The notes beneath the pieces were generated by a model that did not search any database, was not told the DNA's origin, and saw only the letters and a list, made by a program, of their open reading frames with translations. From Polyangium sp. 15x6 (lineage in GTDB: Bacteria > Myxococcota_A > Polyangia > Polyangiales > Polyangiaceae), in the NCBI RefSeq assembly GCF_029960785.1, contig NZ_JASBQE010000065.1:1-64000 (forward strand): a DNA stretch of 64,000 nt, in the 5' to 3' direction. A program made the position numbers and the translations under genes. How positions within the stretch are numbered: position 1 is the stretch's first letter; the number at the start of each line of letters is the position of its first letter. Positions 1-64,000 of the stretch are shown piece after piece.

Positions 1-1040
1 CGCCGCGCCCCCGCACGCCCTCCTCGCCCGCGCTCGATGCCGTGCGCGACCGCGAGCCCGTGCGCGACCGCGAGCCCGAGGCCGCCGCCGCGCCCGCCGC
101 GAAAAACGCCCCCGCGGCCGACACGCTCCCGCCGCCGCCGCCCTTGCCCTCGGACCTCGCGCCGCCCTCGCCGCCGGCCAACCCCTCGCCGGTCGAGCGT
201 ATCCTCTCGGCGGCCGAGTGGCGCGCCTTCGCGATGGACCTCGACAACGCCCGTGGCCCCAAGCCCGCGGGCGTCATCGATCGGCTCTTCGCGACCCGCT
301 ACATGCCCCTCGTCGGCGCCCTCTCGCGTGGCCACGCCGACGCCTCCGTCCAGCGCGTCGTCGACGGCTTCCGCACCGCCTTCGAGCACAGCTACACCGA
401 GGGTTTTGCCGCGATCCGCGCGACGGGAAAACGCCCGCTCATGGTCCTCGACGCGCCCGACGTGGCCGCGCGGATCGCGCGCCTGAACAACGCTCGCGCC
501 GTGCGCTTGCTCCTCGTCGACGCCCTCCGCTTCGACCTCGGCGAGCGCGTCATGGCGCGCCTCAAGCCCACCTTGCAGGGCCGCGCCGTCTGCGTCGACC
601 GCACCTTGCTCTGGAGCGCGCTCCCCACGACCACGCCGGCCCAGGTCGCGCTCCTCGGCCGCGGCCCCGAGGGCCTGCGCGAACCGCTCCCCGAGCCGGG
701 CCCCGAGCCCGACATCGTCCGCGGCCGTGCCCTCTCCACGATCCGCCGCGAACGCTACGGCACCAAGGAAGTCTTCAAGCTCGACCTCGTCGAGGCGCGC
801 CTGCGCGGCGTCGGCCCTGGCTTCGACGAGCGGCTCGGCAGCATCGCGGACGAGACGGCGCAGGTGATCTCGCGCTTCGTCGAGAGCTCGCCGCCGCGCA
901 CGCTGCTCTTCGTCTTCGGCGACCACGGCTTCCGCCTCTCGTGCGACGCGCGCGGCACGGCCCCCGCGACCCAGGGCGGCGCGAGCCCCGAGGAAGTGCT
1001 CGTCCCCGGGTATGCGTGGCTCGTGGGCGGGGTGCATTGA
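1..1040 (+). CDS. PglZ-like alkaline-phosphatase-superfamily protein, 5' truncated
   Basis: The reading frame is open from the left edge of the window, so the true start lies outside; the visible part is about 345 residues. After a Pro/Ala-rich linker there is a globular domain with LLLVDALRFD, where the Asp is the usual metal-ligand/nucleophile region, then SALPTTTPAQ, and near the C terminus FVFGDHGFRL. This Asp...GDHGF arrangement is typical of PglZ and other alkaline-phosphatase-fold phosphatases. No methylase, BrxC or other BREX gene follows it, so a role in phage defence is not supported here. The substrate is unknown. It ends 254 bp before the convergent next gene. Confidence 0.6.
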   Translation, partial: PRPRTPSSPALDAVRDREPVRDREPEAAAAPAAKNAPAADTLPPPPPLPSDLAPPSPPANPSPVERILSAAEWRAFAMDLDNARGPKPAGVIDRLFATRYMPLVGALSRGHADASVQRVVDGFRTAFEHSYTEGFAAIRATGKRPLMVLDAPDVAARIARLNNARAVRLLLVDALRFDLGERVMARLKPTLQGRAVCVDRTLLWSALPTTTPAQVALLGRGPEGLREPLPEPGPEPDIVRGRALSTIRRERYGTKEVFKLDLVEARLRGVGPGFDERLGSIADETAQVISRFVESSPPRTLLFVFGDHGFRLSCDARGTAPATQGGASPEEVLVPGYAWLVGGVH

Positions 1041-1294
1041 GGCGAGCACGAGCCGCCCGGACCGCCTGACCTCGCTCGAAGGACCGTTCACCCGCCCGCC
1101 CGATCCCCCAAGCCACGCTCGAGGCCCTGGTCGGCACACGACCTGCCGGCCTGCTCTCGCCCGAGGCCCTGGTCCCTCGCCGACCGAGCCCCCCAGGCAT
1201 CGCCAGATCGTCCGGGAGACCGCCCTCCCACGTGCCCAAGCAACGCTCGGGGCCTTGGGAGGGGTGGTGACCGGCCCCTCTGTCGACGCTCGGG

Positions 1295-2032
1295 TTACTC
1301 GTCGCCCGTGTCCTCCTCTGTATCCTCGGCCTCACGCGCCTCCGGCTCCTCGGCCGGGGGCTCGGTGACCTTCGTGCCGGCGGGGACCTGAAGGTCGTAG
1401 AAGTAAAGGCGGAGCTGGTCGACGCGGCCGAGGTGGCGCAGGAGGCTCTCGCAGACGGCTTTCGCGGCGATGTAGCCATTGAGCCAGACCTGCCTCGTCG
1501 CCTCGACCTCCGGCGTCAGGGATTGCCTGTCGATACGGGCGTCGTCGGCGAATGCGACGACGGGCGCGAGCGACTTCGTCATCGCATCGAATCGACCATG
1601 CCAGTGCGCGGCGTCGCGTACGGCGAAGCCAGGCGCGGCGAGCTTCGTCGTGATGTGCGTGACCGCGAGGACGACGTCGGGTGCGGCCTTTCCGACGCCT
1701 CCGGCGGTGCCGTCTTTCGTGAAAAACACCTTTCGGTCGATGGCGCCCGCGTCGTGCGCGCCGAGGTGGGTGCTGAATTTGCCGAGGAGGGCGCGAGCTT
1801 GCTTGAGGAGCGGCGCCTTGCTCCGGACGCCCTGCCTGCGCGAGGCGTCCGTGCCACGCGCGGCCTCCACGGCAGATTTCACGGCGGCGGTCTGGGCGTC
1901 GATCTGGTCGGCGGCGTAGGTCAATGCAGGATCGTATTCGGGGATCAGACCGAGGAGCCGCGTGCGGATCCTTTTCGAGGCATAAGGACCGTAAATCGTG
2001 ACCTCGTCCTGATCGATGAACCTGTCAGCCAT
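1295..2032 (-). CDS. Hypothetical protein, 245 aa
   Basis: This gene is not recognised. The ATG at 2032 gives a 245-residue soluble protein starting MADRFIDQDEV, with no signal peptide or membrane segment. The central part is rich in Ala, Lys and Arg and looks helical. The last 25 residues are a strongly acidic Glu/Asp/Thr tail. An upstream extension of the same frame would double the length but has a composition unlike the rest, so it was not used. It is divergent from the Cys-rich gene at 2163 with 130 bp between them, room for promoters of both. Confidence 0.55.
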   Translation of the reverse strand: MADRFIDQDEVTIYGPYASKRIRTRLLGLIPEYDPALTYAADQIDAQTAAVKSAVEAARGTDASRRQGVRSKAPLLKQARALLGKFSTHLGAHDAGAIDRKVFFTKDGTAGGVGKAAPDVVLAVTHITTKLAAPGFAVRDAAHWHGRFDAMTKSLAPVVAFADDARIDRQSLTPEVEATRQVWLNGYIAAKAVCESLLRHLGRVDQLRLYFYDLQVPAGTKVTEPPAEEPEAREAEDTEEDTGDE

Positions 2033-2162
2033 TCTGGTCTTCCTTCGAAAGGGGACGGCCGACGCTAGCGGATGCGAAGGGGCCGTCCATGCCACGAAGG
2101 TGGGCTCGCGCCCGCGAGGCAGATCGTGTAGAGTGGCCGAGAGCCGAACGAGGGAGCCCGTG

Positions 2163-2639
2163 ATGACCCGCCGGAAGAAGCTCTTCGCCGTCGCCATCGC
2201 CTTGCCGATCGCCGTCGCCGTGGGGGTGGGCTTGAAGGTCCGACGCGCCTCGTCGGACACGCTGGGGGCGGATGCTTGCGACAAGGATCTCGCGGCGGTG
2301 TTCGAGTTGTGCGAGGCCGGGGGGAAGATCTGCAACCCGGACGAGGGGCAAGAGGAAGCGTGCCAGGCCGGCTGCGTGATGTCGCATTGCCCGGAGCAGA
2401 TGGCGTGCACGGGGATGGATCCGATCTGGTGCAAGCCGTGCGAGGATGAGGAGGGGGCGCTCCATTGGCGGATCTTGTACGAGGTACACGAGCAGTGCAG
2501 CCCTTCGCCTGATCTCGACACATGGAGACATGCGGACTGGAAGGCTTACAGTGATTGCTACATTGCTGAGGGGGAGCGCAGGTGCCCGGCGCTCAAGAAT
2601 AAGCCGCAGTGGTATCGGCCGCCTCGTACAAGGGATTGA
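2163..2639 (+). CDS. Cys-rich N-terminally anchored protein, copy 1 (158 aa)
   Basis: Starting at ATG 2163 the protein begins with a Lys/Arg stretch and one hydrophobic segment (about residues 7-25), which should act as a signal anchor. A Cys-rich outer domain with roughly ten cysteines follows, for example ELCEAGGKIC, EEACQAGCVMSHC and WCKPCEDEEGA. The family is unknown. It has a near-identical paralogue of exactly the same length at 3327-3803; identity is highest in the first 60 residues and extends slightly into the upstream region (gatcgtgta plus a purine-rich leader). The function is unknown; an exported disulfide-bonded protein is the most that can be inferred. Confidence 0.6.
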   Translation: MTRRKKLFAVAIALPIAVAVGVGLKVRRASSDTLGADACDKDLAAVFELCEAGGKICNPDEGQEEACQAGCVMSHCPEQMACTGMDPIWCKPCEDEEGALHWRILYEVHEQCSPSPDLDTWRHADWKAYSDCYIAEGERRCPALKNKPQWYRPPRTRD

Positions 2640-2660
2640 GACTCTTTCCCGAGGGTCGTC

Positions 2661-3164
2661 TCAGAATCCGCCCTGGTCCCCCGCGCCGTCCTCGCCACCA
2701 TAGCCATCCGTTCCGCCCATCCCCTGCGGCTCGCTCTTGAAATCGCCGCTGGCCGCGCTGCCCACGATGATGACCGGGCCGCCGGGTCCAGGGCTCGCGC
2801 CGCAGCCGTTCGAGCCCGGCGGGTCGAGGCAAATGACCTGGGGGGAAACCTCAATCTTGTGGCATGTACCGGGGATGCCGCGCTCCTTGGCCCTTTTGAT
2901 GCACGCGTCTTCGTTCTCCCGGGCGCTTCTGCGGTCGATGATCTGCGCGTCCTCCGCTCCCCGCAAGGCGTCTTGATGGTCACCCCCGCCTTGGAATCCT
3001 GAGGCGCAGGTCAAGACCACGTTGCATTGCATGAGAACCCCCTCCCTGGCGCCCGCCTCGCCGTTCGGCGGGCCCCTCTTCGGGTTCTTGCACGCGGGCT
3101 CCCAGCAGGCAGGTCCGAGCACGACGAACCAAACGAAGAGCAAGCCGAGGACGAGTGATCTCAT
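2661..3164 (-). CDS. Secreted lipoprotein-like protein, 167 aa
   Basis: ATG 3164 gives an N terminus MRSLVLGLLFVWFVVLG followed by PACWEPAC, a signal peptide with a possible lipobox-type Cys near residue 20. The mature part has scattered cysteines (QCNVVLTCAS, GTCHKIEV, VICLDPPG) and a Gly/Pro-rich C terminus. No family is recognised. It sits between, and opposite to, the two copies of the 158-residue Cys-rich gene, so any duplication of those copies either spans this gene or was followed by its insertion. It probably acts in the periplasm or on the outer membrane. Confidence 0.5.
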   Translation of the reverse strand: MRSLVLGLLFVWFVVLGPACWEPACKNPKRGPPNGEAGAREGVLMQCNVVLTCASGFQGGGDHQDALRGAEDAQIIDRRSARENEDACIKRAKERGIPGTCHKIEVSPQVICLDPPGSNGCGASPGPGGPVIIVGSAASGDFKSEPQGMGGTDGYGGEDGAGDQGGF

Positions 3165-3326
3165 GCCGAGCCTCCGCGCCGGACCGGAATCATTGTAGAA
3201 GACCGCAGTCCGGCGACACAAGACGCGATCATTCTCCGTGCGTGGGAACCTTCGTCCGCGCGCAGAGGCCTCGCGTCCTCGGCGCGGATCGTGTACGGTG
3301 GCCGCGACGAGCAGGGAGGACGAGAG

Positions 3327-3803
3327 ATGACCCGACGGAAGAAGCTCTTCGCCGCAGCCATCGCCTTGCCGATCGCCGTCGCCGTGGGCGTGGGATTGAA
3401 GGTCCGCCGCGCCTCGTCGGACACGCTCGGGGCGGACGCTTGCGACAAGGACCTCGCGGCGGTGTTCGAGTTGTGCGAGGCCGGGGGTGAGATCTGCAAG
3501 AAGCCGCCCGAGGGACAAGAGGAAGCCTGCCAGGCCGGCTGCGTGATGGCCCGGTGCCCGAATCACGTGGCGTGCACGGAGCTCGATCTCATCTGGTGCA
3601 AGCCGTGCGAGGACGAAGAGGGCGCGCTCTTTTGGAGCCTCCAGGTCGAGGCGGCGCGTCTGTGCGAACCTTTGAATCCTACCGTGAATACGTTTGAAGG
3701 GCTCAAGGCATACTACGATTGCCTTGTCGAGGAGCCGGAGCGGAAGTGCCCAGCCCTAAAAAACAAGCCGAAGTGGTACCTGCCCCCCGATCGCAGGCAA
3801 TAA
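3327..3803 (+). CDS. Cys-rich N-terminally anchored protein, copy 2 (158 aa)
   Basis: This is the paralogue of the gene at 2163-2639: same length (158 residues), almost the same first 60 residues (MTRRKKLFA..., the anchor segment and DTLGADACDKDL) and the same cysteine spacing, with the C-terminal third more diverged. GGGAGGACGAGAG just upstream of ATG 3327 provides a ribosome binding site. The duplication is recent enough for the leader DNA to remain alignable. The role is unknown; it is probably an exported disulfide-bonded protein anchored by its N-terminal helix. Confidence 0.6.
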   Translation: MTRRKKLFAAAIALPIAVAVGVGLKVRRASSDTLGADACDKDLAAVFELCEAGGEICKKPPEGQEEACQAGCVMARCPNHVACTELDLIWCKPCEDEEGALFWSLQVEAARLCEPLNPTVNTFEGLKAYYDCLVEEPERKCPALKNKPKWYLPPDRRQ

Positions 3804-3834
3804 CCCAGCCCGGCCCGCGCTCCCCGCCCGCCCA

Positions 3835-4932
3835 TCAAGCCACGTAACAACAAACCGTCCGCGGCCCGATCCTCGCCACCTCCCCAATCACCTCCCCGCC
3901 CGCCGCCTGGCAGCTCCCCGGCTGATACACGGGCGAGAGCGCCGTCTTCGATTCGAGCGCGCGTCCGGCAGGCACGACGTCGTGGCACGTGGGGCCCTTC
4001 GACCAGGCGCTCGCGATGAGGGGCGTCAGGGTACAAGCGGCGTCGGAATGAAATGCGATATCGGAATGACAAGAACTCCCCTCCGGCGCGCCGCACGAGC
4101 ACGCCGTGCAATCGCGCTCGTCGCTGAAGCCTTCATAAAAGATAAATTGTTCGGTGTACCCCTCGGCCGCGCAGTCGTGGACCCCCTCGCGCTGGACGCA
4201 CTGGCGAAACCCGGTCGGCGCCGTGGGCACGCAATGCTTGTCCGACGCGCACGCGCCGAACGCGCTGCCCTCGCAGACCCGCGCGATGAGGCCCCACGAG
4301 GGCGCGGGCGGCGGGGCCGTCACCGAACCGGAGCCGCCGATCGCCTCGCAAGACTCCGCCGCGACGCCGAGCGGACCCACGGTGATCGATTGCACGCACG
4401 GCCCCTCGGCCCCACAAGCGAGGTCCGCGGGGAGGGCGTCTCCTGCGGCGCAGGCGCCGTCCCACCCGGGGGGCGGGTCGGCCGGCGTCGCGGTCGCCCC
4501 GTCGGCGAGCGTGCAGGGCGCGGCGTGGGCCGTGATGCTGGTGGGGAGCGCGCACGTGCCCGTCGAGGGGGTACACGTGCAGGGGCCGCATTTCTTCGGG
4601 GGGATCACGAGGTCGGCGTGCCACACGAACTGCTCGACGGGCGCGTTGTCGGAGCAGGGGGGCGCGGCGCCGTCGTTGGGCCCGATCCACACGAGGACGG
4701 GGAAAGACATGTCGCCCGGGTGGAGGGGGACGCATTCGTCGCGACACGTGAAATCGCAATCGACGGGCCTCCCGCTGCTCGTGGGGCCGTCGGCGCCCGC
4801 GTCGGAGGCGCCGCCCTCACCACCCGCGCCACCTCCCCCATCCATTTGCGTATACGTCACGACCCCGTCCGCGCAGGCGACCATACCCACAAGAAAACTT
4901 GCAATAACAAACCCCTGAATCCAATGTTTCAT
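3835..4932 (-). CDS. Cys-rich outer lipoprotein, 365 aa
   Basis: Residues 1-20 form a signal peptide ending in VGMVAC, which fits a lipobox with Cys20 as the lipidated residue. A Gly/Ala/Asp-rich linker follows (DGGGGAGGEGGASDAG), then a domain with more than 20 cysteines in CxC/CxxxC patterns (FTCRDECVPLH, CGPCTCTPSTGTCA, DCTACSCGAPEGSSC). Gly-rich spacers plus Cys-rich bodies are a common surface-lipoprotein design in myxobacteria. No enzymatic motif is seen. It ends head-on against the gene at 3327-3803. Confidence 0.65.
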   Translation of the reverse strand: MKHWIQGFVIASFLVGMVACADGVVTYTQMDGGGGAGGEGGASDAGADGPTSSGRPVDCDFTCRDECVPLHPGDMSFPVLVWIGPNDGAAPPCSDNAPVEQFVWHADLVIPPKKCGPCTCTPSTGTCALPTSITAHAAPCTLADGATATPADPPPGWDGACAAGDALPADLACGAEGPCVQSITVGPLGVAAESCEAIGGSGSVTAPPPAPSWGLIARVCEGSAFGACASDKHCVPTAPTGFRQCVQREGVHDCAAEGYTEQFIFYEGFSDERDCTACSCGAPEGSSCHSDIAFHSDAACTLTPLIASAWSKGPTCHDVVPAGRALESKTALSPVYQPGSCQAAGGEVIGEVARIGPRTVCCYVA

Positions 4933-4960
4933 GATACATCCATTTGTTCCATTTTAATGT

Positions 4961-6034
4961 TCATTTAGAGATCCTTGCCGCGACGGCGATGCCGAACGTG
5001 AGTCGCAGGAGGGGTGAGCGCCAATCGGGCACGTACGATCCTTCGCGAGGATCGGGCTGGATAGCGATGCTTCGCAGTTGCTGGTTCACATCGGCGTAAC
5101 CTAACAGAGAGAACCGGGGCGAGAGCTGGAAGCGACCGTTGGCGCGCACGCCCATTCCGAACGTGGCGGCATCGACGCTCGTGACGGGATAAGTCGCAGG
5201 CAAGAGAAAGTCGATCTTGCTGAAGCTCGCTACGCCGCACACGTCGAAATGATCGGCGGCGAAGCAGGGCATCAGCGAGGCCGTCCACAACCCCGTTCGT
5301 CCCGGGAGCGCCCGGTCCCCGATGCCAGACGCGGGCGTGATGACGCCCCGCAGCTCGCCGGCAAACCCGAAGCTCCCCCATCGGACCCCCACGAGCCCGT
5401 TGCCCCCGACCGCGACACTCGTCAACCCGTGAGGCATCACGGCCGGGCCCAGGACGACCTCCACCTTGAACGGCGGCCTGTCCTCGACCATCGGACGCGG
5501 CAACGGCTCCTTCGAGACCACGACTACGGGCTCGTACGCCTCCTCCTCGACCGGGTGGAGCAGCTTCACGATGGCGGACGACGGCTCGAAATCCAGCACC
5601 GGCCGCCCGACCTCGAAGGTGACCGGCGCGACGAGCCACGGAGGCGGCTCCGGTCCTCGCCAAGCGCGCGGGCCGAAGGCGATGGACACGAGGACCGCGA
5701 CGTCATAGAGGAGCTCGCGGCAGTCCCCCTGCGTGAGCACGCGCCGCCATTCCCCGTTGCTCTCGGGATCCGGCACCGTGATCACGGCATCGAGCTTGTT
5801 CCCGTTCGGATGCGTCTCGATCCGCAATGTCGCCCGGGCGTCGTCCCGCACGAGGAGATACCCGAACTCTGCCGCGAGAATGAGGCCAAACTCCTCCGCC
5901 GTGGGGCACCCGCGCCCGGGGAGCGCTTGCAAGTCCAGTCGGAAAGCGATCTTCGGCGCAGGCTCGGCCGCGGCCGCCCGCGGGAGCGCGAGCGCGACGA
6001 GGGCAGCGGCGAGGGCAGCGGCGCGGTGAGCCAT
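4961..6034 (-). CDS. Exported hypothetical protein, probable outer-membrane beta protein (357 aa)
   Basis: ATG 6034 was chosen because it begins a clean signal peptide (MAHRAAALAAALVALALP...AAAAEP, cleavage near residue 23). An N-terminal periplasmic domain follows with GRGCPTAEEF and DCRELLYDVAVLVSIAFGP, a pattern seen in myxobacterial exported proteins of unknown function. The second half has alternating hydrophobic/aromatic strands (VGVRWGSFGFAGELRG, FGMGVRANGRFQLSPRF) and ends in a hydrophobic residue pattern consistent with a small beta-barrel. The family name is not known to me. It lies downstream of, and separate from, the oxygenase gene at 6206. Confidence 0.5.
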   Translation of the reverse strand: MAHRAAALAAALVALALPRAAAAEPAPKIAFRLDLQALPGRGCPTAEEFGLILAAEFGYLLVRDDARATLRIETHPNGNKLDAVITVPDPESNGEWRRVLTQGDCRELLYDVAVLVSIAFGPRAWRGPEPPPWLVAPVTFEVGRPVLDFEPSSAIVKLLHPVEEEAYEPVVVVSKEPLPRPMVEDRPPFKVEVVLGPAVMPHGLTSVAVGGNGLVGVRWGSFGFAGELRGVITPASGIGDRALPGRTGLWTASLMPCFAADHFDVCGVASFSKIDFLLPATYPVTSVDAATFGMGVRANGRFQLSPRFSLLGYADVNQQLRSIAIQPDPREGSYVPDWRSPLLRLTFGIAVAARISK

Positions 6035-6205
6035 GACGAACCCGAGGGTAGGGGAGAGCGGCCGTGCGGCGCAAGCACCATCACCCGCGGTATGCGCCGT
6101 CCACGCTGGAGTTCGTCCGAGCAAAACGAGATTGAGGAGCAGCCCGCTCGCCGCATCCGCAGCCCGGCGGCCTCGTGGGTGGCGCGCATTGAGCGCTACG
6201 TCCCG

Positions 6206-6919
6206 TCACCGGGACGGCGCATAGATGAGATCGGAGCGCACGGCGTACTTCACGCCGGCCGTGACCTCGGCGCCCTCGTGCAGGAGCAGGTGGTCGAACA
6301 CGACGACGCTCCCCGGGGCCGGCCGCACCGCGAATCGCACGCGATTGTTGAATTTGCGCGCTCGACCCTCGCCACGGCGGCTCTTCTTGTCCTTCTCCTC
6401 GAAGAAGCGCGTCGAGCCGCCCTCGAAACCTTCGTTCAAATAAATCATGAGCGACGCGCGCGTCTCCCCCCGCGGCACGGCCGTGCGCACGTCGACGTGC
6501 GGCGAGAAGCGTTGACCGACCTCGTACCGATAGACCCGAAAGCGATCGTTCAGGCCCACGAGGGGCGAGGCCTCGTGCTCCGTGTCCACGTGGCCGCGAA
6601 TGCGCGCCCAGAGCCCTTCGGCGAGCCGCTGCGCGTCGAGCACGACGCGCAGGTTGTTTCGGGCCGCCAGGTTCACCCGGTACGTGTCGTCGCCAATGGC
6701 GAGCCCCGCGTGCGTGAAGCCGATCGCCTCGGCCGTGCCGATCAAGCGCTTGCATTCCTTCGGCGACATCACGCCGTGCAGGAGATAAACCCCCTTCTCG
6801 ACGTCCTCGCGGCGGACCGCGGCGGCGCGGTCTTCGTCGAGCAAGACCTCGTCGAGGCGATGCGGCACGGCGCGGAAGGTCTCCTCTCGGCGGAAGGAGA
6901 TGTGGGTTCGGGATTTCAT
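6206..6919 (-). CDS. 2OG-Fe(II) oxygenase (prolyl 4-hydroxylase-like)
   Basis: This is a 237-residue cytosolic dioxygenase of the Fe(II)/2-oxoglutarate superfamily. Visible iron ligands are the HxD of FSPHVDVRT and the distal His of FDHLLLHEGAEV; the following Lys in VTAGVKYAVRSDLIY provides the 2-oxoglutarate contact (an Arg or Lys is usual there). RVYRYEVGQRF and ASLMIYLNEGFEGGSTRFF are the usual P4H strands. ATG 6919 is preferred over the in-frame ATG six bases upstream because GAGGAG lies at the right distance from it. The substrate is unknown: a protein prolyl residue or a small molecule are both possible. Confidence 0.8.
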   Translation of the reverse strand: MKSRTHISFRREETFRAVPHRLDEVLLDEDRAAAVRREDVEKGVYLLHGVMSPKECKRLIGTAEAIGFTHAGLAIGDDTYRVNLAARNNLRVVLDAQRLAEGLWARIRGHVDTEHEASPLVGLNDRFRVYRYEVGQRFSPHVDVRTAVPRGETRASLMIYLNEGFEGGSTRFFEEKDKKSRRGEGRARKFNNRVRFAVRPAPGSVVVFDHLLLHEGAEVTAGVKYAVRSDLIYAPSR

Positions 6920-6984
6920 GGACATCTCCTCGGGCAGCCTGGACGCCTTTGACGGCGTGAGCGCCGGAGTGTATACGATGTCGT

Positions 6985-8074
6985 ATGAATTCTCCCATCC
7001 TCGAACGCCTCGCCGAGCTTCGTCGACGCCTGACCCGGCTCCGCGACGGTCTTTGACCTTCCCCGGCAGGCGCGGCGCCTCGCCGAACTCGACTTCCTTC
7101 TCAGCGAAACCGACCTCTGGCGCGACCGCGAACGTGCGGAAGAGCTCCTCGCGGAGCGAGCACGTCTCGGCGCCCTGAACGATCGGATCACGCACGCCGA
7201 GCGCACGCTGGGCGATACGCATGGGTTCGTCCTGCTCGCGCTCCACGAAGGCGACGCGGACGCCCTCGCCGCGGCCGAAGCCGATCTCGCAGCCATCGAG
7301 GTCGAGCTCCGAGAGGCCGAGCGCTCGTGCGTGCCCCCCGAACCGGAGGGGTGCATGGGCGCGATCGTGTCCATTCAACCGGGCGCGGGCGGCGTCGACG
7401 CCAAGGACTTCGCGGCAATGCTCTTGCGGATGTACCTCCGCTGGGCGGCGCGGCGAGGGCTCCTCGTCGAGGAGCTCCACCGGCAGGAAGGAGACGAAGC
7501 GGGGATCGATGGCGTCGCGCTCCGGATTCCGGGCGCCGGCGTGTACGGCGCTCTCCGGGGCGAGACCGGCGTCCATCGGCTCGTGCGCGTGAGCCCCTTT
7601 GGCAAAGGGGATCGGCGGCAAACGTCGTTCGTCGCGATCGAGGTCCTGCTCGATATCGACGACGCGATTCCCGTCGAGATTCGCGACGACGATCTGGAGG
7701 TGACCACGATGTGCGCCGGCGGGCCCGGCGGACAGAACGTCAACAAGGTCGCGTCGGCGGTCCGCATGCGGCATCTACCGACGGGGATCGTCATCGTCGC
7801 TCGGTCGGAGCGCAGCCAGCATCAAAACCGCGCGAGCGCGCTCCGGCTCCTCCGGAGCAAGCTCGTCGAGCTCGAGCTCGAGCGGCGCGAACAGGCTGCG
7901 GCCGCGAGACGCGGCGCTCGGCCGGTCGCTCGATTCGGGCACCAGCGGCGCAGTTATGTCTTCGCGCCGCAGCGGCTCGTGCGTGACGAAATCAGCGGGG
8001 TCGTGAGCCCCCATGTCGAGCGTGTCCTCGACGGAGATCTCGACGCCCTGCTCGAACATCCCCCGAAAAACTGA
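6985..8074 (+). CDS. prfB: Peptide chain release factor 2, made by programmed +1 frameshift
   Basis: RF2 ends translation at UGA and UAA. Frame 0 starts at ATG 6985 (MNSPILERLAELRRR...) and stops after 23 codons at TGA 7054-7056 in the context CTT TGA C. A +1 shift gives GAC and an open frame to 8074, for a 362-residue product; E. coli RF2 has 365. In the shifted product the stop-codon-reading SPF tripeptide is at residues 203-205 (VRVSPFGKGD) and the GGQ catalytic loop at 248-250 (GPGGQNVNK), within two positions of the E. coli numbering. Without the shift, only a 247-residue piece from GTG 7331 would be annotated. The gene is divergent from the oxygenase with 65 bp between. Confidence 0.9.
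7045..7058 (+). promoter_or_regulatory. prfB programmed +1 frameshift (autoregulatory recoding) site
   Basis: The slippery codon CTT (7051-7053) is followed by the in-frame stop TGA (7054-7056) and C, the same CUUUGAC context as in E. coli prfB. Scarce RF2 makes the ribosome pause at UGA and shift +1, so RF2 controls its own synthesis. The Shine-Dalgarno-like AGGGGG that stimulates shifting in E. coli is not seen; the bases before CTT are CGCGACGGT, a weak match at best. Confidence 0.85.
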
Positions 8075-8127
8075 TCCACCTCGGCGCGCGCTGGCCTACG
8101 CTGAAACGTCCCCTCGGCGAGGCTCTC

Positions 8128-9642
8128 ATGCAAGACCCTGCGCGCAGTGACGTCCCCACCGAACCCACCCCGACCGCCGAGTCCGAGGTCATCGCGGACG
8201 ACGTCCGGCAGCTCCACCGGATGGGGTATGCCCAGGAGCTCCTCCGGCGGATGAGCGGATTCTCGAATTTCGCCGTCTCCTTTTCGATCATCTGCATCCT
8301 CGCCGGCGGCCTCACCTCCTATCACCTCGGCCTTTCCGCCGCGGGCGGCGCCTCGATCGGCCTCGGCTGGCCGCTCTCCTGCTTGCTCTCGTTCTGCTTC
8401 GCGCTCGCGATGGCCCAGCTCGCCTCGGCGTTCCCGACGGCGGGCGGCCTCTATCACTGGGCGTCCATTCTCGGCGGCAAGGGCCTCGGCTGGGCGACGG
8501 CCTGGTTCAACCTCGTCGGCCTCGTCACCGTCCTCGCCGCGATCAACGTCGGCGCCTATCTCTTCATCGCGGGCTCGCTCGGCCCCGTCTTCGGCATCGA
8601 CCCGGAGAAACTCGGCCCGGGCCACCAGCTCGCCGCCGTCGTCGTCATCACCGGGACGCAGGCGCTCTTCAATCACCGCGGCATTCGCCTCACCACGCGC
8701 CTCACCGATTTCAGCGGGTATCTCATCTTCGTCGTCGCGACCGTCCTCACGGCCTCGATGCTCCTTTTTGCGCCGCGCCTCGAAGCGTCGCGGCTCGTCA
8801 CCTTCACCAATTTCAGCGGCCCGGCCGGCGGGGACGTCTGGCCCGCGACGAACGGCATGACCTGGCTCTTTTTGCTCGGCCTGCTCATGCCGGCGTACAC
8901 GGTCACCGGGTTCGATGCCTCCGCGCATACCGCCGAGGAGACCGTCGGCGCCGCGACGAACGTCCCCCGGGCCATTCTGCGCGCCGTGCTCTACTCGGGC
9001 GTGTTCGGATACCTGATGGTGGCCTCGATCCTCCTCGCCATGCCGAGCGTGGAGGTCGGCGCCTCGAAAGGCCCAGGGGTGTTTTTCTGGGTCATGGGCG
9101 AGATCCTCCCGCGCCCTTTGCAGATCGCTCTTTACGTCGGCATCGGCATCGCCCAGTACCTCTGCGGCCTCGCCACGGTCACCAGCGCCTCGCGCATGAC
9201 GTACGCGTTTGCCCGCGACGGCGGCCTGCCCTTTTCGTATGCCCTCCGCCGCGTGAGCGAGGTGCACAGGACGCCCGCCCATGCGATCTGGGTCGTCGCG
9301 GCCGTGAGCACGGCGTTCACCGTCTACACGCCCGTGTATTCGACGATCACCGCGGTTTGCACGATTTTTCTCTACATCTCCTACGGCATGCCCATCGCGC
9401 TCGGCCTCTTCGCCTACGGCCGCACCTGGACCACGATGGGGCCCTTCTCGCTCGGCCCGTGGTATCGCCTCGTCGCGGTGATCTGCGTGCTCGGCTGCGC
9501 GCTCCTCCTCGTCATCGGCGTCGCGCCCCCGAACGACAAGGCCTTGCCGATCACGCTCGGCGCGCTGCTCGTCACGATCGTCGTGTGGTTCGGCGGCCTC
9601 CGGCGCGTGTTCCAGGGGCCGCCGGCCGCGGGGCCGCTCTGA
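8128..9642 (+). CDS. APC-family amino acid/GABA permease
   Basis: This is a 504-residue integral membrane protein with about 12 hydrophobic segments from residue 50 onward. The first segment reads GFSNFAVSFSIICILAGG, the signature of the amino acid/GABA permease (ACT/BAT1-UGA4-like) branch of the APC superfamily. FPTAGGLYHWAS, GFDASAHTAEET and ASRMTYAFARDGGLP are the other conserved family blocks. It probably imports a gamma-amino or ordinary amino acid by proton symport; the exact substrate cannot be read. It begins 53 bp after prfB and ends head-on with the kinase gene, 9 bp apart. Confidence 0.85.
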   Translation: MQDPARSDVPTEPTPTAESEVIADDVRQLHRMGYAQELLRRMSGFSNFAVSFSIICILAGGLTSYHLGLSAAGGASIGLGWPLSCLLSFCFALAMAQLASAFPTAGGLYHWASILGGKGLGWATAWFNLVGLVTVLAAINVGAYLFIAGSLGPVFGIDPEKLGPGHQLAAVVVITGTQALFNHRGIRLTTRLTDFSGYLIFVVATVLTASMLLFAPRLEASRLVTFTNFSGPAGGDVWPATNGMTWLFLLGLLMPAYTVTGFDASAHTAEETVGAATNVPRAILRAVLYSGVFGYLMVASILLAMPSVEVGASKGPGVFFWVMGEILPRPLQIALYVGIGIAQYLCGLATVTSASRMTYAFARDGGLPFSYALRRVSEVHRTPAHAIWVVAAVSTAFTVYTPVYSTITAVCTIFLYISYGMPIALGLFAYGRTWTTMGPFSLGPWYRLVAVICVLGCALLLVIGVAPPNDKALPITLGALLVTIVVWFGGLRRVFQGPPAAGPL

Positions 9643-9651
9643 ATTCGTCTC

Positions 9652-11115
9652 TCAAAAGAAGAGGAAAATCACGAAGAACCCGATGAGCAGCACCGTCGCC
9701 GCGCCCACCGCGACGGCCAGGTAAAACCCCGTCTTGTTGACGTGCTCCACGTGCTGCGCCGGACGCTGGTGCAGCTCCGTCACCGTCATCTGCTGCTGCC
9801 GCGCGCTGAACAGCGTCGGCGCCGCGGCGCCGGGCGGCGGCGCGGTCGGCGGCGGCTCGGTCGGCTCGTCCACGATGTGCGCGCCTGCCATGGGCATCGG
9901 CGGCGGCGCGAACACGCCGGACGGCTCGATATAGACCTGCGTCGGCTCCGAGTCGTGCGAGGCGCGCGGCGGCGGGACGTACGCGGCTCGCGGGCGCCGC
10001 GTCGATTCCTCCGCGCGCGGGGAGGAAGAAGACGACGGCGGGGCCATGAGCAGCGTGCCGAGCGGCCCGGCCGAGGACGAGGGCGCGGGGAAACTCCCCG
10101 AGGCCGGCGACGATCGCAGCAAAGGCGCCGGACCCGACGGCGCCGACTCGGCCATCACCAGCGTGCCGAGCTGACCCCGCATCGGCAGCTCTTCCAGCAC
10201 GGGCGCGTGCGCCGCGCCATTCGTGTTTTCGTCGTGGATCTTCGCCGGACCCGGAGCCGACGCCGCCGGCGGCGAAAGCGACGGTTTGCGCCCCGCTGCC
10301 GCGAACACCTCGAGCATGTGCGCGACGACCATCGCGCTGCCGATGCGTTTGTCGCGCTCGCGCTCCATGCACCGCGCCACGATCTCTTCGAGCGCCGGAT
10401 CCACCGCGGACGCGAGCTGCGAGATCCGCGGCACCGGCCCGCTCGTGATCCGCGCCGTGATGTCCGCGCGCCCGCCCTCGAAAGGACGCTGCCCCGCGAG
10501 CATCTCGAACAGCACCACGCCGAGCGACCAGAGATCCGTTCGTACGTCGAACGACTCCGGCGCGGCGAGCTGCTCCGGGCTCCGGTACGACGGCGATCCC
10601 AGCCCGAGCGTCTCCGCCACGACCGCGGGCACCGCCCGCGCGACCCATAGATCCAGCAGTTTTACGATGGGCGCGTCCGTGCCCGGCTCTCCGTGCAGGA
10701 ACACGTTCGCCGGCCGGAGATCGCCGTGCACGAGCCGCGCGGCATGCGCGATGGTCAGCGCCGAGGCGATGTCGCGCCCGATCTGCGCGGCGAGCGGCGG
10801 CGGCAGCGTGCGCTCGCGCGCGAGCCGGTCGGCGAGCGTCTCGCCCGAGAGCAGCTCCATGGCGACGAACGGCTCGCCGCCGCCCGTCTCGCCCACGTCG
10901 AGGATCGTGACCAGCGTGGGGTGCTTGGCGGCTTGCGCCGCGCGCGCCTCCTCGCCGAGCCGCCGCCCGACTTCCTGGTTCGGGATGCTGAGGAGCTTCA
11001 GCGCGACGTGGCGCGACGCCGTGTGGTCCTCCGCCTCCCAGACGGCCCCGAGCGCGCCCGTCCCGATTTGCCGCACGAGGCCGTATCTATCGCCGATGAG
11101 TTCGCCGCCGCTCAT
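9652..11115 (-). CDS. Membrane-anchored Ser/Thr protein kinase with atypical catalytic motifs
   Basis: An N-terminal kinase domain occupies about residues 8-270, followed by a long Pro/Ser/Ala-rich linker and one C-terminal transmembrane helix (about 465-485) with almost nothing after it. The Gly loop (IGTGALGAVW) and VALK Lys40 are present. The catalytic loop reads VHGDLRPANV instead of HRDLKPxN, and the DFG motif reads DLW (Asp155). Both catalytic Asp residues remain, but HRD-Arg, loop Lys and DFG-Gly are changed. It could be weakly active or a pseudokinase. The tail-anchored layout puts the kinase in the cytoplasm. It is probably transcribed separately from the upstream aminotransferase (42 bp gap). 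Confidence 0.85.
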   Translation of the reverse strand: MSGGELIGDRYGLVRQIGTGALGAVWEAEDHTASRHVALKLLSIPNQEVGRRLGEEARAAQAAKHPTLVTILDVGETGGGEPFVAMELLSGETLADRLARERTLPPPLAAQIGRDIASALTIAHAARLVHGDLRPANVFLHGEPGTDAPIVKLLDLWVARAVPAVVAETLGLGSPSYRSPEQLAAPESFDVRTDLWSLGVVLFEMLAGQRPFEGGRADITARITSGPVPRISQLASAVDPALEEIVARCMERERDKRIGSAMVVAHMLEVFAAAGRKPSLSPPAASAPGPAKIHDENTNGAAHAPVLEELPMRGQLGTLVMAESAPSGPAPLLRSSPASGSFPAPSSSAGPLGTLLMAPPSSSSSPRAEESTRRPRAAYVPPPRASHDSEPTQVYIEPSGVFAPPPMPMAGAHIVDEPTEPPPTAPPPGAAAPTLFSARQQQMTVTELHQRPAQHVEHVNKTGFYLAVAVGAATVLLIGFFVIFLFF

Positions 11116-11157
11116 TGCCCTGCTCGACTCGAATTCATGCCCGATTGCGGAAATTCT

Positions 11158-12306
11158 TCACGGAAGCGATCGAATGCGCCGCGCCGCCTCTTCCAGCACG
11201 GCGTCCTCCTTCGCGAAGCAGAACCGGGAGAGCGTCTCGCCCACCGGGTCCCCGTAAAACGAGGTGCCAGGTACGCTCGCGATGCGGAGTTTTTCGAGCA
11301 GCAGCATCGCCGCCGCCTTCGCGTTCGGCGCGCCGAGCCGCCGGATGTCGGCGAGCACGTAATACGCGCCCCGCGGCACGTACGGCGTGAGGCCCGCGTC
11401 CGCGAGCGCGCTGCAGAGGATATCGCGCTTCTTCTGGTAGCCCTGCCCGATCGACGCGAAGTAATCGTCCGGCATCCCGAGCCCCGCCACCATCGCGTGC
11501 TGGAGCGGCGTCGGCGCGCAGACGTAGAGCAGATCGTGCGCCACCGTGATCCGCCGCGCGGCCTCGGGCGGCGCCGTCAGGTACCCGCACCGCCAGCCCG
11601 TCACCGCGAACGTCTTCGAGAATCCCGAGATCGACACCGTGCGGGACGCCGCGTTCTTCCGCGTCGCGAGCGGCACGTGCTTCTGCCCGTCGAACACGAT
11701 GTGCTCGTAGATCTCGTCCGTGATCGCCACGAGATCGTGCGCCTCGATCGCGTCCGCGAGCCAGTCGAGCTCCTCCTCGCTCCACACCTTGCCGCTCGGG
11801 TTCGACGGCGTGCACACGACGACCGCGCGTGTCCGCGGCCCGATCGCCCGCACGAACGCTTCCCGATCGATCTCCCACGACGGCGGCCGCGTCGGCACGA
11901 GCACGGGCTGAAGGCCGAGCGCGAGCACCGTGTTCAAGTGGTAGCCGTAATAGGGCTCGAACAGGATCACCTCGTCGCCCGGATCGAGCAGCGCGAGGCA
12001 CGCCGCCGCGAACGCGCCCGTCGCGCCCGACGTCACCACCACCTCACTCGCCGGATCGACCTCGCGTCCGTAGCGCTTCTTCAGATCGGCCGCGATCGCG
12101 AGCCGCAGCGGCAGGATCCCCTCGGGCGCGGTGTAGATCGCCACGCTCGCGTCGATCGCAGCGTTCGCCGCGCGGGCCACGGGCGGGGGCGTCGGCAGAT
12201 CACACACGCCTTGCCCGAGGTTGATCCCGCCGACCGCCTCACACGCGCGGCTCATCGCGCGAATGTCGGAGATGACCAGCGAGCTCAGGCGTTGACCGAT
12301 CCGCAT
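11158..12306 (-). CDS. Class I/II pyridoxal-phosphate aminotransferase
   Basis: This 382-residue fold-type I aminotransferase has its full length and all key blocks: [46 protein letters not shown] (substrate carboxylate contact Asn), the PLP-ring Asp in [13 protein letters not shown], and the Schiff-base Lys231 in [16 protein letters not shown]. It resembles the aspartate/aromatic and kynurenine aminotransferase branch. The preferred amino donor cannot be decided from sequence. Its start lies at the beginning of a region shared with the divergent MATE gene, so the promoter must be between 12307 and about 12420. Confidence 0.85.
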
Positions 12307-12421
12307 GGCAGCACCCTACCTCAACACGGACCTAAAAATCCCCTCCGCTGCGCACGGCGATGACCACGAAGCCGAAAGCCGCCCCTTGCCTGAACGGCTG
12401 GACCATGGCACCCCCGGCGCC

Positions 12422-13798
12422 GTGCGTCCGTCATCCCTCGCCGAGACCCGCCTCGTTCGTGAGGGCGATCGCGCCCTCATGGCCGAGGTCTGGTCGCTCG
12501 CCTGGCCGGCGATCACGCACATGCTGCTGATCACGCTCGTCTTTCTGGTCGGGCGGCTCATGCTCGGCCGGTACTCGTCGACCGCGCTCGCGGCGATCCA
12601 GATCGGCGGCGCCACGAGCTGGACCCTCTACTCCGTCTGCACGGCCTTCTCCGCGGGCACCCTCGCCGTCGTGGCCCGGCGTGTCGGCGCCGGCGACCGT
12701 CCGGGCGCGGCCCGCGCCGCCCGCGCCGCGCTCCTCTTCGCGGTCGGGCTCGGCGTCGTCGTCGCGTGCGCCCTGTTTTTCGCGGAAGGCCCCTTCATTC
12801 GGACCCTCTTTCCTCGCGCCGGCGCGGCCGTGCATGAACAAGCGGGCGCGTACCTCCGCATCGCGTGCTGGGCCATGCCGCTCACGTTCGTCGAGGCGAT
12901 CGCGGCCGCGTCGCTGCAAGCCTCGGGCGATACGCGCACGCCGCTCGTCGTCGCGGGCGTGGGCAATGTCCTGAACCTCGCGCTGAACGCGCTGCTCATC
13001 TTCGGCCTGTTCGGCCTGCCCGAGCTCGGCATTCGCGGCGCGGCCGTCGCGAACGCCGCGACCATGTCCCTCGAAGGCCTCCTGCTCGCCTACGCGCTCT
13101 TCCGCCGCACGAGCCCGCTGCCATTGCACAGCGCGAGCTTCGAGGGCGCGGGGGATGCTTTGAGGCGCGTGCTGCGCGTCTCGAGCGCGGCGTTCGGCGA
13201 GAAGGCGGCGTATCACCTCGGGTACATGTTTTACGTCGCGATCGTCGCGCTCCTCGGCGAGGTCGCGCTCGCGGCGCAGCAGGCGGCGATCAGCATCGAG
13301 TCGATCTCGTGGCTCTCGGCGGATGGGTTTGGCATCGCGGCGGGCGCGATCGTGGGCCAGAAGCTCGGGGCGAAGCGGCCCGAGGAGGCGGCGCGGGCGG
13401 GCCGGGTCGCGGCGATGCTCGCCGTGTTCTGCTTGACCCTCGTCGGGCTGTCGTTTTTGACGATGGCGCCCTTGCTCGTCTCGGCGTTCACGCCGGATCG
13501 GACCATCGTGGAGACGGCCGTGCCGGCGATGCGCGTGGGCGGATTCGCGCAGCCGTTCATGGGGTTCGCGATGGTCACGGCGATGGCGCTGCGCGGCGCG
13601 GGCGACACGCGCACCGTGCTCGGCACGATGATCCTCTGCGGTCTTTTCCTGCGGGCCGGCGTGACCTGGCTCTGCGCGATCAAGCTCGATCTCGGCCTCG
13701 CCGGCGTGTGGATGGGCAGCACGGCGGACTGGATCTGCCGCGCCGTGCTGCTCGGCTGGGCGTTCGCGCGGGGGCGGTGGAAGAAGGTCGAAGTGTAG
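12422..13798 (+). CDS. MATE-family multidrug/drug-cation exporter
   Basis: About 12 transmembrane segments make two six-helix halves, the MATE layout. Typical blocks include [57 protein letters not shown] and [19 protein letters not shown] 12422 gives 458 residues, the usual family length. The frame is open back to ATG 12305, but that would overlap the aminotransferase start and leave no promoter; ATG 12479 is a third possibility. The transporter should use a Na+ or H+ gradient to export a cationic or amphipathic compound. Confidence 0.85.
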
Positions 13799-13803
13799 GG
13801 CCG

Positions 13804-14361
13804 CTACACGCCACCGACGCAGGCGAATTTCACGCAGCTCTGATCGTTCTGGCAGTCGTTCGTCGACACGCATTGCACGTTGAGACACAACGCCACGTCC
13901 GAGCACGCGACGTCGCCGCCGCAATTGGCGAATGCGGATTGCTGGTCCGGCGTGAAGCCTTCACAGTCCGTGAGGCACTGCGTGGCTTCGTCTGCAGCGA
14001 GGCCGCAGGACTCGAAATGCTTGCAGGCTTCCTTGCACCCGACGAGGTTGTCGAACATGGGCGTCTCTGCGTCGGTCGTGGGCCGATCGATGCATTGCCG
14101 CGGCGCGGCCGCGTCCGGATCGCACATCTGCGACGGGTCGCAATTGTCGTCCGTGAGACAGCCCTCCTCGCATACGGAGAGCGAGAAATCTGCGCAGTGT
14201 TGACCGGGCGAGCAGAAGACGTCGCCGCCGCAATGGTCGAAGCCGGGTCCCTTGTTGGGCACGAAATCCTGGCGCATCTTGCACCCGAGGCCCAATGCGC
14301 CGAGCGCGAGGGCGAGGAGCAAGCCGGACTGGAGCGGAGCAAGTCGAAGTGATGCAAGCAT
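13804..14361 (-). CDS. Cys-rich lipoprotein, 185 aa
   Basis: ATG 14361 follows GGGAGGTCC at good spacing. The signal peptide ends ALGALGLGC, a clear lipobox with lipidated Cys near residue 27. The mature protein carries about 20 cysteines in repeats such as FCSPGQHC, CEEGCLTDDNCD, CKEACKHFESCG and CGGDVACSD, resembling small EGF/Dickkopf-like disulfide modules found in myxobacterial surface lipoproteins. No enzyme motif is seen. It ends 5 bp from the convergent MATE gene. Confidence 0.65.
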   Translation of the reverse strand: MLASLRLAPLQSGLLLALALGALGLGCKMRQDFVPNKGPGFDHCGGDVFCSPGQHCADFSLSVCEEGCLTDDNCDPSQMCDPDAAAPRQCIDRPTTDAETPMFDNLVGCKEACKHFESCGLAADEATQCLTDCEGFTPDQQSAFANCGGDVACSDVALCLNVQCVSTNDCQNDQSCVKFACVGGV

Positions 14362-14472
14362 AAGGACCTCCCTTCGAGGTGGCCCATTTGTGCGACGTGT
14401 GCGCGTTCGTGTCATGTTGCACATCTGCGAGCGGAGTTCGCAGGGGTGCAACGACGTCGCAGAGCCGCCGGC

Positions 14473-15318
14473 TCAGAGCGCCGCGCGAAACCGCCGCATG
14501 AGCGCGTCCATGAGCACCCGCACGCGGGGCGTCTTGCGCAGGTCGGGGTGGGTGAGCAGCCAGGCGGTCCGTTCGAGCGGCGCGACGTGCTCGCGATAGG
14601 CGGGGATCTCCACGAGCTCGGGGTGGAGCGCGGCGAGTGCGCGCGGAATGAGCCCGACGCCCACGCCGCCGGCGACGAGCGATACGAGCGCGCTGAACTG
14701 GGCGCGGGTGGCATAACCGCTGGCGTGCTCGCGCTCCCACGCCGACTCGGGCGAGGAGCGCTCGCTCAGCGCGCGCACGACCCAGAGCGGCTCGGGCTCG
14801 CGCCTCACGGCCTCCGCGGTCCCGAAGACGCCGTACGGGAGTTTGCCCAGCCGAACCCCCCAGCACCCGGGCGGCGGGCGCCGCATGATGCCGATCGCGA
14901 CGTCGACCTCGCGGTCCCGGACGCTCGGCCCCGAATCGCCGAGGATGAGGTTCACGCGTAATGGATATTGCGTGGTTATTTCGGCGATCGGGTCCACGAG
15001 GAATGGGAGCAAGGCCTCCACGGTCGTGAGGCTGACCTCGCCGACGATCTCCGTGGCCTGGGCGTGCACGTGCCCCGCGACCTCGGCGAGGGCCTTGCGC
15101 ATGCGGTGGCCGACCTGCGCGAGCATGGCGCCGGTCTCCGTCAAACCGCCGCCGGCCGGGCCACGCTCGAGGCACGGCGCGCCCACGGTGGATTCGAGGA
15201 TCGCAATGCGGCGGTACACGGTGGAGGCCGACACGCCGAGCTCGCGGGCCGCGCCGCCCACGCCGCCGGCGCGGGCGACCGCTTCCAGATAACGGACGTC
15301 TTCCCAGAGAATCGACAC
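14473..15318 (-). CDS. LysR-family transcriptional regulator
   Basis: This 281-residue protein (GTG start at 15318) has an N-terminal winged helix, VRYLEAVARAGGVGGAARELGVSASTVYRRIAILE in family terms at residues 8-42, followed by a linker helix and a periplasmic-binding-protein-like effector domain (LTTVEALLPFLV, LILGDSGPSVRDREVDVAIG). LysR proteins usually control a divergent neighbour, but the adjacent genes here are on the same strand, so the target is not evident. The inducer is unknown. Confidence 0.8.
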   Translation of the reverse strand: MSILWEDVRYLEAVARAGGVGGAARELGVSASTVYRRIAILESTVGAPCLERGPAGGGLTETGAMLAQVGHRMRKALAEVAGHVHAQATEIVGEVSLTTVEALLPFLVDPIAEITTQYPLRVNLILGDSGPSVRDREVDVAIGIMRRPPPGCWGVRLGKLPYGVFGTAEAVRREPEPLWVVRALSERSSPESAWEREHASGYATRAQFSALVSLVAGGVGVGLIPRALAALHPELVEIPAYREHVAPLERTAWLLTHPDLRKTPRVRVLMDALMRRFRAAL

Positions 15319-15366
15319 GCGCCGAGTGTACTACGCGGCGGGATGAGGTCCTAGTGTAGCCCTTGC

Positions 15367-16332
15367 TCACCAGTTGCCGGTGGCCGAGACCCCCATCGTC
15401 TCGTTGGAAACGCTCGGCGCGATGTAGACGCTCGGAGCGGGCGCCTGGGGCAGGCTGGCGATTCCAATTCCCAGTCCTATGACACTGAGCCCAAGGAGGC
15501 CACCCCCAGCTCCTGCAACACCGGTCCACGCCCTACGGGTCGCCGCATCCTCGGTGTCACGAAACACGAGCCCCATGGCAAGTGCTCCCGTCCCGAGCCC
15601 CATGCCTACCACGCTCGCAATGATGAGGTTCTTCGGCCATGTAGGCTTTCCGTCTTGAGGGTCCGGCGAATATCCCCTCATGTTGACGTTCAGCGGGCGC
15701 TCGAACCCGATGACCTGCGTCTGGATCCGCTGCTGCATGGGGATGATCACCTCGGCGGTCTCTCCGGCTTTGACCTCCACGTATCGCTGGTTCATCCAGT
15801 AGCCTTCCTTCATCGCTTTCACGATGTGCTTGCCGGGCGCGACGAAAAACTCGTGATTGGCCCACAGGTCCCGGACCTCCTCCTCCCCGACGAATACGCG
15901 CGTATCCGGCACGTTCGGGTGCAGGATGATCGTGCCGATGTGCTTCTTGCATTCCCCGAGAGCGGCGTATGTCTCGTCGATGCGATGGGCCCGCAGGCGG
16001 TGGCCATACACCAGCGCCATGTCGAGGTGCCGAGCGGCCTGTAAGTAATTCCCGGCGCGGAGCTGGGCGAGGCCGAGCTCCACCTCGACGTCGTTGTCGC
16101 GGTCGCGCTGGAGCGCCTGCTCGAAGAGATCGAGCGCCTCCTTGAAATCGCCACGCCGCTCGGCCTTGTACGCCTGCTCGAAGAGCGCTTGCACTTCGGG
16201 CCTGTAAAAACCCTTCGCCTCGGCCAGGTACGCGGGGGAAGGCACACGCGGGGGAGGCTCGGCCCACGTCGACGGGGTGACAAAGACAGCCATGAAAAAT
16301 GCTGCGATCGGGATAGAAGATTTGGTGTTCAT
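15367..16332 (-). CDS. Secreted TPR/PEGA-type protein with transmembrane tail, 321 aa
   Basis: A signal peptide (MNTKSSIPIAAFFMAVFVTPSTWAE, cleavage near 24) is followed by two TPR-like helical pairs (VQALFEQAYKAERRGDFKEALDLFEQAL, ELGLAQLRAGNYLQAARHLD). A PEGA-like beta segment about the core comes next (DTRVFVGEEEVRDLWANHEFFVAPGKHIVKAMKEGY). Two hydrophobic helices near the C terminus (IIASVVGMGLGTGALAMGLVF, GVAGAGGGLLGLSVIGLGIGI) and a short tail complete it. This TPR-PEGA-2TM plan is frequent in myxobacterial cell-envelope proteins of unknown role. The upstream region holds an inverted repeat at 16387-16428. Confidence 0.6.
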   Translation of the reverse strand: MNTKSSIPIAAFFMAVFVTPSTWAEPPPRVPSPAYLAEAKGFYRPEVQALFEQAYKAERRGDFKEALDLFEQALQRDRDNDVEVELGLAQLRAGNYLQAARHLDMALVYGHRLRAHRIDETYAALGECKKHIGTIILHPNVPDTRVFVGEEEVRDLWANHEFFVAPGKHIVKAMKEGYWMNQRYVEVKAGETAEVIIPMQQRIQTQVIGFERPLNVNMRGYSPDPQDGKPTWPKNLIIASVVGMGLGTGALAMGLVFRDTEDAATRRAWTGVAGAGGGLLGLSVIGLGIGIASLPQAPAPSVYIAPSVSNETMGVSATGNW

Positions 16333-16386
16333 GGAACGTGAGCTTACTCCATCCCGCATAGGCTGGTCAAGACGAACCCTGTTCCA

Positions 16387-16428
16387 GGACGAACCCAGGG
16401 TTTGCCCCCGAACCACGTGGGTTCGTCC
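16387..16428. promoter_or_regulatory. 11-bp perfect inverted repeat in a divergent promoter region
   Basis: GGACGAACCCA at 16387-16397 is the exact reverse complement of TGGGTTCGTCC at 16418-16428. A third related copy, AGACGAACCCT, lies just before it (about 16371). The site is in the 236-bp gap between the divergent genes starting at 16332 and 16569. It could be an operator or an RNA hairpin; no regulator is assigned. Confidence 0.4.
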
Positions 16429-16568
16429 CGGGCAGCGGCCGACGCAAGCGCGCGACATGGGGGGACGAGCACGCGCCGAGCCATCGTCCGGCGGCAGCCG
16501 AGGCGGCGGGGTGGGCATGTTCAACGAACCGGAGACCTCGCGCCCTCACCCGTGGTATACGCCCCGCC

Positions 16569-18194
16569 ATGGCACAGGTCCACGGCGGCAGGCTCGTATC
16601 GAAGGCGCTCGCGCGGCACGGGGTCACGCACCTCTTCACGCTCTGCGGCGGGCACATCCAGGCCATTTACGATGGCTGTCTCGACGACGGCATCCGCGTC
16701 GTCGACGTCCGGCACGAGCAGACCGCGGGGCACGCGGCCGACGCCTGGGCCCGCGTCACGGGCAAGCCGGGCGTTTGCGCGGTCACGGCCGGCCCCGGCG
16801 TCACCGACACCGTCACCGCGGTCGCCAATGCCCAGCGTGCCGGCATCCCCATGATCGTGATCGGCGGCGCCGGCCCGCGCCTGCTCGCCGACATGGGCTC
16901 GCTCCAGGACATGAACCACGTCGAGCTCATGCGCCCGGTCACGAAGTGGAGCGTCTCCGTCCCCTCCACCGACCGCATCCAGGAGTACATCGACGCCGCC
17001 TTCCGCATCGCGCAGGGCAACGTCCCCGGCCCCGTCTTCCTGGAGATGCCGCTCGATCTCCTCATGAGCTTCGGCGACGACGCGCCGCCCGCCACGGTTC
17101 CTTTCGACGAACCCCCGCGCCCCGCCGGCAATCCGCACGCGATCGCCCGCGCCGCAGCGATGCTGCGCGAGGCCGAGCGACCGATGTTCATCGTCGGCAC
17201 GCAGCTCCGATGGTCGCCGCGCAAGGAGATCCTGCGCGCGTTCGCCGACGCCATCGACGCCCCGTATTTCCTGAACGGCATGGCCCGCGGCGGCCTGCCG
17301 CACGCGCACCCGAACTTCTTCGCTCGGTCGCGCCGTGTCGCGCTCGGACAAACCGACCTCTGCGTCGTCCTCGGCACGCCCTTCGATTTCCGCCTCGAAT
17401 ACGGCCGCGCCATCAACCCGGGCGCGCGCGTCATCCAGATCGACCTCGACGGCAACGAGATCGGCCGCAATCGCAAGGTCGACGTCGCCATTCACGGCGA
17501 CAGCGGCCTCGTCCTCGAGCAGCTCCTCGCCGAGGTGAAGGAGAAGCGCGCGCCCGGCTGGATCGCGGCGATGCGCGCGGCCGAGGACAAGTCGCGGGCC
17601 AAGATGCAGCCCGAGATCGACGCCACGACCGACCCGCCGAACCCGCTGCGCGTCTGCGACGAGATCGGGAAACGCCTCGGCAAGGAGGACATCGTCATCG
17701 GCGACGGCGGCGATTTCGTGGCCACCGCGGCGAACGTGATCAAGCTCGAATGGCCGCAGCTCTGGATGGATCCGGGCCCGCTCGGCACGCTCGGCGTCGG
17801 CCCCGGGTATGCGATGGCCGCGAAGCTCGCCCGTCCGGGCGCGCGCGTGGTGCTCATTTACGGTGATGGCTCGTTCGGCTTCAACGCGGCCGAGTTCGAG
17901 GCGCTCGCGCGGCAAGGCATTCCGGTCGTCAGCATCATCGGCAACGACGCCGCGTGGATGCAGATTCGCCGCGGCCAGGTCGATCTTTATGGCGCAGAGC
18001 GCGCGCCGGCCACGGCGCTCGAATACACGCGTTACGAGAAGGTCGTCGAGGCGCTCGGCGGCGTGGGCTACTGGGTCGAGAAGATGGCCGATCTCGGTCC
18101 CGCCCTCGATGCAGCATTCGCGGCCGACAAACCGTCCTGCGTGAACGTCAAGATCGCCACCAGCGAGTTCCGCAAGGGCGCGATCAGCGTATAG
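16569..18194 (+). CDS. Thiamine-diphosphate-dependent enzyme (acetolactate synthase-like)
   Basis: This 541-residue protein has the three-domain POX/ALS architecture. Glu50 in DVRHEQTAGHAADAWAR activates the thiamine ring; the pyrimidine domain continues with GPGVTDTVTAVANAQ. The central domain is at about 190-330, and the ThDP/Mg domain has GDGSFGFNAAEFEAL beginning at residue 432 and IGNDAAWMQ downstream. It resembles ILVBL/2-hydroxyacyl-CoA lyase-type members more than the biosynthetic IlvB, because no small subunit gene is near. It probably makes or cleaves a 2-hydroxy-acyl or 2-keto compound. The next gene starts 11 bp downstream, so the two are likely cotranscribed. Confidence 0.8.
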   Translation: MAQVHGGRLVSKALARHGVTHLFTLCGGHIQAIYDGCLDDGIRVVDVRHEQTAGHAADAWARVTGKPGVCAVTAGPGVTDTVTAVANAQRAGIPMIVIGGAGPRLLADMGSLQDMNHVELMRPVTKWSVSVPSTDRIQEYIDAAFRIAQGNVPGPVFLEMPLDLLMSFGDDAPPATVPFDEPPRPAGNPHAIARAAAMLREAERPMFIVGTQLRWSPRKEILRAFADAIDAPYFLNGMARGGLPHAHPNFFARSRRVALGQTDLCVVLGTPFDFRLEYGRAINPGARVIQIDLDGNEIGRNRKVDVAIHGDSGLVLEQLLAEVKEKRAPGWIAAMRAAEDKSRAKMQPEIDATTDPPNPLRVCDEIGKRLGKEDIVIGDGGDFVATAANVIKLEWPQLWMDPGPLGTLGVGPGYAMAAKLARPGARVVLIYGDGSFGFNAAEFEALARQGIPVVSIIGNDAAWMQIRRGQVDLYGAERAPATALEYTRYEKVVEALGGVGYWVEKMADLGPALDAAFAADKPSCVNVKIATSEFRKGAISV

Positions 18195-18205
18195 CGGGGC
18201 GGGAC

Positions 18206-18727
18206 GTGGAGCTCCGCTTCTGCAACCCCGAGCTCACGAGCCTCGACGATCTCGACACCGAGATCCTCGCGTGCAGCGTGTGGGCGGACGCGCGCCCGGT
18301 GCACGGCGTCTTTGGCCTCTGCGATTGGCGCCTCGCCGGGCACCTGTCCGGGCTTTTGCGCAACGGCTTTTTGACGGGCAAGCTCGGCGAGGTCCTGATG
18401 GTCCCGGCCAAACCGCGCCTCACGTTCGACAAGCTCCTGTTTTTCGGGGCGGGTCCACGCGAGGGGTTCGGCGAGGAGGCCTTCCGCCGCGTCGTTCAGC
18501 ACATGCTCGACGTGATGGAGGGCCTCGCCGCGCGTGTCGCGGTCGTCGAATTGCCGGGCCGCCCGGACGGCCTGATCCCGGCCGAACGAGCGGCCGACAT
18601 CCTGCTCGCGAGCGCCGGCCGCAAGCGCGAGCACGACGTCTGGACGCTCGTCGAGGGCGCCGACGGCAAGCAGCGCATCACGCAACACATGATCGAGGAG
18701 CGGCGGCGGGTGCGGCGGGTTCTGTAG
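18206..18727 (+). CDS. M17 leucyl-aminopeptidase N-terminal-like domain protein, 173 aa
   Basis: The GTG at 18206 follows GGGGCGGGAC and gives VELRFCNPELTSLDD. The protein matches the macro-like N-terminal domain seen before M17 peptidase catalytic domains in outline (DILACSVWADARPVHGVFGLCDWRLAGHLSGLLR, GEVLMVPAKPRLTFDKLLFFGAG), but has no catalytic M17 domain. Stand-alone copies occur in myxobacteria. It is 11 bp behind the ThDP-enzyme gene. The role is unknown; it may be a regulatory or binding protein. Confidence 0.5.
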   Translation: MELRFCNPELTSLDDLDTEILACSVWADARPVHGVFGLCDWRLAGHLSGLLRNGFLTGKLGEVLMVPAKPRLTFDKLLFFGAGPREGFGEEAFRRVVQHMLDVMEGLAARVAVVELPGRPDGLIPAERAADILLASAGRKREHDVWTLVEGADGKQRITQHMIEERRRVRRVL

Positions 18728-18729
18728 CG

Positions 18730-20460
18730 TCAGGGTAGAACCTGACAAACCCCTTTCCGCTCCGTATTGCAGATTCGCCCGTTGACCTTCGGCGCGAGCG
18801 GCTTGTTCTCTTTCTTCAGCGCGGCGAGCCTGTCGAGCACGACCTGCTTGATGTCCGGGCCCTTGGCGATCACCTTCGCCGAGCCCAGCATCGAATAGCC
18901 GTCCTTTTTCCCCTTCGGGTCGACCAGGTAATCGATCGTGACCGCGTAGAGCACGTCCTTCGGCCCGATCTTTTTGGGTTTGGCGCCGAGCAAGGTCAAC
19001 TTCGACGCCGTCTTCGCCGCGGTATCGTGCTCGAACGCGAACCCGGCGATCTGCAGGAAATGCCCCTCGCCCGTCCAGTTCTCGATGCTGTGGTTCACGA
19101 CCTTCTGCAAGGTCTCGCCGTTGATCTCGATGAGGTGCAGGATCGCCGGATACGCGAAGAGCTCCTCGATGTTCCGCGTCGTGATCGGCTCGCCTTTCGG
19201 CAGGTTCAGGTTGATCCGCAACGTCCCGCTGTTGATGAAGGCGATCTGCGGGCGCTTCTTTTCCTTGGGGAACGCGGCGAGCGCCTGGTCGAGGATCCAG
19301 TCCCCGAGGTTCGTCTCGAAGCGACGAATTTCGAGCTCCTCGGCGATGAGGTCCTCGCCCGCCGCGCCGAGCACCTCGGAGAGGCAGCCCGAGCCCGCCG
19401 GCAAATTGCGCGTCTTCGCGCAGAACTCGTCCTCGTGTTTCTTCAGCGTGGCGTCGACCCACGCCTTCATCTCGGGATCCTCGGGCACGGCCGCGCCCTC
19501 GAGCGGGACCCATTCGTGGGAGATCCGAAGGTTGCCACTCGAACGATCGATCCTGAGCACGTTCGCGCTCACCGCCTCCGCGTCGGCCTTGTAGACCACG
19601 CGCTCGCCCGCCGCGGCTTTTTGCTTCTGATGCTCGTGCCCGCCGAGCGTCACGTCCGGCCCCTCGGCGCCGAGTTTTTCGAGCAGTCCACGATCCGTCG
19701 TCATCGACAGGTGCGTCAGCGCCACGACCACGTCCGCGCCCTCTTTGCGCAGCGCGGCCGTCTGCACGCGCGCGGCCTCGACCGGGTCGTGGATCGCGGC
19801 GATGTACGGCTGATCCGCGCCGATCGTCACGCCGAAGACGCCGAGCTTCAGCGGGCCGCAGGGCACGATCGTTCGCGGCAGGACCTTTCCTTCGGGCAGG
19901 TTCACCGCGGGTTTGCCCGCGTCGTCGACCTTGAAATGCACGTTCGCCGAGAGCCAGCGGAACTCCGACTCCGCGACCCGCGCCGAGATCACGGCGGGGT
20001 CGTCCTTGTCGAACTCGTGATTGCCGAACGCCGCGAAGAGCCGGGCGTCCTGCCCCGGGCCGCCGTCGAGCCGGCTCACGGCCTCGATCATCTGCCGGCC
20101 CTTGTACATCTGGCTGATCAGCGACGGGAACAGCATGTCGCCCGCGTGCAGCACCACGAGGTCCGGATACTTCTTTTCGAGCTCCTTGCGGATCGTCCGG
20201 ACCCGCGCCATGCCGCCCTTGCCGCCGGGCAATGCTTCGATTCGGTACGTATCGTTGATCGAGAGCACCGCGCAGCCCGTCTTCGGCGCGGGCGGCGTCG
20301 TGGCCGTCGTCGCCTCCGTCGCCTCCGTGGTCTTGACGGGTTCGTCCGGGCCCTTCGCGGGCGTCTCGGCCGCGGGCGCGCCGCAGCCCGATGCGAGGGC
20401 GAAGCCGAGAAGCAGGGCAGGGGCGTGTGTCCGGGCACGATCACGAATCCGAGGCATCAT
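18730..20460 (-). CDS. 5'-nucleotidase/UshA-like metallophosphatase lipoprotein
   Basis: This 576-residue lipoprotein has the signal peptide ending LASGCG. A metallophosphoesterase domain spans about residues 60-290, with LSINDTYRIEALPGGKGG, HAGDM, FGNHEFD, ALTHLS and GGHEHQ. The C-terminal 5'-nucleotidase domain has SGTLRINLNLPKGEPITTRNIEELFAYP. The first metal motif reads DTY rather than DxH, as in the NDVYE-type subgroup of this family. It should hydrolyse nucleotides or related phosphoesters outside the inner membrane. It is divergent from the TonB receptor gene over a 103-bp shared control region. Confidence 0.8.
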   Translation of the reverse strand: MMPRIRDRARTHAPALLLGFALASGCGAPAAETPAKGPDEPVKTTEATEATTATTPPAPKTGCAVLSINDTYRIEALPGGKGGMARVRTIRKELEKKYPDLVVLHAGDMLFPSLISQMYKGRQMIEAVSRLDGGPGQDARLFAAFGNHEFDKDDPAVISARVAESEFRWLSANVHFKVDDAGKPAVNLPEGKVLPRTIVPCGPLKLGVFGVTIGADQPYIAAIHDPVEAARVQTAALRKEGADVVVALTHLSMTTDRGLLEKLGAEGPDVTLGGHEHQKQKAAAGERVVYKADAEAVSANVLRIDRSSGNLRISHEWVPLEGAAVPEDPEMKAWVDATLKKHEDEFCAKTRNLPAGSGCLSEVLGAAGEDLIAEELEIRRFETNLGDWILDQALAAFPKEKKRPQIAFINSGTLRINLNLPKGEPITTRNIEELFAYPAILHLIEINGETLQKVVNHSIENWTGEGHFLQIAGFAFEHDTAAKTASKLTLLGAKPKKIGPKDVLYAVTIDYLVDPKGKKDGYSMLGSAKVIAKGPDIKQVVLDRLAALKKENKPLAPKVNGRICNTERKGVCQVLP

Positions 20461-20505
20461 CGTTCGGAGCGTACACGCCTCTCCGAGCCGAAATCCAGCA
20501 CGACA

Positions 20506-20535
20506 TACTGTTGACTTTCAATTTCAACAACAGTA
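20506..20535. promoter_or_regulatory. Operator-like palindrome between phosphatase and TonB receptor genes
   Basis: TACTGTTG (20506-20513) and CAACAGTA (20528-20535) are perfect 8-bp inverted arms around an AT-rich 14-bp centre that holds a second nested GTTGA/TCAAC pair. AT-rich DNA is rare in this window, and the site lies 28 bp before the receptor start and 45 bp from the divergent start. It is a good candidate for a repressor or activator site controlling nutrient uptake. Confidence 0.4.
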
Positions 20536-20563
20536 CAGGGCATTTTCTCCGCACGAGAACCGC

Positions 20564-22819
20564 ATGCGCCCTCGCACTCTGCTCGGCTCGTTTTTGCTGC
20601 TCGCCTGCACGACCCCGGCCTTCGCCGACGAGGCCAAACCCGCGCCCCCCGCCCCCGAAGCCGCGCCAAACGAGGCGCCCGCGAAGGCCGAAGCCGCGCC
20701 GGACGCGGCCCCCGCGCCGCCAAAGGAAGGCGAAACCGTAGCCGAGGCGCAGGCCAAGCCGTCCCCGCCCGAGGTGATCGAGGTGAGCGTGCTCGGCCGG
20801 AGCGACGACGCGCTCCAGAAGGTGCCGGGCTCGGGCACGTTGATCGGCGCGAAGGAGATCCGTCGCGCGATGCCCGCGGAGACAGGCGAGATCCTGCGGC
20901 GCGTGCCGGGCCTCGTGGTGCGGCCCGAGGAGGGGCTCGGCCTCCGGCTCAACGTCGGTATGCGCGGCCTCGATCCGACGCGCAGCCGTCAGGTGCTCAT
21001 CCTCGAAGACGGCATGCCCGTCGCGATCAACCCGTACGGCGAGCCCGATCTCTACTACTCGACGCCCGTCGAGCGCATCCGCGCGGTCGAGGTCGTGAAG
21101 GGCTCGGGCAGCATTTTGTTCGGACCTCAAACCATTGGCGGCGTGGTCAACTTCCTTACGGCGCTTCCCCCGGACAAACCCGAGTGGTCGCTCGAAGCGC
21201 AGGCCGGCCAGCGCAACTACTTCAAGCTCTCGGGCCTCTACGGCGGCGCGGCCGGCGACGCGCGGTACGTCCTGCAATTCACGAGGAAGCAAGGCGACGG
21301 CTTCCGCAACATCGAGTTCCACGCCACGGACTTCATGGGCAAGATCGCGTTCCCGACGTCGGCGCGCGGCGAGGCCACGTTCAAGATCGCGGTGTACGAC
21401 GAGTTCTCGCGCTCGACGTACGTGGGCCTGACGCGCCGCATGTTCGAGCTCGACCCGCGGACGCCCTCGATCGCGCCACACGACGGGTTCAACGTGCGTC
21501 GCTACGACGCCTCGCTCACGCACGAATACCGTTTTTCCGAGGCGACGCGGCTGCGCACGTTCATCTACGGCTACATCACGGATCGCGACTGGCGCAGGCA
21601 GAACTACGACCGCGATGCGAAGCCCGACGTGACGTACGAGCGGATCGTGGGCGATGCGTCGGTCTCGGGCGCCGCGATTTATTTCCGCAACACCTCGATG
21701 GTCCGCGACCGCGATTACCAGGTCCTCGGCATCGAGCCGCGCGTCGAGCACCGCTTCGAGACGGGCCGGGTGCGCCACACGATCACGGCCGGCGCGCGCG
21801 CGCACGTCGAGACCGCCGACCGAAAGCAATTCCAGGGCGAGATCGTGAATACGGCGGCCGGTAACCTCCAGGACCGGGAGCACCACCGCACGTTCGCGAT
21901 CGCCGCGTATGCCCAGGACCGCCTCGCGTTCCGGGACGATTTGCTCGTCACGCCCGGCGTCCGCGTCGAATACGCGGCGAACCTGCGCAGCGTGGATCGA
22001 ACGGCGGAGACGGGCACGTCGCGGGACGTGACGAACCGCGGTACGAGCGATTCTCTGGCGGTGATGCCGGGCATCGGAATGGTGTACGGGACGCCGAAGC
22101 TGAACTTCTTCGGCGGCGTGCACGTCGGGTACGCGCCGCCGCGCGTGTCGTCCGCCATTTCCCCGGGCGGCCAGGACGCCCAGCTCGACGCGGAAGAGAG
22201 CACGAATTACGAGATCGGCGTGCGGCTCGCGAAGCTGAAATGGATTCGCGCCGAGGTCACGGGGTTCGTCATGAGCTTCCGCAACCAGATCGTCACCGGC
22301 TCGGAGGCGAGCGGGCAGCAGAGCGAGCTCGCGAACGGCGGACGAACCTTGCACCGAGGCGCCGAGGCGCAGGTCACGGTCGGCGTCGGTCAGGCGCTTT
22401 CGCTGCCGCTCACGATCGATTTGACGGGGCGATACACCTTTTCCGTCTCCACGTTCCGCGGCGGGCCGTTCGACGGCAATCGCCTGCCCTATGCGCCGCT
22501 CCACACGGCGAACGCGACGCTCGACGTCGAGCACCGCATCGGGCTCGGGGGGCAGGTCGCCTGGAGCTACCTGAGCGACCAGTTCGCCGACGAATACAAC
22601 ACGGTGCTCGTGGACCCGACGGGGCGCCTCGGCGTGGTGCCGGCGTATCACCTCGTCGACGTGTCGTTGCGCTACCGCCACGCGAAGACGGGGCTCGGCG
22701 CGCTCCTCACGGTGAAGAACGCGCTCGATCAGGTGTTCGTGGCGACGAGGTTGCCCGATGGCATTCAGACGGGCGGGTTTCGGCAGGTGAACGTCGGGCT
22801 GCGGTGGGATCACCGCTGA
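20564..22819 (+). CDS. TonB-dependent outer-membrane receptor
   Basis: ATG 20564 starts a signal peptide (MRPRTLLGSFLLLACTTPAFA, cleavage near 21). A Pro/Ala/Glu-rich periplasmic linker follows, then a plug domain (about 70-185) with VRPEEGLGLRLNVGMRG, LILEDGMPVA and KGSGSILFGPQTIGGVVN. The 22-strand barrel runs to the end (751 residues). FecA-like features include YYSTPVERI and ARDGFNVR-type strands. It imports a siderophore, vitamin or carbohydrate using TonB energy; the ligand cannot be read. The pairing with a divergent 5'-nucleotidase suggests phosphate or nucleotide scavenging, but that is only context. Confidence 0.85.
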   Translation: MRPRTLLGSFLLLACTTPAFADEAKPAPPAPEAAPNEAPAKAEAAPDAAPAPPKEGETVAEAQAKPSPPEVIEVSVLGRSDDALQKVPGSGTLIGAKEIRRAMPAETGEILRRVPGLVVRPEEGLGLRLNVGMRGLDPTRSRQVLILEDGMPVAINPYGEPDLYYSTPVERIRAVEVVKGSGSILFGPQTIGGVVNFLTALPPDKPEWSLEAQAGQRNYFKLSGLYGGAAGDARYVLQFTRKQGDGFRNIEFHATDFMGKIAFPTSARGEATFKIAVYDEFSRSTYVGLTRRMFELDPRTPSIAPHDGFNVRRYDASLTHEYRFSEATRLRTFIYGYITDRDWRRQNYDRDAKPDVTYERIVGDASVSGAAIYFRNTSMVRDRDYQVLGIEPRVEHRFETGRVRHTITAGARAHVETADRKQFQGEIVNTAAGNLQDREHHRTFAIAAYAQDRLAFRDDLLVTPGVRVEYAANLRSVDRTAETGTSRDVTNRGTSDSLAVMPGIGMVYGTPKLNFFGGVHVGYAPPRVSSAISPGGQDAQLDAEESTNYEIGVRLAKLKWIRAEVTGFVMSFRNQIVTGSEASGQQSELANGGRTLHRGAEAQVTVGVGQALSLPLTIDLTGRYTFSVSTFRGGPFDGNRLPYAPLHTANATLDVEHRIGLGGQVAWSYLSDQFADEYNTVLVDPTGRLGVVPAYHLVDVSLRYRHAKTGLGALLTVKNALDQVFVATRLPDGIQTGGFRQVNVGLRWDHR

Positions 22820-22832
22820 GGCGAAGACCGAA

Positions 22833-24143
22833 TCACTTCGGAATCGGCGGGATCGGGGTCGTGCCGACGGTGGTGCCGGCCTCGGCGCTCCATTGCCAGT
22901 TGTCGATGACGGCCGTCGAGTCGAGGACGCCGTCGCCCGAGTCGTAGGCGCCCCAGCGAATCCGGATGGTGCTGCCCGGCGTGACGGGCGCCTGCGTCTT
23001 CAGCCAGCTCGTCGCCGCGTGGGTCTCGAAGCCGGTGCCATCGAGCTCGGCCGTGCCGAGCGGGCAATCGAACATCTTGCCGCCTGCCTGGCAGGGCGGG
23101 CCGGCCGCGCAGCCGCACACGTTCATGAACGCGTTGTTCACGCTGATGGGGTTGCCCTGCATGTCGAACGAGATTTGCCCGTCCGGTTGACCCGCCGGGA
23201 TCGGCGAGAGGATCGCCACGAAGAAGTCGTTGTACTTGCTGCAGATGTAGACCGGCCACTCGTACGTGTAGAAGTTGAAGTCGAACGAGAAGCCCTTCGC
23301 ATTCTGCGGCACGCGAATCTCGAGCTCGACCGCCGTGGCGTCGTACGGCGTCCCCGTGATCACGCCGGGGCACGCCGGCGACTCCTTCGGGAAGCCTTGC
23401 GGATGGCCGCTGTTGTACCCCTTGCTGAAGCCGCTCGGGCTCTGATAGCCCGCGTCCGTCGGCTGGCGCGCCGCGCCGCTGGAGACGCTGAAGATCTTGC
23501 TGCCCGCCCGCGGCTTGACGTTCGGGCCGAAGCTGCTCAGGACGCCGTGGCCGAGGTGATAGTTCGCGCTGCCGTTCGCCGGCGAGCCGTCGGCCATGAC
23601 CCATTGCGCGCTGACCACGCCCCAATCGGTGCCGCCCGGCGTGGCGATCTTGCAGAGCTCCACGGCGCGCGCGGCGTCGAACGGATCCTGCGTGTCGACA
23701 GCGAGCGCCCCGTCGCAGGTCTCGACCGCCTCGTCGGCCACCATGTTGCAGTTCTCGTCCGCGGGCTTGTAGTCGGGGTTCATCGCGTCACCCACGACTT
23801 CGACCGAGTTCGGGCTGACGTTCACGTCGCAATCGTTGCAGTCGCCCGCCGCCTCGCTGAACCCGTCGCCGTCGTCGTCCACGTTGACGTCGGTGTCGCA
23901 GGTGGGCTCGCCGGCGCCGCTGCCGCCCGCGCCCGGACCGACGAACGAGCCGCCGACGCCGTCGGGGTTCGAGCCGCCGTTGCCGCCCGGCATGGCGCCC
24001 GCGCCGCCGTCCCCGGACCACCCCTCGCCGCCGGAACCATCGTCACCAAAGACGTTTCGGCCACCCGTGGCTGTGCATGCGGCGCCCAGCACGGTGCTGC
24101 CTGCAAGGCCCACGAGCCCGATCCACTTCACCAAGTTCCGCAT
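22833..24143 (-). CDS. Choice-of-anchor-type lipoprotein with MopE-like motif, 436 aa
   Basis: ATG 24143 is five bases after AGGAG. The signal peptide ends TVLGAACTA (lipobox, Cys near 23). A Gly-rich linker follows, then DVNVDDDGDGFSEAAGDCNDCD, a Ca-binding-type Asp repeat of the MopE kind, and a beta domain with SFDFNFYTYEWPVYICSKYNDFFVAIL and INNAF-like strands, as in choice-of-anchor L domains. It is probably exposed at the cell surface. It converges with the TonB receptor gene 13 bp away. Confidence 0.7.
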   Translation of the reverse strand: MRNLVKWIGLVGLAGSTVLGAACTATGGRNVFGDDGSGGEGWSGDGGAGAMPGGNGGSNPDGVGGSFVGPGAGGSGAGEPTCDTDVNVDDDGDGFSEAAGDCNDCDVNVSPNSVEVVGDAMNPDYKPADENCNMVADEAVETCDGALAVDTQDPFDAARAVELCKIATPGGTDWGVVSAQWVMADGSPANGSANYHLGHGVLSSFGPNVKPRAGSKIFSVSSGAARQPTDAGYQSPSGFSKGYNSGHPQGFPKESPACPGVITGTPYDATAVELEIRVPQNAKGFSFDFNFYTYEWPVYICSKYNDFFVAILSPIPAGQPDGQISFDMQGNPISVNNAFMNVCGCAAGPPCQAGGKMFDCPLGTAELDGTGFETHAATSWLKTQAPVTPGSTIRIRWGAYDSGDGVLDSTAVIDNWQWSAEAGTTVGTTPIPPIPK

Positions 24144-24341
24144 GGCCACTCCTTGAAAAGCTGATCCGCGTCGAGGCCTCCGACCCCAAGGAATCTCGGG
24201 GGCCGTGCGGCCGCGAGCAGTCTACAGGCAAGGCGTGGCCGTCGTGCAGCAAGAAATCGGCAGACGGACGTACGAAAATCGAGGACCCGTTGTCCGGGGC
24301 GAACCCCGAACGCCCAATGGTCGGCTCTTCCCGTCCCGCAG

Positions 24342-26657
24342 CTAACGGGCCCGCCCAGTTTCCGCCATCGCTCGCCAAAACCGCTCGAGCCGGTGCTCGA
24401 TCGCGCCGAAGACCGTGCCCGCAGGGTAATGGCCGGTGTCGTCCGCGATACCTGCGGGCGATCCTGTGAGCAGCTCGATGCCTTCTTCGACCGCGGAAAC
24501 CACGTGAACGTGGAATTGTTTACGCTCGATAGCCTCGACCACGTCGCTGCGCAACATCAGCGCGTGCTGGTTCGTGGCCGGGATCAGGACGCCCTGGTGG
24601 CCGGTGAGGCCTTTGGCCGCACAGAGATCGTAGAATGCCTCGATTTTTTCATTGAGACCACCCACGGGCAAGACGCCGCCCTGCTGATCGACGCTGCCCG
24701 TCACCGCGAGGTCCTGCCGGAGCGCATAACCGGAGAGCGCCGAGAGCAGCGCGTAAAGCTCGGGCGACGAGGCGCTGTCGCCGTCGATCGCCTCGTAGGT
24801 CTGCTCGAAGACGAGCGAGGCGCCGAATGAGAGGGGGCGGATCTGCGCGAACCGGAGCGACAAGAAGCCCGACAAAACGAGCACGCCCTTCGCGTGGATG
24901 GGCCCGCTCATTTCGACCTCGCGCGCGATGTTCACCGGTCCCTCGGTCCCCGGATACACGACGGCCGTGACGCGGCACGGTCGGCCAAACGTGACAGGTC
25001 CGTCGCTCAAGACCGAGATCGCGTTCACCTGGCCGACGCGCCGGCCCGTGACGTCGATGCGGATCGTGCCGTCGGCGAGCAGCTCGTGCACCTGGTCGCG
25101 GAAATGATCACTGCGCCTGCGCGCCGCCGCGAGCGCACCCACGATCTCGCCGCAGTCGACGACTCGTTTGCCCTTGCGCGTCGCGCGGTAGCTCGCCTCC
25201 GTTGCGACCTCCGCGAGGAGGCCGAGCTGCGCGGTGACCTTGCGCTGGCTCTCGGCGAGGCGGCCGCCGTAGAAGAAGAGCTCGGCCACGGCGTCGGCCG
25301 TGAGCGGCAAGAGGCGCCGCTCGCGCACGATGTCCGCGAGGAACGAGGGGTACGTCGCGAGCGCCGCGCCGAGCGGCATCGTGCCCTCGAAGCGCGCCTG
25401 CACCTTGAAGAGCTGCGAGAACTCGGGGTCGGCCTCGTGCAGGTCCTGGTAGAGGTCGGGGCTCGCGATGAGCACGACCTTCAGGTCGAGCTGCATCGGC
25501 GGGAACATGAGCTCCTCGCTCGTGCCGCGGTAATACGTGGGGTTGTGCTCGGGCACGATGAACTTGCTCGCGAGCAAGCACGCCTTGAGCTGCTCGTAGA
25601 GCGCCTCGTTCTTGAGCAGCGCGTTCGCCGGCAGGATCAAGAACCCGCCGTTCGCGAGGTGCAGCGCGCCCGCCACGGCGAACCCCGGCTCCGGCGGCGT
25701 GCCCGTGTCCGGCGGCGCGTAGCTGCGGCCGAACAGCGCCGACAAGGTCGGGTATGGGACCTCCACGACCGGCGCGCCCGACCCCGGCTTGTGCTCGGTG
25801 AGCAGCGTCGGCACCACGATGCCCTGCACGAGCACGGGCTGTTCGTCGTTGCCAGGTTCGTCGACGAGCAGGCGCGTCTCGCGCGTGACGAGCGTCTCCA
25901 CCTCGCCGAGGAACGCGAGCAGCTCGTCGCGGCCCTCGAAGCGCGCGCGCACCGGCGAGAAGCACGCCTTCACCGCGTCGCCGAGGAGCTGCTTCGTCGT
26001 CGCGCGGAGCTCCGAATCGGCCTCGTCCTGCACCTCGGCGAGCCGCTCCTCGAAGGCCTCGATCGCCGTCGTGATCTCCCGGATCGACTCGCTCGGCGGG
26101 CTCTCGTCGACGAGCGGCGTCACCTGGAACTCGCGCCCCGCGCGCACCACGTCGAGCCCGAGCCCCTTCGCCTGCGCGCGGAGCTCCTCTTCGAGCCGCG
26201 ACTCCTCCGCCTCCACGCGTCGCTGCCCGCGCGCCCGCGCCTGCTTCCACCGCTCGCCCTCCGTCGCGCCGTGGATCGACTCCAAAAGCTTCGCGTAGAG
26301 CTCCTCCATCGCCTCCGTGAACGGACGGCCTTCACCCGCAGGCAGCGTCAGCACCGTCGGCTCGCTCGGCCTTCGCGGGTTCGGCAGGAGCAACATGTCG
26401 TCGGGCGTGGGGAGCGTCGCGGCGAGCCTCCGGGCGACCTGACGCGCGCAGAACGTCCGTCCCGAGCCGGACGGACCCACGACGACGACGTGAAACCGGG
26501 AGTGGCGGATATCCAGCCCGAACGAAAGCGCCGCGAGCGCTCGCTCCTGGGCCGCGATGCCCGAGACGGGCTCCACCTCTTCGGTCGTCTGGAACGACAG
26601 CTCCGCGGGCTCGATGCGCTTGAGGCACTCCGCTGCGGTAAGCTCACGTGCGGGCAT
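24342..26657 (-). CDS. Lon-like ATP-dependent protease (LonB-type, AAA + Lon catalytic domain)
   Basis: This is a 771-residue protein. Walker A is GPSGSGRT at about residues 62-69, followed by a long coiled-coil insertion (about 140-240). The AAA part has ANGGFLILPANALLKN, and the C-terminal Lon protease domain has the catalytic dyad Ser628 (DGDSASSPE) and Lys671 (LNEKIEAF), 43 residues apart as in Lon. It belongs to the Lon/AAA family lacking the classical N-terminal LAN domain. ATG 26657 (MPARELTAAEC) was chosen over an upstream GTG. It degrades misfolded or regulatory proteins in the cytoplasm; targets are unknown. Confidence 0.85.
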   Translation of the reverse strand: MPARELTAAECLKRIEPAELSFQTTEEVEPVSGIAAQERALAALSFGLDIRHSRFHVVVVGPSGSGRTFCARQVARRLAATLPTPDDMLLLPNPRRPSEPTVLTLPAGEGRPFTEAMEELYAKLLESIHGATEGERWKQARARGQRRVEAEESRLEEELRAQAKGLGLDVVRAGREFQVTPLVDESPPSESIREITTAIEAFEERLAEVQDEADSELRATTKQLLGDAVKACFSPVRARFEGRDELLAFLGEVETLVTRETRLLVDEPGNDEQPVLVQGIVVPTLLTEHKPGSGAPVVEVPYPTLSALFGRSYAPPDTGTPPEPGFAVAGALHLANGGFLILPANALLKNEALYEQLKACLLASKFIVPEHNPTYYRGTSEELMFPPMQLDLKVVLIASPDLYQDLHEADPEFSQLFKVQARFEGTMPLGAALATYPSFLADIVRERRLLPLTADAVAELFFYGGRLAESQRKVTAQLGLLAEVATEASYRATRKGKRVVDCGEIVGALAAARRRSDHFRDQVHELLADGTIRIDVTGRRVGQVNAISVLSDGPVTFGRPCRVTAVVYPGTEGPVNIAREVEMSGPIHAKGVLVLSGFLSLRFAQIRPLSFGASLVFEQTYEAIDGDSASSPELYALLSALSGYALRQDLAVTGSVDQQGGVLPVGGLNEKIEAFYDLCAAKGLTGHQGVLIPATNQHALMLRSDVVEAIERKQFHVHVVSAVEEGIELLTGSPAGIADDTGHYPAGTVFGAIEHRLERFWRAMAETGRAR

Positions 26658-26756
26658 ATCGCCGGAAGATACCACCCGACCCCGCACCCCGCTCGGCCCT
26701 CCTCGCGATGCGCCGCATTCGTCCGCGACACTGCGAGCGAGGGCCTTTCCGTCTCG

Positions 26757-27665
26757 TCATGGGCAACGCAGGACGAGCACCGGGCAGGTAGCCTTACGCA
26801 GGACGCGCTCGAAGACCGCTCCGTGCTCTTCGCGCCGGAGCCCGTGCCAGACGAGCACGGTCAGATCCGCGGCGAGGGTCTCGGCAAAGCGGAGGATCTC
26901 GTCCGCGGGGGCGCCGGCGCCGAGGAAGAAGCGCGTCGGGACGTCCTCGGGGCAGTGGCCGATCGTCTTCGCGAAGCGATGCACGAACTCCGCGGAGAAC
27001 GCGGGCCACTCGTGATGCGGCTGGTCCACGTACTGCGGCGCGCCCATCGCGCCCGGCTCGACGTGGGGGCCGTGCTGCGCCTCGCCCACGAGCACGATGT
27101 CGAGCGACGCGCCCGCCTGCCGCGCGAGGGCCCCGGCCGGCTCGAGCGCGCTCGCCGTGCTCGGCGTCCCGTCGAGGGGCACGAGGATCCGGCTGAGCGC
27201 GAGCCGCTCCTCGGGCCGCACCACGATCACCGGCGCGTGCGACCGCTCGATCGTGTGCCCCGCGAGCTCACCCACCCCGAGCCCCCCGCGCTCGCTGCTC
27301 TCGGCTCCCACGATCACGAACGCCGTCGGGTGCGCCTCGGTGAAGGCCATGATCCGCTCCACGGGATCGCCGACCTCCACGTCGAGCACCACGCCGTCGA
27401 GGGCGTGCTTGGGCATCCCGAGGAGCCTCGGCAGCTCGCCGGGCGGGACCTTCGCCTCGGACGCGAAGATCCCGTGCAGCGGCTCGTGCAGCGTCCTCGC
27501 CACGAGCCGACCCATCGCGACCGCCGCCTGTGACGCGGCCGCGTCGGTGCCGTTCAAGGCCACGAGCACCCGCTGCCTCTTCGGACGCGCCTCGCTGCGC
27601 GGCCCCTCCTCGGCGCCTCGCTCGGCGCCGTGGGTCGTCCCTTCCGCGAGATCCGCCGGCTTCAT
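26757..27665 (-). CDS. Tandem-domain universal stress protein
   Basis: Two UspA domains in 302 residues: residues about 31-150 (RVLVALNGTDAAASQ, IVGAESSERGGLGVGELAGHT) and about 158-302 (RILVPLDGTPSTASALEPA, VLVWHGL). In the first, the glycine-rich nucleotide loop GVGELAGHTIERS is recognisable; the second domain has lost it. Its ATG overlaps the TGA of the GH65 gene (ATGA), so the two are translationally coupled, linking the stress protein to a carbohydrate enzyme. Confidence 0.8.
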   Translation of the reverse strand: MKPADLAEGTTHGAERGAEEGPRSEARPKRQRVLVALNGTDAAASQAAVAMGRLVARTLHEPLHGIFASEAKVPPGELPRLLGMPKHALDGVVLDVEVGDPVERIMAFTEAHPTAFVIVGAESSERGGLGVGELAGHTIERSHAPVIVVRPEERLALSRILVPLDGTPSTASALEPAGALARQAGASLDIVLVGEAQHGPHVEPGAMGAPQYVDQPHHEWPAFSAEFVHRFAKTIGHCPEDVPTRFFLGAGAPADEILRFAETLAADLTVLVWHGLRREEHGAVFERVLRKATCPVLVLRCP

Positions 27666-30505
27666 GGCTCGATCTCCTCCCACGCCAAAAACCCTTCTTC
27701 CTCGCGCCGCGCCACGTAGGCCCGTCCGGGCTCGGCGCGCACCGTGTGTGTCGCCCCGGCCTTGTCCGGAGCGGCGAGCCCGATCGGCGCGGTCCCGGAG
27801 GTCACGTGCACCTCCACCGCGCCCGGCAGCGCATGCACCTGGAGCGAGCGGCCGCGGAGCTGCATCGGCAAGGACACGCGCCGCATGCCCGGCAAGAGCG
27901 TCGGCGCGACGATCAGCGTCTCCGGGTCCTCGGGCGCCGTGCGCAGGCCCGCCACGCCGAAGGCCACGGCCTGCCACAGGCTCCCGAGCCCGGCCGCGTG
28001 CACGCCGCCCGCGGCGTTGCCCATGTTGTTGCCGAGGTCGATCGACGCCGTCTGTTCGAGGTACCGCACGGCCGTCTCGAGCAGCCCGAGCCGCGCCGCC
28101 ACGAGCGCATGAATCCCGGGCGACAGCGAGCTCCCGTGCGCCGTGCGTGGCTCGTAATAGAGAAAATTCTCTCGCCGTGCGCCGGGCGAGAACTCGTCCC
28201 AGAGCAGCGCCAGGAGCTGCACCACGTCCGCCTGCTTCACCACCTGCGAGTGCCGCGTCCGCTCGCGCCCGAGCAGCACGTCGATCGGCACCGTGCGTGG
28301 CGAGTACGCGGCGACGTCGATGTATTCGAGATCGAAAAAGCCCTTGTGCTGCTCGATCAATCCCGTGCGCGGATCCTCGCCGAGGTACATCCGCGCGGCG
28401 ATCTCCTCCCAGTGGCTGATCTCCTGCGGCGTCACCCCGAGCGCCGCCGCCTTCGCGTTCCCCACGCCCCGCGCGATCGCCGCCGCGTACCTCAGGTTCT
28501 GCCGCGCCATCCAGTTCGTGAACGCGTTGTCGTCCACGCTCTCGTGGTACTCGTCGGGCCCAATCACCCGGTCGATGTGGAACTTGCCGTCGACCTTCAT
28601 GGCGCCGCGGCTCACCCAGAAGCGCGCCGTCTCGACGAGGATCTCCGCGCCCTCCTCGTGCAGGATCCGCTCGTCGCCGGTGCCCTGCGCGTAGGCCCAG
28701 ATCGCGTACGCCACGTCGGCGCTGATGTGGTGCTCCTCCAGCCCCGACAGGATCGGCACGATCTCGCCGACCGGGCTCCGCACGAACTCGGGCGTCGTCT
28801 CGTCCCCCGTGTCCGCCGACTCCCACGCGTAGAGCGCGCCCTCGTAGCCGAGCTTCTTCGCCTTGCGCCGCGCGCCGTCGAGGGTGAGGTGCCGGTAGAG
28901 GAGGAGCGTCCGCGCCGCCTCGGGCCACGTGTGCACGTAGAACGGCACCATGAAGATCTCCGTGTCCCAGAAGACGTGACCGCGGTACGCCTCGCCCGAG
29001 AGCGCGCGCGCGCCGATCGAGCAGCGCGGATCGTGCGGCTGCACCGTCGCGATCAGGTGGTAGAGCGCGAACCGGAGCGCCCGCTCGATCTGCGGCGCCC
29101 CGTCGATCTCCACGTCCGACTGCTTCCACCGCGCCTGCCACGCCGCCACGTGATCCGCGAGCAGCGCGTCGAACGACGTCGCCGCCGCTTGCCGCTCGAG
29201 CACCTCGACCCGTTGCACCGGCGTCGTTCCGTCACGCGACGTAAACAGACCGACCACCCGATGCAGCACGCTCGGCTCGCCGAGCCGGACGTGAAGCGTG
29301 CACCGCTCCATCGCCGACGCCGGCCCGACCTCCCGCTCGCAGCGCATCTCGAGCGACCCTGGATCCGCCGCCGTCGTACGCGACGCGAGCGCGAGCTCGA
29401 GCCCGCCGTGCGTCTTGCCCACGAGGATCGGCCCCACGAGCCCGTGACGCGGCTCGAACCCGGCCCAGTGCGACGAGCCGCTCCCGCTCTTCACGTCGCC
29501 CGACAGCACCGCGTCGATCACCACCGTGCCCGAGAAATTCTGCGGCGAGATCTCCACCGCCTCGAGCAGCAGATGCCGGTTCGCGAGCGACGCGAGGTGC
29601 ACCGTCCGGATCCGCGTCGCGTGCCCGCCCGGCCCGGTCCCGAGCCCGTCGCGCAGGACGAGCCCACGCCGCAGGTCGAGCGTCCGGTGGTGCCGCTCCA
29701 TCGACGTCGTCTCCACCCCGAACGGCTCGCCCTCCACCGTGAACCGGAGCCGCCCCCAGTCCGGCGCGATCACGAGCTCCGGCACCGGCGACACGTCCGA
29801 CGACGCCTCGAACGCCCCCGCCAGAAACGTCGCCGGCCGCGACACGCTGCTCCCCTCCGCCAGCGATCCGCGCATCCCGAGGTAGCCGTTCGCGATCGTC
29901 AAAAGCGACTCGATCTCGTGCTCCCGCGCCACGTCGAAGCCGCTCTCCACCACCACCCACGAAGGGTCCCGCGGCGGCGCGAACGGCCCGAGCTCGGCTT
30001 CCAGCGCGAGCTGCTGCTCCAGGATGTCCGCGAGCCCCCCGAGCCCGTACGCCTCGCCCACGACGAGCACGTCCTCCGGATCGAGCCCGAGCGGCCGCGC
30101 GATTTCGTGCATCATGAACGAAAGCACGTCACCTCGGTCTGCCGTCTGCGCGACCTCGATGGGCCTGCCGCGGTGATCGAACCCGAAGACGTGATCCCCG
30201 CTGTCCGTCGCCACGTGGAGCCGTCTCCTCGGCTCCACTGCGAGCGTCGCCTCGATCGCCGGCGTGAGCTCGCCCAGGCTCGCGTCCGTCACGATCGCCA
30301 CCCGCGCGCCTCGATCGAGGAGTGCTCCCACGAGGCCGAGGGCCCGCGTCGACTCGGGCGCTTGGGCCGACGTTCCGCGCAGATCCCAGCTCAGCACGAA
30401 CAGGCGAAAGAGGTGGTCGAGCTCGGGCAGGGGGGACGTCGGGACGAACCCGGACGAGCGACCGGATGCGGGCTCTCGGATCTCGGCAGATGCGGTGGAC
30501 GTCAT
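27662..30505 (-). CDS. Glycoside hydrolase family 65 enzyme (disaccharide phosphorylase-like) with HAD-like N terminus
   Basis: This is a 947-residue protein starting at ATG 30505 (MTSTASAEIRE). The first 190 residues look like a HAD/trehalose-phosphatase-like domain (ARVAIVTDASLGELTPAIEA, VLVVGEAYGLGGLA) without an obvious DxDx(T/V) start. A GH65 domain follows with a beta-sandwich and an (alpha/alpha)6 barrel: FWDTEIFMVPFY, and IGPDEYHESVDDNAFTNW holding the general-acid Glu. It should phosphorolyse or hydrolyse trehalose, maltose or kojibiose. Fusion to a HAD-like domain suggests a linked sugar-phosphate step. It is upstream of, and coupled to, the stress protein gene. Confidence 0.8.
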   Translation of the reverse strand: MTSTASAEIREPASGRSSGFVPTSPLPELDHLFRLFVLSWDLRGTSAQAPESTRALGLVGALLDRGARVAIVTDASLGELTPAIEATLAVEPRRRLHVATDSGDHVFGFDHRGRPIEVAQTADRGDVLSFMMHEIARPLGLDPEDVLVVGEAYGLGGLADILEQQLALEAELGPFAPPRDPSWVVVESGFDVAREHEIESLLTIANGYLGMRGSLAEGSSVSRPATFLAGAFEASSDVSPVPELVIAPDWGRLRFTVEGEPFGVETTSMERHHRTLDLRRGLVLRDGLGTGPGGHATRIRTVHLASLANRHLLLEAVEISPQNFSGTVVIDAVLSGDVKSGSGSSHWAGFEPRHGLVGPILVGKTHGGLELALASRTTAADPGSLEMRCEREVGPASAMERCTLHVRLGEPSVLHRVVGLFTSRDGTTPVQRVEVLERQAAATSFDALLADHVAAWQARWKQSDVEIDGAPQIERALRFALYHLIATVQPHDPRCSIGARALSGEAYRGHVFWDTEIFMVPFYVHTWPEAARTLLLYRHLTLDGARRKAKKLGYEGALYAWESADTGDETTPEFVRSPVGEIVPILSGLEEHHISADVAYAIWAYAQGTGDERILHEEGAEILVETARFWVSRGAMKVDGKFHIDRVIGPDEYHESVDDNAFTNWMARQNLRYAAAIARGVGNAKAAALGVTPQEISHWEEIAARMYLGEDPRTGLIEQHKGFFDLEYIDVAAYSPRTVPIDVLLGRERTRHSQVVKQADVVQLLALLWDEFSPGARRENFLYYEPRTAHGSSLSPGIHALVAARLGLLETAVRYLEQTASIDLGNNMGNAAGGVHAAGLGSLWQAVAFGVAGLRTAPEDPETLIVAPTLLPGMRRVSLPMQLRGRSLQVHALPGAVEVHVTSGTAPIGLAAPDKAGATHTVRAEPGRAYVARREEEGFLAWEEIEP

Positions 30506-30633
30506 GGGCCTCGTTCGTCGAGCGAGGACCGTGCCGACGTCGCGCGCTCCCGAGGTCCCCCGATCCGTGCAGCGCCGTGGCATTTGCATCCACCGCGCAC
30601 GGAGCTCGAAACGAGCGGGCGTACGGGACGCGT

Positions 30634-31047
30634 TCAGGCGGCGAGCCGTGACAGCTCGTCGAGCAGCTTTTCGAGATCGAAGGGCTTTCGGATCATCGCG
30701 CGCACCCGTCGAACGGGCACATCGAGGCGCGACTCGTTCATCGCGGAGAGCACCATCACGGGGACGTCGATCCCTGCGCGATCGAGCGCGGCGAGGAACG
30801 CGTCGCCTTTCATCTCGGGCATCAAGTAATCGAGGAGAATCACATCGGGCCGGGTGCCTGCTTCCAGCCTTGCGAGCGCCTCGCTCGCAACGGTGTGCGC
30901 TTCTACCTCGTAGCCTTCTTCTCGGAGCAGATCGGAGAGTGCTTCGACCAGGGCATCATCGTCATCCACGATGAAAACCGAGGGCCCGGATTTCTTGTCG
31001 TCGGGGCTACCGGGTGGCGCGGCCGGCACGTTCGGGCTCGGACTCAT
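30634..31047 (-). CDS. Single-domain response regulator
   Basis: This is a 137-residue CheY-like receiver. Acidic triad: FIVDDDDALV; phospho-acceptor Asp in ILLDYLMPEMKG; switch residues VLSA; Lys in IRKPFDLEKLL. There is no output domain. The first 22 residues are a flexible Pro/Ser/Asp-rich extension. No histidine kinase lies nearby, so its partner is unknown. It is divergent from the NarL-type regulator at 31286 across 238 bp. Confidence 0.85.
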   Translation of the reverse strand: MSPSPNVPAAPPGSPDDKKSGPSVFIVDDDDALVEALSDLLREEGYEVEAHTVASEALARLEAGTRPDVILLDYLMPEMKGDAFLAALDRAGIDVPVMVLSAMNESRLDVPVRRVRAMIRKPFDLEKLLDELSRLAA

Positions 31048-31285
31048 GGGCCCCTTCCATCGAGCAGGTTCCCCGCGTCGTCGAGCCTCCGGACCCCTTG
31101 CCGCCGCCGGCTGATCGATTCATACGTTGTGAACGGCTGGCTGGGGTTTGTGATCTCGTTTGTCCAAGCGGAAATCGAGTGGGGTAGGGACTTTCCGTAG
31201 GGCGTGTTCCGCGTGCGCCCGACCACAGCCGCACTTGACGCGCGAGTCAGGCTGAGGCCCAATTCGTTGAAGGGCGGTCCTTGTC

Positions 31286-31945
31286 ATGTCGGACACGAAT
31301 AACAGCATCCGCGTTTACCTCATCGATGATCATCCGGTTTTGCGGGAGGGTTTTGCCAAAGCACTCGAAGCAGAGCCGGGGATGACCGTCGTTGGTCAGG
31401 CGGGCACGGCGGCCGATGCGCTTCGGGAAGTACAGTCGATCAAGCCCGAAGTCGTGCTGGTCGACTTGAACATTCCCGATCGCGACGGCATCGAGCTCCT
31501 CGCGGCCCTTCGCGTCCAGGTGCCCTCCGCAAAGCTGCTCGTTTTGAGCTGCTACGACGACGAATTTCGCGTCGCCGAAGCGCTTCGTGCTGGGGCGCAG
31601 GGGTACCTCGTGAAGACCAGCGAGCTCGCCGAAGTGATCGACGGCATTCGGCGAATCGCGAGCGGCGGCGCGCCGCTCAGTCAACGCATCGCGGGAGCCG
31701 TCGTTCGCGCGATGCGCAAACCTGCGCCTGAAGGCACGGGCGGTCTCGACGCGCTCACGCCGCGCGAGCGGCAGGTGCTGCGCCTCCTCGCGGCGGGCAT
31801 CTCCACCCGCGAGACGGCCGCGCGTCTCACGATCAGCCCGAAGACCGTGGAGACCCACCGCGTGCGGATCTACGCGAAGCTCGGCTGCAAGAGCGCCGTC
31901 GAGCTCACGCGGATCGCGGTCCGCACCGGCCTCATCGAGGCCTGA
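31286..31945 (+). CDS. NarL/FixJ-type response regulator with LuxR helix-turn-helix
   Basis: This 219-residue protein is an intact two-domain transcription factor. Receiver domain 8-125: YLIDDHPVLREGF, acceptor Asp in VVLVDLNIPDRDG, LVLSCYDDE and the Lys in YLVKTSELAEV. The LuxR-type DNA-binding domain is at about 150-215: LTPRERQVLRLLAAGISTRETA...SPKTVETHR. No sensor kinase is adjacent. Its 3' end runs into a bidirectional terminator shared with the pentapeptide-repeat gene. Confidence 0.9.
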   Translation: MSDTNNSIRVYLIDDHPVLREGFAKALEAEPGMTVVGQAGTAADALREVQSIKPEVVLVDLNIPDRDGIELLAALRVQVPSAKLLVLSCYDDEFRVAEALRAGAQGYLVKTSELAEVIDGIRRIASGGAPLSQRIAGAVVRAMRKPAPEGTGGLDALTPRERQVLRLLAAGISTRETAARLTISPKTVETHRVRIYAKLGCKSAVELTRIAVRTGLIEA

Positions 31946-31954
31946 ACCATCGGG

Positions 31955-31980
31955 AAAACCGAGCTCATCCCTCGGGTTTT
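31955..31980. terminator. Bidirectional rho-independent terminator
   Basis: AAAACCGAG at 31955-31963 and CTCGGGTTTT at 31971-31980 form a short stem with A and T runs on either side, so it can work on both strands. It overlaps the stop region of the convergent genes ending at 31945 and 31965. Confidence 0.6.
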
Positions 31981-32477
31981 TGATCAGGCGCGTCGATCTG
32001 CGGCGCGCCTGATCGTTTGTGCTGCAACAATAGATCGATTCGAACGCCGTCGATGGTCAGCCCTTCGATCGAGCAGTTCGTGATCGTCACGCCGGCGAGG
32101 CTCACGTCGTCGAGCGACGCGCCTTCGAACGACGCGTTGTGCATCTTCGTTTTCGCGAACGTCACGTCGTCGAACGCTGCGGACTCGAACGACACGTTTT
32201 TCACGCTGGCCCGCGCGAAGCTCGCGTCGTCGAGCTTCACGTCCTCGAACGACGCGTTGTGAATCGTCGCGCCTGAAAAACTCACGTCGTCGAACGAAGC
32301 CCTTTCGAACGTCGTGTCGTGCACCTTCGCGTCGGCCATCGATACGTCGTCGAGTTCGATTTTTTCGAACGACGCATTCGAAACCCTCATCGGCAGCGTC
32401 GGTGTGTTTCCGGACTTCGGTCCAGTCGTCTTCGCAGGGCCGCTGGGCTTCGATGGCGCCTTCTTCTTCATGCGCAC
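31965..32477 (-). CDS. Pentapeptide-repeat protein, 170 aa
   Basis: GTG 32477 lies six bases after GAGGGG. After a 30-residue Lys/Pro-rich leader, a regular right-handed beta-helix repeat begins: five or more units of 20 residues (four pentapeptides), each of the form hxNASFExhxhDDVShAxhx, for example VSNASFEKIELDDVSMADAK. The 60-bp DNA repeat is visible (tcgaacgacgc and cacgtcgtcgaa recur). Pentapeptide coils act as binding scaffolds and sometimes DNA mimics, as in Qnr; no target is evident. It lies divergent from the hydrolase gene at 32533 (55 bp between starts). Confidence 0.75.
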   Translation of the reverse strand: MRMKKKAPSKPSGPAKTTGPKSGNTPTLPMRVSNASFEKIELDDVSMADAKVHDTTFERASFDDVSFSGATIHNASFEDVKLDDASFARASVKNVSFESAAFDDVTFAKTKMHNASFEGASLDDVSLAGVTITNCSIEGLTIDGVRIDLLLQHKRSGAPQIDAPDQKPEG

Positions 32478-32532
32478 ATGCTACCCCTCTTCCCCGACTC
32501 CAGCTTCCCCGTACGGCCGGATCCAGGACGAC

Positions 32533-33369
32533 ATGCACGAGCCCGCCATGCTTCCCCATCACGCCATCGTCACCGCGCCCGGCGCGTCGCCTTCGTGCTG
32601 CGTGCTCGTACTTCATGGCATCTTTGGCTCCGGCGGCAACTTTCGGACGTTGACCCGCACCCTCGCGTCGGCCTGCCCCCGCTGGGCCTTCGTGCTCGTC
32701 GACCTCCGCGCGCACGGCCTCTCCACGTCGCTCCCGCCCCCGCACACGCTCGGGGCCGCGGCCGACGACCTCGTGCGGCTCGGCTCTGCGCTCCCGTTCG
32801 AGGTGCGCGGCGTGATGGGCCACTCCTTCGGCGGCAAGGTTGCGCTCGCGTACGCCGCCCTGCGGCGCGGCGAGCTCGACCAGCTCTGGGTGCTCGACTC
32901 GACCCCGAGCGCGCGTCCTTTCGGCATGGAGAACGTCGGCGCGGCGAAGGTCCTCGCCATGCTCGAGTCCTTCCCCGCGGAGCTTCCGTCCCGCGAGCGC
33001 TTCCTCGAGCTCGTCACCTCGCATGGCGTCTCCCGCGCCGAGGCCGACTGGCTCGCCATGAACGTCCGTCGCGAGGGCGACGCCTTCCGCTTCCGCCTCG
33101 ACCTCGCCGCGATCCGCGACCTGCTCACCGACTACTTCACCGAGGACCTCTGGCCGGTCGTCGAGCAGCCCGACGGCCGTCGCCGCACGGGCTTCGTCAT
33201 CGGCGGCCGCTCGGACACGGTCAGCCCCGAGGACCGCGCGCGCCTCACCGCGCTCGCCGCGAAGGACCCGACCCTCGGCGTGCACATCCTCCCGAACGCC
33301 GGCCACTGGGTGCACGTCGACGACACCGAGGGCCTTTTGCGCATCCTCACGGCGGCCTTCGGCGGCTGA
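32533..33369 (+). CDS. Alpha/beta hydrolase
   Basis: This 278-residue protein has a complete catalytic set: oxyanion region LHGIFGSGGNF, nucleophile elbow GHSFGGK (the Ser), acid region FVIGGRSDTVSPEDR and catalytic His in PNAGHWVHVDD. The layout matches the YbfF/MhpC-like branch (LVDLRAHGLST). ATG 32533 follows AGGACGAC. The substrate is an unknown ester or thioester. Confidence 0.85.
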   Translation: MHEPAMLPHHAIVTAPGASPSCCVLVLHGIFGSGGNFRTLTRTLASACPRWAFVLVDLRAHGLSTSLPPPHTLGAAADDLVRLGSALPFEVRGVMGHSFGGKVALAYAALRRGELDQLWVLDSTPSARPFGMENVGAAKVLAMLESFPAELPSRERFLELVTSHGVSRAEADWLAMNVRREGDAFRFRLDLAAIRDLLTDYFTEDLWPVVEQPDGRRRTGFVIGGRSDTVSPEDRARLTALAAKDPTLGVHILPNAGHWVHVDDTEGLLRILTAAFGG

Positions 33370-33409
33370 GGACTTCTCGCGAGGGTTTTTCCGGGCTACG
33401 GGAGGGGCC

Positions 33410-34195
33410 ATGCGAATCGCCTCCTGGAACGTGAACTCGATCCGCGCCCGCCTCGAACACCTCCGCACCTTCCTCGGGAGCGCGAGCCCGGACGTCCTCT
33501 GCATGCAGGAGACCAAGGTCGAGGACGAGAAATTCCCCGAGGAGGCCCTCGGCGACGCTGGCTACCGCGTCGTCTACTTCGGGCAGAAGACCTACAACGG
33601 CGTCGCCATCGCCGCGCGGTACGGCCTCGGCATCGAGGACGTGAAGAAGAACCTCGACGGCGACGAGGACGACGCCCCGCGCAGGCTCCTCGCCGCCACG
33701 ATCGAGGGCGTCCGCATCGTCAACGTCTACGTGCCCAACGGGCAGGCCGTGGGCACGAAGCCCTTCGCCTACAAGCTCGCCTGGTTCGAGCGGCTCGGCC
33801 TCGACCTCGCCACGCACCACAAGCCGGACGAGCCCTTGCTCGTCTGCGGCGACTTCAACGTCGCGCCCACGAACCTCGACGTCCACGAGCCCAAGCGCTG
33901 GGAGGGGCAGGTCCTCTGCCACCCGGACGAGCGCGCGGCCCTCGGGCGCCTGCTCTCCTGGGGGCTCGTCGACGCCCTGCGCGAGCGTCACCCCGACGAG
34001 AAGGTCTACTCCTGGTGGGACTACCGCATGGGCGCCTACCGCAAGAACCATGGCCTGCGCATCGACCTCGCCCTCGTCACGTCGCCGCTCCTCGCGCGCA
34101 CGAAGGACGTGTGGGTCGACCGCAGCGTTCGTGAGCTCGAACGACCCAGTGACCACGCCCCCGTCCTGATCGACATCGGCGAAAGTCAAGCCTGA
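33410..34195 (+). CDS. xthA: Exodeoxyribonuclease III
   Basis: This 261-residue AP endonuclease/3'-exonuclease of base-excision repair has MRIASWNVNSIRARL (Asn7), the metal-ligand Glu in CMQETKVEDEKFP, the Tyr in VNVYVPNGQ, GDFNVAPTNLDVHE (Asp/Asn), YSWWDYRMGAYRKNHGLRIDL and catalytic RPSDHAPVLIDI. Length and all motifs are normal. It lies 40 bp after the hydrolase gene and may be cotranscribed. Confidence 0.95.
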   Translation: MRIASWNVNSIRARLEHLRTFLGSASPDVLCMQETKVEDEKFPEEALGDAGYRVVYFGQKTYNGVAIAARYGLGIEDVKKNLDGDEDDAPRRLLAATIEGVRIVNVYVPNGQAVGTKPFAYKLAWFERLGLDLATHHKPDEPLLVCGDFNVAPTNLDVHEPKRWEGQVLCHPDERAALGRLLSWGLVDALRERHPDEKVYSWWDYRMGAYRKNHGLRIDLALVTSPLLARTKDVWVDRSVRELERPSDHAPVLIDIGESQA

Positions 34196-34199
34196 CTTC

Positions 34200-34264
34200 G
34201 GACAATCTACGTCCGATCGGTCCAGAAACGTCCTACCCAATCTAGGACATATCCTGTCCGATCG
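34200..34264. repeat. Two 20-bp palindromic direct repeats
   Basis: GGACAATCTACGTCCGATCG at 34200-34219 and GGACATATCCTGTCCGATCG at 34245-34264 are 45 bp apart, start to start. Each has a GGAC...GTCC dyad followed by GATCG. They lie between xthA and the gene at 34318, where they could terminate the first or regulate the second. Confidence 0.45.
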
Positions 34265-34317
34265 CCCCCCATTTCGCCCCCGATCGAACGACGCGATTTG
34301 CTAGTTTTCTCCGCGTG

Positions 34318-34755
34318 ATGCGGCTCAACCTGGATGGTTATTCGCTCGACCTTCCCCCCGCCTGGTCCGGCCTCGAGGACGTGACCTACTCCGATCCGAG
34401 CACCCTGCCTCCGGTCGCGCTCGCGGCCGAGGGAGGCACGGGCCGGCTCATGGTGGCCGAGATGCTCTTCGACGACGACGACGAGCAGCCCGGCCATGAA
34501 CCCGAAGAGCTCGAAGCCCTCATCCGCGCCTGGGGCAAACGCCGCAGGCTCGAACCCCTGGAGCAGGGCACCCACGAGCGCCCCGACGGCGTCGTCGCCA
34601 CGGCCACCTACCTCGTGCGTGGCTGCTTCGTGCAGGTCTGGTTCCTGTCGAACGGCGACCGCGTCGTGCAGGCGAGTTACGTCTGCCCCTGGGACGAACG
34701 CGACAGCGAAGAGGCCGATCGCGAGGCGATCGTGAGCTCCTTGCGCTGGTCCTGA
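34318..34755 (+). CDS. Hypothetical protein, 145 aa
   Basis: This is a small soluble protein with MRLNLDGYSLDLPPAWSGLEDVTYSD and ATYLVRGCFVQVWFLSNGDRVVQASYVCPW, ending SSLRWS. The beta-rich pattern resembles DcrB/PsbP-like or T6SS-associated DUF1795-type domains, but I cannot assign it firmly. ATG 34318 is directly preceded by an in-frame GTG that could also serve as start. It sits after the two palindromic repeats. Confidence 0.5.
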   Translation: MRLNLDGYSLDLPPAWSGLEDVTYSDPSTLPPVALAAEGGTGRLMVAEMLFDDDDEQPGHEPEELEALIRAWGKRRRLEPLEQGTHERPDGVVATATYLVRGCFVQVWFLSNGDRVVQASYVCPWDERDSEEADREAIVSSLRWS

Positions 34756-34759
34756 AGCA

Positions 34760-35758
34760 CTAGCGGTCCTTGTCGCCGCCCTCGTCCTTCTTGGCCTTCG
34801 TGGCCACGGGCGGGGGCGGCGCCGCTTCCTTGGCTTCCTTCTCTTCCTTCGCTTCGCCCGCCTTTTCCTTCGGCGCGGGCTCCCCCTTCGTGTCCTTGCT
34901 CGCCGCGCCCGCCGCGTTCGTCGCGCTCGCCGCGCTCCCCCCGCCGCCTCCGCGCAGGTACGACTCCTCCACGCACGCCGACTTCATCCTCTCGGGACAG
35001 GCGATTCGCACGTGGAAGTGATCGTCGTGCACGTCCGCGTCCGCGGGGCTCATCAGCACCGACGCGGCCTTCGTGTAGAGCTCCTTCGCCACGTTTTTCT
35101 TCGCCGCGTACTTGAGCAGCCGCGTACGCAGCCCGGCCGACACGAACAGGTACCGCACGTCGGTCTTCGTGTCGGTGAGCAGCGCCTCGACGAAGGCCCA
35201 GTTCCGCTCATCGTCGAAGCGCACCACCTCGCCGCCGCGCGGCCGCCCGTCGCTCCCGAACGCGACGAACCTGTGCGGGTTCACGTGCTTGCCTTTCTCG
35301 CTCACCATGTAGAAGCCGACGTCCGCGTCGCGCCCCGACTGATGCGAGTTGTGCCCGAAGAGCGCCCCGCCGTTCTTCGCCGACAGGTCCCCCACGTACA
35401 GGACCGACCCCTTGTGCTTCCCGCTCACCTTGGCCGCGGCGCGCCGGAGCACCCGCACGAGGTCGGGCAGCCCGTACGCGTGCCCGCCGCCGCGCACCTC
35501 GACCGACTTGCTCGACGCGAGCTTCTCGCCCCCGTACAGCCGGCCCTTGTTCGGCGCGCCCGCCGACAGCGCGCCTTTGGGCTTCCGTTCCTTCTCCGCG
35601 CCCTTCTTCGGCTCGCCCTTGTCCTTCTTGCCCTTGTCCTTCGTGGGCTCCGTCTTCGCAGCCTTGGCGCCAGGCGCGGCTTCGGAGGCGCGCGGGCCCG
35701 TGGCGACGAGCGCGAGGCCGAGGGTGAGGGTCGCGGCGATCCGAGCGAGCAGGCGCAT
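34760..35758 (-). CDS. MepA-like penicillin-insensitive murein endopeptidase (peptidase M74)
   Basis: The protein has 332 residues, with signal peptide MRLLARIAATLTLGLALVATGPRASEA. After a Lys/Glu-rich linker comes the LAS-type metallopeptidase domain: GALFGHNSHQSGRDADVGFYM holds the first zinc His and Asp, and VHDDHFHVRIACPE the second metal motif. These match MepA, which cleaves D-alanyl-meso-DAP cross-links in the periplasm. The C-terminal 60 residues are low-complexity Ala/Lys/Glu/Pro. It ends 4 bp from the convergent gene. Confidence 0.8.
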   Translation of the reverse strand: MRLLARIAATLTLGLALVATGPRASEAAPGAKAAKTEPTKDKGKKDKGEPKKGAEKERKPKGALSAGAPNKGRLYGGEKLASSKSVEVRGGGHAYGLPDLVRVLRRAAAKVSGKHKGSVLYVGDLSAKNGGALFGHNSHQSGRDADVGFYMVSEKGKHVNPHRFVAFGSDGRPRGGEVVRFDDERNWAFVEALLTDTKTDVRYLFVSAGLRTRLLKYAAKKNVAKELYTKAASVLMSPADADVHDDHFHVRIACPERMKSACVEESYLRGGGGGSAASATNAAGAASKDTKGEPAPKEKAGEAKEEKEAKEAAPPPPVATKAKKDEGGDKDR

Positions 35759-35895
35759 GACGTCGCGGACGTTAGCGCGCAAGGCGCGCGCGGGGGAGGG
35801 GATGTGTACGGCCGATCGTGGGGTTTTGCGCGACCGACCTCAGCCGTGGCTGGATCATGAGCCAGCCCACACGAAAAAAAGAAGACACCATGTGC

Positions 35896-35924
35896 TTGAC
35901 ATGAACCATCGGGACGGGTAGAAG
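35896..35924 (+). promoter_or_regulatory. Sigma-70-type promoter for the tRNA genes
   Basis: TTGACA at 35896-35901 and TAGAAG at 35919-35924 are separated by 17 bp. The -35 is perfect and the -10 partial. The tRNA-Arg gene starts 35 bp downstream. Confidence 0.6.
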
Positions 35925-35958
35925 GCTCGTCGCGTCCCACCCGAGGGCGGCGCAGGAT

Positions 35959-36032
<74 letters not shown>

Positions 36033-36098
36033 CCGGGTTCCGAGTCGACTCTACCCAGGGGAGCTCGGGAGACCGTTGAAAAGATAAGCAGCAAAACC

Positions 36099-36171
36099 GG
36101 GCCATTAGCTCAATTGGTAGAGCAGTGGACTCTTAATCCATTGGCTGAAGGTTCAAGTCCTTCATGGCCCA
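36099..36171 (+). tRNA. tRNA-Lys (anticodon CTT)
   Basis: Acceptor GGGCCAT pairs with ATGGCCC, anticodon stem GTGGA/TCCAT with loop CTCTTAA, and T loop TTCAAGT. Discriminator A at 36171. CCA is not encoded. It lies 66 bp after tRNA-Arg and is probably cotranscribed. Confidence 0.93.
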
Positions 36172-36189
36172 CCCGGAAGACAGCCAGAG

Positions 36190-36220
36190 AGCCCGACGAA
36201 CGTCATGGTCGTCGGGCTTT
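36190..36220 (+). terminator. Rho-independent terminator after the tRNAs
   Basis: AGCCCGACGA (36190-36199) and TCGTCGGGCT (36209-36218) are perfect 10-bp arms with a 9-base loop, followed by TT. It ends the tRNA transcript. Confidence 0.75.
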
Positions 36221-36313
36221 CGACATTTTGTCCCTCTGTCGCCCGTAGGTATCTCGATACCCTCCTCGGATGGCGGGCGCGTGACTTATCCCGAGCGATA
36301 GCTCCGCCGTCCG

Positions 36314-37606
36314 TCAGCCCCGTCGCACGGGCGCGCGGAAGAGAGGCGGCAGAGCTTCGTAGGCTTCGCTTGCATCATCGATGTCCTCCTCGACGATGAT
36401 CCTGAGCCGATGGGCGACCTCGGGTTCGGCTCGCGCCTCGACCTCGTGGATGCGCCTCTGGGTATCCTCGGGATCGATACGCCGCAGCACCCTCGTCGCT
36501 GCCACGCGCAGCGCGACGGGCGCCTCGATGTCCCCGATGATGCTCGCGAGGTCGACGCGCTCGATGGCCGTGTGACGGTAGGGAGCGGCGCTCGGGTCCG
36601 TGTCGAGCGCGTCGAGGCGCGACAGCCACGCCCGGACGGGTTCGTCATGCCTGCGCGACAGGTCATGGAGCCGCTCGGACGCAGCCGACCCTTCTCCTCT
36701 TTTTACGGCGGCGCCCTCTGCGGCCGAGAGGATGTGGGTCGCCACATGGGCGAGCTCGGTCGCAGAACGCCCGGGCAAACCGATGACGATCGGACTTCGA
36801 TCGGCCGGAGCCTCGCGGAGCTGGATCGCGATCCCGCCTCGTTGCAACGCGACCGACGCGATATCGACGTAGGGGATCCGTACGTCTTCGAGGCGCAGCT
36901 CGTCCTTCCCCAGGACCAGCCTCTCGTGACCACGGAAACGCAAGCAGCGAAAAACGAACCCTGCCAGCACGCAGAGGATTCCGACCAGGGCCAGCGGCCA
37001 GGGCAAGCCACGCCAATAGCAGTTCGAGGCGGCGACCCAGAAGGGGCTGAAGGGGTCACCGCTCAGGTTCCAGCACGCAAAGCAGAGGACCCAAAACAAC
37101 AAGCCCGAGACGCGAATGAACCCTTCGATCCGGTCGCGGACCACGTCGCTGGAGGTGCCATCCACGCGGGCCGGCAGCGCCACATCGCCCGTCCCGAGGC
37201 CGCTCTCGAGGAGCGTCGCCGCGATGGATCGCGACTGCTCGAGATCCTCGAACTCCAGGAATATGGCGGCCCCGTTTCGCCGCACCACCATGAGGCTCGC
37301 TCCTTCGGCAGCCTCTGCCACCCGCACGCCGGCGATGTCCTCGCCTGGGATCTGCTCCCATCGCGAGCTCCCCGAGGCGCCGAGGAGGAGCCCATCCTTC
37401 CACGCCTCCACCGAATGCACCTGCGAACGCCGACGCGGCAGGACGGCGGGCCAAACGATACCGACGATCCCGGCGACGGCCAGAAGCGCCGCGAATCCAT
37501 GCCCGGCCCCCGTCTCGCTCCAATCACGAAGCGCGTGGAGCCAGAATGCCGGAGTCAGCGTCGAAATGTTGATGTGTTTGGACAGGACGAACGGGATCCA
37601 ATACAC
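36314..37606 (-). CDS. Membrane protein of unknown function, 430 aa
   Basis: Not recognised. GTG 37606 is the earliest start in the open frame; the true start may be later. There are four hydrophobic segments: LLAVAGIVGIVWPAVL (near 50), the segment at about residues 168-183 (GLLFWVLCFACWN), and WPLALVGILCVLAGFVF (near 205). Between and after them are two similar cytoplasmic-type domains with PH/bPH-like strands (VHSVEAWKDGLLLGAS; ERLVLGKDELRLEDVRIPYVDIASV). The C-terminal 110 residues are helical and acidic. It follows the caspase/kinase remnant on the same strand and could belong with it. Confidence 0.5.
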   Translation of the reverse strand: MYWIPFVLSKHINISTLTPAFWLHALRDWSETGAGHGFAALLAVAGIVGIVWPAVLPRRRSQVHSVEAWKDGLLLGASGSSRWEQIPGEDIAGVRVAEAAEGASLMVVRRNGAAIFLEFEDLEQSRSIAATLLESGLGTGDVALPARVDGTSSDVVRDRIEGFIRVSGLLFWVLCFACWNLSGDPFSPFWVAASNCYWRGLPWPLALVGILCVLAGFVFRCLRFRGHERLVLGKDELRLEDVRIPYVDIASVALQRGGIAIQLREAPADRSPIVIGLPGRSATELAHVATHILSAAEGAAVKRGEGSAASERLHDLSRRHDEPVRAWLSRLDALDTDPSAAPYRHTAIERVDLASIIGDIEAPVALRVAATRVLRRIDPEDTQRRIHEVEARAEPEVAHRLRIIVEEDIDDASEAYEALPPLFRAPVRRG

Positions 37607-37650
37607 ACCGGCGACGAGCAGGCAAAGGAGCGGCCCGAGCCCGATCCGGA

Positions 37651-37812
37651 TCAGGGACCAACCTGCGTGGCCGTCCCCTGGAGCGGGGTCCTTCTGCGGT
37701 CGTGAGTGAGAAACAGGTTCCCGGGCTTTAGATCCCGGTGAACGACGCCTGCTGCGTGGGCTTGTGCCAGTGCATCGGCGAGCTGGAGGAAGAGGCGGCG
37801 TAGGCTGCTATT
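37651..37812 (-). pseudogene. Ser/Thr protein kinase remnant (catalytic-loop fragment only)
   Basis: The minus-strand frame ending at 37651 reads [18 protein letters not shown] followed by [12 protein letters not shown], the exact E-helix and catalytic loop of a bacterial Hanks-type kinase. It then ends within 20 residues with no DFG, activation loop or C-lobe. Upstream the frame loses kinase similarity before the N-lobe. It is therefore a fragment of a former kinase between the caspase gene (33 bp away) and the membrane protein gene. Confidence 0.7.
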
Positions 37813-37844
37813 GCAGAGTCGTCGCGCCGCGCTTGGCGGGCTCG

Positions 37845-38927
37845 TCAGGGCGTCCAAACCGCGCGGGGGAGCGAATAGGGCCAGAACGTCGTAGCCGCCG
37901 CCAAGAGGGCGCCATCGAGCGGGTCGACGAGCTGCGCGGCCCAGCGGAGAATGACGGACGGCTTCGTCTGGAAGGCGTGAGCGATGGCGTTGGGCAAGAC
38001 GAGGTTCGGAATGCCGAGCTCGTGCACGCTTATGTCGAGAGGTTGTCGAGGCCAAAATACCAATGCATGTCGTGCAATGAGGTGCCAGCCCTCGTCGAGT
38101 AGCTGGTAGCGAATCTCTGCGATTCTGCCATTGTAACCAAGCACCGTAGCCACGGCATCGAGCGCGAACTTGGACTGATTGCTTTGAACGATGAGCGCGA
38201 ACGTGGGGCTGGTACTCTGCGCGACTTGGCTTTGGAGCATCGGAAAGTCGCCCTTCAGGTTCCGGCCCTCGGGGAGAGCATCCTGGGGCCAGCGCTGTGC
38301 CATGAGGGCGTACGTGGTGTAAAACGCCTCGTCATCCGCCACGAATTGGGTGTTGCCATGTCGCATGGCGCCTGCGCACCCTCGGAGCGCTTCGAGGAAG
38401 GTCCAAGTAAAGCGCCCGCCGGGGACGCCCCCGCCTTCCATCGTATTCTCGTCGGATCTCGCCGCGAAGAACATGCGCATGCCGGGCATGGCGCTCTCGA
38501 GGAGCTCTGCCCAGGAACGTCCGATGCCGCCGACTTCGACGACCTTGCCGAACGTACCGGACTGGCACGCGTCGAGGATCACCAGCACGGCCCGAGCGGA
38601 GACCTCTTGGAGCGCCTTGTGCAATCGACGGTAGCTGAGCGTGCCGTCGGCGAGAGCGATCCCATCCTCGCCCCCATGGCCCGAGAAGTAGAAGAGCAGG
38701 TACTCGGTGCCGATGCGGGCCATGTGCTGGAGGCAGAAAAGGACGTTTCCGACCGTCGCGTGTGGACCGAGAAGGAGAGGCGAATCCGAGGCGCTCGCCG
38801 GGCCCATCGGCCCCGTGAACGCCTCATGGACGCGCCGCGCGTCGTCTTCGGCGAACCGTAGGGGCGACGCCCCCGCAGTCCTGTTCACGCCACACACGAG
38901 TGCCCGGTACTTCATGCTGTTCGCCAC
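37845..38927 (-). CDS. Caspase-like (peptidase C14/metacaspase) protein
   Basis: This is a 360-residue protein starting at GTG 38927, which has GGAGGGG just upstream; the in-frame ATG four codons later is possible. The catalytic His84 lies in [11 protein letters not shown] and Cys121 in [10 protein letters not shown], the defining dyad of clan CD peptidases. [15 protein letters not shown] is the first strand-helix of the fold. Residues 250-360 form an extra C-terminal domain ([18 protein letters not shown]...[13 protein letters not shown]) of unknown type. Such proteins often act in signalling or conflict systems with kinases; a kinase remnant lies immediately downstream. Confidence 0.85.
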
Positions 38928-39337
38928 CCCGACCCCTCCCAGATGCTCAGGCGGGCCAACGTGGCCACGCTCGTCGGCCTGTCAAGCCGCGTAAGGCTTG
39001 GTCGCTTGCGGAGGAGCCTTGCCGCTCCGCGAGCCCGTGACCTTGCGGACGAGCTTGGCGGTGCGGGCGCGGTCCCTCTCGTCGGGCAAGGTGACCAGAT
39101 GCCGCAGCGGGATGTCGATTCGGCGGACTGACACCGGTGCCGAGGTGCGCATTCTCCTGTCGCAGACCTGCGCCGGAGAGGCGCGGCGCGATTCTCCCAT
39201 GCGCATTGGGATCCCGAGGCGTCGGTTCTTCCGGAAGAACCATGCGCCGGAGCAGTTCTCGCCACTTGACTTTTCAAACCTGCTCCGGCAGACGTTGGCT
39301 ACATTGGCATTCCCTGAAACCGTCAGAGCAGATTTTT
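38928..39337. other. 410-bp gap with decayed coding traces
   Basis: No intact gene is seen. On the minus strand 38982-39206 reads as a possible C-terminal tail (RRIDIPLRHLVTLP, ERDRARTAKLVRKVTG), which could be the remnant of a gene I cannot identify. The part from about 39230 to 39350 is less GC-rich than the surroundings. The gap separates the minus-strand caspase region from the plus-strand prenyltransferase block and may carry that block's promoter. Confidence 0.35.
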
Positions 39338-39871
39338 GTGAAAGTTCACGCTAGCTCAGGGAACCTCGGAACCAACCCTCGGCGCTCGACGACCCGGTCC
39401 AAGGCCGATGTCGTGATCATCGGTGGCGGCCTCGCCGGACTCGCGGCGGCATTTCGTGACGGTCGCATCCTCTCGGACGCCCTCCCCGACGAGGCGCTGC
39501 GCATCATCAATGCGTCCTTCGAGCAGGTCCACCCGGGCGACATTCGCGACTACATCCCCGAGAGGCAACGAGACGCGATCGATCCGCTGTATCCCGACCA
39601 CTTCGAACACGGCAACGGTTGCGCCGTCGAGGCATACCTGAACGTCCTGGGGGACAGGGTCGAGCTCGCGGAGACGGCGTCCGGCGTCCGGGTCCATTAT
39701 CGCACGGCGGACCTCGAGCGCGACGGGTGGATCGATTGCGCCGCGGCGATCGTCGCGAGCCCTGCGCACGTCGCGAGCGGCCCTCCCCGCGCGGCGCCGT
39801 TTTTTACGTCCATCGCCGGCATGGACTCGGCCATCGCCGGGCGATGGGCGACGACGCAGACGAACGGATGA
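39338..39871 (+). pseudogene. Decayed FAD-dependent oxidoreductase (amine-oxidase-like)
   Basis: The frame from GTG 39338 begins with KADVVIIGGGLAGLAAA, a perfect FAD-binding Rossmann GxGxxG, but continues directly into FRDGRILSDALPDEAL rather than the expected first helix and cofactor-binding part. The whole frame is only 177 codons; a working flavin amine oxidase needs 420-500. Later parts (GNGCAVEAYLNVLGDRVEL, DGWIDCAAAIVASPAHVA) resemble the FAD/substrate halves of such enzymes. Its TGA overlaps the ATG of the next gene (ATGA), so it was once the first, translationally coupled gene of this operon. Confidence 0.6.
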
Positions 39872-41697
39872 CAACGACCATGGACCAAACCAACGTGATC
39901 CCTGCCGACCGCCCTCGAACGAGCGCCGACGTCACGCCCGACGTCTCCGCGACGAGTTATTACGCGCATGGCTCGGCCGAGCTACGCTCGCTGGCCAGGG
40001 CGCTCGGGCAGCACGCGCAGATCGATTCGCTGCTCGGCACGTTCCGCGCGATGATCGAGCCGTGGGGATACCGCCGCGTGGGCGATCTGCGCGGGTGGCG
40101 CAGCAACGTCGCCGACGATGGAACGCCGTACGAGCTCTCCGTGGCTTTCTCGGAGGAGGAGCAACCCGAAATCCGTGTGCTCGTGGAGGCCCAGGGGGAA
40201 TCACCCGGCCTCGACGCCCTCTGGCGCGCCGGCAAGGACCTGTCGCGACGCCTGCAGCACGATTTCAATGCCTCGCTTTCGAAGCTGCACGAGGTGGAGG
40301 ACCTCTTCGAGCCGCGCGGCGCGGGGCGGCTCGCCGTGTGGCACGCGGCCGCGTTCCAGCCCGAGCAGGCGCCCGAATTCAAGATCTATCTCGATGCCCA
40401 AGCGCAGGGCACCGCGCGCGCACAGTCGGTCGTCGAAGAAGCGCTGTGGCGGCTCGGCTACCGGCACGCGTGGCGGAGAATGCTCGAGGGCCCGCTGCGG
40501 AGAGGATTTGCGCTCGACGAGCTCAAGTATTTCGCGCTCGACCTGAGCCCGCACGGCGAGGCTCGCGCGAAGGTGTACGTGAGCCACCACGGGGTATCAC
40601 TCGCGGAGCTATCGGCATCCTTGCTCCCGGACGCCTGCGACGTCGATTCCATGGTCGACTTTTGCCGTCACATGACGGGCGGGGAAGGGCCCTACACGGG
40701 CCGCCCCATTTTCACGTGCACCGCGTTCCGCGATATCCACATGAGCGCCCCGCTCTCGCAGACCCTGTACGTGCCCATCGTCGATTACACGAGCAGCGAC
40801 CACATGGTCCGACAGCGCGTGTCCGGCTACATGGACCTTCATGGTTTGCCCGTCCGGAGCTACCAGGCGGCGCTCCCCGCGAAGGCGGAGGGAAAAACCA
40901 ACCGGAAGCATAGCTACGTCGGCCTGCGCCACGACGGGGGCAAGCGCCGGCTGACGGTGTACGTCTCGCCGCAGGCCCACGCGCCGATGCCCATCACCCC
41001 GGCCCCTTCCGAGCGCAAGCTAAGGCCGGCCGAGGAGATCGTCGAGCGTTACGAGCGAAAGCACCTTCTCACCGATCACCCCTTCTTCCAGCGCCTGCAG
41101 CGCGAGCCGGTGCATTTTGGTCATCTGTGGCTCATCATGGCGAATTTCTGGGAAGGCGTGGTCCACGACTTCCCCGCCCGGCTCGCGCACGTCGTGGCCA
41201 AGGTGAGCGACGATCGGGCCCGCTGCCTGCTCGCCAAGCAGCTCAACGACGAGCTCGGCGAGGGCGACTTCCAGCGCGCCCATCGAGGCCTGTTCAGGAC
41301 ATTGCTCGACGGCCTCGCGCCCTACCGCCTCGCGCTCGACGACACGCTCCTCCTCGCCCCTGGCCGGGAGCTCCACGCGCGGCTGAACGAGCCGCTCTAT
41401 TCGACCGACGAATACGAATCGATCGGCGCCCTCATGTTGATCGAGATTTACGGCAAACAGGTCGACGTTCGCCTCGGATCCGAGTTCCGTCGCCAGCACG
41501 AGCTCCCGCGCGAGGTGCTCACGTGGCTGCACCTCCACGAGGAGCTCGAGGTCGATCACGCGGAGGATTCGCTTTGCCTGGCGAGGCTCGTCCCCGCGCG
41601 CGAGGCGCACCTCGCTGCGGCCTGGGCCGGCGCCGAGGCCGTCGCTCGGGCATCGGAGCAGTATTTCGATGCCCTCTACAGGTTGTGTTACCCGTGA
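39868..41697 (+). CDS. Fusion of DMATS/ABBA aromatic prenyltransferase and heme-oxygenase-like diiron oxidase
   Basis: Residues about 30-370 form an ABBA prenyltransferase of the indole (DMATS) kind. GTPYELS carries Glu89, the indole-NH base; KIY (172-174), RAKVY (233-237), LYVP (Tyr301) and TVYVS (Tyr365) are the Lys/Arg/Tyr shield around the diphosphate. Residues about 385-600 form a HDO domain: Glu465 and His472 (spacing as in CADD), Glu residues near 515-526, then His557, Glu561 and His564 (HxxxExxH), a complete six-ligand diiron site. So one polypeptide can attach a dimethylallyl or longer prenyl group to an aromatic amino acid-type substrate and oxidise or cleave it. The start and stop codons overlap those of the neighbours. 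An in-frame ATG at 39880 is possible. Confidence 0.85.
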   Translation: MTTTMDQTNVIPADRPRTSADVTPDVSATSYYAHGSAELRSLARALGQHAQIDSLLGTFRAMIEPWGYRRVGDLRGWRSNVADDGTPYELSVAFSEEEQPEIRVLVEAQGESPGLDALWRAGKDLSRRLQHDFNASLSKLHEVEDLFEPRGAGRLAVWHAAAFQPEQAPEFKIYLDAQAQGTARAQSVVEEALWRLGYRHAWRRMLEGPLRRGFALDELKYFALDLSPHGEARAKVYVSHHGVSLAELSASLLPDACDVDSMVDFCRHMTGGEGPYTGRPIFTCTAFRDIHMSAPLSQTLYVPIVDYTSSDHMVRQRVSGYMDLHGLPVRSYQAALPAKAEGKTNRKHSYVGLRHDGGKRRLTVYVSPQAHAPMPITPAPSERKLRPAEEIVERYERKHLLTDHPFFQRLQREPVHFGHLWLIMANFWEGVVHDFPARLAHVVAKVSDDRARCLLAKQLNDELGEGDFQRAHRGLFRTLLDGLAPYRLALDDTLLLAPGRELHARLNEPLYSTDEYESIGALMLIEIYGKQVDVRLGSEFRRQHELPREVLTWLHLHEELEVDHAEDSLCLARLVPAREAHLAAAWAGAEAVARASEQYFDALYRLCYP

Positions 41698-42887
41698 TGA
41701 CCACGAACTTCGCCCCCTACCGCCAGCGCTTTCCCGTCTTCGCGGAGAGAAACTACCTGGCCTCCCAGAGCATCGGGCCTCTCCCCGCCGAGGGGCTCGA
41801 GGACCTGACGGAGTACATCCGCAGCCGCGCGCTCAACAATCGCGCGATCGGAACCTGGTACGAGCGCGTGGAGGAGATGACCGGGCTCATCGCAAAGCTC
41901 CTGCATACGGAGCCCGCCACGATCGCGCTGCGTGACAATGCCACCGCCTGCCAGGCCGCCATTGCAGCGTCGATCCACCCGGGACCGGTACGCCGGCGGA
42001 TCATCACCACCGCCCTCGATTTCCATTCCTCCCTTCACCTCTGGAACGCGCAGGCGCAGCGTGGCTTCGAAGTCGTCGAGGTGCCGTCGTCGGATGGATC
42101 CTCGGTCTCCGAAGAGGCCATTCTCCGGGAAATCGACGAGCGCACGGCGATCGTGGCCGTATCGCTGGTCTCGCGTTACAACGCGCGCCTCGACGTCCGG
42201 GCGCTCTGCGAACGGACGCGCGCCGTGGGCGCTGTCCTCTTGCTCGACGCTTATCAGGCGGTGGGCATCGTCCCGCTCGACGTCACGCAGCTCGGCGCGG
42301 ACGTCGTCGTCGGAGGTGTCCACAAGTGGCTCTCCGGTTCGACCGGGCTCGCCTTCATGTACGTCGACCCGTCCCTCAGCGACAAGCTCGAACCCGCGTA
42401 TCCTGGGTGGTTTGCCCACAGGAGCCTCGACGCCTTCGTCACGCAAAAGACGTTCGAGGACGCCTACCTCCCGCGACTCGGCGCGCGCCGCTTCCAGCAG
42501 GGCACGCCCGGGCTGCCCTCCATTTACGGATCGCGCGCCGGACTCCGCTTCGCCCTGGAAGTCGGCGTCGAGTCGATGGAGCGACGCAACACAGAGCTCT
42601 GCGCGCTCCTCCACGACGGCGCCCTGGAGCGTGGATTCGAGGTCGTGACGCCGCGCGCGCCTTCACTTCGGGCGGGCGGCGTTTGCATTGCGGTACCGGA
42701 ACCCGAGTCGGTGGTGCAAGCCCTCGCCGAGCGGGGCATCGATATCGACCAGCGACGCCACGAGGTCCTCCGCGTGGCGCCGCACCCCTGCACGACCGAA
42801 CAGGAATGTATCGACTTCCTCGATACCCTGGCCGAGCTCTGCCCGCGCGCGCCGGGTCGAGTGCGGGCTCGACCCCCCCGGGCCTGA
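41697..42887 (+). CDS. Class V PLP enzyme (kynureninase/cysteine-desulfurase-like)
   Basis: This is a 396-residue fold-type I enzyme. RDNATACQAAIAAS is the phosphate-binding region, LLLDAYQAVGIVPLD holds the PLP-pyridine Asp, and Lys210 in GGVHKWLSG forms the Schiff base. FAHRSLDAF and FQQGTPGLPSIYGSRAG are kynureninase/isopenicillin-epimerase-type blocks. Its ATG overlaps the stop of the prenyltransferase-HDO gene (TGATG), so it is cotranslated. In this setting it may perform a C-C or C-S lyase, transamination or epimerisation step on the prenylated amino acid; which one cannot be told. Confidence 0.8.
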   Translation: MTTNFAPYRQRFPVFAERNYLASQSIGPLPAEGLEDLTEYIRSRALNNRAIGTWYERVEEMTGLIAKLLHTEPATIALRDNATACQAAIAASIHPGPVRRRIITTALDFHSSLHLWNAQAQRGFEVVEVPSSDGSSVSEEAILREIDERTAIVAVSLVSRYNARLDVRALCERTRAVGAVLLLDAYQAVGIVPLDVTQLGADVVVGGVHKWLSGSTGLAFMYVDPSLSDKLEPAYPGWFAHRSLDAFVTQKTFEDAYLPRLGARRFQQGTPGLPSIYGSRAGLRFALEVGVESMERRNTELCALLHDGALERGFEVVTPRAPSLRAGGVCIAVPEPESVVQALAERGIDIDQRRHEVLRVAPHPCTTEQECIDFLDTLAELCPRAPGRVRARPPRA

Positions 42888-42905
42888 CGACGCTCTTCGT
42901 TCAGC

Positions 42906-44324
42906 TCAGAACCACTGCCCGACGAGCTTGTCCTTGCGGGTCACCTTCGAAAGGTGCTCGAGCTCCAGCACCCAGAGCTCGGTCTTCTTGATCAGCGGCT
43001 TCGTGTCCGTGACCGTCTTCGCCTCGTGCTTCTTTACGACCGCGTAGCCCTCGACCTTGTCGCCGACCTGCACCGTCACGCCCTCGGGCATCTCCCCGAG
43101 CGTCAGCCGCACCGTCGTCTCCTGGATGCTCTTGCCGGTCTTGCAGATCTCCCGGTAGACGATTCGCCCATTCTGGATGCTGTGGATCCGGTTCGTCTCC
43201 ACGCAATCGTAGGCGTACTCGTTCGTGTAGGCGTACAGGATCTCGAGATCCGTCTTGCCGCCGTTCTGCGTGATCTTCTTGACCTCGCCGAACCCCGAAT
43301 AGTACCCGAGCTTCGGGTGACCGGGGATCTCCTTCTCGCCCTTCTCGATCCCCTCGATGTACACCTTCGAGAAATTGCCCGGCCGCGCCTCGTCGACGGA
43401 CTTCTTCGCTTCCTTCTCGCGGAGCCGATCGATCTTCTTCTGCGTCTCCTCGGAGAAAAGCGGCTTCACGTACTTCGCGCCGCGCTCCGTGTACGAGTTG
43501 CCGCGTCCGGCGCCGTCGAGCGCCGGCGTCTTCGACGTCCCGTTCGAGGCCGCGTAGGCGCAATACATGTCCCGCTCCGTCGCGGCGTCGAGCCTGGCGC
43601 GGACGTCGTTCTGCTGAGGCGCGCCGTTCACGATCGCGTACAGGTAATCGCGCCCCGTCGATTCGTAAGCCTTCTTGATCGCGACGCGCAGGTCCCTTTG
43701 AAACCCGACCTGCGTCATCAGGATGTCGATGACCGAATCGTTCCTCGCCGCCTCGTTGGCCGTCTTCTGCAGGCCGAGCAGCGCGCCGATGCGCCCGTAC
43801 GGGCTCGGGATCTTCGACGCCTCCGCGATCTCGACGGCCCACTTCGCGTCGTTCGCCCGCGCCTCCTTGTCGATCGCGAGGTAGTCCGCGTAGCACTTCG
43901 CGAGCCACGTCCTGCGCATCGCCGCCACGATCAGCGCCTGGTACGTCTCGTCCGCCGTGTTGGCCTTCTCGTCCTCCGACAGCTTGTCCCAGCCCGTGAG
44001 CCACGTCGGATCCGGGTTCTTCAGCGTCCGGCGCGGGTTATACTGGTAGATGTACGTCGCCTTGTCCTGGTACTCCTTCACGCCCGCCTTCTTCTTGAAA
44101 TCGGGCACGCACATGTGGTTCTCGCAGGACGTGTAATCCCACGACTTGAACGTTTCGAGCACCGCCTTGCCCGCCTCGTCCTCGTCGTACGGCAAGATGC
44201 CGAAAGGCCCTGTGGTGGGCGTCCCTGAGTCTCCCCCGAGACCCGGGATGTTCGTCTGAAGGTTGACGAGACCACATCCGGACACGAACAGGCCGGACAT
44301 CAAAACAATCGCAGCTTTTCTCAT
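42906..44324 (-). CDS. Lipoprotein of unknown function, 472 aa
   Basis: ATG 44324 begins MRKAAIVLMSGLFVSGCG, a signal peptide with lipobox VSGC (Cys17). The mature part is mixed alpha/beta with Lys/Glu-rich helices (FSEETQKKIDRLREKEAKKS), one CENHMC motif and a beta-rich C-terminal half (KTDLEILYAYTNEYAYDCVETNRIHS...VTVQVGDKVEGYAVV). I do not recognise the family. It is convergent with the prenyltransferase block and downstream of the ABC-F gene on the same strand (59 bp). Confidence 0.6.
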   Translation of the reverse strand: MRKAAIVLMSGLFVSGCGLVNLQTNIPGLGGDSGTPTTGPFGILPYDEDEAGKAVLETFKSWDYTSCENHMCVPDFKKKAGVKEYQDKATYIYQYNPRRTLKNPDPTWLTGWDKLSEDEKANTADETYQALIVAAMRRTWLAKCYADYLAIDKEARANDAKWAVEIAEASKIPSPYGRIGALLGLQKTANEAARNDSVIDILMTQVGFQRDLRVAIKKAYESTGRDYLYAIVNGAPQQNDVRARLDAATERDMYCAYAASNGTSKTPALDGAGRGNSYTERGAKYVKPLFSEETQKKIDRLREKEAKKSVDEARPGNFSKVYIEGIEKGEKEIPGHPKLGYYSGFGEVKKITQNGGKTDLEILYAYTNEYAYDCVETNRIHSIQNGRIVYREICKTGKSIQETTVRLTLGEMPEGVTVQVGDKVEGYAVVKKHEAKTVTDTKPLIKKTELWVLELEHLSKVTRKDKLVGQWF

Positions 44325-44383
44325 CGTACCGGGCCGCCAGCTATCACGCGCTGCCGGCTTTTGGCAACCCACCACCTCGGACG

Positions 44384-46315
44384 TCACCCGCCCTCGGCGA
44401 GCTCCTTCTCGATCGCCTCCCACTCCCCGAGGAGGGCCTCGATCTTCCCGTCGAGCTCTTTCCGTAGCCGATCCAGCGCGGCCACGTCGTCCTTGCTCGT
44501 CCGCTCGAAAAAACCCGGCTCGCAAAAACGCGACTCGAGCTCTCGTTTCTGCGACTCGGCCGCCTCGACGGCCGCCAGCACCTTGTCCCGCTTGCCGGGC
44601 AGCTCCTTCAAGCGATTGCGCTTCTTCTTCTGGTCCTCCCACGCCGAGCCCGACACCTGCGCCGCGGGCTCCTGCGCCTTCGCTGCGCTCTTCGCGGCCT
44701 TGTCCTTCTGGACCACCGCCTCCGCGTCGAGGTGATCGTCGCCGCAGCGCGCGAGGTACTCCTCGTACGTGCCCGGGAAATCGTTTCGGCCCGTCGGCAG
44801 CACCTCGAGGATACGCGTCGCGATCTTCGAGACGAACCAGCGATCGTGCGAAACCAGGATCAGCGTCCCCTCGTACGCCACGAGCGCCTCCGCGAGCGCC
44901 TCGATCGCCTCCACGTCGAGGTGGTTCGTCGGCTCGTCCAGCAGGAGCACGTTCGGCTCCTCCACGAGGATCCGGCAGAATAAAAGCCGCGCCGCCTCTC
45001 CCCCGGAGAGCAGCCCGACCTTCTTGTTCACGTCGTCGCCCGAGAACAGCATCCGCCCGAGCCGCCCCCGCACCGCGGCTTCCGGCTCCGTCGGGCATGC
45101 CGCTTTCATGATCCCGAGCGGCGTCGCCTCCGGATCGTCGAGGACCTCCCGGTGATCCTGCGCGAAGTACCCCACGCGCGCCTCGTGCCCCCAGCGCACC
45201 GTGCCTGCGTCCTTGTCGAGCCGGTCCGCGAGGATCTTGAGCAGCGTCGACTTGCCGATCCCGTTCGGCCCGATCACCGCCACCCGCTCGCCTCGCCGCA
45301 CCACGAGCGACACCGCGGTGAGCACCCGCTTCTCCCCGTATGACTTGTTGATCCCCGCGACGTCGAGCACGTCCCGCCCGCTCGGCCGCGCGATCGACAG
45401 CTTGAACACCGGCGTCCGCCGCGAGCTCTCCTCCAGCTCCGGCACCTCGATCTTCTCGATCTGCTTCAGCCGGCTCTGCGCTTGCTTCGCCTTCGTCGCC
45501 TTGTACCGGAACCGGTCCACGTACGACTGCTTGTGCGCGATCACCTCCTCGATCCGCTCGACCTCCGCTTGCTGCCGCTCCCGCTCGGCGCGCTTCTCCT
45601 TCACGAACGCCGTGTAATTGCCGTGGTAGAGCGTCACCGTCCCGTAATCGATGTCGAGGATGTGCGTCGCCACGTTGTCGAGGAAGCGCTGATCGTGGGA
45701 GATCACGAGCACCGCGCCGTCGTGCGCGTTCAGGAATTTTTCGAGCCAGCGGATCGTCAGGATGTCGAGGTGGTTCGTCGGCTCGTCGAGCAAGAGCACG
45801 TCCGGCCCGCCCACGAGCACCTGCGCCAGCAGGACGCGCAGCTTGAACCCGCCCGACAGCGTCGCGAGCGGCCGCTCGTGCGCCTCCATCGGGATCCCGA
45901 GGCCCACCAGGATCGACGTCGCCCGCGCCTTCAGCGTGTAGCCGTCGTACGCCCGGATCACGTCGGCGACCTCCGCGAGCCTTTGCGCGTCGCCGGCCCC
46001 GTCCTCCACGATCCGCTTCTCCTCCTCGAGCGCCTCCCACACGATCCGGTCGCCCATCATCGCGAGGTCGAGGATCTTCGCCTCGTCTTCGAGGAACCGG
46101 TCTTGCCGCAGCACGCCCATGCGGGCGCCGGCGGGGATGTTGAAGCTCCCTTCGGTCGGGGCCTCGTCGCCGGCCAGGATCTCGAGCAGCGTCGTCTTGC
46201 CGGAGCCGTTCGCGCCGACGAGCCCGTAGCGGCTCTGCCGGTTGAGCTTCAGCGACACCTCCTCGAAGAGGGTCCGGTCGCCGTACGATTTGCCCAGGTT
46301 CGACGTGACGATCAT
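44384..46315 (-). CDS. ABC-F family ATPase
   Basis: This is a 643-residue soluble protein with two ATPase domains and no membrane part. Walker A GANGSGKTT and GPNGIGKST; signatures LSGGFKLRV and LSGGEAARL; Walker B VLLLDEPTNHLD in both. The inter-domain linker is long and charged, and the C-terminal coiled coil is rich in Lys/Glu. ABC-F proteins act on the ribosome in translation or antibiotic protection; the Uup/YheS-like branch is most likely. ATG 46315 (MIVTSNLGKSYG) was chosen; the frame is open 66 bases further upstream. Confidence 0.9.
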   Translation of the reverse strand: MIVTSNLGKSYGDRTLFEEVSLKLNRQSRYGLVGANGSGKTTLLEILAGDEAPTEGSFNIPAGARMGVLRQDRFLEDEAKILDLAMMGDRIVWEALEEEKRIVEDGAGDAQRLAEVADVIRAYDGYTLKARATSILVGLGIPMEAHERPLATLSGGFKLRVLLAQVLVGGPDVLLLDEPTNHLDILTIRWLEKFLNAHDGAVLVISHDQRFLDNVATHILDIDYGTVTLYHGNYTAFVKEKRAERERQQAEVERIEEVIAHKQSYVDRFRYKATKAKQAQSRLKQIEKIEVPELEESSRRTPVFKLSIARPSGRDVLDVAGINKSYGEKRVLTAVSLVVRRGERVAVIGPNGIGKSTLLKILADRLDKDAGTVRWGHEARVGYFAQDHREVLDDPEATPLGIMKAACPTEPEAAVRGRLGRMLFSGDDVNKKVGLLSGGEAARLLFCRILVEEPNVLLLDEPTNHLDVEAIEALAEALVAYEGTLILVSHDRWFVSKIATRILEVLPTGRNDFPGTYEEYLARCGDDHLDAEAVVQKDKAAKSAAKAQEPAAQVSGSAWEDQKKKRNRLKELPGKRDKVLAAVEAAESQKRELESRFCEPGFFERTSKDDVAALDRLRKELDGKIEALLGEWEAIEKELAEGG

Positions 46316-46357
46316 CGCGGGGACGGTGGTATATCCTCCCGCAACCGAGGAGGCCAC

Positions 46358-46966
46358 GTGCGCTTTCGAGAGCTCATCCAAGATTCCAGCGCCACCATCG
46401 ACGCCATCGCCAGCTACCTCGACGGGCTCTCCGCCGAAGACAGGCTCAACGAGACCCGCACCCTCTCACGCGACGAGCAACGCAAGCTCTACCAGAGGGC
46501 CGAGAGGGCGTCCCTCATCACGCTCGACCACTTCGTCCCGACGGACATCACGAAGCTCGCCCCGGTCCACCACGACGGCCGCAACACGCTCCCCTTGCCT
46601 TCGGGCCTCAAGCTCTTCCAGAAGCGGTTTTGCCGACCCGAGGACGGCTCAGCGCGCCTCTTCGGATACAACGAGTCGCCGTTCCTCGGCACCGTCGGCC
46701 CGGGCTTCTTCGTCGCGGTCCCGACGAAGGGCCGCGCCGAGTGGGAGGCGCGCGGCGGCGTCGTGATCGATTACTTCCAGGTCCCCGACGGCCCCGTCGC
46801 GGCGGGCTGGCCCAAGGTCATCCCGAACTCCAAGGGCCTCCAGAAGTTCGTCTACAACGGCACCCGCGACTACATGCGCAAGGTCTCGACCCACGTCTCG
46901 ATCGGCGCGGCCTACAAGGGCGAAAAGGCCCTCGACCACTACTTCATCCTCTGCCGCGACCGCTGA
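46358..46966 (+). CDS. Hypothetical protein, 202 aa
   Basis: Not recognised. GTG 46358 has GAGGAGG five bases upstream, so the start is well supported. The protein is soluble: an N-terminal helical part (DSSATIDAIASYLDGLSAEDRLNETRTL in outline, residues 8-35), then a beta-rich part with SPFLGTVGPGFFVAVPTKGRAEWEARGGVVIDYFQVP and a basic C-terminal FVYNGTRDYMRKVSTHVSIG. The gene is divergent from the ABC-F gene with only 42 bp between starts. Confidence 0.6.
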   Translation: MRFRELIQDSSATIDAIASYLDGLSAEDRLNETRTLSRDEQRKLYQRAERASLITLDHFVPTDITKLAPVHHDGRNTLPLPSGLKLFQKRFCRPEDGSARLFGYNESPFLGTVGPGFFVAVPTKGRAEWEARGGVVIDYFQVPDGPVAAGWPKVIPNSKGLQKFVYNGTRDYMRKVSTHVSIGAAYKGEKALDHYFILCRDR

Positions 46967-46990
46967 CCCCGCCCCGGGGCGCGCGCGGCT

Positions 46991-47569
46991 CTACGCAGGG
47001 CCGGGCCATGCGGCGCGCTTCGTCCCTGACGCCTCTTCCATCTCCACGAACGCCTCCCCGAGCCAATCGAGGAACGCCGCGTCCCACGCCGGCCCCTCCG
47101 GCCACCTCTCCGCGATCCTGACGGAGAGCTCCGCGTCCCACCGCTCGAACACCGCCCGCAGCGCCCCGTGCGCCTGCCTCGCCCGCACCGCGCTCGGCTC
47201 GCCTTTCCGCTCGCCCCCCTCGACGAACGTATCCTCGCAGAGAAAGTAATTGCAGGTCGCGGGGCGCATGGCCGGGCTGATCGTGCATCCGCCCGGCCCG
47301 TGGAACACGCATTTGCGCTCCATCGGCTCCGTCTTTGCCTCCCGCCGCTTCACCCGCCGCAGCTCGAGCCCGCGCTTGGTCGGAATCAGCTCCTTCTTGG
47401 CGATCCTCGCGAGCACGAAATCGCGCCCGCCCCCGGCGACGACGCGCCCCACGTCCGACCAATCCATCTCGGGCGGCGCCTTGCAACAACCTGCCGGCCC
47501 CTGCGGGCATTTCGCGCAGAGGGTCGAGAGGAGCTGGGTATGGGCGCCGAGGACTTCGAGTCGAATCAT
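46991..47569 (-). CDS. Cysteine-cluster (YkgJ-like) protein, 192 aa
   Basis: Cysteines in LCAKCPQGPAGCCKAPPE and KCVFHGPGGCTISPAMRPATCNYFLC form two clusters of the type seen in YkgJ-family zinc/iron-cluster proteins. No signal peptide is seen. The start at ATG 47569 overlaps the stop of the upstream gene at 47566 (ATGA), so both are cotranslated. The biochemical role is unknown. Confidence 0.6.
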   Translation of the reverse strand: MIRLEVLGAHTQLLSTLCAKCPQGPAGCCKAPPEMDWSDVGRVVAGGGRDFVLARIAKKELIPTKRGLELRRVKRREAKTEPMERKCVFHGPGGCTISPAMRPATCNYFLCEDTFVEGGERKGEPSAVRARQAHGALRAVFERWDAELSVRIAERWPEGPAWDAAFLDWLGEAFVEMEEASGTKRAAWPGPA

Positions 47570-48213
47570 TGCGCCGCGAGGCGGGACGAGAGCGCCGTCC
47601 GGACCGAGCGGCCCACGGCGCCCTCGACCTTCTTCAGCTCCTCGGGCATCCAGAAATGGAGCACGCGCCCGAGCGCCTCCGTGCTCGAACGGACGAACGC
47701 CATTCCGCCCGTCTCTGCCCGCTCGGTGCTCTGCGGCAAACACAGCTTGCACAGGCACGGCAAAGGCCCGGCCGCATCGTGTTTCGTCACGTTCACGGCC
47801 GGCGCCACGCCGCCGCTCCAGGATGCGCCGAGCAGCAGCGCGGCCGAGGGCGCGTCGAGCACGCGCGGCGTCTGCAGCGACATCCCGAGCGTGCCGGGCG
47901 ACGCGGTGATCCCTTTTCCATTCGCGAACCGGATCCTCGGTACGAGCGACGTGATGTCGTTGATCGGCACGCGGTTCTTTCCGCTGCGCCAGCCCTTGCC
48001 GGTGAGCTGCGGATTCTCCAGCACGGCGACGAGCCAGAGCGTGTCTGCCGGCGGCCGCACGGTCACCATGAACAGCCGTCCTCCGCCGGCGAGCGGGGCG
48101 AGGCCCTTGCTCTGGCTGTGGTAGGTGTCGATGGGCCACACCTTGCCCGGCTTGCGTCCGCCCGCTTCCTTCTCGAACACGGCCTTGCTGACGATGGCGA
48201 GGACGTCCGGCAT
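47566..48213 (-). CDS. Hypothetical protein, 215 aa
   Basis: Not recognised. ATG 48213 gives MPDVLAIVSKAVFEKEAGGRKPGKVWPIDTYHSQSKGL. The fold looks mixed alpha/beta, with a CLCKLCLP cysteine triplet near residue 150 and an acidic/basic helical C-terminal part. It overlaps the cysteine-cluster gene (ATGA) and probably works with it. The 359 bp before its start hold the 41-bp repeat array. Confidence 0.5.
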   Translation of the reverse strand: MPDVLAIVSKAVFEKEAGGRKPGKVWPIDTYHSQSKGLAPLAGGGRLFMVTVRPPADTLWLVAVLENPQLTGKGWRSGKNRVPINDITSLVPRIRFANGKGITASPGTLGMSLQTPRVLDAPSAALLLGASWSGGVAPAVNVTKHDAAGPLPCLCKLCLPQSTERAETGGMAFVRSSTEALGRVLHFWMPEELKKVEGAVGRSVRTALSSRLAAQ

Positions 48214-48301
48214 GCGCGCGACTCTACCAGAACGGTCCCGGAAGGTCAGGGCCCATCCCGCCATCACGTCTCCGGCCGTGGGAAACGCCTTCGCGGAGCC
48301 C

Positions 48302-48548
48302 GCACGCCCGATTTCCCGGTGGGAAACGTGATCGCGCCGACCCGCGGACGCGTCCGTCATCCGACGGAGAGGTTCGCGGCGTCTGCGAAGACGTCCGTCG
48401 TCTGACGGACGGGTTGGCGGCGACTGCGAAGGCGTCCGTCGCCGAAAAAACGGGTCTGCGCCGTCCGCGAAGGCGTTTCCCATGGAAACGTCGGGTTCGC
48501 GGCCGGCGCGAAGGCGTTTCCCAGCGTCCTCGGCGGCTTGCGGCGCGC
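48302..48548. repeat. 41-bp tandem repeat array with hairpin units
   Basis: Six units start at 48302, 48344, 48385, 48426, 48467 and 48508, each about 41 bp (the first is 42); a partial related unit begins near 48260. The start of each unit is gcgaag-cgt-like and the centre is a self-complementary stem that differs between units: TTTCCC/GGGAAA, TCCGTC/GACGGA, CGTCCGTC/GACGGACG, CGTTTCC/GGAAACG. The fourth and last units have weak or no stems. The period is not a multiple of three, so it is not coding. It is not CRISPR: there are no spacers. Confidence 0.7.
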
Positions 48549-48572
48549 CCCGGGCTCGGGCAACCTCACGGC

Positions 48573-49148
48573 ATGGCCGCCGATGCTGCGCGGAAACGTG
48601 CGACGTACGAGGACCTCCTGGCGCTCCCGTCGAACGTGAAGGGGGAGATCCTGGATGGGGTGCTGTACACGCAGCCGCGGCCGCGGTTTCGGCATGTTCA
48701 CGGGGCGTCGGTCCTCAACCGCCGGATCGGCAACCCGTACGAGGACGGCGTGGGCGGCCCGGGTGGCTGGTGGATCGCCACGGAGCCCGGCATCGAGCTG
48801 CCCGACTCGCCCGAAGTCTCTCCGGATCTGGCCGGCTGGCTTCGCGAGCGGATGCCTGATCCGCCGGGTGACGATCCCATCAAGATCGTGCCCGACTGGG
48901 TCTGCGAGATCTTCTCCCCGAGCACACGGGACTACGATCAGCAGATCAAGAAACCGTTTTACGCGAAGCACGGCGTCCGATGGTTGTGGTTCATCGACCC
49001 CGCTGCCCGCGTGCTCCTGGCGCATCGTCTGGAAAACGGCCGCTGGCTCGACCTCGGCACATGGCGGAACGACGACCGCGCGCGGATCGAGCCGTTTGAT
49101 GCGATCGAGCTCGATCTGTCCGATCTCTGGTTGCCCGCGAAGGGCTAA
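48573..49148 (+). CDS. Uma2-family PD-(D/E)XK protein, copy 1
   Basis: This is a 191-residue protein with the Uma2/DUF820 core. EILDGVLYTQPRP is the first strand, the catalytic Asp lies in SPDLAGWLRERM, the Glu in VPDWVCEIFSPST and the Lys in KKPFYAKHGVRWLWFIDP. These are the PD-(D/E)XK residues of a putative nuclease, and all are present. The ATG at 48573 gives MAADAARKRATYEDLLALPS. Family function is unknown, although copies are very abundant in myxobacteria and cyanobacteria. It directly follows the repeat array. Confidence 0.75.
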   Translation: MAADAARKRATYEDLLALPSNVKGEILDGVLYTQPRPRFRHVHGASVLNRRIGNPYEDGVGGPGGWWIATEPGIELPDSPEVSPDLAGWLRERMPDPPGDDPIKIVPDWVCEIFSPSTRDYDQQIKKPFYAKHGVRWLWFIDPAARVLLAHRLENGRWLDLGTWRNDDRARIEPFDAIELDLSDLWLPAKG

Positions 49149-49186
49149 AGCTTGCGCGCCGATCTGTTCTCGGACAAACTCGGCCC

Positions 49187-49738
49187 ATGACCGAGTCCAC
49201 GCACGGCCCGCCGCTGAACGTGAAACGCGAGATCCTCGACGGTGTGCCCTACACCCAGCGACGTTTCGATTTTCAGCGAGCACGGGCGGCGCAGGCGCTC
49301 GGGATGCACCTCGGTAGCCCTTTCGACATTGGTTGGCGTGGCCCTGGCGGATGGTGGATCCTCATCGAGCCCTGGATCGCGCTGCCCGACTCGCCCGAGG
49401 TCTGCCCGGCGCTCGCGGGCTGGCGCCGCGAGCGTATGCCCGAGCCTCCGCTCGACAATGCCATCACGATCGTTCCGGACTGGGTGTGCGAGATCGGTGC
49501 GCTGCGCACGCGCCAATACCATCTCGTGACCAAGCACCGATTTTACATGAAGCACGGTGTGACGTGGTTGTGGATCGTCGAGTTCGACGACCGCCTGCTC
49601 AGGACGCTCGTCGCGTACAACGGGCTCTGGCGCGACGTGGGCGCTGGCGTGTGGGGGTATGACGACCGCGTACGGGCCGAGCCGTTCGAGGCGATCGAGT
49701 TTCCTATCACCGACCTCTGGCTCCCCTCGGACGCCTGA
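49187..49738 (+). CDS. Uma2-family protein, copy 2, lacking the catalytic Asp
   Basis: This 183-residue tandem paralogue of the previous gene lies 38 bp behind it. The core is kept (GWRGPGGWWILIEPWIALPDSPEV, VPDWVCEIG, HRFYMKHGVTWLWIVEFDD), but the motif SPDLAGW has become CPALAGW, so the metal-ligand Asp is an Ala, and SPST has become GALR. The protein is therefore probably not a nuclease any more, though Glu and Lys remain. It may have a binding role, or be decaying. Confidence 0.7.
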   Translation: MTESTHGPPLNVKREILDGVPYTQRRFDFQRARAAQALGMHLGSPFDIGWRGPGGWWILIEPWIALPDSPEVCPALAGWRRERMPEPPLDNAITIVPDWVCEIGALRTRQYHLVTKHRFYMKHGVTWLWIVEFDDRLLRTLVAYNGLWRDVGAGVWGYDDRVRAEPFEAIEFPITDLWLPSDA

Positions 49739-49741
49739 CCC

Positions 49742-50512
49742 TCACCCCTCCTTCGGCGGCTCCGTCCCTTCGATCTCCGCCCCTTCATCCTCCCCGCGGA
49801 GCTTCCGCTGCGTCGGCCGCACCTTCTCCGCCAGGTCCCGATACCCGGCCAGCCGGTAGAGCCCCTCCAGCGTCGACGCCGTCCCCTGATACGCATCCGA
49901 CCACGCCGCCGCCGCGCGGTCCCGCGCCGCGAGCGCGGTCTCCAGCTCGCGCGCCTCGCGATGGTCGTCCCCCACCGCCGCTTCGAGCTGGCTCGATTGC
50001 TTGATCACCGATTGCTGCGCGACGGCCGTGTTGAACGTCGAGCCGAGCGGCGAGACCACGATCGCCGGGTGCTCGCCGAGCAGCCGCGCCACGGTCTTCG
50101 TGTACTGCAAGAGCTTCGCCGGCACGCGCGGCGATTCGGTCGAGAGCCCGTACGTCGCGAGCGCCGCCGCCCCCATGTGATCCTCGATCGTCCGGCGCAA
50201 GAGCCCGAGCAACGTCGCGAGCGCCGTCGCCGCCGCGTCGCGCGAGGCCCGCACCGGGATGTCGTCCGCCCGCTCGGCGGCGAGGTCTTCCTCCGCTTTG
50301 CCGAGCTCCGCCGCGGACCGCGCGAGGCCGTCCGCGAGCGCTTCGAAGACCGCGACGTACGATTGCTTCGTGGCTTTCGTGAGCGGCCCCTGGACCTCCT
50401 GCGCCCGCGCCGCGAGGTTCTCCGCGACGGCCGCGCCATGCGTGCGGGCCGAGGCGACGACCTTGTCGCTCACGCGGATCTGATTCTGGACCTGTTCGCT
50501 GACCTTCGACAT
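49742..50512 (-). CDS. Hypothetical helical protein, 256 aa
   Basis: Not recognised. From ATG 50512 the protein is almost wholly helical, Ala/Glu/Lys/Arg-rich (SKVSEQVQNQIRVSDKVVASA; EALADGLARSAAELGKAEED), with a C-terminal acidic/Lys tail (RGEDEGAEIEGTEPPKEG). No membrane segment or signal is seen. It could be a coiled-coil structural or phage-like tail-fibre-associated protein, but there is no context for that. It is divergent from the HEAT/aldo-keto gene with 117 bp between starts. Confidence 0.5.
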   Translation of the reverse strand: MSKVSEQVQNQIRVSDKVVASARTHGAAVAENLAARAQEVQGPLTKATKQSYVAVFEALADGLARSAAELGKAEEDLAAERADDIPVRASRDAAATALATLLGLLRRTIEDHMGAAALATYGLSTESPRVPAKLLQYTKTVARLLGEHPAIVVSPLGSTFNTAVAQQSVIKQSSQLEAAVGDDHREARELETALAARDRAAAAWSDAYQGTASTLEGLYRLAGYRDLAEKVRPTQRKLRGEDEGAEIEGTEPPKEG

Positions 50513-50629
50513 GAACACCTCCCTCCGAGCGGCCCGGGAGGGTAATCGGGAGCGAACGAGCCCGGCAAGCCGGAATGCCGCGCCGCTTGACATTCGCTCG
50601 ACTTTGCCGTCCCGCTCGAAGGCGATCCC

Positions 50630-53551
50630 GTGGACCGCTCCTCCCCCGCAAGCCCGCCCGCGCTCGTCCGCCTCCTCGACGACGACGCCGAGGCCCGGCG
50701 CGACGCCGCCGAGACGCTCGACCCCCGCCCGCTCCCCGCCCGCTTCGCCCTCCGTCAGGCCATGCTCGGCGACGAGGACGCCGATGTCCGCGCCGCCGCC
50801 GCCCAGAAGCTCGGCGAGCTGCGCAGCCGGCGTTTTGCCTCCGCCTTCGTCGAGGCGCTCGACGACGTGATGCCCTCGGTGCGCGACCGCGCCTATCGCG
50901 CGCTCGCGCGGCTCGAATCACGGGACGTTTTGCCGTACGCGGCCCGCGCCATTCGAAAGGAGCCCGTGTGGTGGGTGCGCCGATCGGCCGTGCGCGCCGC
51001 GGCCGCGGCGGGAGGGAAGGAGGCGCTCTCGCTGCTCGTCGAGGCGCTCGCGGATCCCTTCTGGCGCGTCCGGCACGCGGCCGTGCAGGCGCTCGTGGTG
51101 CTCGGCGAGGACGATTTCGAGGTGCGGGACGCCGTCTCCCAGGCCGCCGCGAAGGATCCGACCGGGACCGTCGCCTCCGCCGCGCATTACCTCGGCGCCG
51201 CGTGGGCCGGCGCCGCCGATACGCCGGCCGCGGCCGCTTCGCCGCCGGTGCAGCTCGCCGAAGGCCTCGCCGACGAGGACCCCGCCGTCGTCACCGCGCG
51301 CCTCGAAAAGGCCGACCCCTCGCTCGTGCCCGCCGCCGCGCTCGTCGCCTGGCTCGGCGACCCCCACGCGTCTTTGCGTGCCCTCGCCCGTCGTCGTTTG
51401 CGCGAGCGGAACGATCCCGACGCGCTCCTGCTCGCATTGCGATGGCTCGACGAGCCCCGCGTGCCCCACGCCGCCGCCGAGGTGCGCGCCGTGCTCGATC
51501 GGCTCGGGAGCGGGGAGGATCTGCCGCTCGCGCGGCGCGTTCTCACGGCGGATCCGCCGTCCCCCGGGGCGCTCGCCTGGGCCGCGGAGGTGCTCGCGGT
51601 GCGGGGGAATGCCGAGGATCTGGAGCGGGTGCGGGGCCTGGCGAAGAGCGGCGCGCCGGGGCTGCGCGCGGCCGCGGTGACGGGATTGCTGCGGGATCAG
51701 CGGTCGCTCCCGGTCGTGCTCGGGGCGCTCGACGATCCGGACGAGGAGGTCCGCGCGGCCGCGCTCGCGGGATGGGAGAGGCGCCCCGGTTCGCCGCGGA
51801 TTCTGGGGGCCTGGGCCGAGGCGCTGGTCGCCGCCGCCCCCCGCGCCGTCTCCGTTCGGGAACGTCGCGCCGTCGCCGAAGCCGCCGCCCTGCTCGGCGA
51901 CGACGCCCTGCTCGCCCGCGCCGCCGAAGGCGCGGACCCGGCGACCCGCGCCGTCGCCCTCGCCGCCCGCGCCGCCGGGGGCGACCTCCCGCCCGTCGAA
52001 CGCGTCCGCGCCCTCGCCGACGAGGACCCATGGATTCGCGCGGCCGTGCTCGACGCGGAGGCTTCCCTCGCCGCCGCCGTCAGTGACGCCGACCCGTGGC
52101 TCCGCCGCCAGGCGATGACCCTCGTGTTCCGCGATCGAAAAAACCTCGCGCCCGACGACGTCCGCGCCTGCGCGCTCGCCTCTGCCCTCGCGACAGACCC
52201 CTTCCTCCGCGCCCGCGCCGCGGATCTGCTCGCGCCCGAGGACGAATCACTTCACCCCGAAGCCTTTCGCACCCTGCTCCGCCTCTCCCAGGACCGCGCC
52301 CCGATGGTCCGCGCGGCCGCCGCGAGCGCCCTCGAAGCCGTGGTCGGCCTGGAAGATCGTCTCCTCGCGCTGCTCGACCCGGCGAAACCCGAGCCCGACG
52401 AGGCCGTACGCACCTCGGCCTATACCTGGTTGCTTCGCGACGGCGACGATCGGGCCCTCGCGCGCCTCGTCGCGGCGCTCGCGCCCGGCGCCGAGGGAGC
52501 CCTCGTGAAGGCGCACCTCGAAGCATTGACGCTCGTGCTCCCGGACGAGGCATTCTCGAAGCAGCCATCCCTCGTCCAGCATCGCCCGGCGTCACCCCCG
52601 GCCGCCGCGGAGCCGGCTCGAAAACGCGCGCCGGTGCCCGCGCGGCCCGAAGGCGTCACCCTGCGACCCCTCGGTGCGACGGGGCTTTTCGTGTCGCCGC
52701 TCGTGGTCTCCGGCGCCCACGGCCTCGTCGCGTCGAGCTTCGCCGACGCCCGCGACGCCGGGGTCAATGCGTTCTTCTGGGAGCCGCGTTATCACGAGCT
52801 CACGCGTTTCCTGCGGTCACGCCGGGCCGGACGGGAGGGGCTCGTCCTCGTCGCCGGCACGTACCATTCTGGCCCCGACGCCCTCCGCGCCGACGTCGAG
52901 CGCACGCTCGCGCGCCTGCGTATCGACTGGATCGACGTCTTCCTCCTGTTCTGGGTCCGCTCCCCCGATCGCCTCGCCGACGACGATTACGAGGCCCTCG
53001 CGCGCCTTCGCGACGAAGGCAAGCTGCGCGCATTCGGCTTCTCCACGCACGACCGCGCCGTGGCCGTTTCCGCGCTCCAGAAGCACCCCTGGCCCGTCGT
53101 GATGACCCGCCACAGCGCCGCGCACCCGGGCGCCGAAACCTTTTTCCTCCCCGAGGCCCTCGCGCGCGGCACGGGCGTCCTCACGTTCACGGCCACCTCC
53201 TACGGCCGCCTCCTGCGCCCCGCGCCGGGCGACGCCCCGGAAACAAGACCCCCGAGCGCCCCCGATTGCTACCGGTATTCGCTCACGCAGCCCGGCGTGA
53301 GCGCCACGCTCACGGCGCCGCGCAGCCACCGCGAGCTTCTCGAAAACCTCACCGTCCTCGCCCGCCCGACCCTCCCCGAGGACGCTCTGCCCGCGCTCCG
53401 CGCCCACGGCGAGCGCATCCGGGCCGAGACGCGCCGCTTCGACGCCCTGGTCCGCCGCGCCCCGGGCGGCCCGCGCGACCGTCTCCGCGCGCTGCTCGAA
53501 GAGGACACGACGCGCCCCGACGACGCCCTTCCGCCCGAGCCCAAGATGTGA
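50630..53551 (+). CDS. HEAT-repeat protein fused to a degenerate aldo/keto-reductase domain
   Basis: This 973-residue protein starts at GTG 50630. Residues about 5-650 are a chain of HEAT/PBS-lyase-type repeats of about 30 residues (DEDADVRAAAAQKLGEL, DDVMPSVRDRAYRALARL, DPFWRVRHAAVQALVVLG and many later copies). Residues about 680-950 fold as an aldo/keto reductase TIM barrel: LRPLGATGLFVSPLVVSG, AGVNAFFWEPRYHEL and RLRIDWIDVFLLFWVRSPD. The usual catalytic Asp, Lys and His are replaced (GVNxxDT is GVNAFFW, the strand-4 HxP site is LFWVRSP), while the Tyr may remain in EPRY. So this is more a binding scaffold than a reductase. An AKR-HEAT fusion is unusual. Confidence 0.8.
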   Translation: MDRSSPASPPALVRLLDDDAEARRDAAETLDPRPLPARFALRQAMLGDEDADVRAAAAQKLGELRSRRFASAFVEALDDVMPSVRDRAYRALARLESRDVLPYAARAIRKEPVWWVRRSAVRAAAAAGGKEALSLLVEALADPFWRVRHAAVQALVVLGEDDFEVRDAVSQAAAKDPTGTVASAAHYLGAAWAGAADTPAAAASPPVQLAEGLADEDPAVVTARLEKADPSLVPAAALVAWLGDPHASLRALARRRLRERNDPDALLLALRWLDEPRVPHAAAEVRAVLDRLGSGEDLPLARRVLTADPPSPGALAWAAEVLAVRGNAEDLERVRGLAKSGAPGLRAAAVTGLLRDQRSLPVVLGALDDPDEEVRAAALAGWERRPGSPRILGAWAEALVAAAPRAVSVRERRAVAEAAALLGDDALLARAAEGADPATRAVALAARAAGGDLPPVERVRALADEDPWIRAAVLDAEASLAAAVSDADPWLRRQAMTLVFRDRKNLAPDDVRACALASALATDPFLRARAADLLAPEDESLHPEAFRTLLRLSQDRAPMVRAAAASALEAVVGLEDRLLALLDPAKPEPDEAVRTSAYTWLLRDGDDRALARLVAALAPGAEGALVKAHLEALTLVLPDEAFSKQPSLVQHRPASPPAAAEPARKRAPVPARPEGVTLRPLGATGLFVSPLVVSGAHGLVASSFADARDAGVNAFFWEPRYHELTRFLRSRRAGREGLVLVAGTYHSGPDALRADVERTLARLRIDWIDVFLLFWVRSPDRLADDDYEALARLRDEGKLRAFGFSTHDRAVAVSALQKHPWPVVMTRHSAAHPGAETFFLPEALARGTGVLTFTATSYGRLLRPAPGDAPETRPPSAPDCYRYSLTQPGVSATLTAPRSHRELLENLTVLARPTLPEDALPALRAHGERIRAETRRFDALVRRAPGGPRDRLRALLEEDTTRPDDALPPEPKM

Positions 53552-53563
53552 TGTGATCGCCTC

Positions 53564-53720
53564 GCTCACGGGAGGCGCGAGCAGCCAGCTATCACCCCGC
53601 GATGTCACGTCGCGGCTGCGAACGACTCCCCATGGAGAATGAAGCGTCACGGGGACCGCCCCGCAGGGCTTTTCGTCCCCGTACGCCTCTGCCGAGCAGG
53701 TGGCGGCGCCTCCCGTGAGC
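53564..53720. repeat. Structured repeat element, copy A, with 15-bp terminal inverted repeats
   Basis: GCTCACGGGAGGCGC at 53564-53578 and its exact reverse complement at 53706-53720 bound a 157-bp element. Inside are a stem CCGCGA/TCGCGG (53597-53602 and 53610-53615, extended by GCAG/CTGC) and a stem ACGGGGAC/GTCCCCGT (53649-53656 and 53675-53682). Copy B at 53772-53943 has the same layout with different but still complementary stems. There is no coding frame of note. It could be an RNA element, or a small mobile element. Confidence 0.6.
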
Positions 53721-53771
53721 GTCTTTCTTTCAGGGCTTCCCTGCATCGGGAAAATATGTTCCCATGAGGAC

Positions 53772-53943
53772 GGCTCCCGGGGACACGAGCAGCCAGCTAT
53801 CACCCGCGATGTCACGTCGCGGCTGCGACCTGTACCCCATGAAAGAACGATGCGTCACGAGACCGCCCTGCGGGGCGATACAGCTTGCAGCTGTAGGTCT
53901 TGTGTACGCCTCTGCCGAGCAAGTGGCGAGGTCTCCGGGAGCC
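53772..53943. repeat. Structured repeat element, copy B, with 13-bp terminal inverted repeats
   Basis: GGCTCCCGGGGAC at 53772-53784 pairs with GTCTCCGGGAGCC at 53931-53943 (one mismatch). The stem CCGCGA/TCGCGG is kept unchanged (53804-53809 and 53817-53822). The second stem is CACGAGAC/GTCTTGTG (53856-53863 and 53897-53904), differing from copy A on both sides. An extra hairpin TACAGCT-TGC-AGCTGTA lies inside. Shared unpaired stretches include CCAGCTATCACC and TACGCCTCTGCCGAGCA. It is 105 bp before the Rpn-type nuclease gene. Confidence 0.6.
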
Positions 53944-54048
53944 TTCTCGCCTCGGCGGCGGTGAGCGTACCGAATTCGTCCCAAAAATCGCGGCGCATGC
54001 TCGATTGTGGACGGCGGGGTTTTTCCAGGTACGCTCGTTTGTCGGCGC

Positions 54049-55149
54049 ATGACCGACAACCCGCACGACGCGCTCTTCCAGTACGTCTTCTCGAATCCGG
54101 TTCACGCGGCCCCGGCGCTGCGGTCGATGCTCCCGGCGACGCTCGTCGAGAAGATCGACTTCTCGACGCTCGCGCTCGCCCCGGGGCATTTCGTGGATCC
54201 GGAGCTCGACGGGCACCGGAGTGATCTGCTGTTCTCCGCCAAGATCGCGGGCCGCGAAGCCTTCATCTACGTGCTCTGGGAACACCAGAGTTACGTGGAC
54301 GCGTGGCTGCTCTTGCGGCTGCTCGAGTACATGGTGCGGATCTGGCGCTCGTACCGGGACGAACACCCGCGGGCGAAGAGGTTGCCGGTGATCGTTCCGG
54401 TCGTCTTGCACCACAGCAAGACAGGATGGCGGGCGGCACGGCGGTTCGAGGAGCTCGTGGACGTCGATGGGGTCGTCATGGGCGTGCTCGACCATGTCCC
54501 TCGGTTCGGGATCGTGCTGGACGACATCAGCCACGTGGACGACGCAGAGCTGTCTCGCCGGGCGATGACGACGCTCGGTCGGTTGGTCCTGTACCTCCTG
54601 CGTTATTCGCGGAGCCCGGAGGAGCTCTTCGCGGGGCTCGGCCGGTGGGCGGAGGCGCTCCGGCAGGTGGTGCACGCGCCGGACGGGGATGCTGCGATCG
54701 CGGCGGTGATGATGTATCTTCGAAAGGTCGGTAAGCGAGAGGAGGACGAGGTAATCATGGCGGTGCGGAGAGCCGTGGGCGACAGCGTGTTCGATCAGAT
54801 CTTCCACGCTGGCGAGCGGCTGGAGCAGAAGGGGTTCGAACGAGGGATCGAGCGGGGGATCGAGCGAGGGATCGAGCGAGGGATCGAACGGGGGATCGAG
54901 CGAGGCAAACGCGAGGGCCGTCGTGACGTTCTCGCGCGCCAGCTCGAGCTCCGCTTCGGCAAGCTCCCCGCCTCCGTCATGGAAGCCCTCGACGCGGCCA
55001 CGATCGAGGCGCTCGACCGCATGACGGACCGGATCCTCACCGCCTCCACGCTCGCCGAGGTCCTCGGCTCCGATTCCCCCGCCGAGCCGAAGCCCACCCG
55101 AAAGAGCCCCGCACGCAAGTCCCCGCAGCGCCGCACCCGCGGACGCTGA
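54049..55149 (+). CDS. Rpn-family recombination-promoting nuclease/putative transposase
   Basis: This is a 366-residue protein with MTDNPHDALFQYVFSNPVHAA, followed by DLLFSAKIAGREAFIYVLWEHQSYVDAWLLLRLLEYMVRIW, the PD-(D/E)XK core (Asp of DLL, Glu/Gln of WEHQS) of the Rpn/transposase_31 family, and LPVIVPVVLHHSKTGWRAARRFEELV. In the C-terminal third five exact RGIE tetrapeptides (12-bp DNA repeats at 54841-54900) make a charged helix. Rpn proteins raise recombination rates and have been linked to phage defence. The gene starts 105 bp after the structured repeat elements. Confidence 0.8.
   Translation: MTDNPHDALFQYVFSNPVHAAPALRSMLPATLVEKIDFSTLALAPGHFVDPELDGHRSDLLFSAKIAGREAFIYVLWEHQSYVDAWLLLRLLEYMVRIWRSYRDEHPRAKRLPVIVPVVLHHSKTGWRAARRFEELVDVDGVVMGVLDHVPRFGIVLDDISHVDDAELSRRAMTTLGRLVLYLLRYSRSPEELFAGLGRWAEALRQVVHAPDGDAAIAAVMMYLRKVGKREEDEVIMAVRRAVGDSVFDQIFHAGERLEQKGFERGIERGIERGIERGIERGIERGKREGRRDVLARQLELRFGKLPASVMEALDAATIEALDRMTDRILTASTLAEVLGSDSPAEPKPTRKSPARKSPQRRTRGR
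54841..54900 (+). repeat. 12-bp in-frame tandem repeat in the Rpn gene
   Basis: Five copies of a 12-bp unit, CGAGGGATCGAG and one- or two-base variants, encode RGIE five times. Copy-number change would keep the frame and alter the length of the charged helix. It is a likely site of replication slippage. Confidence 0.8.
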
Positions 55150-55209
55150 GCGCACACGCATCCATTCCCCCTTAAAAACCTCCCCCCATCCCTGGTAGGA
55201 TGCGCCGCC

Positions 55210-56634
55210 ATGAGCCTTGTCGGCCTCCTCCTCGAGCTCAAGCCCTTGCTCGCCGATCCCGACGCGAACTTCGAGCGCGTCGCCGAGCTGCTCGAGCGAC
55301 ACCAGGGCCTCGCCGAGTACGAAGTCGCGCGCTTCTACGCAGGTCGCGCCTTCGTCGGGCCCGTCGGCAAGCTCCTCTGCAGCGAGGATCCGCGCGAGCG
55401 GCTCCGTGGTGTCCGGATCGTCCCGCTCATCTTCGCCCGCGGGAACGCGGCGCAGCACCTTCGCCGCATGGTCAAGGACGCCGACAACGCCGTCGCGAGT
55501 GCCGCGCGCGCCGCCGTCAAGACGCTCGGCCTCGCGGATGTCGCGCCGCCCGATCGACGCGCCTCGCCTTCGCGGTTCGCGAACCCGATCGCGCCCGGGG
55601 GCTGGAATCCCACGGGCTGGACCTTCGGGCTCTTTCGCTCCCGATATGCCTTTCGCCGCGGCGCGACCGCCACGAAGCCCCCGCCGCACGTCGATGTCCC
55701 CAAGCTGAGCTCCCGCGCCGGCGTGGCCAAGCTCGTCGGCGTCAAACCCGGCGAGCTGCCCGCCCTCATGCGCCCCGGCACCGGCAAGGGAAGCGGCTAC
55801 GTCGAGTTCGAGATTCCCAAGCGCACCGGCGGACTCCGGAAGATCTCGGCCCCCCGCGTCCGCTTGAAGGGCGTCCAGCGCGCCATCCTGCGCGAGATCC
55901 TCGCCAAGATCCCCGCGCACCCCGCGGCCCACGGCTTCATCGAGGAGCGCTCCACGCTCACCAATGCGAGCCCTCACGTCGGCGCCGCCGTCGTCGTGCG
56001 CGTCGACATCGAGGACTTCTTCCCCACGGTCCATTACCGCCGCGTCGTCGGCTTCTTCCGTCGCCATTACGACGAGGAGGTCGCCGTCGCGCTCGCCGGC
56101 CTCACGACCCACCGGGCCAAGCTGCCGGACGGCACCGTGGTTTGGCCGGGCGCATTGCCCCAGGGCGCGCCCACCTCGCCGGCCCTCGCGAACCTCGTCT
56201 GCCGCCGCCTCGACGCGCGCCTCGACGCCCTCGCCAGGAAGACCGGCGCCACGTACACCCGTTATGCCGACGACCTCACGTTCTCCTTCCGCGACCCGCC
56301 CGCGCGCCTCGGGCGGTTCCTCTGGTGGGTCAATGCGATCCTCCAGCAGGAGGGTTTCGCGGAGAACGTCAAGAAACGTCGCATCATGCGCAAGGGCAAT
56401 CGCCAGCGCGTGACGGGGCTCGTCGTCGACCAGAAGCCGTCCATCCCGCGCGAGGAGCGGAGGCGGTTCAAGGCCATCCTCAACAACTGCCGCAGCCATG
56501 GCGTGGCCTCCCAGGCCCGCGGAAAACCCGACTTTCCGGCCTGGCTGCGCGGATACGCAGCCTACGTGCGCATGATTCATCCCGAGCTCGGCGCGAAATG
56601 GCAGCGCGAGGTCGAGGAGATCCTGTCGAAATAG
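55210..56634 (+). CDS. Retron-type reverse transcriptase (Mx162-like)
   Basis: This is a 474-residue RNA-directed DNA polymerase. Motif blocks: EIPKRTGGLRKISAPR (about 201-216), retron region X NASPH at 252-256, metal Asp266 in VDIEDFF, LPQGAPTSPALAN (316-328), catalytic YADD at 352-355, and retron region Y VTG at 401-403. The first 130 residues are a HEAT-like helical extension. The best family match I recall is the Myxococcus Mx162 retron enzyme (about 485 residues). Retron RTs normally follow their msr-msd RNA gene, but only 60 bp separate this ORF from the Rpn gene, too short for one. A three-helix membrane protein follows at 11 bp. Confidence 0.85.
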   Translation: MSLVGLLLELKPLLADPDANFERVAELLERHQGLAEYEVARFYAGRAFVGPVGKLLCSEDPRERLRGVRIVPLIFARGNAAQHLRRMVKDADNAVASAARAAVKTLGLADVAPPDRRASPSRFANPIAPGGWNPTGWTFGLFRSRYAFRRGATATKPPPHVDVPKLSSRAGVAKLVGVKPGELPALMRPGTGKGSGYVEFEIPKRTGGLRKISAPRVRLKGVQRAILREILAKIPAHPAAHGFIEERSTLTNASPHVGAAVVVRVDIEDFFPTVHYRRVVGFFRRHYDEEVAVALAGLTTHRAKLPDGTVVWPGALPQGAPTSPALANLVCRRLDARLDALARKTGATYTRYADDLTFSFRDPPARLGRFLWWVNAILQQEGFAENVKKRRIMRKGNRQRVTGLVVDQKPSIPREERRRFKAILNNCRSHGVASQARGKPDFPAWLRGYAAYVRMIHPELGAKWQREVEEILSK

Positions 56635-56645
56635 GGGAGACGATC

Positions 56646-57146
56646 GTGTCGAACGAGGACGAGCTGAATCCGTACGAAGCGCCCAAGGAAACGAAGACCA
56701 CGAAGCGGCCCAAGAAAAAGAAGTCGGCCGAAGACGACGCCCCGCACGATCCCTCGATCGACGCGATCGTCTTTTCGCTCCAGAAGACGCGGCCCTGGAT
56801 CACCCTGTTCGGGACGCTGAGCTACATCGGCGCCGTCGGGCTCGTGGTCTTCGGCCTCTACACGATGAGCTCGACCTCGACGTCGCGCGCGATCGGCGAG
56901 TACGGGGCCATCGCCTTCATCGTGTACCTCATCCTCGCCATTCTCTACGCCGTCGTTGGCTCGCGCCTCTTCCGGTATCGCGACAGCATCAACCAGGTCA
57001 TCGCGACCGACGGGCGCCTCGATTTCATCGCCACCGCGATCGAGCGCCAGCGCGAGTTCTGGGCGTTCGTCGGCATGATGACCGTCGTGCTCCTCGGCCT
57101 GTACGCGCTCATCATCGGCGGCAGCCTCCTGTTCCTCCTTCGCTGA
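56646..57146 (+). CDS. Small membrane protein with three transmembrane helices, 166 aa
   Basis: GTG 56646 follows GGGGAGA at good spacing and starts 11 bp after the reverse transcriptase stop, so the two are almost certainly cotranscribed. After a basic, soluble N terminus with NPYEAP, there are three hydrophobic helices: about 51-73 (WITLFGTLSYIGAVGLVVFG), 86-106 (GAIAFIVYLILAILYAVVG) and 138-164 (FWAFVGMMTVVLLGLYALII). It resembles the NPYxAP-type/DUF5362 membrane proteins. By analogy to two-TM retron effectors it could be the toxic partner of the RT; that is an inference. Confidence 0.65.
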   Translation: MSNEDELNPYEAPKETKTTKRPKKKKSAEDDAPHDPSIDAIVFSLQKTRPWITLFGTLSYIGAVGLVVFGLYTMSSTSTSRAIGEYGAIAFIVYLILAILYAVVGSRLFRYRDSINQVIATDGRLDFIATAIERQREFWAFVGMMTVVLLGLYALIIGGSLLFLLR

Positions 57147-57159
57147 GCCCCCGCACCCG

Positions 57160-58374
57160 ATGACCCTTCACGAATATCCCCCCTCCCACGCCGCCCGCGT
57201 CCGGCCGCTCTGGGATCTCGACCCTGCCATCACCTTCCTCAATCACGGCTCGTTCGGCGCCTGTCCGCTTCGTGTTCGCGAGGCGCAGGATCGATTGCGG
57301 GCGCAGATGGAGCGCGAGCCCGTTCGGTTCTTCGTCCGCGAGCTCGAGCCGCTCCTCGACGCCGCCCTCGGGGCCCTCGCGGATTTCGTCGGCGCGGGCG
57401 CCGCGGACCTCGCGTTCGTCCCCAATGCGACGGCCGGCGTCAATACCGTCCTTCGCTCGCTCGACCTCCGCCCAGGCGACGAGCTCGTCACGACGAACCA
57501 CGAATACAACGCCTGCCGCAACGCCCTCGAGTTCGTGGCCGCGCGCGCCGGGGCCCGCGTCGTCGTCGCCGCCGTCCCTTTCCCCCTCGAATCCCCCGAC
57601 GACGTCGTCCAGGCCGTCCTCGATTGCACGGGGCCGCGCACGCGCCTCGCGCTCGTCGACCATGTCACGAGCCAGACCGGACTCGTGTTCCCCGTCGAGC
57701 GCCTCGTCCCCGAGCTCGCCCGCCGCGGCATCGATACCCTGGTCGACGGCGCCCACGCCCCCGGCATGGTCCCGCTCGACCTCCGCGCGCTCGGCGCCGC
57801 CTATTACACCGGCAACTGTCACAAATGGATGTGCGCGCCCAAGGGAGCGGCGTTTCTCCACGTGCGCCCCGACAAACAGGCGCAGATCCGCCCGCTCTCG
57901 ATCAGCCACGGCGCGAACAGCCCTCGGACGGATCTCTCTCGCTTCCGGCTCGAATTCGACTGGACCGGCACGCACGATCCCACGCCGTATCTGGTCCTCC
58001 CCGAGGTGATTCGTTTCCTCGCTTCGCTCCTGCCGGGCGGCGCGCCGGCCCTCGCCGAGCACAACCGGCAGACGGCCCTGGCCGCGCGGGAACGCTTGTG
58101 CGCGGCCCTCGGCGCGCCTCCGCCCGCGCCCGCGTCCATGATCGGCTCGCTCGCCGCCATCCGCCTGCCGGACGCCGGAGGCGACCCGCCCGCGCCCCCG
58201 CTCTTCCTCGACCCTTTGCAGGAGGCCCTCTTTTCGCGCCATGGAATCGAGGTTCCCGTGATCCCTTTTCCGCCCCCGCGCGGAAGGGTTCTCCGTATCT
58301 CGGCGCAAATCTACAATGACCCCGAGGAGTATGCGCGCCTCGTCGACGCGCTCCGGGCCGAAGGGGTATCTTGA
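57160..58374 (+). CDS. Isopenicillin-N-epimerase-like class V aminotransferase
   Basis: This 404-residue fold-type I PLP enzyme has ITFLNHGSFGACP at its start, ATAGVNTVLRSLDL, TTNHEYNACRNAL, the PLP Asp in DTLVDGAHAPGMVPLDL, and Schiff-base Lys222 in TGNCHKWMCAPKGAAFL. HDPTPYLVLPEVIRFL and LRISAQIYNDPEEYARLVDAL close the fold. These features are usual for CefD-like epimerases/hercynylcysteine lyases. It lies 13 bp after the membrane-protein gene, on the same strand; whether it belongs with the RT is unclear. Confidence 0.8.
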   Translation: MTLHEYPPSHAARVRPLWDLDPAITFLNHGSFGACPLRVREAQDRLRAQMEREPVRFFVRELEPLLDAALGALADFVGAGAADLAFVPNATAGVNTVLRSLDLRPGDELVTTNHEYNACRNALEFVAARAGARVVVAAVPFPLESPDDVVQAVLDCTGPRTRLALVDHVTSQTGLVFPVERLVPELARRGIDTLVDGAHAPGMVPLDLRALGAAYYTGNCHKWMCAPKGAAFLHVRPDKQAQIRPLSISHGANSPRTDLSRFRLEFDWTGTHDPTPYLVLPEVIRFLASLLPGGAPALAEHNRQTALAARERLCAALGAPPPAPASMIGSLAAIRLPDAGGDPPAPPLFLDPLQEALFSRHGIEVPVIPFPPPRGRVLRISAQIYNDPEEYARLVDALRAEGVS

Positions 58375-58389
58375 GCGTCTCCGGCCCGG

Positions 58390-60786
58390 TCAGGGCAAGA
58401 GCTTCGCCACGTACGCGTCATTGGCGCCGGCGCTCGACACGAGGCCGGTTCCGAGGTCCAGCGTGCCCTGGAATCGCCCCCCGACGAACACGTTGCCCGA
58501 CCCGTCCACGGCCGTAGAGCGGCCCCATTGTTCGAGGTTGTCCCCGCCGCGGCGGCCCCAGACGTACGCGCCCAGCGCGTCGAGCTTCACGACGAAGGCG
58601 TCGTTGCCGCCCAGGCTCGCGAGCGGCGAGGCGCCGCCGAAATTCACGGAGCCCGTCATGCGGCCCGCGAGCACGATGCTGTTTTGCGCGCCCGTCGCGA
58701 CGGCGAATCCGACCTGGTCGCCGCTGTCGCCGAAGAGCTTCGCCCACTGGAACACGCCCGCGCCGTCGTACTTCGCGACGAAGATGTCGTTGCTGCCCGC
58801 GCTCGTCAGGTCTCCGCCGCCGTAATCGACCGTGCTCGCGGCCGCGCCGGTCACGATCACGTTTCCCGCGCCGTCCACGGTGACGCCATTGCCGACCTGC
58901 GTGCCGATTCCGCCGAGGCGGCGGCTCCATTGATGTTGCCCCGCCGCCGTGAGTTTGACCAGCATCGCGTCCTGACCGCCCAAGCTGATGAGATCCCCTC
59001 CGCCGAAATTGACCGTCCCCTCCATGAAGCCGGTGAAATACACGGCGCCGGTCGCGTCCGTGGCGACGCCTCGCATCCCCTGGCTGGTCGCGTCGCCGTA
59101 GCTCCTGCTCCAGACGTGGAGCCCGGCCGGATCGAGCTTCAGCACGAAATGATCGTCGAGCCCCGCCGCCGTCATCGCGCCACCGCCGAAATCGACCGTG
59201 TTGCGATAATGCCCCGCCACGATCACGTTGCCCGCCGGATCGACGGCCACCGCCGAGCCCTCGTCCCCGCCCGCGGCCCCGTACGCCCGGCTCCATAGGA
59301 ACGTGCCCGCGGACGATAGCTTCAACACGAACACGTCGCTCGTTCCACTCACGCTCACGTGCGGCCCGCCGCCGAAATCGACTGTCGACTGGAAAACACC
59401 TGTCACCACGATATTTCCCGCGCTGTCCACGGCCACGCCACGCGCCCCGTCCGTGCCGTTCGCGCCGTATCGATGGCTCCAGACGTGATTGCCCTGCGCG
59501 TCGTACTTGGCCACGAGGATGTCGTGCACCGTGTTCGGCGCCGAGAGCGGCCCTCCGCCGAGATCGATCGTCCCGACGAACTGCCCCACGACGATCACGT
59601 TGCCCTGCGCGTCCGTGGCGATGTCGATGATGTCCTGATCGAATGTATCGCCGAACGACCGGATCCACCCGGTCGTGGCGCACATGTCGCCCACGAGCCC
59701 GGTGCAGCTCTCGTCCTCGGGCGTCATGCAATTCTCGGCCTGGGGCAAGACCTCGCCCACGCAGGGCCCGTACGCCGACCCCTGGGCATTGCACGTCTGC
59801 GTGCCCGCCTTGCAAATGCCGACGCCGAGCGTCCCGTTCGGCCCGGTATAACATGCCGTGGTGGATCCCGGCTGGCAGACGCAGCCCGCGCCGCTCTCGT
59901 TGACGAGCCCGTCGCAATCCTCGTCCTCCGGCGACGCGCACGTCTCGGTCCCGGGTAAAACCTGCCCCATGCAGGGCCCGTACGCCGTCCCGTCGGCATT
60001 GCACACCTGCGTGCCCGACTTGCAAATGCCGACGCCGAGTGTCCCGTTCGGCCCGGTATAACAGACCGTGGTGGACCCCGGGGCGCAGACGCAACCCGCG
60101 CCGCTCTCGTTGACGAGCCCGTCGCAATCCTCGTCTGCCGGGGAAAGGCATGTCTCCGTCGCGGGCAAGACCTGCCCCACGCAGGCTCCGTACGCCGTGC
60201 CCTCGGCATTACACGTCTGCGTGCCCGCCTTGCACGCTCCCTTGTCGAGCGTGCCCGTCGGCCCCGTGTAACAAGGCGCCGTCGCGCCGGGGGTGCAGGC
60301 GCAGCCCTCCTCGTTCGAGAGCCCGTCGCAATCGTCGTCGCCCATCGTTTGGCACGACTCGGGCACGGGCACGACCTCGCCGACACATGGGCCATATCCG
60401 CTCCCGTCCTCGAGGCACGTCTTGAGCCCCGCTTTGCACAGGCCCACGATCTGCGTGCCCGGCGGGCCCGAATAACACGCGTCGAGCTCCCCGGGCGTAC
60501 ACACGCTCGCGCCGCCGCTGCCGCCCATTCCACCGACACCGCCGCTGCCGCCGACGCCACCGCTGCCGCCCGATCCGCCCATTCCCCCGACGCCGCCGCT
60601 GCCGCCCATTCCCCCGGTGCCGCCCGATCCGCCGGGCCCGCCCCAGCCCGCCTCGCCGCCGTCGCCGCCTTGGCCGCTGCTCGAGCTCGACGTCGTATCA
60701 CCTCCGGCTGCGCAGCCCGAGCCGAGCGCGACGGGAACGAGGAGCGAGACGAGGGACAGCCGAGAGCGGGAGAATCGACGTTTCAT
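58390..60786 (-). CDS. Surface lipoprotein with Gly-rich stalk, Cys repeats and beta-propeller
   Basis: This is a 798-residue protein. The signal peptide ends ALGSGCAAGG (lipobox). A Gly/Ser/Met tract (about 37-91) forms a stalk. From about 95 to 375 there are four or five disulfide modules of 70 residues, e.g. GCVCAPGSTTVCYTGPNG, each ending DEDCDGLVNESGAGC (MopE-like Asp-rich loops). Two of them are nearly identical, also in DNA (210-bp repeats). The rest is a seven-bladed SBBP-type beta-propeller (QGNVIVVGQFVGTIDLGGGP and variants). It is probably on the outer surface, with a binding or adhesive role. Confidence 0.8.
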   Translation of the reverse strand: MKRRFSRSRLSLVSLLVPVALGSGCAAGGDTTSSSSSGQGGDGGEAGWGGPGGSGGTGGMGGSGGVGGMGGSGGSGGVGGSGGVGGMGGSGGASVCTPGELDACYSGPPGTQIVGLCKAGLKTCLEDGSGYGPCVGEVVPVPESCQTMGDDDCDGLSNEEGCACTPGATAPCYTGPTGTLDKGACKAGTQTCNAEGTAYGACVGQVLPATETCLSPADEDCDGLVNESGAGCVCAPGSTTVCYTGPNGTLGVGICKSGTQVCNADGTAYGPCMGQVLPGTETCASPEDEDCDGLVNESGAGCVCQPGSTTACYTGPNGTLGVGICKAGTQTCNAQGSAYGPCVGEVLPQAENCMTPEDESCTGLVGDMCATTGWIRSFGDTFDQDIIDIATDAQGNVIVVGQFVGTIDLGGGPLSAPNTVHDILVAKYDAQGNHVWSHRYGANGTDGARGVAVDSAGNIVVTGVFQSTVDFGGGPHVSVSGTSDVFVLKLSSAGTFLWSRAYGAAGGDEGSAVAVDPAGNVIVAGHYRNTVDFGGGAMTAAGLDDHFVLKLDPAGLHVWSRSYGDATSQGMRGVATDATGAVYFTGFMEGTVNFGGGDLISLGGQDAMLVKLTAAGQHQWSRRLGGIGTQVGNGVTVDGAGNVIVTGAAASTVDYGGGDLTSAGSNDIFVAKYDGAGVFQWAKLFGDSGDQVGFAVATGAQNSIVLAGRMTGSVNFGGASPLASLGGNDAFVVKLDALGAYVWGRRGGDNLEQWGRSTAVDGSGNVFVGGRFQGTLDLGTGLVSSAGANDAYVAKLLP

Positions 60787-60837
60787 GATCCCCGCAGGTA
60801 ACCTGCGCGGCGAGCGCGCGTCAATGGTCGGAAAGCG

Positions 60838-61392
60838 CTACGAAGTGGAGGACGGAAACGTCGCGCCCCGCGCCGCCTCGAACGCGTCGAGGATCTTCGG
60901 TTGCGTGGGGAAGCGGATCGCGATCAGCGTCGCGCCTGCGACGAAGAACGGCACGACGAGGATCTTTTCGAACCCGAGGAACGCGAGGACCAGCCCGAAG
61001 AGCGCGATGGCCTCGGAGAAAGCGATCGAAAGGACGAACGGCGTCATGTACGAGGTGTAAGCCTTGGCCATCGCGGCCGCGGGATCGGCGAACACGCGGC
61101 GCTTTTCCATCGCCTCGCGATAGTGCCCCGAGAACGCGTCGGGCGGCGCTTCCTCGCGGATCTCCACCTCGGCCGCGCGCGCCGCGGCCGCGTGGATGCT
61201 GCGGGGCAGGGCGAAGCTCACGATCGTGAGCACGAGGGACAGGAGCCCGAACACGAACGGCATCATGGGCACCACGGGCTCGGGCGGCGGCTTCAAAATC
61301 CCCGAGAAGGCGAGGCCGACGTACATCGTCGTCGCGATGAGCATCGCCATCCACAGGATCCGCATGACGTTGAGCGTGGGGTGCTGAGCCAT
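60838..61392 (-). CDS. Membrane protein of unknown function, 184 aa
   Basis: There are four hydrophobic segments in two pairs: MRILWMAMLIATTMYVGLAF and MPFVFGLLSLVLTIVSFALP near the N terminus, then FVLSIAFSEAIALFGLVLAFLG and ILVVPFFVAGATLIAI. A charged cytoplasmic-type loop with AAEVEIREEAPPDAFSGHYREAMEKRRVFADP lies between the pairs (about 70-105). The family is not recognised. The gene is convergent-free, 51 bp before the propeller lipoprotein and divergent from the aldo/keto reductase. Confidence 0.55.
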   Translation of the reverse strand: MAQHPTLNVMRILWMAMLIATTMYVGLAFSGILKPPPEPVVPMMPFVFGLLSLVLTIVSFALPRSIHAAAARAAEVEIREEAPPDAFSGHYREAMEKRRVFADPAAAMAKAYTSYMTPFVLSIAFSEAIALFGLVLAFLGFEKILVVPFFVAGATLIAIRFPTQPKILDAFEAARGATFPSSTS

Positions 61393-61483
61393 GGCCCGAG
61401 GTTACCATGCGGCCGGCGGGGTCGACAGCGGCGCCCACGCGGCTAGACTCGGGGCGGCAGAAAGAAACGAGCGAGAGGACCCC

Positions 61484-62512
61484 ATGGAATACCGCACCCT
61501 CGGAAATAGCGGCGTCAAGGTCTCCACCCTTTGCCTCGGCGCCATGACGTTCGGCGAGGCCGACGAGAAATCGTTCATGCACAACGTGGGCTGTGACGAG
61601 CCCACGGCCCACGCGATCATGAGCCGCGCCTTCGACCGCGGCCTGAACTTCATCGACACGGCCGACGTCTACGGGCAGGACGGTCTGTCCGAGCGCGTCG
61701 TCGGGAACTGGCTCGTGCAGGGCAAGCACCGTGAGCGCGCGGTCCTCGCCACGAAATTCCGCTTTCGTATGGGCGACGGCCCGAACGGCACGGGCGCCTC
61801 GCGGTATCGCATCATGCGCTGCGTCGAGGACAGCCTCCGGCGCCTGCGCACCGATCGAATCGACCTGTACCAGATTCACATGCAGGACAACGACACGCCC
61901 GAGGAGGAGACGCTCCGCGCGCTCGACGACCTCGTGCGCCAAGGAAAAATCCTCTACATCGGCGCCAGCAATTACGCGGCGTACCGGCTCACCGATAGCC
62001 TCTGGACGAGCCGCGCCGCGCATCTCAGCGCGTTCGTGTCGCTGCAGATGCAATACAGCCTCGTCTCGCGCGAGCTCGAGCGCGAGCACGTGCCGCTTTG
62101 CAAGAAATTCGGGCTCGGCATCTTGCCGTGGTCGCCGCTCGCCGGTGGGTTCCTCACCGGCAAGTACCAGAAAAACCAGCCCCCGCCCGGGGGCGCGCGG
62201 CTCGAGAAGTGGAAGAGCCAGCTCGCGGGCTTCGACACCCCGCGCAACTGGCGCACCCTCGACGCGGTCACCGCCGTCGCCAAGGAGCGCAATACCACGA
62301 GGGCCGCGGTCGCGCTCGCGTGGCTCGTCCAAAAGCCCGCGGTCACGAGCGCCATCTTCGGCGCGCGCACCATCGAACAGCTCGACGCCTGCCTCACCGG
62401 CGCGGAGCTCGCGCTCTCCGCCGAGGAAATGAAGCGCCTCGACGAGGCGAGCGCCTTCGAGCCGGGATATCCCTACGAAATGATCGGCCGCGTGCAGCAG
62501 GGCCGCTGGTAG
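61484..62512 (+). CDS. Aldo/keto reductase
   Basis: This is a 342-residue NADPH-dependent reductase. Unlike the fused AKR domain at 52.7-53.5 kb, the catalytic set is complete: GLNFIDTADVYG (Asp and Tyr), AVLATKFRFRMG (Lys) and DRIDLYQIHMQDND (His). ILYIGASNYAAYRL and WSPLAGGFLTGKY are the cofactor-side blocks. It belongs to the YajO/IolS-like branch. The physiological carbonyl substrate is unknown. Confidence 0.9.
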   Translation: MEYRTLGNSGVKVSTLCLGAMTFGEADEKSFMHNVGCDEPTAHAIMSRAFDRGLNFIDTADVYGQDGLSERVVGNWLVQGKHRERAVLATKFRFRMGDGPNGTGASRYRIMRCVEDSLRRLRTDRIDLYQIHMQDNDTPEEETLRALDDLVRQGKILYIGASNYAAYRLTDSLWTSRAAHLSAFVSLQMQYSLVSRELEREHVPLCKKFGLGILPWSPLAGGFLTGKYQKNQPPPGGARLEKWKSQLAGFDTPRNWRTLDAVTAVAKERNTTRAAVALAWLVQKPAVTSAIFGARTIEQLDACLTGAELALSAEEMKRLDEASAFEPGYPYEMIGRVQQGRW

Positions 62513-62513
62513 C

Positions 62514-63359
62514 TCAATGCCACGAGGGCCGGGACGAGCGTGACGGCGGGGGCAGCGTGATACGGTCCTCCGCCGCCGGCGGCGGCGTCAAGAGCGGCGC
62601 GAGGCGGTGATACTCTTCGAGGGGCGTCTGCACGAGCCCCTCCGCCTCCAGCGCCGAGAGCAGCCGCGACCGCGCGATCTCGCTCGGCGTCGTCGGCACG
62701 AGCTTCTGCGCGAGCGCGATCGCTTTCGCCTCCGAGAGCGAGGCGGGCAGCACGATTGCGTCGTTCAGACAGCTCTCCGTGAAAGCGATCGCCGTGAGTT
62801 TGTCCCCGGCGGGCCCCGCGTACCAGCGGAGCTTCTCCGCCATGCTCGCCGCGTCCATCTTGTGCGACGAGACGGCCGTGACGTCGACCGTCTCGTGGAG
62901 CACCGCCTCCACCGCGGCCCGATGCGAGCCGAGGAACATCTGCGACGCGAACGTCTTCACCGGGTCGATTCCCTCGGCCCGCAGCTTCGCGATCGCCAAT
63001 AAATACCCCCCGGCCGAGAGCGGATCCACCCACGCCGCCTTCGTGCCCGAGAGCTCCGCGAGCCGCAGCTTCGCGTTTTTCCGGGCCACGATCGCCGACC
63101 GGTAATTCGTTTGTCCTTCCCGTACGATGGTCAGGACCGCGCGGGCCGCTTGCAGCTTCGCGGTCACGCCGGCCGGCGCCCAGACGAGCTGCGCCTCGCC
63201 GGAGGCCGTGCGCTCCTCGATGTCGGCATAATTCGCGGCCACGTGGGTCTCCACGCTCTCGCCGAGCTTCTGCTCCAGGGCGGCCCGGATGAGCTCGGCG
63301 CGCGCCTCTGCCTTGGCGCGGCCGAGCGCGGGCGGCAGGACGAACAGGAGGCCCCCCAC
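62514..63359 (-). CDS. PhnD/SsuA-like substrate-binding protein
   Basis: GTG 63359 has TAGGAG just upstream, giving 281 residues. LVWAPAGVTAKLQAARAVLTIVREGQTNYRSAIVARKN, SGTKAAWVDPLSAGGYLLA and LGSHRAAVEAVLHETVDVTAVS match the PhnD/transferrin-like periplasmic-binding fold that binds phosphonates, taurine or similar. No clear signal peptide is seen; the first residues are only mildly hydrophobic. It starts 8 bp after the formylglycine-type gene and is probably cotranscribed. Confidence 0.7.
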   Translation of the reverse strand: MGGLLFVLPPALGRAKAEARAELIRAALEQKLGESVETHVAANYADIEERTASGEAQLVWAPAGVTAKLQAARAVLTIVREGQTNYRSAIVARKNAKLRLAELSGTKAAWVDPLSAGGYLLAIAKLRAEGIDPVKTFASQMFLGSHRAAVEAVLHETVDVTAVSSHKMDAASMAEKLRWYAGPAGDKLTAIAFTESCLNDAIVLPASLSEAKAIALAQKLVPTTPSEIARSRLLSALEAEGLVQTPLEEYHRLAPLLTPPPAAEDRITLPPPSRSSRPSWH

Positions 63360-63367
63360 GGCCGCTC

Positions 63368-64000
63368 CTATTTGCCAGCCGTCGCCGCGGGGGCCGTCGC
63401 GCAACGAATGCCGAGGAATCCGCACCGGTACGTCACCTGGAATCGGCCCGGCCGCTCCACGCGGAACATGTTGGGGATGCCGTCGCGCCAGCTCGCGCCG
63501 CGGCCCACGCGGTCCTTCGTCTTCGCGTCCTGCACGCTCGTCGTCCATTCGAAGACGTTGCCCGCCATTCCGAGCAGGCCGTCCTTGCTCGCGCCGCTCG
63601 GGTGCGCCGCGACCGGACACGTGCCTTTCAGGAGCCCCTCTTTCCCGCCCGACCAGCAGAGCTGATCCTTCGGCGCCTCGTTGCCCCAGGGATACACGCG
63701 CCCCTCCTCGCCGCCGCGCGCCGCCCACTCCCACTCCTCGTCCGAGGGCAGGCGTTTTCCTTGCGCCGTGCAGTAATCGATCGCCTGCTGGAAATCGACG
63801 CAGACCATCGGATGATCTTCCTTGCCGGCCTTCTTGTACGTCGCCTCGGGCGCGCAGGTCGCGAACGCGTCATTGCATTTCTTCGACGCGACACACGCCT
63901 CGTAGTCCTTCGCCGTGGCCTCCGTCTTGTCGAAGCAGAAATCGGCGATCTTCGCCTCGTTCTTCAGGAAGCCCATCTTGTACGCGCCGCCCTTGACGAA
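63368..64000 (-). CDS. Formylglycine-generating-enzyme (SUMF1)-family protein, 5' truncated
   Basis: The frame enters from the right edge, so the start is missing; 210 residues are visible. Family blocks are FVKGGAYKMG, CVDFQQAIDYCTAQGKRLPSDEEWEWAARGG, YPWGNE, GMAGNVFEWTTS and GRGASWRDG, ending RCGFLGIRCA. These are typical of sulfatase-modifying/FGE-sulfatase domains, although in myxobacteria many are non-catalytic binding modules, often linked to kinases. The active-site Cys pair cannot be judged with certainty. Confidence 0.75.
   Translation of the reverse strand, partial: FVKGGAYKMGFLKNEAKIADFCFDKTEATAKDYEACVASKKCNDAFATCAPEATYKKAGKEDHPMVCVDFQQAIDYCTAQGKRLPSDEEWEWAARGGEEGRVYPWGNEAPKDQLCWSGGKEGLLKGTCPVAAHPSGASKDGLLGMAGNVFEWTTSVQDAKTKDRVGRGASWRDGIPNMFRVERPGRFQVTYRCGFLGIRCATAPAATAGK

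What the first reader, a model, noticed from the sequence alone, without database searches (positions are those of the whole stretch)
39868..41697. One polypeptide joins a DMATS-type aromatic prenyltransferase to a diiron oxidase
Both halves keep their catalytic residues: prenyltransferase Glu89 and the Lys/Arg/Tyr diphosphate shield (K172/Y174, R233/K235/Y237, Y301, Y365), and an HDO site with Glu465/His472 and His557/Glu561/His564. I know of no characterised bacterial enzyme with this fusion. It suggests prenylation and O2-dependent cleavage or oxidation of the same amino acid-like substrate, without release of an intermediate. Together with the coupled PLP enzyme it looks like a short, undescribed biosynthetic pathway.
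Basis: partly seen in the sequence, partly recalled or inferred. Interest (0 to 1): 0.9.

Follow-up and report, generated by a model that had tools for sequence, protein, structure and literature searches.

The report
Fused tryptophan prenyltransferase and diiron oxidase
A soil bacterium, probably a Polyangium, carries one protein that joins an enzyme that attaches an isoprene unit to tryptophan-like molecules to an iron-and-oxygen enzyme that may then oxidise them, next to a gene for a likely side-chain-cutting enzyme; the same pair of genes recurs in about a dozen related myxobacteria and looks like an undescribed route to small prenylated molecules.

Summary
In detail: window 39868-41697 is one open 609-aa frame with an N-terminal DMATS prenyltransferase (PF11991) and a C-terminal heme-oxygenase-like diiron oxidase, HDO (PF14518). 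The AlphaFold model (pLDDT 86.9, pTM 0.88) matches 6-dimethylallyltryptophan synthase over residues 28-376 (Z 43.3) and the HDO HrmI over 383-609 (Z 23.8). It is no frame error: 12 further Myxococcota loci carry the fusion, and 13 of 13 keep the E-H-E-H-E-H metal motif. One reader residue is wrong: E465 is not conserved; the motif is E462, H472, E526, H557, E561, H564. The next gene overlaps by one base and encodes a class V PLP enzyme, nearest solved relative kynureninase; it accompanies the fusion in 12 of 13 loci. Each of the 12 relatives also has an O-methyltransferase, FIST/kinase/regulator genes or a heme-motif protein nearby; the window has none. Best reading: prenylation of Trp, O2-dependent oxidation by the fused HDO, then PLP cleavage: a third kind of prenyltryptophan pathway beside the tryptophanase and flavin-monooxygenase kinds of actinomycetes. 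Substrate, product and channelling are untested. Both families are known; no paper on the fusion was found in the searched library.

The parts
39868..41001 (+). DMATS half (residues 1-378): ABBA aromatic prenyltransferase; E89, K172, Y174, R233, K235, Y237, Y301, Y365
   Evidence: PF11991 44.4 bits; PDB 6zry/6zrx E 4e-42; model residues 28-376 on 6zrx Z 43.3; residues, conservation
41002..41697 (+). HDO half (residues 379-609 and stop): heme-oxygenase-like diiron oxidase; metal motif E462, H472, E526, H557, E561, H564; low-confidence stretch 374-382 at the junction
   Evidence: PF14518 55.8 bits; model residues 383-609 on HrmI 9nh9 Z 23.8, CADD Z 22.4 over 386-605; motif 13 of 13 fusions; profile hit BesC E 8.2e-7; confidence
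41697..42887 (+). Class V PLP enzyme, kynureninase/C-S-lyase-like, presumed PLP lysine K210 in GGVHKWL; its ATG overlaps the stop of the fusion by one base (TGATG)
   Evidence: PF00266 117.8 and KYNU_C 47.1 bits (from 41772 on); best PDB hit kynureninase 1qz9 E 1.4e-28 over residues 4-384; overlap; with the fusion in 12 of 13 loci
39137..39871 (+). Short upstream frame with an FAD-type GGGLAGL motif, stop overlapping the fusion's ATG (ATGA); probably a decayed flavin-oxidase gene, perhaps not part of the system
   Evidence: only Pfam hits below cut-off; only itself found in the own genome and no match in the related loci held

Best explanation
The protein is a two-step biosynthetic enzyme. The DMATS half most likely moves a dimethylallyl group from DMAPP onto the ring of L-tryptophan; the HDO half binds two iron ions through E462, H472, E526, H557, E561 and H564 and uses O2 to oxidise the prenylated amino acid on its amine or side chain (N-oxygenation or C-C fragmentation, as in HrmI, BesC, AetD or SktA); the PLP enzyme of the overlapping gene then cleaves what is left of the side chain, and in 7 of 13 loci an O-methyltransferase is at hand to finish the molecule. 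Shown: fusion, predicted folds, motifs, gene order and conservation. Inferred: Trp as acceptor, metal content, order of steps, handover between domains, products. It would be a third kind of prenyltryptophan pathway beside the tryptophanase and flavin-monooxygenase kinds of actinomycetes, with the HDO in the place of the flavin N-oxygenase.
For: The nearest solved DMATS by sequence and fold are Trp 6- and 5-prenylating enzymes. The HDO half fits HrmI and CADD by fold and BesC by profile. HDOs that act on ring-substituted tryptophan exist: AetD (5,7-dibromo-Trp to nitrile) and SktA (5-bromo-Trp to 5-bromoskatole) (PMC13108848, section 9). In Streptomyces a DMATS works with an FMO that goes through N-hydroxytryptophan, ending in 5-dimethylallylindole-3-acetonitrile, and other clusters pair DMATS with tryptophanase (PMC3617294, passages). 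All six HDO motif residues in 13 of 13 fusions; PLP gene in 12 of 13 and O-methyltransferase in 7 of 13 loci. Of 15 DMATS loci in 377 genomes of the phylum, 8 have an HDO with metal-site residues fused or adjacent, from two subfamilies by BLAST.
Against: No substrate or product is known; by sequence the second-best solved relative is MpnD (4yl7), which takes indolactam V. TIGR03429 (DMATS) scores 87.9 bits, below its 163.85 cut-off, and the DMATS half of the relative L031/L047 is just under the Pfam cut-off (23.9 against 25). If the HDO destroys the amino acid (nitrile, skatole), a PLP amino-acid enzyme has nothing left to act on, so the step order is uncertain. L050 shows no PLP match. Three of the 15 DMATS loci have no HDO found.
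Confidence: 0.6

Rival explanations
1. Kynurenine-type route: the HDO opens the indole ring of prenyl-Trp (or acts on a kynurenine made by the genome's own tryptophan dioxygenase) and the PLP enzyme acts as a kynureninase, giving a prenylated anthranilate that the O-methyltransferase of relatives modifies.
For: The PLP enzyme's best solved match is kynureninase over nearly its whole length (1qz9, E 1.4e-28, against 1.5e-15 for the best cysteine desulfurase) and it hits KYNU_C over cut-off; GWF.H and an arginine region near the end align. It is the only TIGR01814 match at E up to 0.001 in the genome, and a tryptophan dioxygenase match lies on contig C110.
Against: TIGR01814 73.4 bits is far below its 246.4 cut-off; such sub-cut-off matches are common: 10 of 14 control genomes show one. 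The Tyr before the PLP Lys of 1qz9 is a His here (HKW invariant in 8 of 8). Indole ring opening by an HDO is not among the reactions in the review sections read (PMC13108848).
Confidence: 0.17
2. The prenyl acceptor is not tryptophan but another aromatic compound (tyrosine, histidine, kynurenine, an indole or a cyclic dipeptide), and the HDO acts on that.
For: Solved relatives of the same fold were solved with Tyr (8day) or indolactam V (MpnD), or are named for free His (FunA) or cyclic dipeptides (brevianamide F enzymes); MpnD is second by sequence.
Against: The closest relatives by sequence and fold are Trp 6- and 5-prenyltransferases; two related loci carry a beta-eliminating lyase of the tryptophanase / tyrosine phenol-lyase kind beside the DMATS (L034, L035).
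Confidence: 0.2
3. The HDO half is mainly structural or regulatory (dimer or partner contact), not catalytic.
For: Class B relatives keep a homologous C-terminal domain (hhalign probability 98.9 for four sequences) with most or all metal ligands lost (L034, L036, first copy of L054, L106), so the domain can be kept for another reason.
Against: All six motif residues in 13 of 13 class A fusions and in two stand-alone relatives, L053 and L107; the 8 relatives aligned are only 34-42% identical to the window protein overall.
Confidence: 0.06
4. Sequencing or assembly error joining two genes.
For: None found.
Against: Twelve other loci with the same single frame; model with high confidence in both halves.
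Confidence: 0.01

Closest known systems
6-dimethylallyltryptophan synthases (6zrx of Micromonospora, IptA) and the 5-DMATS of Streptomyces coelicolor (6zs0; SCO7467 in PMC3617294)
   Same: ABBA fold, Glu plus Lys/Arg/Tyr residues, 27-30% identity in the fold search; gene beside enzymes that process the amino-acid side chain (PMC3617294, passages)
   Different: Chains of about 360 residues without an HDO; side chain handled by tryptophanase or FMO; signalling neighbour there is a conservon, here FIST/HK/RR in part of the relatives
Heme-oxygenase-like dimetal oxidases: HrmI, BesC, CADD, AetD, SktA, SznF
   Same: HDO fold (Z 23.8 to HrmI), E-H-E-H-(D/E)-H motif with nearly the published spacing
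   Different: None described as fused to a prenyltransferase in the texts searched; 17-18% identity to HrmI; SznF and FlcD carry another N-terminal domain (PMC11363339, passages)
Kynureninase and class V PLP lyases
   Same: Fold family, near full-length match to 1qz9, GW motif and an aligned arginine region
   Different: Below the kynureninase model cut-off; His-Lys instead of Tyr-Lys; no Cys among the invariant columns of 8 rows, so no sign of desulfurase chemistry
Prenyltryptophan gene clusters of actinomycetes, Type A (tryptophanase) and Type B (FMO), PMC3617294
   Same: DMATS plus a side-chain enzyme, and signalling genes in part of the relatives
   Different: HDO fused to DMATS and a kynureninase-like PLP enzyme; Myxococcota

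Membership tests
DMATS aromatic prenyltransferase | PF11991 over curated cut-off | tested here: met
   44.4 bits against 25; one of the relatives, L031/L047, is at 23.9
DMATS aromatic prenyltransferase | NCBIfam TIGR03429 over curated cut-off | tested here: not met
   87.9 bits against 163.85, E 8.2e-25; subfamily model, so only the claim to that subfamily model fails
DMATS aromatic prenyltransferase | ABBA barrel fold | tested here: met
   predicted model, Z 43.3, rmsd 2.3, 346 aligned to 6zrx
DMATS aromatic prenyltransferase | catalytic Glu and diphosphate-binding Lys/Arg/Tyr set (roles recalled) | tested here: met
   E89, K172, Y174, R233, K235, Y237, Y365 in 13 of 13 fusions; position 301 Y or H
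DMATS aromatic prenyltransferase | prenyl transfer from DMAPP to Trp | not testable with these tools
   needs assay
Heme-oxygenase-like diiron oxidase (HDO) | PF14518 over curated cut-off | tested here: met
   55.8 bits against 28.9
Heme-oxygenase-like diiron oxidase (HDO) | seven-helix HDO fold | tested here: met
   predicted model 383-609 on HrmI Z 23.8, rmsd 2.5, 220 aligned; CADD Z 22.4
Heme-oxygenase-like diiron oxidase (HDO) | three His and three carboxylate ligands, E-H-E-H-(D/E)-H | tested here: met
   E462 H472 E526 H557 E561 H564, 13 of 13; motif from PMC11363339 passages
Heme-oxygenase-like diiron oxidase (HDO) | two metals bound, ligands clustered | not testable with these tools
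   model coordinates not available to scripts
Kynureninase (PLP neighbour) | TIGR01814 over curated cut-off | tested here: not met
   73.4 bits against 246.4; not filed as a kynureninase
Kynureninase (PLP neighbour) | Tyr-Lys at the PLP lysine (role recalled) | tested here: not met
   HKW invariant in 8 of 8; 1qz9 reads YKY
Type A or B prenyltryptophan cluster of actinomycetes | tryptophanase (A) beside the DMATS | tested here: not met
   no match of the L034 beta-eliminating lyase in the window
Type A or B prenyltryptophan cluster of actinomycetes | flavin-dependent monooxygenase (B) beside the DMATS | tested here: inconclusive
   only the FAD-motif remnant at 39137-39871, no Pfam hit over cut-off; no FMO query was run

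The most novel reading that the evidence does not exclude
The cassette is a self-contained signalling system of myxobacteria: the DMATS-HDO fusion, the PLP enzyme and the O-methyltransferase make a prenylated, possibly N-oxygenated indole or anthranilate signal, and the neighbouring FIST protein with its hybrid histidine kinase and response regulator (laid out like NosP/NosK/NosR) and the multiheme lipoprotein-like protein sense it or an NO-like product of it. In the window's genome only the biosynthetic core is in this window.
Probability: 0.14. Interest if true: 0.85.

Novelty: new variant of a known kind. Interest (0 to 1): 0.6.

Why it matters
It would be, as far as the searched library shows, the first diiron HDO built into a prenyltransferase, and a third way in which bacteria process prenylated tryptophan. 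A single-chain catalyst that prenylates and then oxidises an amino acid is attractive for making new indoles, and a relative in the named strain Polyangium sp. 6x1 offers a second source. Because 11 of 15 DMATS loci in the sampled genomes keep an HDO or an HDO-derived domain, the family is also a natural experiment on how a diiron site is gained and lost beside a partner enzyme.

Tried and rejected
Frame error: rejected, 12 further single-frame fusions. PLP enzyme as ordinary kynureninase or cysteine desulfurase: not filed, below the model cut-offs, no Cys among the invariant columns of 8 rows. Indiacen-type product for the window: set aside, because indiacen B was synthesised from 4-iodoindole (PMC4660955, passages; that C3 is free is my inference), the cytokinin-dehydrogenase-like oxidase of the candidate loci has no match in the window, and the genome's one PF09265 match is on contig C204. 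How often fusion happened: trees of 22 DMATS and 31 HDO rows were unresolved in depth (class B HDO-like tails were left out of the HDO tree, and two of its rows were under half full). Fold of the class B C-terminal domain: no HDO row was listed for its model, where prenyltransferases filled the list, so this says nothing; the sequence profile supports homology. Base composition shows no island: GC 0.635-0.702 in 1-kb windows over 34-48 kb.

A search with the stand-alone HDO L053 against PDB sequences gave nothing. Only two peptide patterns were used in the genome-contig scan, so its 9 loci are a lower bound; at most 3 candidates per genome were scored. Two weak matches inside the DMATS half (G108, G063; E 5.6e-4 and 9.6e-4) were not examined and are not among the 15 loci. 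The genome has 8 PF14518 matches, one of them the fusion; the other seven were not studied.

Full report
What is there. The frame 39868-41697 on the + strand codes for 609 residues without a stop. Pfam finds Trp_DMAT (PF11991, 44.4 bits, residues 74-327) and Haem_oxygenas_2 (PF14518, 55.8 bits, residues 431-595), both over the curated cut-offs. NCBIfam TIGR03429 (DMATS) is hit at E 8.2e-25 but below its cut-off. The best solved relatives of the N-half by sequence are the 6-DMATS entries 6zry/6zrx (E 4e-42), then MpnD (4yl7, 1.4e-37) and IptA (7w8u, 7.2e-32). An AlphaFold2 model from 11 aligned sequences has mean pLDDT 86.9 and pTM 0.88; segments under 50 are 1-23, 340-344 and 374-382. The structural second look places residues 28-376 on the 6-dimethylallyltryptophan synthase 6zrx (Z 43.3, rmsd 2.3, 346 aligned) and residues 383-609 on the HDO N-oxygenase HrmI (9nh9, Z 23.8, rmsd 2.5, 220 aligned); CADD follows at Z 22.4. 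A profile of ten HDO domains hits BesC at E 8.2e-7 with the motif regions aligned, and HrmI and CADD at 0.013-0.016.

Residues. In the window and 12 related fusions E89, K172, Y174, R233, K235, Y237 and Y365 are kept in 13 of 13; position 301 is Tyr or His. The spacing nearly equals that given for FlcD and the general E-H-E-H-(D/E)-H motif (PMC11363339, passages).

Distribution. A search of 377 genomes drawn from the window's phylum found 31 with a match to either half (at most 3 candidates scored per genome). A scan of genome contigs (84,980 species) with two HDO peptide patterns gave 9 loci: 8 fusions, all labelled Myxococcota, and one stand-alone HDO in the cyanobacterium Trichocoleus (its 233-aa frame). 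A search of 108 genomes of the family found 27 with a match at E up to 1e-20. After removing duplicates I count 13 distinct full-motif (class A) fusion loci: window, L047 (=L031), L052 (=L032), L033, L046, L048 (=L099), L049 (=L100), L050, L051 (=L105), L054 (=L101), L102, L103, L104. Duplicates were recognised by equal contig lengths and gene content. L049 is Polyangium sp. 6x1 (taxonomy); the same 70,892-base contig appears as G433, labelled same genus as the window, so the window's genome is by inference a Polyangium. Of the six genomes of that genus listed, G000 and G433 have a match and four do not.

Neighbourhood. The fusion's ATG overlaps the stop of an upstream frame and its stop overlaps the ATG of the PLP gene. 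A PLP match lies next to the fusion in 12 of 13 loci (not L050); in L104 it points towards the fusion from the other strand with the O-methyltransferase between. An O-methyltransferase is found in 7 of 13 (L052, L033, L049, L050, L051, L054, L104). A lipoprotein-like protein is found within the fetched stretch in 10 of 13 (L047, L052, L033, L046, L050 about 8.5 kb away, L051, L054, L102, L103, L104); it has four CxxCH motifs in 8 of these 10, two in L104 and one in L050. At least part of a FIST / hybrid histidine kinase / response regulator set is found in 7 of 13 (L047, L052, L033, L046, L048, L051, L054); weak kinase matches near 73 bits were not counted (domains). Each of the 12 relatives has at least one of these additions. 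Several contigs are short, so absences there mean little. In the window only the fusion and the PLP gene matched; none of the other queries did. The genome has four FIST matches, one below cut-off, on other contigs. FIST matches occur in 13 of 13 genomes of that call, so only their place beside the fusion (G051, G149, G343) is telling.

Wider pattern. In the 377-genome sample I count 15 DMATS loci. Six carry a fused HDO with metal-site residues (G000, G051, G343, G149; G258 C992 and G328 with another subfamily, class C), two have such an HDO as the next gene (G353, G099), three carry a fused C-terminal domain that lost most or all ligands (G249, G355, G177), one is cut by a contig end (G309), and three have none found (G367, G282, G258 C712). 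Caveats: in the four class C or separate HDOs the GH, LEA.G and H-x3-E-x2-H positions are kept, but the first carboxylate is spaced differently, and two of them score under the Pfam cut-off (22.5 and 27.7 against 28.9). The ligand-poor domain is homologous to the HDO by profile comparison, probability 98.9. Trees did not settle how often fusion occurred.

The PLP enzyme. Its best solved match is kynureninase 1qz9 (E 1.4e-28, residues 4-384 of 396), ahead of cysteine desulfurases. It has His-Lys where 1qz9 has Tyr-Lys, and scores below the kynureninase model. It is the only match to that model in its genome, but none of 13 genomes has one over the cut-off and 10 of 14 control genomes show some match; tryptophan dioxygenase is matched in 12 of 13. 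I treat it as a side-chain lyase of unsettled substrate.

Mechanism. Actinomycete DMATS clusters pair the prenyltransferase with tryptophanase (6-dimethylallylindole-3-carbaldehyde) or with an FMO that works through N-hydroxytryptophan to 5-dimethylallylindole-3-acetonitrile; all clusters in that paper had a cassette with a sensor-like histidine kinase (PMC3617294, passages). HDOs are known to oxidise ring-brominated tryptophans (AetD, SktA; PMC13108848, section 9) and other amino-acid substrates (section 4). The simplest reading is that the fused HDO oxidises the prenyl-Trp made by its own DMATS half and that the PLP enzyme trims the product. Which bond is attacked cannot be told from sequence. 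For the signalling reading: FIST proteins that bind heme and sense NO are encoded with a kinase and regulator as NosP/NosK/NosR (PMC12570481, passages).

Literature. Searches for DMATS or prenyltransferase together with HDO terms gave 0 papers, as did HDO with kynureninase. In the HDO review (outline, sections 4 and 9 and passages seen) a word search found neither 'fusion', 'fused' nor 'prenyl'. The library lacks most subscription papers, so absence is weak evidence.

Verdict. The feature is real and conserved, one ligand needs correcting, and the pathway idea is reasonable but untested. Known domain kinds in a new combination: new variant of a known kind, interest 0.6.

Noticed in passing
L036 6901-13459 (G355) and L037 4910-11409 (G177): Two genomes of one genus have a DMATS with a ligand-poor HDO-like tail next to a cytokinin-dehydrogenase-like oxidase, a small protein without Pfam match and a P450: a candidate indiacen cluster. 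G177's 10,327,335-base contig fits the 10.33 Mb given for Sandaracinus amylolyticus (abstract start), which makes indiacens; identity not verified.
   Followed up: partly
L034 6799-11886, L035 9601-14507: DMATS with a beta-eliminating lyase (PF01212; tryptophanase by recalled likeness) and a cytokinin-dehydrogenase-like oxidase, perhaps the counterpart of the actinomycete tryptophanase-type cluster. In 13 DMATS-bearing genomes, 7 of 8 PF09265 matches lie within about 3 kb of a DMATS.
   Followed up: partly
L047 4271-9869, L054 14030-19713: Conserved set of multiheme lipoprotein-like protein, FIST protein, hybrid histidine kinase (three receiver stretches in L047) and response regulator next to the fusion, like NosP/NosK/NosR in layout.
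   Followed up: partly
L053 816-1517 and L107 460-1239: Stand-alone HDOs close to the fused one (44.5% and 40% identical) followed by a histidine-kinase-like gene (Trichocoleus) or preceded by a receiver-domain match (G440).
   Followed up: no
L054 4229-13988: One locus holds both kinds side by side: an oxidase plus DMATS with ligand-poor tail, then the full DMATS-HDO, PLP and O-methyltransferase set.
   Followed up: partly
window 39137-39871: Frame with an FAD-type GGGLAGL motif, probably the remnant of a flavin oxidase, overlapping the start of the fusion.
   Followed up: partly
window 37845-38927 (-): Caspase-like peptidase (PF00656, 28.5 bits) upstream on the other strand.
   Followed up: no
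L045 4656-7157 (-): Protein of 833 aa with two HDO-domain stretches (PF14518, 105.2 bits) in a genome with DMATS genes.
   Followed up: no
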